From NCBI GenBank assembly GCA_036169595.1, contig CM069766.1, positions 2,451,001-2,515,000 on the forward strand: a stretch of 64,000 bases of DNA, written 5' to 3'. Made by a program: the position numbers and the translations under genes. This document shows, one piece after another, positions 1 to 64,000 of the stretch. Position 1 is the stretch's first letter. The number at the start of each line of letters is the position of its first letter. Below the pieces are notes generated by a model. That model searched no databases, had not been told where the DNA came from, and saw only the letters and a list, made by a program, of their open reading frames with translations. Source of the stretch: Dictyostelium firmibasis. Its lineage: Eukaryota; Evosea; Eumycetozoa; Dictyosteliales; Dictyosteliaceae.

Positions 1-2395
1 AATTAGGTAGAATAATAGTGGCAAGTAATACATTACCTATTTCAGTGACAAAATTTAGTGAGACACCATTATTTGGATCACCATTGAGTGCTAGTAGGGA
101 ATCAATAACCAGTAGTTTTGGTATGTCAGAACCATCAAGAGATAGAGAGAGTAAAATTCAAATTCAAATCAATGGACATCCATTTCCAACACAATCAGCA
201 TTGGAAACCTTAATGGCAAAGGATGAAATTGAAGATTGGTTATGGATAGGTTGGTCACATTGTGAAGTTAATGAAGATGAAGAGACAATGTTGAACCAAG
301 CAATAAAAGATTTCTCTCCACATTTTGAACATGTTTTCCTTAACCCAAGACAAGTGGAAAACTATTACAAAGGCTATTGTAAAAATGGTCTATGGTTACT
401 CTTGCATTATCAAATGAACTTTATTCGTATGCAATCAGAGTGGTGGGAAGAATATGTTAGTGTAAATCAAATGTTTGCTGAAAAGATTGCATCCGTTTGG
501 AAACAAGGTGATATCATTTGGATTCATGATTATCATCTTATGTTAGTACCACAGATGCTAAGACAATTATTACCACCAGAAGCTCCCATTGGTTTCTTTT
601 TTCATGCTCCATTTCCATCTTATGAATTATTTCGTATACTTCCAAATAGAAAAGAATTGTTAAAAGGTATTCTCTCTTCGAATTTAATTGGTTTTCAATC
701 ATTCGAATATGTGCGTCATTTTAAAAGTTCTTGTGCTCGTCTTTTGGAGCTCGAGGTTCATCCAAAAGGTTTGGAAATTTTTGAAGATGGTTCAACTCAT
801 TTCACTAAACTTCAAGTTTACCCAATTGGTGTAGATTACAAAGATTTCGTTAAAAATCTAAATCTCCCCGATGTCACTAGAAGAGTTGAAAGTTTACGAA
901 AAATTTTCAAAGGAAAAAAAGTTGTTGTAGCACGTGATAGATTGGATCAAATTGAAGGTGTACCAAGGAAACTTGAAGTATTCGAACAATTATTAAATGA
1001 TCATCCAGAATACATAGGCAAATTAGTTTTCATTCAAATTTATGAACCAACTGTTGAAGAAGATGATGAAACTGAAGAACAAAAAATATTACACAAAACT
1101 GTTAATGAGTAATTATAATATTTTTTAACTCATAATATTTTATTAAATATAATTAACTTTTTATTATTATTCTTATTAGAATGGTTGGTAGAATTAATGG
1201 TAAATTTGGTAAATTAAGTTTTAATCCAATTGAATATATAAATAAGAAAATATCATACGAAGAACTATCTGCATTGTATAAATTGGCTGATATAGCATTG
1301 ATAACTCCAATTAGAGATGGTATGAATTTAACTTCACATGAATATGTTGTATGTCAAAAGGATAGTTTTGGTGTTTTGATATTAAGTGAGTTTGCAGGAG
1401 CAGCAAGATGTTTAGGGGGTTCAATAATTGTTAATCCATTCTCAAAGAAAGAGATTATGGAAGCAATCATCGAAGCATTGGATATGGGTATGAATGATAG
1501 AAAATTGAAACATCAAATCAACTACAACTACGTTTTGGCAAACACTTCAAGTTTTTGGGGAAAGAGATTCCTTTGTGATTTGAACGAGGCAACCCAAAAA
1601 GAGATTATGGAAACTCGTGTTCCAAGAGCAAATTTCCAAGAGATTGAGGATACATATAAAAAAGCAAAGATCAGAGTATTCTTTTTGGACTATGATGGTA
1701 CATTGACACCATTGGTTCGTCTTCCAAGCCAAGCTATGCCATCAAAACAATTGGTTGATGTGTTGAGTAAATTAACAGAAGATTCAAGAAATGAAGTTTA
1801 TGTAATCAGTGGTAGAGATAGATCGTCATTGGAGAAGTGGTTAGGTCATTTACCAATTGGTATGTCATGTGAACATGGTGTATTCACTAGACAACCAGGA
1901 AATAATCAACAATGGGTTGAGAGTCCAAATGCTGAAGTTCAATGGAAAGATACGGTTTTATCAATAATGCAAGATTTTGAAGATAGAACTCCAGGTTCAA
2001 TGACTGAAACCAAACAAGTAAATCTCACTTGGCATTATAGAAATGCGGATCCTGATTTTGGCCAATTCCAAGCAAAAGAATTGATTGCTCAACTTCGTTC
2101 TGTTGCTAATAAATATCCATTGGACATTTTATCAGGAAAGAAAGCAATTGAAGTTAAACCAATCGGTATAAACAAAGGTGAAATCGTTAAAATGATTCTT
2201 CAAAAGATTGAAGCTGATTTCATTCTTTGTATTGGTGATGATAAAACCGATGAAGATATGTTTAAAGCACTATACAATGTACCATCATTTACAATTCGTG
2301 TTTGTGGTGATCTTGAAGAACCAACAAAAGCCAGAGGTGTTGTTGAAAGTTCTTCAGAAGTTTTAACACTTTTAAATAGATTATCATTATCATAA
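1..2395 (+). CDS. tpsB: Trehalose-6-phosphate synthase/phosphatase, 5'-truncated by the window edge
   Basis: Two exons are visible: 1-1108 (codons start at base 3; the reading frame is open to the window edge) and 1180-2395. The 71 bp intron splits a Glu codon and restores the conserved VNE/MVGRINGKFG junction. The upstream half is a GT20 glycosyltransferase that makes trehalose-6-P from UDP-glucose and glucose-6-P; it opens with GRIIVASNTLP and has WIGW, HDYHL and DGMNL. The downstream half is a HAD trehalose phosphatase, with LDYDGTLTPL as the nucleophile loop and GDDKTDEDMF as the last motif, both intact. The synthase half is odd. The Arg of the usual N-terminal SNRLP loop is Thr (SNTLP), and the DRLDYxKG motif reads DRLDQIEG, so the UDP-contacting Lys is Glu. 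The phosphatase is probably active and the synthase doubtful. The symbol is from memory of the two Dictyostelium tps genes and could be the paralogue. Confidence 0.85.
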
Positions 2396-2533
2396 AAAAA
2401 ATAATTAAATAAAATAAACGTTTCCTTTTTTAATATAAATATCTAAATATAAAAAAAAATTCCCATAGTGCCATAGAAATTTTTTTTTTTTTTAATTTTT
2501 TTTTTATTATATTATTTTAATTTTATATATTCT

Positions 2534-6351
<3,818 letters not shown>

Positions 6352-6712
6352 AGTAGTTGTTTTTACTTTTTTTTTTTTTACTTTTTAAATTTAATTAAAA
6401 AAATAAAAAAATAAAAAAAATAAAAAAAAATAAAAAAATTAAAAAACAAAACTTGTGGAATATGAAAAAAAAAATTTTTTTTTAATATTTTTTTTTTTCA
6501 TGATTTTTTTTTTCCCCATGTTTTAATTAAAAAATATAAATTAGAACCACTTTATTTTTGATCGACTGTTTCCATATTTTTTTAAAAAAAAAAAAGAAAA
6601 AAAAGAAAAAAAAACTTTTAATATCATTTATTGTAGCAATTGTTATTATTGTATAATAATTATTTGTATTTTTTTTATATATATTAATTTATTTTAGAAT
6701 ATAATAATTATA
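6352..6712. promoter_or_regulatory. Shared divergent promoter region, vps50 / exoc1
   Basis: A 361 bp interval separates the two start codons. It consists of long A and T runs with a short less biased part (about 6535-6580, containing GATCGACTGTTTCC) and TATA-like sequence before the plus-strand start. There is no room for another gene, so both tethering-complex genes must be driven from here. Confidence 0.6.
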
Positions 6713-9495
6713 ATGGAGCTGGGATATTCAGGTGGTATTAGTAGAGGAAGTATTCAAAATAATAGGTATAGTGGCCAATTTAGTGATAGATATAGTCAAT
6801 ATAGTGAAAGTGAATATGATCCATCGGAAACTACACATTCAGAGAGTGGTGATGGTGAATATCATCATAGTAATATTCCAATACTAGAGTACCCATCATT
6901 TTTATCACAATCAACCGATAATGTAAATGGTGGTGGTTCAAACAATGGATTAAATAATAGTGCAACTAATTTGGTAAATAATGATAATGATGAAGATTTA
7001 GAAAATGTTATTATTAATTATCTTTCCTATGAAAAAGATGTTGATGTTTTAACTGAACGTTTAGGTAAAACTTTATCAACTTTAGAAACCGTAAGTAATG
7101 AAAGAAATTATACCTAGTTCTATTTTTTTATTAATAATAATTATTATTAATAAAAAAAAAAAATTTTAAAAAAAAAAAGGAAATGATTGTTGGTGTTTTA
7201 GATTCAGGAGTTGGAGTTAATGAAGTTATAAGCCAATTAGCAGATAAAGATGGTACACATTTAACTGGTGTGACAGCATGGATTGAATATTATAATAAAC
7301 AATTACAAGATATGAAGAAATATATTGAACACATTGAGGGAAAGAACAATAAGATGGAGATTGTATCGAGAAATCAAAGATTACTATACTCTGAATTGAA
7401 TAATTTAATTGGGTTAATGACACTATCGGATAATACTATAGCAACATTGACAGCACCTCAGTTCAATAATACTGTTGGTTTGAAAATGGCTATTGAAGCA
7501 GCAGAGGATTTAAAACGTGCATTAACAACCAAATTAAAGAGTGGCATGGATAATATGATGGCAGTGAAAGATCAGAGAAAGGTATTTGAAACCTATAAAG
7601 TTTCATTTGCAAGAAAAGTTGCAACCTTGGTGGAAAGTATATTTAAAACCACTGATAAGGAAATTGGAAAACATGTAACGGCTCAATCATCACCAGGTCA
7701 TGAGGATTTTCCAGATTATAGTAGATACTATACTGTATTGAGAGAATTTAAACCATTGGTCAATTGGTTGAAGGAGATGGATCATGATAAGTTAATACCA
7801 TTGATAGCTCACTATATAAAAGCATTTCGTCCAATCTATAAACGTGACATAAAAGATTTCTTCTCCACAATTCAACACTCCCTAGAGAAGGAGTCAAAAG
7901 ATCAAAATGATTTCTTCTCATCTTCTTCTTCTTCAAAGAAGTCAATAGAGATTTTAAATAGTAACAACTCTACGAGCACACCTTCAAAGAGTGGTGGCAA
8001 AGATTTAGCAGTCAAAAAACGTAAAATTAATAAACTATTTAAATATGCTTTGTCTTGTTTGGAGTCTTATATAATGACCAAACAAAAGTTTATAATGGAT
8101 TTCTTTTTATATCAAGACCCACCAAGAATAGTAGGACAACGTAACCATCATTCAAGTGGTGGTGGTAGTAATAGTGGTAGTGGTGGTAAAGATAGTAAGG
8201 ATAGAAAAGATAAAAAGAGTAGTTCATCTAAAAAAGATAAAAAAGAAAAGAAAGATAAGAAAGATAAGAAAAAAAATAAGGACTTAGATTCATCACCATC
8301 AATCAGTAGTGGTGGTGGTGGCGGGGATTCCTCCTCCAATACAACCATATCACCGCAATCAACCGATCCAAATAGTCCTAATTCTAACAATACTTTGTCT
8401 TCATCACCACCTGAAGATAGTTCATTACCAGTCAAAGAATCACCAGATGCGCCATTGGATTTAATTTTAAGTGAAATGTTTGATGGAGTTGTACCTGAAC
8501 TAAGAGATATGGTTGAAAAGGCTGATCAAGTCAATCCATTCTATCATTTGACAATGTTACTTGAGACAGAGTTATACATTGATGCTCATTCATATAAAGA
8601 TGCTGATCATTCTTCATACTTTGTAAAGATGTTAGCAGAGGTACAAAAAACTATGAAAACACTATTCAACAAATTCTTGGATGTTCAAGTCGAAGCTATT
8701 AAATCAACTCAAACTTCTTTAAAGAGATGTGGTGTTTTAGCTCACTTTAAAAACTTTCATATCTTTGTCAAAGAGTTACAAAAGTATAAATCTGAATCTG
8801 GTACTGGTTCAAGTGCACTCTTGATTGAATCCTCCTATAAAAAGATTATATTAGAGTTATTTAATTGGTTGGATGGTTTAGTCGAAAAGTTACCAGAAGG
8901 AGATAAATATAAATTTATTTCGAAATTGGAGAATCATTATTTCTTTTATTTGAAATTAGAGGAACTTCAAATCAATTGTCTAATTCAACATAAAGATACC
9001 TCTCAATCCATTTACCTTGAAAATTTGGACACCTACGTAAACTTTTTAATCGATCTCAAATTTAAACCATTAATGGAATACTATATGAAAATGGATGAAC
9101 TCTTGTTAACTTTACCACCTTCTGATATTCAATTCCAACAATCTCATTCAAAACAACAATTTAAAAAAATAGTTGAAAAATTTAAAACTGAAAATGTTTG
9201 TATTATTATTATTATATTTTTAAAAAATCATTATTTTCTAATCTTTTTTTTTTTTTCATCAAAATAGATTGAAAAAGGTTTATTAAAAGCATTATTAAAT
9301 ACTCAAAAAAATATTACAAAAGATTCACCATTGATACTTGTTGTTTGGAATAAGTTGGAAGATGTCTTCATTGAAAAATATGAACATTTTCAAGATATTA
9401 CCAGTGAATGTTATAATCAAACTATGCCTGTTAGTTCGGATCAAATTAAAGGTTTATTTGCCACAGTTTATAAAAAAAACCCAAATAAACATTAG
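6713..9495 (+). CDS. exoc1: Exocyst complex subunit Sec3 (Exoc1)
   Basis: Three exons (6713-7090, 7180-9195, 9268-9495), all joined in phase 0, encode about 873 residues. The middle shows the Sec3 signature: AWIEYYNKQLQDMKKYIEHIEGKN followed by NQRLLYSELNNLIGLM, a coiled coil that precedes the helical-rod (Sec3 C-terminal) region. Further on are a CGVLAHFKNFHIFVKEL stretch and a C-terminus reading ITSECYNQTMPVSSDQ. Sec3 marks exocytic sites and, with seven partners, tethers secretory vesicles to the plasma membrane. The usual N-terminal PH-like domain is not obvious; the first 125 residues are Ser/Asn-rich. A Lys/Ser/Gly-rich linker (about 8140-8450) interrupts the rod. The donor after exon 2 is the weaker GTTTGT, chosen because it keeps the frame into an exon with a good C-terminal match. 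Confidence 0.88.
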
Positions 9496-9918
<423 letters not shown>

Positions 9919-10631
9919 TTAATATGTGTAGTTATAACCATTATTGTTAATATTATTATTAAAATTACTATATGTACTATTATTAATATTATTATTAATA
10001 TTATTGTTATTATTATTATTACTATTATTATAATTATTATTAATATTATTATTATTATTATTATTGTTATTATTACTATTATTATTATTATTATTAGTGT
10101 CATTAATATTATTCATATCAAATTTTCTATTTCTTTGAATAGTTGAGGATGGGTTTGGTATCAATCGATTTCCTCTATGATTATATTCATTTTCATCTGC
10201 ATATTGATGTTGGTCATATCCTGTATTATATTGTTGTTGCTGTTGCTGTTGTTGTTGTTGCTGTTGCTGTTGCTGCTGTTGATAACCATCATAGTTACCA
10301 CTATAATAGTTATTATTTAATTGCTTCTTTGGAAGAATCATAATCTTTTTATTTAAAAAACAATAATAAATATTAAATAAATTTAGTGTTAAATTACATC
10401 TTGTAATAAACCTATTGTTAATAACTAATCGTTAGTAATGGCGAAAAAAAGGGGATTTAATGATAAATTCATTTTAAGCTAACTTACAAAAATGGATCAT
10501 CAATACTAAAATAAATGATTAATGAAAAGATTAATGATAATGATAAAATTGAAGATGGAAGAAAAAGTATACTATAGTCAAGAGCTGTTAATGTTTGTAG
10601 TTGTCTTTGATTTGAAGATTGATTATCTCGA

Positions 10632-10701
<70 letters not shown>

Positions 10702-10997
10702 GAAAATTAATGTCTCCATTATCGTTTGTTGTATATATTGTTGTTGTTGTTGTTGTATCTAAATTATTTAATTGTTGACTATTACTATTATTACCATTAT
10801 CTATAATGAATTCTTGTTGTTGTAATTTATATTTTGAAAAACACCACACTAGTGAAATAATTAAAAGGGATAATAACACTAAAGAAAGTCGAAAATAATT
10901 CTTTTTTTTCTTTTGTATATTTAAAACTGTATGATTGATTGCTGTCTCAAAAATGTATATATCTTCATATGTTTATTAAAAAAAAAAAATAAGAAAA

Positions 10998-11030
<33 letters not shown>

Positions 11031-11161
11031 TTAATTGTGTCCCTAGTTTCTTTAAAAAAGAATTATAATTTTAAAAAAAAAAAAATAATAATAAGAATAA
11101 TGATAAATATTAGAGAATACACACCCTGTAGTTGTGTCATTCTATCTATAGGAATATTCAT
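9919..11161 (-). CDS. Spo7/NEP1R1 (TMEM188)-like regulatory subunit of the nuclear-envelope lipin phosphatase
   Basis: The gene is split into three small exons: 11161-11125, 10962-10488 and 10411-9919. Phases close (37, 475 and 493 bases) to give about 334 residues. The joined protein follows the NEP1R1 plan. A short N-terminus with FETAINHTVLNIQ is followed by membrane segment 1 (LVLLSLLIISLVWCF), an Asn-rich luminal loop, membrane segment 2 (SILSLSLIFSLIIYF), and the conserved tail ITRCNLTLNLFNIYY then KIMILPKK, which parallels the animal AARCRTVLAEYNMS and KLILKPR stretch. In yeast and animals this subunit binds the Nem1/CTDNEP1 phosphatase at the nuclear envelope or ER and activates it to dephosphorylate lipin. 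The poly-Asn loop and the Gln/Asn-rich C-terminal tail, absent from the 125-residue human protein, are lineage additions. The first donor (GTGTGT) is the weakest point of the model. Confidence 0.72.
10638..10700. repeat. (ATT)n array coding Asn run in the NEP1R1-like gene
   Basis: About 21 ATT units on the plus strand, read as Asn on the minus strand, in the loop between the two membrane segments. Confidence 0.9.
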
Positions 11162-11200
11162 TTTTATTTTTTATTTTTTATTTTTTTTTTTTTTCTCTTT

Positions 11201-11255
11201 CTTTTCTTTTCTTTTCTTTTCTTTTCTTTTCTTTTCTTTTCTTTTCTTTTCTTTT
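11201..11255. repeat. (CTTTT)11 minisatellite
   Basis: Eleven tandem CTTTT units lie immediately upstream of the NEP1R1-like start codon, making a pyrimidine/purine asymmetric tract. Confidence 0.95.
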
Positions 11256-11390
11256 CTCTCCTTTCTCAAGCCGAATGCAAATAACCTCTTTTTTAGTCCT
11301 TTTTTAAAAAAAAAAAAAGATTTTTTTGATTTTTTTTTTTTTTTTTTTTTTTTTTGATTTTTTTTTTTTTAATTTTATTTTTTTTTTTAA

Positions 11391-11427
<37 letters not shown>

Positions 11428-11765
11428 AAAAAAGAAAAAGGGTAAAAAAATGTGTTTTTTTTTTTGTGTTTTTTTTTTTTTTTTTTTGTGTTTTTGTTTT
11501 ATTATTTTAATTATTAATTTTTAAATACTATTAATAGTTTGACTCAGTGGAATACCAGAAATCAAATTTATTTTAGGCTTGAAAAAAAAAAAAAAAAAAA
11601 AAAAAATTTTGTTTCAATATTTTTAACATATACTCATAAATTTCAAGTAATACAACAAAATGTAATCATAAATAAAAATAATAATTAATAAATATTTATT
11701 GTGTTTTTTTTTTATTTTATTTTATTTTTTTTTTTTTTCATAAAAAATTAAATTAATTTTATTTT

Positions 11766-11798
11766 GGTGGTTGAAAGTGGTGGTGGGTGGGGAGTGGT
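11766..11798. promoter_or_regulatory. G-rich island, possible G-box
   Basis: A run of GG, GGG and GGGG blocks separated by single T or A bases stands out in surroundings with almost no G. Dictyostelium G-boxes bound by GBF are G/T-rich elements of this sort. The assignment is inference from composition only. Confidence 0.35.
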
Positions 11799-12022
11799 AT
11801 TAAAAATACATAAATAATATATATAAAACATTTTAAAGTTTTTAAATAGAACAACACTCTTCAATTAATAATCTAAAAGATTATATAATATATATTTTTT
11901 GTAATTAAAAAAAAAAAAAAAAAATTATTATTAATTATCAAAATTTTATATAAAATATATTCCAAGCTTGAAAGGGTTCCAAATTTGAAAATATTTTAAT
12001 TAAAGATCTTTTTTTTTTAAAT

Positions 12023-12058
<36 letters not shown>

Positions 12059-12151
12059 ACAATTGAGGCTTCGTTACTGAAGTTAGAAATAGGATGAAAA
12101 AAAAATTTTTAAAAATAAAAAAAAAAAAAAAAAAAAAAATTTTAAAATTAT

Positions 12152-12186
12152 ATCTATTTGAAAATAAATGAAATTTCTAGATTACA
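12152..12186. repeat. 35 bp dispersed repeat, copy 1
   Basis: This copy matches 13141-13175 in 34 of 35 bases (TCTAGATTACA here, TCTGGATTACA there). The flanks are unrelated. Confidence 0.9.
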
Positions 12187-12253
12187 TAGCGGGCCTTTGA
12201 ATGTATGTTAGAATTATTTTTATTTATTTTATTAAAAAAAAAAAAAAAAAAAA

Positions 12254-12277
12254 GCAACCACAACCCAACACACAAAC
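12254..12277. promoter_or_regulatory. C/A-rich island, G-box-like on the minus strand
   Basis: The minus strand reads as a G/T-rich element (TGTGTTGGGTTGTGG). It resembles GBF-type sites but is supported only by composition. Confidence 0.3.
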
Positions 12278-13140
12278 ATTTTTTATATTTTTTTTTTTTC
12301 GAATATAATATAATACAGTTTTGATTATTGGGGTGAGATTATTTGGTGAATTTTTTTTTTTTTTAATTATTAAATTTAATTATTTATTTTTTGATATAAA
12401 AAACTATTTATATTTCTTTTATCAAAATTAAAAAAATTTGAAAACTAACAAGTATTTCAATAATACCCTTTTTTTTTTTTTAATCCTTTCAAATCAAAAG
12501 AATTCATAATTTTTTAATGTTCTATGAACTGAAAGAATACAAAATTTTGTAAAGAATATTTGATCCCTCTTGTTATTAATTGAAAAAAAGATATCATTTA
12601 CTTTCAATTTAATTGAAAGAGTTTTAAAAATTTATTATAAATAAAAAAAAGTGGAAAAATAAAAATAATGGTGTCCAAATTATTATTCTCTTAGTAGTTG
12701 GTGATTGGTTAAAAAGTTGATTAAACCAACCTCCTCCTTTTAACAATCAAAGGGGTTTTCTATTTTTTTTTTTTTTTTTTTTTTTATTTTTTATTTTTTT
12801 TATTTATTTTTTATCAATAAATTCTTTTATTTTAACAAAAAAAATAAAAAAAAAAAATAAAAATTTTTTTAATTCTTAATATTAACTTAAATTCTTAATT
12901 TACTTTTCCAGTTTACAAAAAAGATTTTTTCTTTGTTTTTTATTAATTTTTTTTTTTTTTTTTCGTTTTAAAAAAAATCATTTTTGTTTGGTTAGATATC
13001 CTGTATTTCGAAAATATTGATAGAATTTGTTCTGGTATATGAATTGATTAGTTTTTTTTTTTTTTTTTTCATATGAATTATTGATGTTGTAACAATGGTT
13101 TATTCTATGTTTGGCTTTAATTAAATAATATTTAATTTAA

Positions 13141-13175
13141 ATCTATTTGAAAATAAATGAAATTTCTGGATTACA
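13141..13175. repeat. 35 bp dispersed repeat, copy 2
   Basis: Direct-orientation copy of 12152-12186 with one mismatch, 989 bp away. Confidence 0.9.
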
Positions 13176-13489
13176 AAAAAAAAAAAAAAAAAATACCACT
13201 CTTGAGCATATGTAAACATACACTTTTGTTTTTATTTTTTTATTTTTTTTTTCCTGTTCACATAAAAAAAGTGGTTAAAAATAACTTATTAATACACCTT
13301 TAGTGGTTGTTGTGATGATGGTTAATATCAAATAAAAATGATATATTAAAATAATAAAAAAAAATAATAAAAAAAAAAAAAGTGAGCCACGAGAAATTCC
13401 ATTTTATTTTTTAAATATTGATAAAATTAATGTCAATGGCACGAAAACTCACAAAAATTCCAACACACGCAAAAATCTCTTATGGATTT

Positions 13490-13533
<44 letters not shown>

Positions 13534-13814
13534 TTTATTTTTTTTAATTTTTTTTTTTTTTTACTTAGACATCTAAAGACAACTGAGAAAAATTAATATT
13601 TTTTTTTTCCTCTTTTTAACCAATAGCATTTAACAACAATAATTAACTTATTTATATATTTGTTTATATATTTTATTATTATTATTATTATTATTTTTTA
13701 CACATTATAAAAACATTTTTCATTCACGCATTTTTTTTTTTTAAAAATAAAAAAAAACCTTTTTTCTTGTTGCAAAAAAAAAAAAAAAAATTAGCCAAAA
13801 CAAAAAAAAAAAAA

Positions 13815-13963
<149 letters not shown>

Positions 13964-14193
13964 TATTAATACGACGAATATTTATTTCTTTTTATATAAA
14001 CATCACGAAAAAAAATAGTTTTTTTTTTTTGAAAAAAATAAAATAAAAAAAATTAAAATTATTTTAAATAAATTGTAAAAATAAAATATATTAATAATTA
14101 AATTAAATTAAATAAAAATAAAATAAAAATTAATAAAAAAAAATTAAATAAAATAAAATAAAAAATAAAATAGAGAATAAAATAAAATAAAAT

Positions 14194-14407
14194 ATGGAAA
14201 CCCAATTATTAAGTCATAACAGTAGTGGTGAAATTAATTTATTAAACAGAGGTAGTTCAGATAATATAAGACTATCACCAATATATAATGAACAACAATT
14301 ATTAGAACAACAAGAATTAATATTGAAGCAACAATTGATGCATAACCAACAAAGACAACAACAATTACAAAGACAGGCTGCCGAAGCTGAACAAAAGAGA
14401 ATTATGC

Positions 14408-14469
<62 letters not shown>

Positions 14470-14477
14470 ATACTATT

Positions 14478-14553
<76 letters not shown>

Positions 14554-14952
14554 ATATTAAATGAAAATGGAGAGGAGGATGAAGTAAAGAGAGGTGTTAC
14601 AAGAACTTCATTTTTTGGAGCGGCCTCAAGAGCAATATTAACCAATAAATTCTTAAGTATAATGACTAAAAGTTTAAATTCAAGTCAAGATTTTAATAAT
14701 ACAACTAATAGTAAAACCAACATAAACATAAACATGAATAATAGTAAAGATATTGATAATATAAGAAAATTAATTGAACATGGTCTTTATGTCCAAGATT
14801 TAATCCCTGAAAATCAATTATCTTTTATATGTGACCAACTTTGTATATATGATCCATTTTCAATTTTCTTTTTAAATACCGAAGAATCAAAACAACTTTT
14901 ATTAGACAGTTTTCAATTATTTCATTCAATTTCCCCACAACAACAATATTTA

Positions 14953-15028
<76 letters not shown>

Positions 15029-15593
15029 TAACATATAAAGATTTTATAATGAAATCACATCCAATTCAATCATGGTTAGAATTTCATAAAGGTAGTAGCT
15101 CAATAAATAAGATTGGATTTAGAACCAAATATATAGATCAAGTGATAATGGATAGTTTGTCTATTAGAGGATCAGTTGCACATTTTAATGCATCTGCATT
15201 CTTTTATACTCAAGTTGTATTTTGTGGCTCAGGATTGGATAGCCGTTCATTGAGATTGCCAATTGATAAACATGTATCTGTGTTTGAAATCGATTTACCA
15301 CAAGTTATAAATTATAAGAAAAAGGTTTTGGAAAAAGCAACCACCATCATAAAACCAACTAGTCAATGTCGAATTAATTATATCGGTGGAGATATTGTAA
15401 AGGAAGGTGATCGTTGGATCGGAAGTTTAATAGATTGTGGTTTCAATCCTGCCATGCATACACTTTGGGTATTGGAGGGAGTTTTAATGTATTTAACAGA
15501 AGAAGAAATTGGTACCCTTTTAGGTGCCATTGGTATGTTGTCTGCTCCAAATAGTAAATTATTAATTCATACCGTTACTCCTCCAACTTCAAA

Positions 15594-15684
<91 letters not shown>

Positions 15685-15945
15685 CCTTCACAATGTTCAT
15701 CTGCTTCTGTTGCTCATTCAATTAATAGTAGCATAAATAGTGTAAATAGATCATTTAATTTCTTCAAAGAAGATTTTGTATCATTTCATTCTAATCCAAG
15801 CGAATTACTAAATGAGTTTGGTTTCTCTAAGGACATAACCTCAGTTTCATATAGTGATTTAAATCAATTATATCAATGTAACAATCCAGATTTTATCTCC
15901 AACCCTGATTGTTCAAGATTTTCAACTGGTATTTTCACTGGTTAA
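14194..15945 (+). CDS. SAM-dependent methyltransferase, UPF0677 / leucine carboxyl methyltransferase-like
   Basis: A single exon of 583 residues. The catalytic part begins near residue 290 (SIRGSVAHFNASAFFY). It has a Rossmann motif I, VVFCGSGLDSRSLRL, matching the VxxGAGLDTRxYRL pattern of the UPF0677/LCM family, then VFEIDLPQVINYKKKVL for ribose binding. Further motifs are YIGGDIV and TLWVLEGVLMYLTEEE, typical post-I motifs of these enzymes. The family transfers a methyl group from SAM to a carboxyl or oxygen; the substrate is unknown here. Two poly-Gln tracts (14407-14551) make a long N-terminal extension, and poly-Asn tracts sit at 14955-15027 and 15595-15684, both at loop positions between core elements. 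The start is the first ATG of the open frame, preceded by A-rich leader. No organelle signal is apparent. Confidence 0.8.
14407..14551. repeat. CAA arrays coding two poly-Gln tracts
   Basis: Two near-perfect CAA arrays, separated by ATACTATTA (Ile-Leu-Leu), give about 21 and 25 Gln. Confidence 0.95.
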
Positions 15946-16004
15946 AAAATAAATAATAAAAAAATTTTAAATAACAAAAAAAAAAAAAGAAAAAAATTGG
16001 TTAG

Positions 16005-16039
<35 letters not shown>

Positions 16040-16276
16040 GCTAATATAATTCCTTGGTTCCATTTTTTTTTTTTTTTTTTTTTTTGTATTTTTATTTAAA
16101 TTTAAAATAATATATTCTTTTATATTTAATCAATAATAGGACAACAATAATAAAAAAAATTGGTTTTAAAATAAAAAAACCGTAAACTTTTAGGTAATAC
16201 TATTAAAAAACTTTTTGATTTTTTTTTTATTTTATTTTTTTATTATTATCGTTTTTTTTTGGAAAATTAATTTTTT
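15946..16276. other. Convergent intergenic spacer
   Basis: 331 bp of A and T runs between the 3' ends of the methyltransferase gene and the Sel1 gene. Nothing else is visible. Confidence 0.7.
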
Positions 16277-17935
16277 TTATTTATTTAAGTATTGTCTTTT
16301 TTCATTTTCATCCAATTCATTTAAATAATTTAAAGCAGTTTCGTTTTGTTGAGAGATCGATTTGGATAAATAGCTATAACCAAGTTTTAAATTTTTCTCA
16401 ATGCCATCACCTTCGATATAGGCTCTACCAATGAGGAATTGTGCGTTTGAATTACCACCTTTTGCAGAGATTTCATAGAGTTGTAATGATTTTGCAATGT
16501 TTTTCTCAACGATTAAACCTGAATGATACATTCCACCCAAATAGAATTGAGCATCTACATTACCACCCTTTGAAGCGGCACTCCAAAGTAAGTGGGCATT
16601 ATTATAATCTGGATTTTTTTTATGATTATAATAGTAACGACCTAGATTGGTTTGAGCGTTTGTATCACCCATTTTACTTGCATATAACCAAAGATCCTTT
16701 GCAACGGTTGGATGTTCCTCCAACAATAATGCACCCATCGTTGAGATTGCATTGATATCATCGTATTTCAATGCTAAACGTTTTAATATCTCAATCGCTG
16801 CATTTTCATTTCTTATCTCATTTAAAAATAAATATGCCAATTGCTCTGTTGATGATTTCAATCCAAGTTGTGATGCAATTCCAAAGAATACTTTTGCTTG
16901 TGACAATCTTTTATCACTTTTATCTAATTCAATAATACCACCACCACCATTAATCTCTTTTACCAATTGTTTATAAACTAATTCACCCATCATACCAAAT
17001 GCAACGGGTATCTTTGAGATTGTTGCTGCTCTAAAAAAATATTTAAATGCCATATCATAATCTGGTATCATATCATCAATATTATCATGACTTGTACTAC
17101 TACTACTATCTACATTATTATTGTTTTTTGGTTGAACACCTGTAAAATACATATTTCCAATGAAAATATCAGACATACTATGATTTAATTCATTTGATAA
17201 CTTTTTAAAGATTTCGAAACTTTTTTCCATATTGCCTGCGATTTGTAGTTTATTAGCACGTATAAATTCTGGTTTTGCTAGAGTGTTAATTTCATCGATT
17301 TTCTCTTTGCTTAAAAGGTTTGTATGATTTAAGAGTTGTTGGACTTGATTATACTCTTTATCAGTGTAAATGTATGTCTCATCAGATTTGATTCTTTCGA
17401 GAAGATAGGCTATTTGTTTCTTTGGATTTTTTGGTGGATCCAATGTGATCTCGTCATATACAAATTCGTTTTCTCTTTCTTTCAATTCAACGTGTATCTT
17501 TTTCTCAATATCTTTATCTCTGTATTCTCTATAAAACTTATCGATTAATGGTTTCTTTTTTGGATCTTTTATAATGTGTGAGTTTATCATTGCTTTTTTT
17601 ATATTTTTCTCCCTGTTTAGTTCGTTGTTTTCTTTTCTTTTAATGGCTTCTTTTTCACTGGATGGTATCGAACTGGCTGGGAAATCATTTCTTGAAAATT
17701 CATAACTCTCTCTATTAACTTTACTACCATTAAATAAAATATGCTCTGTGTTTTGTTTATTTCTATCGTGTTCTTTTAAGATTCTATCAATGTTTTCTTT
17801 CTCACTCTCGTTATTGGATTTCTCAGTCTTAACTATTTCACCATCTTTATTTAATAATTGACTATATGCTTTTGTTAGTACTGATGGTTGTTTAGTCTTT
17901 CTCATGGATAATAATCCTCTTGAGATTGTTAACAT
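16277..17935 (-). CDS. Sel1-like repeat protein
   Basis: A single exon of 552 residues. The C-terminal third holds tandem Sel1 (SLR) repeats, e.g. DTNAQTNLGRYYYNHK, NVDAQFYLGGMYHSGL and NSNAQFLIGRAYIEGDG, each with the A-Q-x-x-L-G-x-x-Y core, arranged as paired helices for protein binding. A weaker unit (PDYDMAFKYFFRAATISKIP) lies further upstream. Residues 1-170 are Lys/Glu-rich and probably partly disordered. The start MLTISRGLLSMRKTKQPSVL is basic with hydrophobic residues and no acidic ones, which would suit a mitochondrial presequence (inference). SLR proteins act as adaptors in ER-associated degradation or organelle assembly; the sequence does not say which. The gene is divergent from the HUWE1-type ligase gene, 857 bp apart. 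Confidence 0.75.
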   Translation of the reverse strand: MLTISRGLLSMRKTKQPSVLTKAYSQLLNKDGEIVKTEKSNNESEKENIDRILKEHDRNKQNTEHILFNGSKVNRESYEFSRNDFPASSIPSSEKEAIKRKENNELNREKNIKKAMINSHIIKDPKKKPLIDKFYREYRDKDIEKKIHVELKERENEFVYDEITLDPPKNPKKQIAYLLERIKSDETYIYTDKEYNQVQQLLNHTNLLSKEKIDEINTLAKPEFIRANKLQIAGNMEKSFEIFKKLSNELNHSMSDIFIGNMYFTGVQPKNNNNVDSSSSTSHDNIDDMIPDYDMAFKYFFRAATISKIPVAFGMMGELVYKQLVKEINGGGGIIELDKSDKRLSQAKVFFGIASQLGLKSSTEQLAYLFLNEIRNENAAIEILKRLALKYDDINAISTMGALLLEEHPTVAKDLWLYASKMGDTNAQTNLGRYYYNHKKNPDYNNAHLLWSAASKGGNVDAQFYLGGMYHSGLIVEKNIAKSLQLYEISAKGGNSNAQFLIGRAYIEGDGIEKNLKLGYSYLSKSISQQNETALNYLNELDENEKRQYLNK

Positions 17936-18028
17936 TTCTTATTCTTTTTTTTTTTTTTTTTGTTTTTTTTTTTGTTTTTTTAGTAATCTTTTAGAAAAAA
18001 ACTAGCAAAAAAATAAAAAAAAGAAAAA

Positions 18029-18088
<60 letters not shown>

Positions 18089-18792
18089 AAAAAAAAAAAA
18101 AAAAATAGTTATAGCTATGATTTCATTGATTTTACATAATTATATATTATTGTAATTATTATAATTGTTATAAAATCATTTATTATTTTTTCATATTATT
18201 ATTTTATTTTATTTTATTTTATTTTTTTTTTCCCCAAATCATTTTTTAAATTTATTTTTTTTTTTTTTCATTTTTGTTTTTTTTTTTTCATGTAAAATCA
18301 AATTAAATAAAAAATTAAAATAAAAAATAAAAAAAAATTAAAATAAAAAAAAAAAAAGAAAATTTTTAAATTAATTTTTTTTTTTAATTTTTATTTTCAA
18401 ATTCACACACATACAAACTTAAAATTTAATTATTATTATTATTTTTTTTTTCTTTAATGTATAATTAAACTTTATATATATTTATAAATATATAGACCTA
18501 GTTCCATAATTGGTTGTATATAATATAACTCAGATATATCTTTAGATATATATTATATATAACATTGTATATTAAACTATATTCAAATATATTTAAATAT
18601 ACATAATTCTCAATTTTTTCTATATTTTTTTTTCTATATAACTTTTTTTTATTTTTTTTTATCTTAATTTTTTAATTATTATCTACTTGACTCTATAGCA
18701 TACTCATAAATACCAACTTTAATCAAAAACTTCTAAAAAAAAAATAAAAAAAAAAAATAAAAAAAAATCAATCCAAGCAACAGATCAATAAA
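17936..18792. promoter_or_regulatory. Divergent promoter region, Sel1 gene / HECT ligase gene
   Basis: 857 bp of mostly homopolymer runs. The part at 18480-18620 is rich in ATATAT and contains near-palindromic TATA stretches. A less biased patch follows at 18680-18735 just before the plus-strand leader. Confidence 0.5.
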
Positions 18793-30281
<11,489 letters not shown>

Positions 30282-30583
30282 TTCTATAATAAAAATAAAT
30301 AAAAAAATTAAAATTAAAATTAAATATGTCTTTTTTTTTAAAACATAATAAATCATAAAAATAAAATTATGGAAAGAAAATATTTTAGTATTACTGTGGT
30401 ATTCTTAATAATTTCAAATAATTTGTGTTTCTTTTGTTTGTGGTTATGAAATTCACAATTTCATTCAAAGAATCATGGGAAATTCTTCAAAAAAACATAT
30501 TTAAATGACAAAAATTTAAATTTTTTTTTATTTTTTTTTTATTTTCTTTAAATTTTTGTTTTTCTAAAAGTGTAAACTTAATA
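30282..30583. other. Tandem intergenic spacer
   Basis: 302 bp. A modestly richer patch (30390-30480) separates A/T runs; it presumably carries the promoter of the downstream gene. No gene is seen. Confidence 0.6.
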
Positions 30584-33619
<3,036 letters not shown>

Positions 33620-33920
33620 ATTTTAATATTAATGAAATAAAAATTTTAAGTGTGTTTAAAAAAAGCTACCTTAAAATTCTATCTGTGGGGAAAAAAAATT
33701 ATGTTTAGTGCTAATAATACATTTACAAAAAATAATTCAAGTTCAAAAAAATTCTCAGTTGCACAATTAAATTACCACACCCCCTTCACACAAAATATTC
33801 TTTATTTTAATTTATTTTTCTTTTTTTTTTTTTTAATTCTTTATTATTTTTTATACATTATTTTTTTCTCTTTTATATTAATTATTAAAAATAAAATAAA
33901 ATATAACACTTAGTTTTGAA
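33620..33920. other. Tandem intergenic spacer
   Basis: 301 bp. The part at 33650-33790 is less biased than the rest but has no coding evidence; an 87-codon open frame there is mostly Phe/Ile from T-runs. Confidence 0.6.
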
Positions 33921-35848
33921 ATGAGAGAGATTAATTTTGATAGTTCATCAAGAAATAATGAAAGGTAAAAAAAAAATTTTCAAAAATAAAATTTTTATTT
34001 TCCATATCTAATAATATTTTATTCAGACCTGATATAGTTGTGGATAATAATACAGGTGAAAAATTTGAATTTGTTTCTTATAATGGTGGGTATAATATAA
34101 AATTAAAAAGATCAAATGGAACCCTTTTTTGTCCATCGGCAAAGGATAAATCAAGGTTTAATTTTTATGTTAAAGGAGGAAATGATCTTTCAATTACAAC
34201 TTCAAAGTCTCACTCAAGAAGTGACGATAACTATTATCATGATGACAATGTTTACAAATCTTCTAAGAGAACTGAAATCATTAATTATAAATATGTAAAT
34301 AATCAAGATAGAGGTGGTATCTATTATAGTGGAGGACAAGTTTGTAATCAAACAAACCAACAACAACAACAATATGAGATAAAGAGGGAACAAGAGAGAC
34401 AAGACAGTTACGAAAGAATATTAATGAAACAAGAACAACTATTTCAAAGAAAAGAGAATGAATTACAAATAGAAAAAGAAAAGAATCAGTCAAGAGAAAG
34501 AGAAATGGAAAATGAAAAATATAACAATTTAAGAAAAATGGAGGAAATGAAAAAACAAGTAAATAGACTATTATATGAGTCTGACAGAGAAACACAAATT
34601 AAAATTGAAAATGAAAAACTAACAAACCAAATTCTTAGGAATCAATTGAATTCTGAAAGGGTTCAAAGTATGCATATTGAAATAAAAATAGAAGCAGAAA
34701 AACAAATATTAGAAGTTGAAAATCAGCAACTAAGAGAAGAGATTGAAAAAAAAAGAAGAGAATCTTATGAAACAGAAAAAATAATACAATACCAAAAAGA
34801 AGAAAGAGAAAAATTAGAAAGAGAAAAACAATTACAAAAAGCAGAAGAAAGAAAGAGAATAGAAAGAGAATTACTAATGGCTGAAGAAAAAAGAAAGAGA
34901 ATAGAAAGGGAACAAAAAGAAAGAGAATTACAATTACAAAAGGATATAGAAAGAAAAAGAACAGAGAGAGAAAATGAAGAAAGAAATATTCGACTTCAGA
35001 TAGAAAGAGAAGAAAAAATAAGAAAAGTAAAAGAAATGGAATTGCAAACAATTCAAAATGAAATATTATTTCAAAAGGCTATACAAGAAATGGAAAGAAG
35101 AGAGAAAGAAGAAAAAAAAAGAGAAAAAGAGTTACAAAAGGCCATTCAAAATAAAAGAAAGCAGGAAGAAAGAGAAATGGAACTACAAAGAATTGAAAGA
35201 GAAAAAATTGAAAAAGAAGAAAAAGAAAAAGAAGAGTTGAAAAAGTTTGAAAAAGAAAGAATTTTAAAGGAAAAGGAAAGAATTGAAATTGAGAGAGAAA
35301 AAAATGAAAAAATAGAACAAGAATTAGAAAACCAAAGAAAAGAAATGTTGGAAAATTTGAGAAAAGAAAGGATTGAAAATCAAAAAAAGTTTGAAAGAGA
35401 ATTGGAATTGGAGAGAATGGAGCATGAGAAGTTATTAAAACAAATGCAACAACAAAGGGAATCCCAGAATCAACAATTCCAAAAACAATTAAACTATATT
35501 CAAAAACAACAACTAGAATACACTCCTTTAAATCAATCAAAATCAAATATAAATAATAATTCTAATTCCACAACTTCTTCAAAAACCCTTCAACCTCCAA
35601 AATCAAGTAACTCTCAATACATTAGCCCTTTTGAGGTTTTGAGAGTTATTAAAAAATTTCAAAATCTAATTAAATACCCAAAGAAAACCATAACATACCC
35701 AATAATGAACTCTGATGAAATCTATGAAATGAATGAACGTAATAGATTAAATGAAATCAAATCTTTGAATTTTTATCATTTTATTAAAATCAACACCTCA
35801 AGATTAAATAACAATATTTTAATTAATAGTTTGACTGGAAAAAATTAA
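33921..35848 (+). CDS. Long coiled-coil protein, unknown function
   Basis: Two exons (33921-33964 and 34027-35848) give about 621 residues. The short first exon supplies the ATG (MREINFDSSSRNNE), and the split Arg codon links it to RPDIVVDNNTGEKFEFVSY. Residues about 110-510 are an almost continuous Glu/Lys/Arg/Gln coiled coil built of short ERE/EKE/RIERE units, similar in texture to trichohyalin or caldesmon-like rods. A Gln/Ser-rich hinge follows, then a C-terminal segment (PFEVLRVIKKFQNLIKYPKK and beyond) that looks folded. The N-terminal 80 residues (YNGGYNIKLKRSNGTLFCPS) may form a small beta domain. I recognise no family. It probably oligomerises; a cytoskeletal or scaffold role is inference. 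The 3' end converges on the acyl-CoA-synthetase-like gene. Confidence 0.72.
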
Positions 35849-35989
35849 AACCTTTTTGTCCATTTTTTTTTAACTAACTCTTTTGTGCAATTTTATTTTA
35901 ATAAATAAGAAATATGTTTTAAAAAAGAAAAAAACTTTGATTTTTATTTATAACATTTTATTTTTAATTAATATTGTTGGTTTTTTTTT

Positions 35990-36067
35990 GTTTTTGTTTT
36001 TGTTTTTGTTTTTGTTTTTGTTTTTGTTTTTGTTTTTGTTTTTGTTTTTGTTTTTGTTTTTGTTTTT
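35990..36067. repeat. (GTTTTT)13 minisatellite
   Basis: Thirteen perfect hexamer units in the convergent gap between two genes, 141 bp past the stop codon of the coiled-coil gene. Confidence 0.95.
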
Positions 36068-36117
36068 TTTTTTTTTTTAACTATTATTATTACTTTAAAA
36101 AAAAAAAGATTATTTTT

Positions 36118-38057
36118 TTATAATTTAATGGTACCATTTTTATTAATTGAAGCTTTGATGTTTGTTTTTAACCAATGGGTTGGATTAGAACCAACATGGA
36201 AACCTTTGGTCATTAATGAACCTCTGCTATCGAAATCTAATTCTTTACCATTTTCATCAACAATTTTACCTTCAACTTTTGGTAAAAGTTCACCAAAACC
36301 TGATGAATTGAAAACTGCACCTGAAATTTGACCAATATGAGCGAATGGAAAAATTGATGTTTTAAGATCCACACATTTAGATTCAAATCTTTTAACAATT
36401 GAGTCATCGCATTCTCCAACTTTTTTTTATATAATAATGATATATAATAATGATACATAATAATACATAATAATAATAATAATAAATGTGAGTACATCAT
36501 TTTAAAATATATATTGTAAGAGAAAGCAATGAAGGGAACTATCTATACATACCAACAATTAATCTCTTGAGGGGAATTGTTTGGATTTGGGCAAACTCCA
36601 TGCTTGAAACTAATGTATTTAAATTTGATGATGAAATAAAAAGGTGTTCAAATTTGTCTCTAATGATTGAATTTAAAATGGTTGATGGTGTAATTTGACT
36701 GATGAAGCCAACCATAGCACCTTTTGATAAACATGCCAAATCTTTCGATATACGATGATAATGTGATCATTAATAAATAATTAATAATAATTTTCTTTAA
36801 ACAGACCTCTCTTCAATATAACTATAACTATTTTCAAATAAAATGATACTTACAGAAAGCAGTGGCATTACCTTCATATAATGGAACGGCAAATGAAAAT
36901 CTTTCGTTTGGTTTAATATCGAAGTATTCAGCTAAAGCATCAGCTGTATTTAAAATTGATTTTTGAGTGAATGAAACATAATTGCCATCAGCAACTGGAT
37001 AGGTTGTAGAGATGTGAGTGTTTTCTACGTTTTTATTTGGTGAAGTTTTAGATAAAACAATATCTTTTAATAAACTGATACCTGGTTGTTGTGAACCGCC
37101 AGTTGAAAAAATATGTTTTAATGCTGGGAATCTATTATCTCTGTGATATTCATCATTATAAACTATATAGTATTTTGAAATATGTTAATAAAATTTTATA
37201 TTGATTATTTGTTGTTATTTTATTGTTATTGTTTGAAATTGATATTGAAATCCTTTAATAATCCAATTAACTATTCTGTAATTTCTGCATTATCCATAAC
37301 TATAGGTGTAAAACATAAACTATTATTACTATTATTATTATCATTATCATTATAACTACGTACTAGTTAATAAATTTGGGAAGAATTCTAAAGCCTCTTT
37401 AACCATAACTCTTTGGTTTGAATCAGCCATAATGAGTGTTGATGCTTTTTGGCCATTTAAATGGGTTCCAATCTCTGAGAATGTAGAAGTTGGTGGAACT
37501 GATACATAATTTAAACCTGCACATGATGCAGCCATGTGTATCAATGCACTATCAACACCAAATGAATTTGATACAATTGTTTGATTATCTTTAATGCTAT
37601 GTTCAACAAAACCATTTGCTAAACCTCCAGCGTTTTGCTTTAATTCGATTGTTTAATTATTGTTATTATTTATTTTTTTTATTAAATGGTGAAGCTGTTA
37701 GTATTCATTTATAATGTAATCATTCTTTTATTTATGTACACATACTAAAATATCACCATAAGTTAAAGAGTAGTTATTGTGATCTGGGATGGTCAATGCA
37801 TCACTATATTTGAATTGTTTACAAATTGTACCAATTCTGTCACCAATGGTTTCTTTGGTTTCAACTTCGAATTTACCTCGTTGGACGTAGGTTATAAATC
37901 TTCTGGAAATTACTCTTTTTTTTTATTTTTTTTTTATTTTTTTTTTATTATTATTATTTTTTTTTTTTTTTTATATTAAAAATATGTTAGATGAGTTTTA
38001 ATAAATCAATATTGGATTTCTTCCTTACTTTTTGATATTGTTTGACTTGCTCAACAT
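36118..38057 (-). CDS. Acyl-CoA synthetase-like (ANL superfamily) protein lacking catalytic motifs
   Basis: Six exons: 38057-38029, 37902-37746, 37637-37364, 37162-36854, 36741-36553 and 36419-36118. All phases agree and the product is 419 residues. Identity rests on the order of AMP-binding-domain elements: LTIPDHNNYSLTYGDIL, then SFGVDSALIHMAASCAGLNYVSVP, then SILNTADALAEYFDIKPNERF followed by VPLYEGNA. The catalytic motifs are eroded. The Ser/Thr/Gly P-loop (usually TSGTTGxPK) reads FSTGGSQQPG; the TGD motif is KTNI; and the protein stops just after it, so the C-terminal domain with the catalytic Lys is absent. The intact frame and splice sites argue against a pseudogene. It may be a binding or regulatory pseudoenzyme. 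The N-terminus (MLSKSNNIKKRFITYVQRG) is basic and could be a mitochondrial signal. Confidence 0.7.
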
Positions 38058-38584
38058 CTTTTTTTAAAGTGTTTGTATGTAAAAAAAATGATCAAATTTG
38101 AAAAAAAAAAAAAAAAAAAAAAATTTTATTTTCATTTTTTTTATTTTTTTTTTATTTTTTTTTTTTTTTTCGTCAGGGTGAAACAAAAAAAATTAAAAAA
38201 AAAAATAAAAAAAATTGGGTTTTTATAACTTTGAAAAAAAAAAATTAGGTGATCTTCATTCCCAAAAATGAAAATAAATATTTATTTCAACTCTTACACA
38301 TGTTAGTTAAAAATACCGACAGTTGTTAAAAAACATAGTTGTGTGCCTTGATAATTTTTTTATTTAATAGAAATTTTGAGTTTTAATATCATCATACTTT
38401 TCTATTATTTCAACAAAATGTTTTTTTTTTTTTTTTTTTTTATTATGATGAATGTTACAAAATTGTGATTTTGATAGTTTTCCATTTCTTATTTCCCTAG
38501 AAAATTAAATATTAAAAAAAAAAAAAAAAAAATTAATTAAACAATTTCGCAAAAAAAAAAAAAAAAAAAATATAAAAAAAATTA

Positions 38585-38622
<38 letters not shown>

Positions 38623-38832
38623 ACCAACTCTCATTTTACTGTCTCTTTTGAACTTCTATTTACATATTTTTCTGTTTTAATAATCAAATATAAAAAAAAT
38701 ATAAAAAAATATAAAAACTCAACCACCACATATAATACCAAACAACATTTCCACTCTAATTAAAAATACATAAACACAAAATAGAGATATCTTGTAATAT
38801 ATATGATTTATCTACAATAAATTAAATCAAAA
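38058..38832. promoter_or_regulatory. Divergent promoter region, ACS-like gene / ZNHIT1
   Basis: 775 bp with many homopolymer runs. Patches at 38240-38350 and 38625-38800 are less biased; the latter is C/A-rich (CTCAACCACCACATATAATACC split by A/T) and lies directly upstream of the plus-strand start. Confidence 0.5.
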
Positions 38833-39639
<807 letters not shown>

Positions 39640-39745
39640 GGGGGGCACTCACTCAATATAAAATGAAATTTAAATTTGATAAAGTGTAAATAGAATAAAA
39701 AAAAATAAAAAAAGAATCTAAATGGAGTGGAAAAATTATTTATAT

Positions 39746-40427
39746 TTAGTTTACATTGGATATTTTATTGGGAATTCCTTCATTTGATAATGATTTGTAA
39801 TCATTCTCTGTCGCAATATTTAAAGGATTTGGATTTTGATTATTTATATATTCAGTCAATGTTTTTGTTGATGACTGGGATGGATCATTAATATATATAT
39901 TTAAATTTGGATTTGACGACTGTATTGCTTGAATAACATTTGTTAAATTATTAATAGTTTCTTGTTGTATTTCAGTTTTTTCTTCTAACCTTTTGAATCT
40001 GTTTTGTAATGTTTCTTTTTTTTTTTTTTTTTTTTTTCAGTTTAGTTAATTATTATTAAAAAAAAAAAAAAAGTAATAGATTTATAAAATGAAATCAATT
40101 CCTACCTTCTTTTTTTTTATCTTTTTCAGAACTTCTAGAGGTTTCATACAATAAAAGACCAACAGCAACGCTTAATAAAAATGCTTCTGAAACGATTTCA
40201 GAACCTAAAGCAATTGCAGCATTAACATTTAAATCTGTTGGTTTTCTACTGTTATCACCAGAGAATTTAGTTAATTTTAAATCAAGTCTATGCCATAATC
40301 TAGCGCCTCTTACAACACGATCATGCCATACTGGTGATTTATTGACCCTATCCTTAATTTGTTTGGATAATGGTTTAGCCAAACTCTTAACTAATAATGA
40401 TCCAACTTTTAATAATGGAAATACCAT
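39746..40427 (-). CDS. OPA3-like mitochondrial protein
   Basis: Two exons (40427-40106 and 40014-39746) give 196 residues. The N-terminus MVFPLLKVGSLLVKSLAKPLSKQIKDRV matches the OPA3 start, where a short hydrophobic segment and a KPLA/S-x-x-I-K motif precede a basic stretch. Next come LWHRLDLKLTKFSGD and the conserved NVNAAIALGSEIVSEAFLLSVAVGLLLYE, which contains the membrane-associated helix. The second exon adds a coiled coil (ETLQNRFKRLEEKTEIQQET) and a hydrophilic Asn/Ser-rich tail. In animals OPA3 is a mitochondrial protein whose loss causes optic atrophy with 3-methylglutaconic aciduria; its biochemical role is unsettled. The gene is divergent from the cyclin gene. Confidence 0.87.
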
Positions 40428-40972
40428 ATTTCTGTTGTTATATATTCAATTGCCAATAATAAGTTTAATAGTAATGATGATCGATAAGATAAAATTTTAT
40501 TTAGTTTTTAAATGAAAATAAAAATACCTTAGCATTAAAAAAAAATTTTCAAATTTTTTTTTTTCAATTTTTTTTTTTTTTTTTTTTGTTCCACCTAATC
40601 ATTTTTTATTAACAAACATAGTATTCCCATCATCCACATTCTTCTTATTTTTTTTTAATGTCCTCATTTAATAATAAAAAAAAATTCAGTTGCTTTTGTT
40701 GATATTACTAAATAAAGTATTTATTCATCTGTCTTCATTTTTCTAAAATATTATCAAGCCAATTGTTGTGTTTAAAAAAAAAAAAAATTGAAAAATATTT
40801 TAATTTCATCTTTTAAAAGACTTCACAAATTTTTATTTTTTTTTTATTTTTTTTTTTGGGCTGAAATTTTATTTTTTTTGAATTTAATTCATTTTTATTC
40901 CCTTATCAATTTTGAAAATATATAATTTGGTTGGGTCATCAAGCACCCACATTAAGAGAATTACAATAAAAA

Positions 40973-41003
<31 letters not shown>

Positions 41004-41046
41004 TAAAATTAAAAATAAAAATAAAAAAAAATCACACAAAAATTAA
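40428..41046. promoter_or_regulatory. Divergent promoter region, OPA3 / cyclin gene
   Basis: 619 bp. The part at 40590-40760 is less biased; a CACCCACATT element lies at about 40943 before a run of AAAAT repeats that leads into the plus-strand start. Confidence 0.5.
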
Positions 41047-42625
<1,579 letters not shown>

Positions 42626-42703
42626 ATTTGTGTATATATACATCAAAAGATGTAAATTTTATTTTTTATTTTTTTTTTGTTCTTTTTGATTTTTATTTTT
42701 TCT

Positions 42704-44950
<2,247 letters not shown>

Positions 44951-45172
44951 TTTTCAATGAACTCATCACATTCAATTACAATAGTGAACAACACAACAAT
45001 CAAGCTATATAAAAAAAAAAAATTAAAAAAAAGATGAAAATTGCAAAAATTAAAAAAAAAAAAAAAAAAAAGTTGACAAAGTTTTCAAAAAATTTGAAAT
45101 TATTAAGTATAAACCCTTGATCAATTAAGATAAAATTTTTTTTTTTTATTTTTTTATTTAATTTTATTTTGT

Positions 45173-46786
45173 TTATTTGGCTTTTGCTTCTTTTTCTTTT
45201 TCTTTTGCAGCTCTTTCTCTTTCTTTTTTTAATTCTTTTGCTTCTTTCTTAGCTAATTTTTCACGATAAACTTCAGCTTTTTTATCACCAGCTTTCTTTT
45301 CTTTAATTCTTTTTCTAACTTCTTTTGGAAGTGCATCAAAACATTTGAAACATAGTGGTTTACCATCCCACTCCATAATTTCTTTACCTAAAACACATTC
45401 ACAACCTGTACAAGTGAAATGATCACGATGATAAATTTTACCAAATACCTCGACACCAGTATCAACGACTGGTTTCGAACATTTGAAACATTGACGACCA
45501 AAGAATTGATGATAATGAGATTCACAGTAAGGTTTACCAGCATGTTCACGGAAAGCACTACCAGCGAATGGTACTTGACAAGTGGTACAAGTGAAATGTT
45601 CTGGATGCCAAACTTTACCCAAAGCAGTGATTGAACGACCAACGATTGGTTTCGAACAAGCACCACATATATTGAGAATTTGTTTCTGATAATCTTCATA
45701 ACAGTAGAGACGACCTTCATACTCGTGACAAGTTTTACCTACATTGAATTCACAACCACACTCTTCACAACGATAATGTTCTGAATGAACTGGTTGACCT
45801 TGTAATACAATATATTCACCAGTGATTGGAAGTTTACATTTGGAGCAAATCTCTGATTTTGCTGCTAAACGTTTCTGTCTTGCAATCTTACAAGAGTTAC
45901 AATAGACTTCACCATCCTCCTCTTTGTAGGGTTTACCACGTAACTTATCACCACAACCTGAACATGAGAAACAATCTGGGTGATAACGATTACCTAATGC
46001 ACTGATACATGTATCTTCGATTGGTTTGGTGCATGCAAAACAACGTGGACTAAATAATTCCAAATAATCATTTTCACAATATAACTTCTCGTCATGTTCA
46101 ATAAATGAACCAGAGAATGGTAATTTACAATAGGTACATACAAAATGCTCTGGATGATATGCACGTCCCAAGGCATTGGTACAAACTCCAATAATCATAT
46201 CTCCACATGCTCCACATATTGGTCCACTGGCTTTAATTACACGTCCATCTGGTGTTGTTGCTGCTAATGCAATTGGTTGTAAGGTTCCAACCCCATCTAA
46301 ATATGTTGGTAATTGTTGTTGTTGTTGTTGTGATGAATTTAATGGTGGTGATGCTTGACGTGGTAAATGATTTTGTGCTACTAACGATACACCTGATGAT
46401 ACCCCAAATGATAATCCTGGTCCTGTACCAACACCATCATTATTTGGTACTCCCGGTCCTTTACTCATTAAACCTGGTCCTGAACTCATTAAACCTGGTC
46501 CTGAACTCATTAAACCGGGTCCTGAACTCATTAAACCTGGTCCTGAGCTCACTAAACCTGGTCCTGAACTCATTAAACCTGGTCCTCGTGATATACCTCC
46601 TCCATTACCACTACTATTTAAATTTCTAAAATCCCCTCCAGGTCCTGTCGATACATTTGGATCTTTGTATGTGAGATATGTTGGTGTTGGCTCTTGTTTA
46701 ATTTGATCTGATGCTGGTGTTGATTCTACTAATCCTAACTCTGCCATTAAATCATCCATCTCTGATAATACATTTTTATTTGCCAT
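45173..46786 (-). CDS. Five-LIM adaptor protein with paxillin-like LD motif
   Basis: A single exon of 537 residues. The start MANKNVLSEMDDLMAELGL contains an LD-type helix (MDDLMAELG) as in paxillin. A Gly/Pro-rich segment carries about six tandem GPGLMSS-type heptads (46455-46590). From about residue 194 come five LIM domains in a row, each with the C-x2-C ... H-x2-C, C-x2-C ... C-x2-C/H pattern; they begin CGACGDM, CFACTKP, CSKCKLP, CGACSKP and CFKCSKP. The basic tail after LPKEVRKRIKEKK resembles the end of PINCH. Five LIMs fit PINCH; the LD motif fits paxillin. Either way it should be a cytosolic scaffold at actin-linked adhesion sites. It could be the gene known as limB, but I am not sure enough to assign the symbol. 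Confidence 0.85.
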   Translation of the reverse strand: MANKNVLSEMDDLMAELGLVESTPASDQIKQEPTPTYLTYKDPNVSTGPGGDFRNLNSSGNGGGISRGPGLMSSGPGLVSSGPGLMSSGPGLMSSGPGLMSSGPGLMSKGPGVPNNDGVGTGPGLSFGVSSGVSLVAQNHLPRQASPPLNSSQQQQQQLPTYLDGVGTLQPIALAATTPDGRVIKASGPICGACGDMIIGVCTNALGRAYHPEHFVCTYCKLPFSGSFIEHDEKLYCENDYLELFSPRCFACTKPIEDTCISALGNRYHPDCFSCSGCGDKLRGKPYKEEDGEVYCNSCKIARQKRLAAKSEICSKCKLPITGEYIVLQGQPVHSEHYRCEECGCEFNVGKTCHEYEGRLYCYEDYQKQILNICGACSKPIVGRSITALGKVWHPEHFTCTTCQVPFAGSAFREHAGKPYCESHYHQFFGRQCFKCSKPVVDTGVEVFGKIYHRDHFTCTGCECVLGKEIMEWDGKPLCFKCFDALPKEVRKRIKEKKAGDKKAEVYREKLAKKEAKELKKERERAAKEKEKEAKAK

Positions 46787-47170
46787 TTTTTTTATATAAT
46801 TATTTTCTTATTTATTATTTGTTTTTTTTTTTTATAAAATGTTATCAATATTGAAAATTAAGGTGAAAAATAAATAAAAAAATTGATGAGATAATTATTA
46901 TTTTTTTTTTTATTTTTTTTTAAAGAAATAAATTAAATTGAAAATGTGTGTTGTTGTGTATGGTACAGTTTTTAAGTGTGGTATTTATTTTTTATTTTTA
47001 TTTTTTTTTATTTTTTTTTTTGTGTTGTTTTTTTTTTTTTTATTATTTAATTTTCTTTTTTTTTTTTTTTTTATCAAATATTTTTTTTTTAATATACAAT
47101 GAAGTAAAACTTTTTTTTTTTAATGTACAATTTATGACAAGATGAATGAAAAAACTTTTTTTTTCAAATC

Positions 47171-47215
<45 letters not shown>

Positions 47216-47625
47216 ATAAAAATATAAAATGGGTATTTTCGGTTTAAAATACAAAAAAATTATTTGTTTTTTATTTTTATTTTATTTTTTTTTTTTTTTA
47301 ATTGACCCAAAGTAACATTTATTACAACCATTTAATAAAAACTTTAAGCAAAAAAAAAAAAATAGTTAAATAACTATAAAATATACAAATACCATATATA
47401 AATCCAAATTCAATAAATGGAGATAATGTTTGATAAATTCATTTATTGAATTTGAGTTTATTTGAAACTGGGATAATTATAATTATTAGAGTATTTTTCC
47501 ATAAGAAATTCAATCATAGAATATTTGTGTAGTTATAAAGAAAGAAAACTACGAAAATGTTCATTATTCAATTATTATTTGTTTTTTTTTTTATTTAAAA
47601 ATTATATGTTTAAATATTTTTTTTG

Positions 47626-47764
47626 GAGTGTATATCCCCATCATTCAAAATCGGCATTATAGTACCGTTTTGATTGGTAAGTGGAAATACGAGTTTTTTC
47701 TAGTGGATGTTTCCCACGATATTATCAGCAAAATCTATATCGATCAGAATCCACATATCTAGTT
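47626..47764 (-). ncRNA. Candidate box H/ACA snoRNA
   Basis: Read on the minus strand, the locus folds into two hairpins joined by a hinge. Hairpin 1 has a lower stem 47754-47749 with 47708-47703 (GTGGAT/ATCCAC) and an upper stem 47742-47737 with 47722-47717 (CGATAT/ATATCG), leaving a two-sided internal loop of 6 and 8 bases. The hinge has AGAAAA (47701-47696), fitting the H box ANANNA. Hairpin 2 has a lower stem 47690-47683 with 47637-47630 (one mismatch) and an upper stem 47672-47665 with 47654-47646 (one bulge), leaving an internal loop of 10 and 8 bases. ACA lies at 47631-47629, three bases before the inferred 3' end. The internal loops are the size of pseudouridylation pockets. It would guide Psi in rRNA or snRNA; the targets are not identified. 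The exact 5' end is inferred. Confidence 0.62.
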
Positions 47765-47818
47765 ACTTTTTAAAATTAATTCAAACTTTTTTTTAAAGTT
47801 ATTAACTAGACAATAGTC

Positions 47819-47825
47819 TTATGGG
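47819..47825 (-). promoter_or_regulatory. DUSE-like upstream element
   Basis: The minus strand reads ATTCCCATAAG; its CCCATAA core matches the Dictyostelium upstream sequence element found ahead of many small RNA genes. It lies about 57 bp before the inferred 5' end of the H/ACA-like RNA, the usual spacing. Confidence 0.5.
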
Positions 47826-47988
47826 AATCATGCATTTTTTAAAAAAAATTATTTGTTTTTTTTTTTTTTTTTTTTTTTTTCAAATTTTTTTACAATACAA
47901 ATTAATTCAAAATAATAGATCATCTATAATAAAAAAATTTTTTTTTTTTTTTTTTACCCAATGATTTAAAATTGAAGAAACTTAAATA

Positions 47989-47992
<4 letters not shown>

Positions 47993-48050
<58 letters not shown>
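47993..48050. repeat. (TA)29 microsatellite
   Basis: A perfect TA dinucleotide array in the LIM / P5B ATPase intergenic region; fully self-complementary. Confidence 0.97.
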
Positions 48051-48054
<4 letters not shown>

Positions 48055-48192
48055 CATTTTTTTTATATTTTTTTTACATTTTTTAATATTTTTTTGGCAT
48101 TTTTTTATAGTTTTTTTTGCAGTTGGGATAAAAATCTGAAAAAAAAAAAATTATAAAAAAACCGATAAAATTTTATGTTTGTGTCACTTGTT

Positions 48193-48226
<34 letters not shown>

Positions 48227-49595
48227 TCCAAACTCATCAAAAAAAAAAATAAAAAATAAAAAAATAAAAAATAAAAAATAAATATTATTATTACTCACAC
48301 ACACACACACACAAAGTAGTAATACATTTTTTATATATCATTTTTTTTTTTTTTTTTTACATTTCATATTTATATAACATATATATATATATATAATTTT
48401 ATATACCATACTTATTCATATTTTATATATTTTATATACATTAAATTCCATAGAATATTTACAAACAATACAATTTGTGTCGTTTTTAAATTTTTGTCAT
48501 TTTCTTTTTAATATTTTAACATTTAAATTTTTGTTCTGTTTTTTTATTACAACACTCCTGTAATAAATTTTTTTTTTATACAAAGTGGTTGTTGGTGTAT
48601 TAAATCTTTGTTCAGTATATAAATTTGTTTATAAATAATAGTTTTTATTTTATTTTTTTCTTTTTTTATATTTTAAAAAAAAAAGAAAAAAAGAAAAAAA
48701 AAACCACTATTGTGTGCACATTTATCATCATCATTTCCAAAGTAAAATAAAAATATAAGAGAAAAAAAAACAAAAAAAAAATAAAATAAAATAAAATAAA
48801 AATTAAGTTATCACATAAATTTAAGTTATTATCATAAAGGGTTATTGATCTTCAAAAAAAAAAAAAAAAAAAAAAAAGAAAAAGGAAAAAAGAAAAAAGA
48901 AAAGAAAAAATAAAAAAAATAAGAAAGAAATTAGTAATTAAGGTATGTTTTTCTTTATTTTTAACTTTTTTTTTAATTTTTTCTTTTAAAATAATTTTTT
49001 AAATATTTTATTAATAATATTATTGAAAATTTATGATCCGACATTACACTAAAAATACATACATATAAATACAAACAAAAAAACACTCACACACACGCAC
49101 TCACACACACACACACAAAACCCCCTGTCAAAATTTCAAATGACATATGCAACTCGTTTATTCCTACCACAACCTCACACCCTAAACACTTAAATTCCCA
49201 TATACATCCACAATTGTGTGTTTTCTTTTTCAATTAACAAAATTATTTTTTTCATTATTTTCTCCCCCTTTATAATAATTTATTTATTTTTAAATATTAT
49301 TCCAAATTACTCCAATTACAATAATAAATAAAATTAACTCGTCTTGTACTATTCCCCCAATAATAAAAAAAAAAAAAAACAAAATATTAAACACAAAAAA
49401 AAAAAAAAAAAAAAAATTTAACACAAAAAAAAAAAAACAAAATTAAACATAAAAATAATAATATGCTTAAATAATATTTTAACAAAAATTATATTATAAT
49501 ATAAAAGTGAATAGTAGTTAATAGGATTCCTCCAAAATAAATTTTTTTTTTTATAAAAAAAAAAAAATAATACTCAAAATAGATATTGAAAAATA

Positions 49596-49709
49596 ATGAT
49601 TAAAAATGATAGTCCGCCAACAAACTCTCAAATAATGATTGACTTAAATAATAATGAAAATTCACTTCGTGATAGTTGTGAATTAAACAATAATAGCAAT
49701 AATAATAGC

Positions 49710-49761
<52 letters not shown>

Positions 49762-52700
49762 GTAACAATAACACATATAATAACATAGATTTAAAATCAT
49801 TGAATGATAATAATGAAAAAATTGGTGCATATATTGAATCATCAACACCATTAATCCAACAAATTCCAAAGATTTCACCTTCAATTTCATCATTATCATC
49901 ATCATCATCAATTCCAAATAAAAAATTGAAATCAAAATATAAAAATTCACCACCACTTTTATCAACATCAAATGATTTCAATATCGATGATGATGATGAT
50001 GACTACGATGATGACAACAATAAGAACAATATTGAAAAATGTGATAAACTTGAGAGATTTAGGTTAGATTCAGAATTACCATCATCAACATTAAAAAGTA
50101 TGATTAGATCAAGTTTAACCAATTCAACATCAAATGGTAATTATAATAATAATAAAGTTGGTGGATTTGAAGAGGAAAAAGATTTATCTTATCTGAAAAA
50201 AGTTGAAAAACAAGAGAATATCGAAGAAAATGGTGGAGAGGATATGTTATTGGTAGATAGAATGGTTGGATATGAAAGTAAACCATCAAGGGAATTACTA
50301 TATTGGTTAACAGTTTTGTTTTCAGGAGGTATTTCGTTGTTGGCCTATTATTGGTTTGAATTATTATATATCGATATTCGTTTCAAGAAATCGTCAAACA
50401 TTTCAAATGCAACACACATTTTAGTTTTTTCAAAAGATTCAAGATTTGAATTTTGTAAGGTAAATCATTTAAAGGAGGAGAATGAAAAATATATAATTTA
50501 TAGATTTTCTCGATTCTTTTATAATGAGAAACTTCAAGAATTTGAAAAAACCAAATTAATCAATCATTATGAGAAAATTGAATTGTTAAATTTGGTTGAG
50601 AATGGATTGAATGAAAAGAGTTTAACCAATTTGAAACAAAGATTTGGAAGTAATGAAATTAATTTCCCCGTTAAAAATATACCACATCTTTTGATGGAAG
50701 AAGTGTTACATCCATTTTTTATTTTTCAAATCTATAGTGTTTGTTTATGGATTGCAGAGGAATACTACTATTATGCCGCGGCTATCTTTTTAATTGCAAC
50801 CGTTAGTGCAGTCATAAGTTTAAGAGAGATTCGTGGTAATCTATTATCATTACAAAAGATTTCCCATTTTGTATGTTCAGTGGATGTTCTTAGAAATAAT
50901 GGTGAAATTGAAACTATACCCTCAACGGAATTAGTACCAGGTGACGTCATTGAATTACGTCAAGATTTCATTATGCCATGTGATGTTATCTTATTGTCAG
51001 GTCAAGCTATTCTCAATGAATCAATGTTAACTGGTGAATCTATACCTGTCAATAAATATAGTGTATTAAATGATGAGGAAATAAAATTATTTAAACAACA
51101 ACAAAAGATGACTAATAATATCAATCGTGATTGTGATGGTAATGAAGAGATTAAAGACTTATCAAAAGAAAAACGTTCATTAATTTATGGTGGTACAGTT
51201 GTTGTGAAGTTATTATCATCAGCCAGTACAAATGATAAAATCTTTGGTATGGTACGTGATACATCATTTCAAACCACAAAAGGAAAACTTATCCTAAGTA
51301 TCCTGTATCCAAAGAAATCTCATTTTAAATTCTTTATGGAAAGTTTGAAATTCGTTGGAGTATTGTGTGTTTTGGCCTTCATTGGATTTTGTATTTCAGT
51401 TTGGCGTTTAAAAACATTGGGTGTCGATAATCATACAATTGCATTACGTGCTCTTGATTTAATTACAATCGTTGTTCCTCCAGCATTACCAATGGCAATG
51501 ACTGTTGGTACTGGTTTTGGTTTATCACGTTTACGTAAATCAAAAATATTTTGTATTTCACCACCACGTTTAAATATGGCTGGTAAAATTCAAGTATTTT
51601 GTTTCGATAAAACTGGCACTCTAACTGAAGAAGGTTTGGATTTATTAGGTATTATTTCAACTTCAATGATTATGAATAGTGCTACTACAACTACTGCTTC
51701 TACTAGTAGTAATAACAATGATATATTTTCACCAATTCAAGAGCAACAACAACAACAACAATCACCATCTAATAAATCATTATCAATACCAACATCACCA
51801 TTATCAATGGCAAAATCACCACAATCTTTATATTTGGATAGTAGAATGACTTTTTCATCACTACCAAATTCACCACCTATCCATTCAAGTGATAGTGCAT
51901 CTGCCACTAGTTCAATGGTTGAATATAAATTTAATGAAATGAATGATCCAAAAGTAACATCATTTAATAATAATCAAGGTATGTTTAGATTATTGATGGC
52001 AACATGCCATTCTTTGACCGTTATAAATGATGCAGTATCTGGCGATCCATTAGAAATAAAAATATTTGAATCAACAAACTCAACCATCTTAGATGGTAGT
52101 ACAACCGGTAGTAGTGGTCAATCAATATCAATGGCAACCAATGAATTTCTATCACAAGAGATAATGGTATCCTATTTGGAGAATTTCGATTTTCAGTCAA
52201 AACTTCAAAGAATGAGTGTAATTGTTCAATTACAATCGAGTGGTAGAAGCTTTAGTCTTGTAAAGGGTAGTCCTGAAATGGTAAAAAATTTATGTATTCC
52301 ACAAACAATTCCAAAAGATTACGATAGCCAATTGGCAATCTACACAGAAAAAGGCTATAGAGTATTGGCTTGCGCTTATCGTAAATGGGATCCTACAGTT
52401 TTATTCCCAAAAAGAGATATCCTTCGTAAGGAATCAGAGTCAAACCTTGAATTCTTGGGTTTCATCGTCATGGAGAATAGAGTTAAACCACAATCACCAC
52501 CAATCATCAAAAAATTACAAAAAGCAAATATTAGAACAGTAATGGTAACTGGTGATAATGGTTTAACCGCTACAAGTGTCGCAAAACAATGTGGTATCAT
52601 TAAAAGTGATTCCATATTATTTATGGGGTTAATTCAACCATCATCCATCAACTTGGCATCAACAACCACATCACCAAATAGTAATGATAATAATGATAAT

Positions 52701-54063
52701 AATAATAGTATTAATAATAATGATTCAACATCATCTTCTTCTTCATCTGTATCGACAATGGGATCAATAGCTAAAGGTATTGAGGATGAAATTATTTGGG
52801 AGCATGTCTCACAAGAGGGTAGGGGTGATATTCATAAATTAGATCCAAATACTTTGTTGTTAGATGACGAGAATCGTGACTACAATTTAATTGTCACTGG
52901 TCCAGTTTTTAAACAAATCTATAATCATTACTTGGCAACTGGCTCTCAAAGATTCATTAATATGTTAAGACGTGGTGTTGTTTACGCTAGAATGACACCC
53001 GATGAAAAACAAACTCTAATCGAAGAGTTAGAACGTGTTGGATTATATGTTGGTATGTGTGGTGATGGTGCAAATGATTGTGGAGCATTGAAAGCCGCCC
53101 ATGTCGGTATATCATTGTCAGAGAGTGAAGCTTCAATTGCTGCACCATTCACATCGACAATCACCGATATCTCTTGTGTTCCAACGTTAATAAGAGAGGG
53201 TAGAGCATCATTGGCAGTTTCATTCAAACTTTTCCAATTCATGGGAATGTATTCATTAATTCAATTTACATCGGTAATCTTTTTATATTTCCATGCAAGT
53301 GTTTTAGGTAATTGGCAATATCTTTATCAAGATCTCTTTGTTATCTTCCCCTTGGTAATCTTTTTAGGTATGACTGAGCCATGTGAAAAACTCTCACTTA
53401 AACGTCCATCCGGTAGACTAATTAGTGGAGCTATCATTGGTTCCCTCTTTGTTCATATTTTAGTATGTGTAGGCTATCTTTTAGCTATTTATCTTTTGGT
53501 TCAAACTAGATCTTGGTTCAATGAAGACATTTTGGATGATCAAAATATCAGAAGTTATATAACTACCTCACTTTTCATTTTCGGTTCTTTCCAATATTCA
53601 ATTATGTTGTTTACTTTTTCTTTTGGTAAACCATTTTTAAAACCTTTTTATACAAATAGTAAGTTTTATTATTATTGATTTTTTTATCTTGAAATAAAAA
53701 AAATAAAAACTAAATACTAATTTTTTTTTTTTTTTTTTTTTTTTAGAATACTTGTTTATGGTGTATATTTTTACATTAACCACAAATTTGATATTATTAT
53801 TTGGTGGATTTTATAGAGTTTGGGATTTCTTACAATTAAGAGTATTACCAGTTGGTTGGAGATTTACAATGTTTGCTTTTATTGTTGGTAATTTAATTAC
53901 AAATGCACTTGTTGAATTCTTCTTTTATTTATATAAATCCAGATCCAAAAAGAAAAAGATTTTAAATATAACAAAAATCTTTTCAAAAAATGAAGATGAC
54001 ATTCCAAAAGATTCAAGAATTTCTGAAAATTCAGTTTTAATTCCAATTCACAATCATGATTAA
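49596..54063 (+). CDS. P5B-type ATPase (ATP13A family)
   Basis: Two exons (49596-53658 and 53747-54063) give 1459 residues. All P-type motifs are present: MLTGESIPV in the actuator domain; PPALPMAMT in membrane segment 4, the P5B signature; FDKTGTLTEEGLD with the phosphorylated Asp near residue 671; KGSPEMV for nucleotide binding; and MCGDGANDCGALKAAHVG at the hinge. An N-terminal hydrophobic patch (LLYWLTVLFSGGISLLAYYWF) precedes the core, as in ATP13A2-5. The second exon supplies the last membrane helices (YLFMVYIFTLTTNLILLFGG and VGNLITNALVEFFFYLY). Animal P5B pumps reside in late endosomes or lysosomes and export polyamines; the substrate here is inferred. Ser/Asn/Gln-rich inserts lie at the N-terminus and between the phosphorylation and nucleotide-binding parts. 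Confidence 0.92.
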
Positions 54064-54315
54064 AAAAAAATAAAATTAATATAAAATAAAATAAAAAACA
54101 AAGTAAAATTAAATTATTAGCCCAAATAAATATTTTGTTTTATTTTTGTTTTTTATATTTTTTTTTTTTTTGGGAACATCATTTTGACCAATTTTTTTTC
54201 ACTTTTTTTTTTTTTTTTTTATATTAAAATTTTAAATTCATTTCCCCATTGAAAAAATCTAATTTATTTTTTTTATTTTTTTATTTTTTTTTTTGAAAAA
54301 ATTATACATATTCTA

Positions 54316-55369
54316 ATGGCAATCGATAAATCAGAGAAATTAAAGAAATCAATAAAATTTAATATTGATAGAGGTGGTACATTCACTGATATTTATGCAG
54401 AATTTCCTTATGAACCATATTATATAGTAGAGAAATTATTATCTGTTGATCCAGAGAATTATTCGGATGCACCACGTGAAGGTATTAGAAGAATTTTGGA
54501 GCGTATTCAAAGTAAATCGATACCAAAAGATAGTGTTGATACCTATGCAATTAAATCTATTCGTATGGGTACAACCGTTGGAACTAATGCATTATTAGAG
54601 AGAAAGGGTGAAAAAGTATTATTGGTTACATCAAAAGGTTTCAAAGATCTATTACAAATCGGTAATCAATCAAGACCAAAAATATTTGATTTAAACATTA
54701 CAAAACCTGAACTTATCTATAATTCTGTCATTGAGGTCGATGAAAGAGTTCAAATCATTACAAATGATCAAGTCTTACATGATATAAAATTAGAAGACCC
54801 AAATTCTTTAAAAAAAGGTACAACTGGCGATTATATTAAAGTTTTACAACATCCCGATAGAAATAAAATTAAATCTGAACTATTGGTAAGTTATTTAGTT
54901 ATTTTTATTTTTTAAAAAAAAACTTCCAATATTTTCATTGGTAAATAAAAATTAACACAGAGTTTTATTTAGGAATATTTTAATAAGGGTATAAAATCAA
55001 TTGCAGTTGTATTTATTCATTCATATACATTTCATGAACATGAACTAATAGTTGGTGAGATTGCAAAGGAGATTGGATATGATCATATTTCATTGTCACA
55101 TCAATTAATGCCAATGGTTAAAGCTGTACCAAGGGGTTTAACAAGTTGTGTAGATGCATATTTGACACCATTAATTGAATTATATATTAAAAATTTTACA
55201 AAAGGTTTCGATAGTAATATTGGAGAGGTTGATATTTCATTTATGATGAGTGATGGTGGTTTATGCCCAGTTGATTCTTTCAGAGGTTTTAGATCAATTT
55301 TATCAGGTCCTGCTGGTGGAGTTGTTGGTTATTCAAAAACTACTTCTACTTCAATAATTGAACCACACC

Positions 55370-55441
<72 letters not shown>

Positions 55442-58278
55442 GTTGTGAAATAAAACATCAACCAATTATTGGATTTGATATGGGTGGTACATCAACAGAT
55501 GTTAGTAGATATAGTGGTTCATTAGATCATGTTTTTGAAACTGAAATCTCAGGATTAACTATTCAAGCACCACAATTGGATATTCATACAGTTGCAGCAG
55601 GTGGTGGCAGTAGATTATTTTTTAAGAGTGGTTTATTTTTAGTTGGTCCAGAATCAGTTGGAGCTCATCCCGGTCCAGTTTGTTATAAAAAGAATGGTCA
55701 TTTGGCAATTACTGATGCAAATTTACTATTGGGTAGATTATTACCAGAATATTTCCCACCAATTTTTGGCCCAAATCAAAACGAACCATTGGATTTTGAA
55801 GCAACAAAAAAAGCATTCAAAGAGTTGACTTTGGAGATCAATGAATTTCAGCAAAAAAATAATTTACCACAAATGACAGAGGATCAAGTTGCATTCGGTT
55901 TCATTAGAGTTGCAAATGAAGCAATGTGTAGACCAATTAGAAACATAACAGAAGCAAAAGGATTCGATTGTTCTCAACATGTTCTCGCTTGTTTTGGTGG
56001 TGCTGGTGGTCAACATTCGTGTAGTATCGCTCAAAATTTAGCTATGCCAAAAGTATTTATTCATAGATTCTCTGGAATTCTCAGTGCCTATGGATTGGGT
56101 TTAGCTGATTTAGTAATAGATACACAAGAACCCTGTTCTTTGATCTATAATCAAGAGAATAGAAAAACCTTTGAAAAACATTTAAATCAATTGAAAGAAG
56201 ATGCCAAAAAACAACTCTTAGATAAAGGTTTCCATGATGATGATATCATATGTGAAGGTTTTTTAAATTTAAGATTCTCTGGTACCGATACAGCAATGAT
56301 GATTAAAACACCAGATAATAATGACTATGAAGCTGAATTTAAACAAAATTATAAAAGAGAATTTGGTTTCATTATTTTTGGTAGGGATTTATTGATCGAT
56401 GACATAAGAGTTAGAGTACATGCACGTGGTTCTGATTTAAATTCACTTAGAATTCAAGATTCCACTAGTAGTGAACCACCAAAACCTGAAACAATTCAAA
56501 AGTGTTATTTCGAATCTGTAGGTAGAATCGATACCCCTATTTACCTTTTAAAATCATTAGGTGGTGGTGACTCAATCGATGGTCCTGCTATCATTATCGA
56601 TAATACAACTACCATCGTTGTTGAACCAAATTGTAAGGCAAATATTTTGAAACCATCTGGAAATATTGAAATTTTAGTTGGTGGTGGTAAAGGAAAAACT
56701 GTAACTACTGAACTAGATCCAATCATGCTATCAGTTTTCTCTCATCGTTTCATGAGTATTGCTGAACAAATGGGTAAAATCATCATTCGTACCTCAATCT
56801 CCACAAATATTAAAGAACGTTTAGATTTTAGTTGTGCTTTGTTTAGTCCAGATGGTGGTTTGGTTGCAAATGCACCCGCAATTCCAATTCATGTGGGTAG
56901 TATGCAAAATGCTGTAAAGTATCAAGTTGAAACATTAGGCTCCTCATGGAAAGAAGGTGAAGTTGTTTTATCCAATCACCCACAAGCAGGTGGTAGTCAT
57001 TTACCTGATCTCACCGTAATGACACCAGTTTATCATAATGGTGAAATTGTATTTTTCGTTGCATCTCGTGGTCATCATGCTGATATTGGTGGAATTACAC
57101 CAGGATCAATGCCACCCTTTTCAAAGAGTATCGGTGAGGAAGGTGCTGCTATTATGTCACTTAAAATTGTAAAAGATGGTGAATTTCAAGAAGAAACCGT
57201 TAGAAAAGTCTTTGAGAAATCACGTAATCTTTCTGACAATATCAGTGATCTAAAAGCACAAATCGCTGCCAATCACAAAGGTATTCAATTGATGCAAGAG
57301 CTAATTAATCACTATGGTTTAGAAATTGTTCATGCATATATGTACCATATCCAAAAGAATGCAGAATTGGCTGTTAGAGATATGCTCTATGATATCTCAA
57401 TTTCAAATAACCTCAAGCCTGTCGATACACTTATCTCCACGGATTATATGGATGATGGATCAAAGATTGAATTAAAACTAACGATTGATCGTGAAAAGAA
57501 ATCAGCAATTTTTGATTGGAGTGGATCGGGTGTAGAAGTATATGGTAATACGAATGCACCAACCTCAATCACCCTCTCTGCAACGATCTATAGTCTTAGA
57601 TCAATGGTAAAGAGTGAAATACCATTGAATCAAGGTTGTTTAGCTCCAATTACAAATATCATTCCACCATCTTCAATATTAAACCCATCATACGATGCTG
57701 CCGTTGTTGGTGGTAATGTATTAACTAGCCAACGTTTAACTGATGTCATTTTGTCAGCTTTTAATGCATGCGCCAATAGTCAAGGTTGTATGAATAACTT
57801 GACTTTTGGTGATGAAACCCTTGGTTACTACGAAACCATTGCAGGTGGTACAGGTGCAGGTCCAACCTATAATGGATTCTCTGCTGTTCAATCTCATATG
57901 ACAAACACAAGAATCACCGATGTTGAAATTATGGAAAAACGTTATCCCGTCATCGTAAAGGAATATAGTGTTAGAAAAGGTTCAGGTGGTGATGGTCAAT
58001 TTAAAGGAGGTGATGGTGTAATCAGAGAAATTCAATTCCTCAAAAACTTCACTGTTAGTATCCTATCAGAGCGTCGTTCATTCCAACCAAGAGGTTTAAT
58101 GGGCGGGGAGAATGGTCAACGTGGTCTCAATTTGGTCCAAAGAAAAAATGGTAAATATGTTAATATTGGTGGTAAAAATTCAATTCACCTTGAGAAAAAT
58201 GAATCGATTAGAATTTTAACTCCAGGTGGTGGAGGTTATGGTCAAAAATCATCTGAATCAATGGTAATTGATAATTAA
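54316..58278 (+). CDS. oplah: 5-oxoprolinase (ATP-hydrolysing)
   Basis: Two exons (54316-54885 and 54973-58278), phase 0, give 1291 residues against 1288 in the human enzyme. It opens 5-oxoproline to glutamate at the cost of ATP, a step of the gamma-glutamyl cycle, in the cytosol. Hydantoinase-A N-terminal motifs are FNIDRGGTFTDIYAEFP and MGTTVGTNALLERKGEK; the HyuA core has GFDMGGTSTDVSRY and CFGGAGGQHSCSIAQNLAM; the HyuB half starts near LDPIMLSVFSHRFMSIAEQMG and ends with the Gly-rich ILTPGGGGYG. About 24 Asn (55371-55440) are inserted just before the second phosphate-binding loop. The gene is about 250 bp downstream of the P5B ATPase gene on the same strand. Confidence 0.95.
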
Positions 58279-58471
58279 AAATTAAAAATAATAAAAAAAT
58301 TTAAAAAAATTAAAATTAAAAAAATTAAAAAAATATATAATACATTAGAATCAATCTATTTTTGTACAATTCCTAGGATTTTTTAATTTTTTTTTTATTT
58401 TTGAAAAGCTTGTTTTTTTTTTTGTTCTAAAATAATTATATAGTTTTATAATGGTGGAAATTTTGATTTAT

Positions 58472-59705
<1,234 letters not shown>

Positions 59706-59894
59706 TTTCTATTCCTTTTTTTCTTTTTCTTTTTTATGTAATATTATATAAATTATTTATTGTAAAGTTTTTTTTCTATTTTATTTGTAATATTATATTA
59801 TTAATATTAAACAAAATTAAAATGATACAAATATAAAAAATTAAAAAAAATTAAAAAAATTAAAAAAATAAAAATAAATAATTAAGTTTATCCA

Positions 59895-59932
<38 letters not shown>

Positions 59933-60351
59933 ATAAAAAAAATAAAAAAAAAAAATTTTATGTGGGAGCCCAATATCAACCGAACGCAAACAAAAATCTT
60001 TAAAATTCAAAAAGAAAAAGTTTGCCAAATTAATTGTGTGATATTAAAAAAAATTAAAAATAAAAAAAATAATAAAATAAAAAATTTTGATCAAAATAAG
60101 TTTTAAAAATATTTTTGAAAAAAAAAAAAAAAAGATAGTGACTTGGATAGTTTATTTATTTGAAACAAATCATTTTTTTATATTTTATTGATTTTTTATT
60201 TTATATATATTTTATTTTATGTTTCTAGCTTAGGTTTAGAGGATTCATGACAATCATTTTCGTTATTTAATTAACAAAACAGGTAAAAATAAAATTAATA
60301 ATTTTTTAAAGTTTTATTAGTCTATTATTTTATAAAATCTTTGTTTTTCAA

Positions 60352-60382
<31 letters not shown>

Positions 60383-61002
60383 GTTGAAATTGTTTTTTCA
60401 TACCTTTTATTCTTATTTTTTTTATGTCATATCTAAAAAAATTGTGAATTATGGAAAATTTTGCAAAATTATAAAATTAGAGCTATAAATGTATTTGAGA
60501 TTATTCAAAATTAATTTCACAGCGGCCAAAAGACCAGAATTCAGAAAAGGTGAGTAAAGATACTCAGGTTATTTCACACCATTAAATTGGTTTTAAGATC
60601 CCAACAACTAACTTCCAAATTGATCCTAAAAAACTCAATTCTAGATAACTCCAAATTTCTTTTTTATTTTTTTTATTATCATTTTTTTTTATTAATTTTT
60701 TTTTATTTTTTTTATTCTCTCGCATTATTTAAGAAAAAGTAAATTAAAGAGTTAATTTTTTTTTTTTTTTTTTTTTTTGTATGTTTTGTAATTTAACAGC
60801 TGCACAAAAAAATTATTTAAAAATTTATGTACAGCACTATTTTATATGTATATATTGTATTTTGTTTTGAAAAAAAAAGTTATTATTTTAAATATTGGGT
60901 TGAATTAGGTTTTTTTTTTTTTTTTGAGTTATTATTATTATTACGTGTATTTTGAAAAAGATTATTTAATATTATTATAATTATTATTATTTTTTAATGG
61001 GT
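59706..61002. other. 1.3 kb tandem intergenic region with an unexplained richer island
   Basis: Mostly homopolymer runs. Exceptions are 60228-60285 and, more strikingly, 60505-60655, which is far less A/T-biased and contains short hairpins, but has no ORF above 20 codons with coding character. It lies upstream of vamp7A... that is, to the right of its start, and past the 3' end of the Rieske gene. Confidence 0.55.
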
Positions 61003-62243
61003 TTATTCATCACCAACAATAATTTTATCAGAGGTAATGAATTTATATGGTGGAACGATTAAGTTCATTGGGGCTGGACCCTTTCTAATACGACCAGCGT
61101 TATCATAGTGAGAACCATGACATGGACAATACCAACCATTGTAATCACCACCACCTGAAATTGGGATACAACCTAAATGAGTGCAAACACCAACTAAAAT
61201 AATCCATTCTGGTACTTTTGAACGAGCGTTATCAGCTTGTGGATCTGGAAGAGTTGATAATTCGACGGCTTGTGATTGTGAAATTTCTTCAGCGGATCTG
61301 TGACGAATGAATAATGGTTTACCTCTCCACTTAACAACAACAGCAGTTGATTCTGGGATACCGCTGAGATCAACTTCAACTGATGATAAGGCAAGAATAT
61401 CTTGACCTGGTGACATTGTGCTTAATGCTGTGACAACAGTGTTCTTGGCAATAGCTGCTAAACCAGCACCAGCACCACCTACAACTAAATAAGCAAATCC
61501 ACGGTTCTCTGGATCAACTTCATTCTTTTCTGCTCTATATTTTTCAAAATGTCCAGATGGGAATGATGTTGTAGTATTAACTGTATTGTATGTAGCAAAT
61601 GTACGACCTTTTAAAAAAAAATTGTAAATAATAATAATAATAATAATAAAAAATGAAAAAAAAGAGATTAGTTTAATAGAAACAAATAATTTTTTTTAAA
61701 AAAAAAAAAAAGGAACTATTGTTATTGTTCTAAGTTGCCACCAAAATTATTTTGTTAATTTTTTTTATTTTTTTTTTTGTTTTTTTTTTTTATTATTATT
61801 ATTTCTATATTTTTACTCTTGCGTTATTTAAAATGTATTCGTCAATTATTATTTGTTGTTTATTTTATTTTATTTTTTTTTTATTTTTTTTTGTTTGAAA
61901 AAAAAAAAATTTCATAGTATTTTTCATATGAAAAAAAAAAAAAAAAAAATTCCACTGTTTTTTTTTTATTTTTTATTTGTTTAAAATGAAGTTTTCACTT
62001 TGTTTGCTGTTTATTATTCTGATGTATGATAGATGAATGAATGTTGGACAGTGTAATAGTTTTTTTTTTTTCTTATAAAAAAAAAAAAAAAAAAAATTTA
62101 AAAAAAAATTTTAAAAAAAGGTGAACATATGGTGTTGTAATAAAGATATAAAACAAATAATATTTTTTTTTTTTAAAAAAAAAAAAAAAGTGTGTGAACT
62201 TACAGTTTTTAACTAAAGATGGTTTAAAGAATCTGCTGATCAT
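61003..62243 (-). CDS. uqcrfs1: Rieske iron-sulfur subunit of mitochondrial complex III
   Basis: Two exons (62243-62204 and 61607-61003) give 214 residues, the usual length. The 40 bp first exon gives MISRFFKPSLVKN, and the join continues CRTFATYN, together a good mitochondrial presequence with Arg, Lys and Ser but no acids. A single membrane helix with a Gly-rich face follows (GFAYLVVGGAGAGLAAIAKN). The 2Fe-2S cluster loops are CTHLGC and CPCHGSHYD, with two Cys and two His ligands intact, and the domain ends PPYKFITSDKIIVGDE. It passes electrons from ubiquinol to cytochrome c1 in the inner membrane. Codon use is more C/G-ended than in its neighbours, consistent with high expression. The symbol is that of the orthologue. 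Confidence 0.95.
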
Positions 62244-62718
62244 TTTTATAATTATTCTACTTAAATATACAAGTCTTTTTTTTTTTTTAAAATAAACTCA
62301 CAACAATTAAATCGAACGAATGATGTTGTGTATTTATTGAGTCTCTGAAGTATATATCAAACAATAAAATGAAAAAAAATGAAAAAAAAAAAAAAAAAAA
62401 AAAAAAAAATTCAAAAAAATTCAAAAAAAAAAAATTTTTTTTTTTACACACAAAATCAAAATTGTGGCAAAAATTTTGAATTTCGAAAAAAAAAAAAAAA
62501 ATAAAAAAAAAAAATAAAATAAAATAAAAAAATAAAAAAAAAAAAAAAAAGAAAGAAATTTTTATATATTTTTTTATTTGTTAAAATGTTTTTAATTAAT
62601 TTTTAATTATTTGTCAAATGTTTTAAATTATAATTTGGTATTTTTTTTTAAAAATAAATAAATATGATTCAAAAAAAAAAAAGAAAATAGAATTAAATAA
62701 ATGAGTGATTAAAATTAT

Positions 62719-62752
<34 letters not shown>

Positions 62753-63071
62753 CAAGTCATTTTGTTTTTACATTTTATTTTTTATTTTGAGATACAAATA
62801 ATAGCAAATAATTTATCTCTCTTTTTTTTTTTTTTTGTTTTTATTTTTATTTTAAATCACTAATATTTTTATTTTTTTTTTATTTTTATTTTTTTTAATT
62901 TTTTTTTTTTTTTTTATAAAATTTTTTGGAAAAAAAAAAAAAACGAACGATCCGTAATTGATTTATTTTTTATTTTTTTTTTATTTTTTTTTAAAATTTT
63001 TTTATTTTTTTTTTCTTAATTATTTGTTTGTATTATTTTAATAAATACATATATACATATACATATAAAAG
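62244..63071. promoter_or_regulatory. Divergent promoter region, Rieske gene / Spb1-FTSJ3 gene
   Basis: 828 bp, almost entirely A and T runs. Less biased spots are 62295-62360 (Rieske side, with CTCACAAC and ATCGAACGAATG) and 62940-62960 (AACGAACGATCCG). Confidence 0.5.
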
Positions 63072-64000
63072 ATGGGTCAAAAGAAAAAGAAGTTAGCCAA
63101 AGGTCGTTTAGATAAGTTTTACTATATGGCCAAAGAGCAAGGTTATAGATCTCGTGCCGCTTTCAAATTGATTCAATTAAATAAAAAATATAATTTCTTA
63201 GGTACTGCCAAAGCTTGTTTAGATCTTTGCGCTGCACCAGGTGGTTGGTAAGTTTTTTCACTTTTAAAATAATAATAATAATAATAATTATAATATAAAT
63301 AGAAAAAAAAAAAAAAACAATAATACTAATCACGGTTTTTTTTTTATTTTGTTTTTTTTTTTTTATTTTATTTTATTTGTATTTGTATTTGTTTATTTTT
63401 ACTTTTATATTTATAGGATGCAAGTTGCATCTAAATATATGCCAGTTCAATCATTAATTGTTGGTGTAGATTTAGTACCAATTAGACAAGTTAGAAATTG
63501 TATTGGTTTAACAGAGGATATTACAACACAAAAGTGTAGAACAGAGATTAAGAAAGCATTAAAGACATGGAAAGTTGATGTATGTTTACATGATGGTGCA
63601 CCAAATATGGGTACATCATGGGTACAAGACGCATATCAACAAGCAGAGTTAACATTACATGCATTGAAGTTAGCCACAGAATTTCTTACCACAGGTGGTT
63701 GGTTCGTCACCAAAGTTTTCAGAGGTTCAGATTATAATTCATTGATTTGGGTATTCAATAAACTCTTTAAGAAAGTAGAGTCAACTAAACCACCATCATC
63801 TCGTAATGCCTCAGCAGAGATTTTCGTAGTTTGTCAAGGTTTCTTAAATCCAAAGAGAATTGATCCAAAATTGTTGGATCCAAAATTCGTTTTCAAGGAG
63901 ATTCAAGAGGTTAAGAAAGTTGACGTTCTCTCTGAGAAGAAAAAAGTTAATAGAGCTGGTTACGAAGATGGTGCCACTGTACTCTACAAGAAAGGTTTCA
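63072..64000 (+). CDS. fsjC: Spb1/FTSJ3 pre-rRNA methyltransferase, 3'-truncated by the window edge
   Basis: Exon 1 is 63072-63247 and exon 2 runs from 63417 past the window end; a split Trp codon joins them. The sequence matches the FtsJ/RrmJ domain of Spb1. [21 protein letters not shown] and [14 protein letters not shown] provide the first catalytic Lys. [10 protein letters not shown] is the SAM-binding loop, HDGAPNMG carries the Asp, WFVTKVFRG the second Lys and SAEIFVVCQ the Glu, so the K-D-K-E tetrad is complete. Spb1 methylates the 2'-O of a 25S A-loop position and is needed for 60S assembly in the nucleolus. The visible 304 or so residues stop shortly after the domain; the long C-terminal part of the family lies outside. 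Confidence 0.93.

Follow-up and report, generated by a model that had tools for sequence, protein, structure and literature searches.

Within the window analysed here (64 kb of Dictyostelium firmibasis DNA), positions 46787-49595 contain no open reading frame of at least 100 amino acids; the genes on either side of this gap encode a LIM-domain protein (minus strand) and a P5-type ATPase (plus strand). A sequence-only reading had described the gap as a protein-free desert and had noted in it two hairpins with stems and internal loops, an AGAAAA H box between them and a trailing ACA, which it took for box H/ACA architecture. The desert is as described, and direct inspection of the sequence together with a rule-based scanner for H/ACA architecture places two hairpins, with AGAAAA between them and ACA after them, at 47754-47629 of the minus strand. 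This stretch is a GC island (35%), with a GC fraction of 0.354 over 47635-47764 against approximately 0.05-0.22 in non-overlapping windows up to 49 kb. A DNA search of the genome for a paralogue returned only the self match.

Architecture and folding of the candidate RNA

The 5′ hairpin (47703-47754, minus strand), recovered by the scanner and by a separate fold, consists of a lower stem GUGGAU/AUCCAC (47754-47749 paired with 47708-47703), a pocket formed by UCUGAU (47748-47743) and UGGGAAAC (47716-47709), and an upper stem CGAUAU/AUAUCG (47742-47737 paired with 47722-47717). A single base separates its lower stem from the H box AGAAAA (47696-47701, minus strand; consensus ANANNA), which lies 15 nt from the top of the hairpin 1 pocket. 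The 3′ hairpin (47632-47690, minus strand), likewise found by both approaches, has a nine-pair lower stem GUAUUUCCA/UGGGGAUAU, wobbles included (47690-47682 paired with 47640-47632), a pocket of CUUACCAAU (9 nt, 47681-47673) and AAUGA (5 nt, 47645-47641), and a long upper stem within 47672-47646. The ACA box (47629-47631, minus strand) directly adjoins this hairpin, 14 nt from its pocket top. Box H/ACA RNAs are recognised by a hairpin-hinge-hairpin-tail order in which both hairpins are interrupted by a two-sided internal loop, an ANANNA H box in the hinge, an ACA approximately 3 nt from the 3′ end and pocket tops 14-16 nt from the respective box. Each of these features is present in the candidate, the distance of ACA from the 3′ end being that of the predicted transcript, so that the earlier assignment to this architecture is borne out. 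The right side of the 3′ pocket is short, at only 5 nt, which counts against an H/ACA reading.

The transcript would span 47626-47766 on the minus strand, with a 3′ end approximately 3 nt past ACA, a 5′ end set by promoter spacing (47766-47759, see below) and a predicted length of ~135-140 nt. An unconstrained fold of this RNA reaches -33.6 kcal/mol (z of -3.26; 1 of 200 shuffles as good). Folded separately, the 3′ hairpin has a z of -3.84, which none of 200 shuffles equals, and the 5′ hairpin, at a z of -2.27 with 6/200 shuffles as good, is by itself only moderately unusual. In the unconstrained energy minimum the first two bases of ACA are paired; forcing the H box and ACA to be unpaired gives -32.4 instead of -33.6 kcal/mol, and the nine-pair 3′ lower stem appears. 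Because this constraint costs only 1.2 kcal/mol, both boxes can be single-stranded cheaply.

Promoter element and predicted 5′ end

Upstream of the hairpins lies the CCCATAA motif that the sequence-only reading had pointed out as part of a DUSE-like promoter. It belongs to the element TCCCATAA (47819-47826, minus strand), which conforms to the DUSE consensus [AT]CCCA[AT]AA given in a published description (PMC3188802), and its first base, 47826, is 72 bp upstream of the first base pair of hairpin 1. In D. discoideum, two papers place DUSE ~60-63 nt from the RNA (PMC3188802, PMC7919456). For a comparison within the same genome, Rfam models yielded 19 spliceosomal snRNA matches (7 U2, 2 U6, 3 U5, 2 U4 and 5 U1), and promoter spacing was examined at 14 of these, with the RNA 5′ end taken as the model places it. 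At 8/14 loci a strict WCCCATAA has its first base 60-67 nt upstream of the 5′ end, and two further loci (one U2, one U1) carry CCATAA only, at 59 and 61 nt. Applied to the candidate DUSE, the 60-67 nt spacing of the snRNA genes would put the 5′ end at 47766-47759, leaving a predicted leader of 5-12 nt ahead of the first pair. The arrangement is thereby that of a DUSE-controlled small RNA gene, its 5′ end being deduced from that same spacing, and the promoter claim gains support from the snRNA genes of the organism itself.

The DUSE word is not enriched, so the weight rests on its position and not on its presence: the window contains 4 occurrences of CCCATAA where 9.1 are expected and 10 of WCCCAWAA where 20.9 are expected, and genome-wide, on both strands, WCCCATAA occurs 1350 times and the reversed word, being commoner, 2121 times.

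Several other features were seen in the course of the promoter comparison. Three U2 variants (L039, L040 and L041) have no DUSE at 60 nt but all carry TCCCAAAA 91-94 nt ahead of the 5′ end and may use a different promoter arrangement. A U6-like copy (30.4 bits, under the family cut-off), situated ~0.8 kb from a U6 gene, also has no DUSE and is perhaps a pseudogene. At the candidate locus, an inverted repeat, TCTAGTTA and TAACTAGA, noticed by eye, lies at 47803-47810 and 47758-47765, between DUSE and the predicted 5′ end.

Predicted targets of the two pockets

By the H/ACA pairing rule, the strict targets of the two pockets are predicted to be GUUUCCCA-UN-AUCAGA and CAUCAUU-UN-AUUGGU. These two exact sites, which the sequence-only reading had proposed, are both absent from the organism's own 17S, 5.8S, U1, U2, U4, U5 and U6 RNAs, its own 26S lying outside the scan. 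The earlier interpretation as a pseudouridine guide is supported in its H/ACA architecture and DUSE spacing and not supported, in the RNAs tested, in its exact target sites. A pairing scan of low power across the same seven RNAs (U2 being represented in sense orientation, here and in the search for exact sites, by L036 and L041; L039 and L040 share the first 30 bases of L041) gave no convincing pairing with either pocket. The Rfam guides SNORA18 and TB8Cs3H1, passed through the same scan, also produced no clear winner; the scan is thus low-powered, and a miss in it says little. A genome-wide search for CATCATTTNATTGGT with at most one mismatch returned 83 matches, one of them exact, compared with 28 for the reversed control, with none on the rDNA contig among the matches listed; the 26S part of that contig is unreadable, and the search is not informative.

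Large-subunit rRNA was represented by eukaryotic sequences in five bacterial-assembly records, presumably contamination, of which four were scanned and the fifth comprises only 83 bases. The best pairing of hairpin 1, with GUUUCCC-[UC]-AGGAU (7+5 pairs, with a single guide base unpaired on the right side and three unpaired on the left), ranks first in 4/4 of the LSU pieces scanned. As a target it is not significant, since 19/200 shuffled guides reach its score, and its conservation in these records arises by construction because they were fetched by this very word. A second hairpin 1 site, AUCAGAAU, with 8 left pairs, occurs in one LSU only (L052). Hairpin 2 pairs best with UUGGUAAG, a stretch that we take to lie near pseudouridines in yeast, forming 8 pairs on one side and weak pairing on the other in a partial LSU (L051; score of -14.4). 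This site was rejected as well: on the control LSU set, which excludes L051, the shuffled-guide median is -13.5, and 170/200 shuffled guides equal hairpin 2.

Among rRNAs and other RNAs, 26S rRNA constitutes the largest target class. It, or some other RNA, is probably what the candidate targets, and not the 17S, 5.8S or snRNAs tested; confidence in any particular target is low. An H/ACA RNA with no modification target, acting as an orphan, processing or scaffold RNA, would agree with the guide interpretation in class and promoter and differ from it in function. The lack of a convincing target in 17S, 5.8S, U1, U2, U4, U5 and U6 speaks in its favour, but with 26S rRNA beyond the reach of a weak scan we consider it unlikely.

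Relation to known small RNAs

No Rfam 15 family reaches its gathering cut-off in the window. Below threshold, 801 bases gave three matches, two of them to H/ACA families: SNORA18 (RF00425) at 19.5 bits (E of 0.97, cut-off 70) and TB8Cs3H1 (RF01550) at 13.5 bits (E of 8.7, cut-off 45), and the candidate is assigned to neither family. The right pocket of hairpin 1 shares GGAAAC with the SNORA18 consensus and GUGGGAAAC with that of TB8Cs3H1, whereas the left pockets of both families are unlike that of the candidate. Through GUGGGAAAC, the sequence CGUGGGAAAC at the right pocket of hairpin 1 (within 47696-47755, minus strand) resembles the trypanosome RNA, a likeness that at such an E-value may reflect either a common target or chance. 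The candidate thus has in common with eukaryotic box H/ACA snoRNAs the two pocketed hairpins, H box, ACA tail and 14-16 nt rule, and differs from them in having no Rfam gathering score and no target found in the RNAs scanned.

According to a 2019 paper (PMC6912284), no H/ACA snoRNA other than sno18 has been identified in D. discoideum. Sno18 is of the same class and genus as the candidate; identity of the two was rejected in a comparison based on primer sequences and not on the whole of sno18, in which the two published primers score 5 and 6, under the shuffled means of 5.9 and 7.6. A 20-base sno18 probe, allowing at most 3 mismatches, has no match anywhere in this genome, and sno18 is therefore unusable as a positive control. 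As counted in a 2022 paper, early cloning yielded 17 C/D and one H/ACA snoRNA, and the box C/D snoRNA genes of D. discoideum are mostly intergenic (PMC8817022). Both these box C/D snoRNAs and the Class I RNAs of that species resemble the candidate as small intergenic RNA genes, the latter also in having DUSE upstream, but the boxes and fold of both differ from those of the candidate. For D. firmibasis itself, the annotation paper lists 23 snoRNAs obtained via Rfam models filtered to Amoebozoa (PMC11193728). A catalogue of dictyostelid H/ACA RNAs was not apparent from the titles and abstract openings among the papers listed, a scope that leaves out much of the subscription literature, including the cloning study of 2004. 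The sequence-only description of the locus as undescribed-looking fits these comparisons, with no Rfam family passing and no match to the sno18 primers.

Structure and promoter weighed against chance

The scanner demands pocket tops 14-16 nt from the box, and the rank of the candidate against shuffled sequence is accordingly the actual test of this spacing. On the minus strand of 47401-48000 the scanner reports exactly one candidate, which ranks first of 81 in the window (score of -43.3; runner-up, -38.7). Structure scores equal to or better than this occur in 2/40 locally dinucleotide-shuffled windows and in 5/140 of a second shuffle set; structure alone is suggestive only and does not stand without DUSE. 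A DUSE (WCCCAWAA) located 55-85 nt upstream of hairpin 1 accompanies just one of the 81 window candidates, namely that at 47754-47629. Across the 140 shuffled windows DUSE is so placed at 98 of 22,430 candidates and at none of the 233 scoring -35 or better. A further 254,479 readable bases from this genome, drawn from 48 loci of which some overlap, contain 428 scanner candidates, none as high-scoring (best, -37.3), and the six DUSE-bearing candidates among these score -26.3 or weaker.

We also considered a DUSE-driven structured non-coding RNA of some other class, its likeness to H/ACA RNAs being accidental. DUSE precedes several classes, including Class I RNAs and snRNAs, as stated in two papers (PMC3188802, PMC7919456), and the structure score by itself is attained by shuffled windows, as given above. 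Such an RNA is nonetheless improbable: the pockets at 15 and 14 nt, the H box and the tail ACA all fall within the frame predicted from DUSE, the predicted length of ~135-140 nt well exceeds the 50-60 stated for RNAs of class I/II (PMC3188802), nor does any other Rfam family reach its threshold. Least probable is a chance fold in a GC-richer, untranscribed intergenic patch, for which the insufficient rarity of the structure score (2/40 and 5/140 shuffles) and the lack of CCCATAA enrichment in the window can be cited, but against which stand the joint absence of a structure at -35 or better with DUSE from all 140 shuffles, an expectation of ~0.08 chance occurrences of this kind in a genome, obtained by roughly multiplying the shuffle rates (5/140 x 98/22430 x 492 windows) and not by a test, and a GC fraction well above that of the non-overlapping windows up to 49 kb.

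The candidate is in our view very likely the gene of a box H/ACA guide RNA that is transcribed independently under DUSE control, and probably a new gene of a well-known class. Transcription would start from DUSE, and the RNA would assemble with dyskerin, Nop10, Gar1 and Nhp2; one or both pockets would then pair with a target RNA, in which dyskerin would isomerise the target uridine to pseudouridine at the pocket top. The same genome has matches to the dyskerin domain (PF08068) and to Nop10 (PF04135).

Eukaryotes generally possess dozens of H/ACA snoRNAs, and the candidate would represent an ordinary kind of gene that is hardly catalogued in social amoebae. When DUSE at 60-72 nt is combined with an H/ACA descriptor, a single strong candidate is left in the 64 kb window, and this simple rule could be applied across dictyostelid genomes in search of missing pseudouridine guides. 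A tentative and somewhat doubtful extension is that stand-alone, DUSE-driven H/ACA RNAs form a large and almost uncharted set in dictyostelids, within which the candidate, unmatched in its own 17S, 5.8S and the spliceosomal RNAs tested, might guide modification of a 26S site specific to the lineage or of an RNA other than rRNA.

Elsewhere in the same gap, a CA-rich and strongly C-skewed island (49065-49194, GC of 0.377) lies upstream of the P5-type ATPase open reading frame. On either strand of 47398-47461, an AT-rich hairpin of ~23 pairs, 17 of them consecutive, somewhat resembles an amoebal microRNA precursor; the fold of 47390-47530 has a z of about -2.0, with 7/200 shuffles per strand as good.
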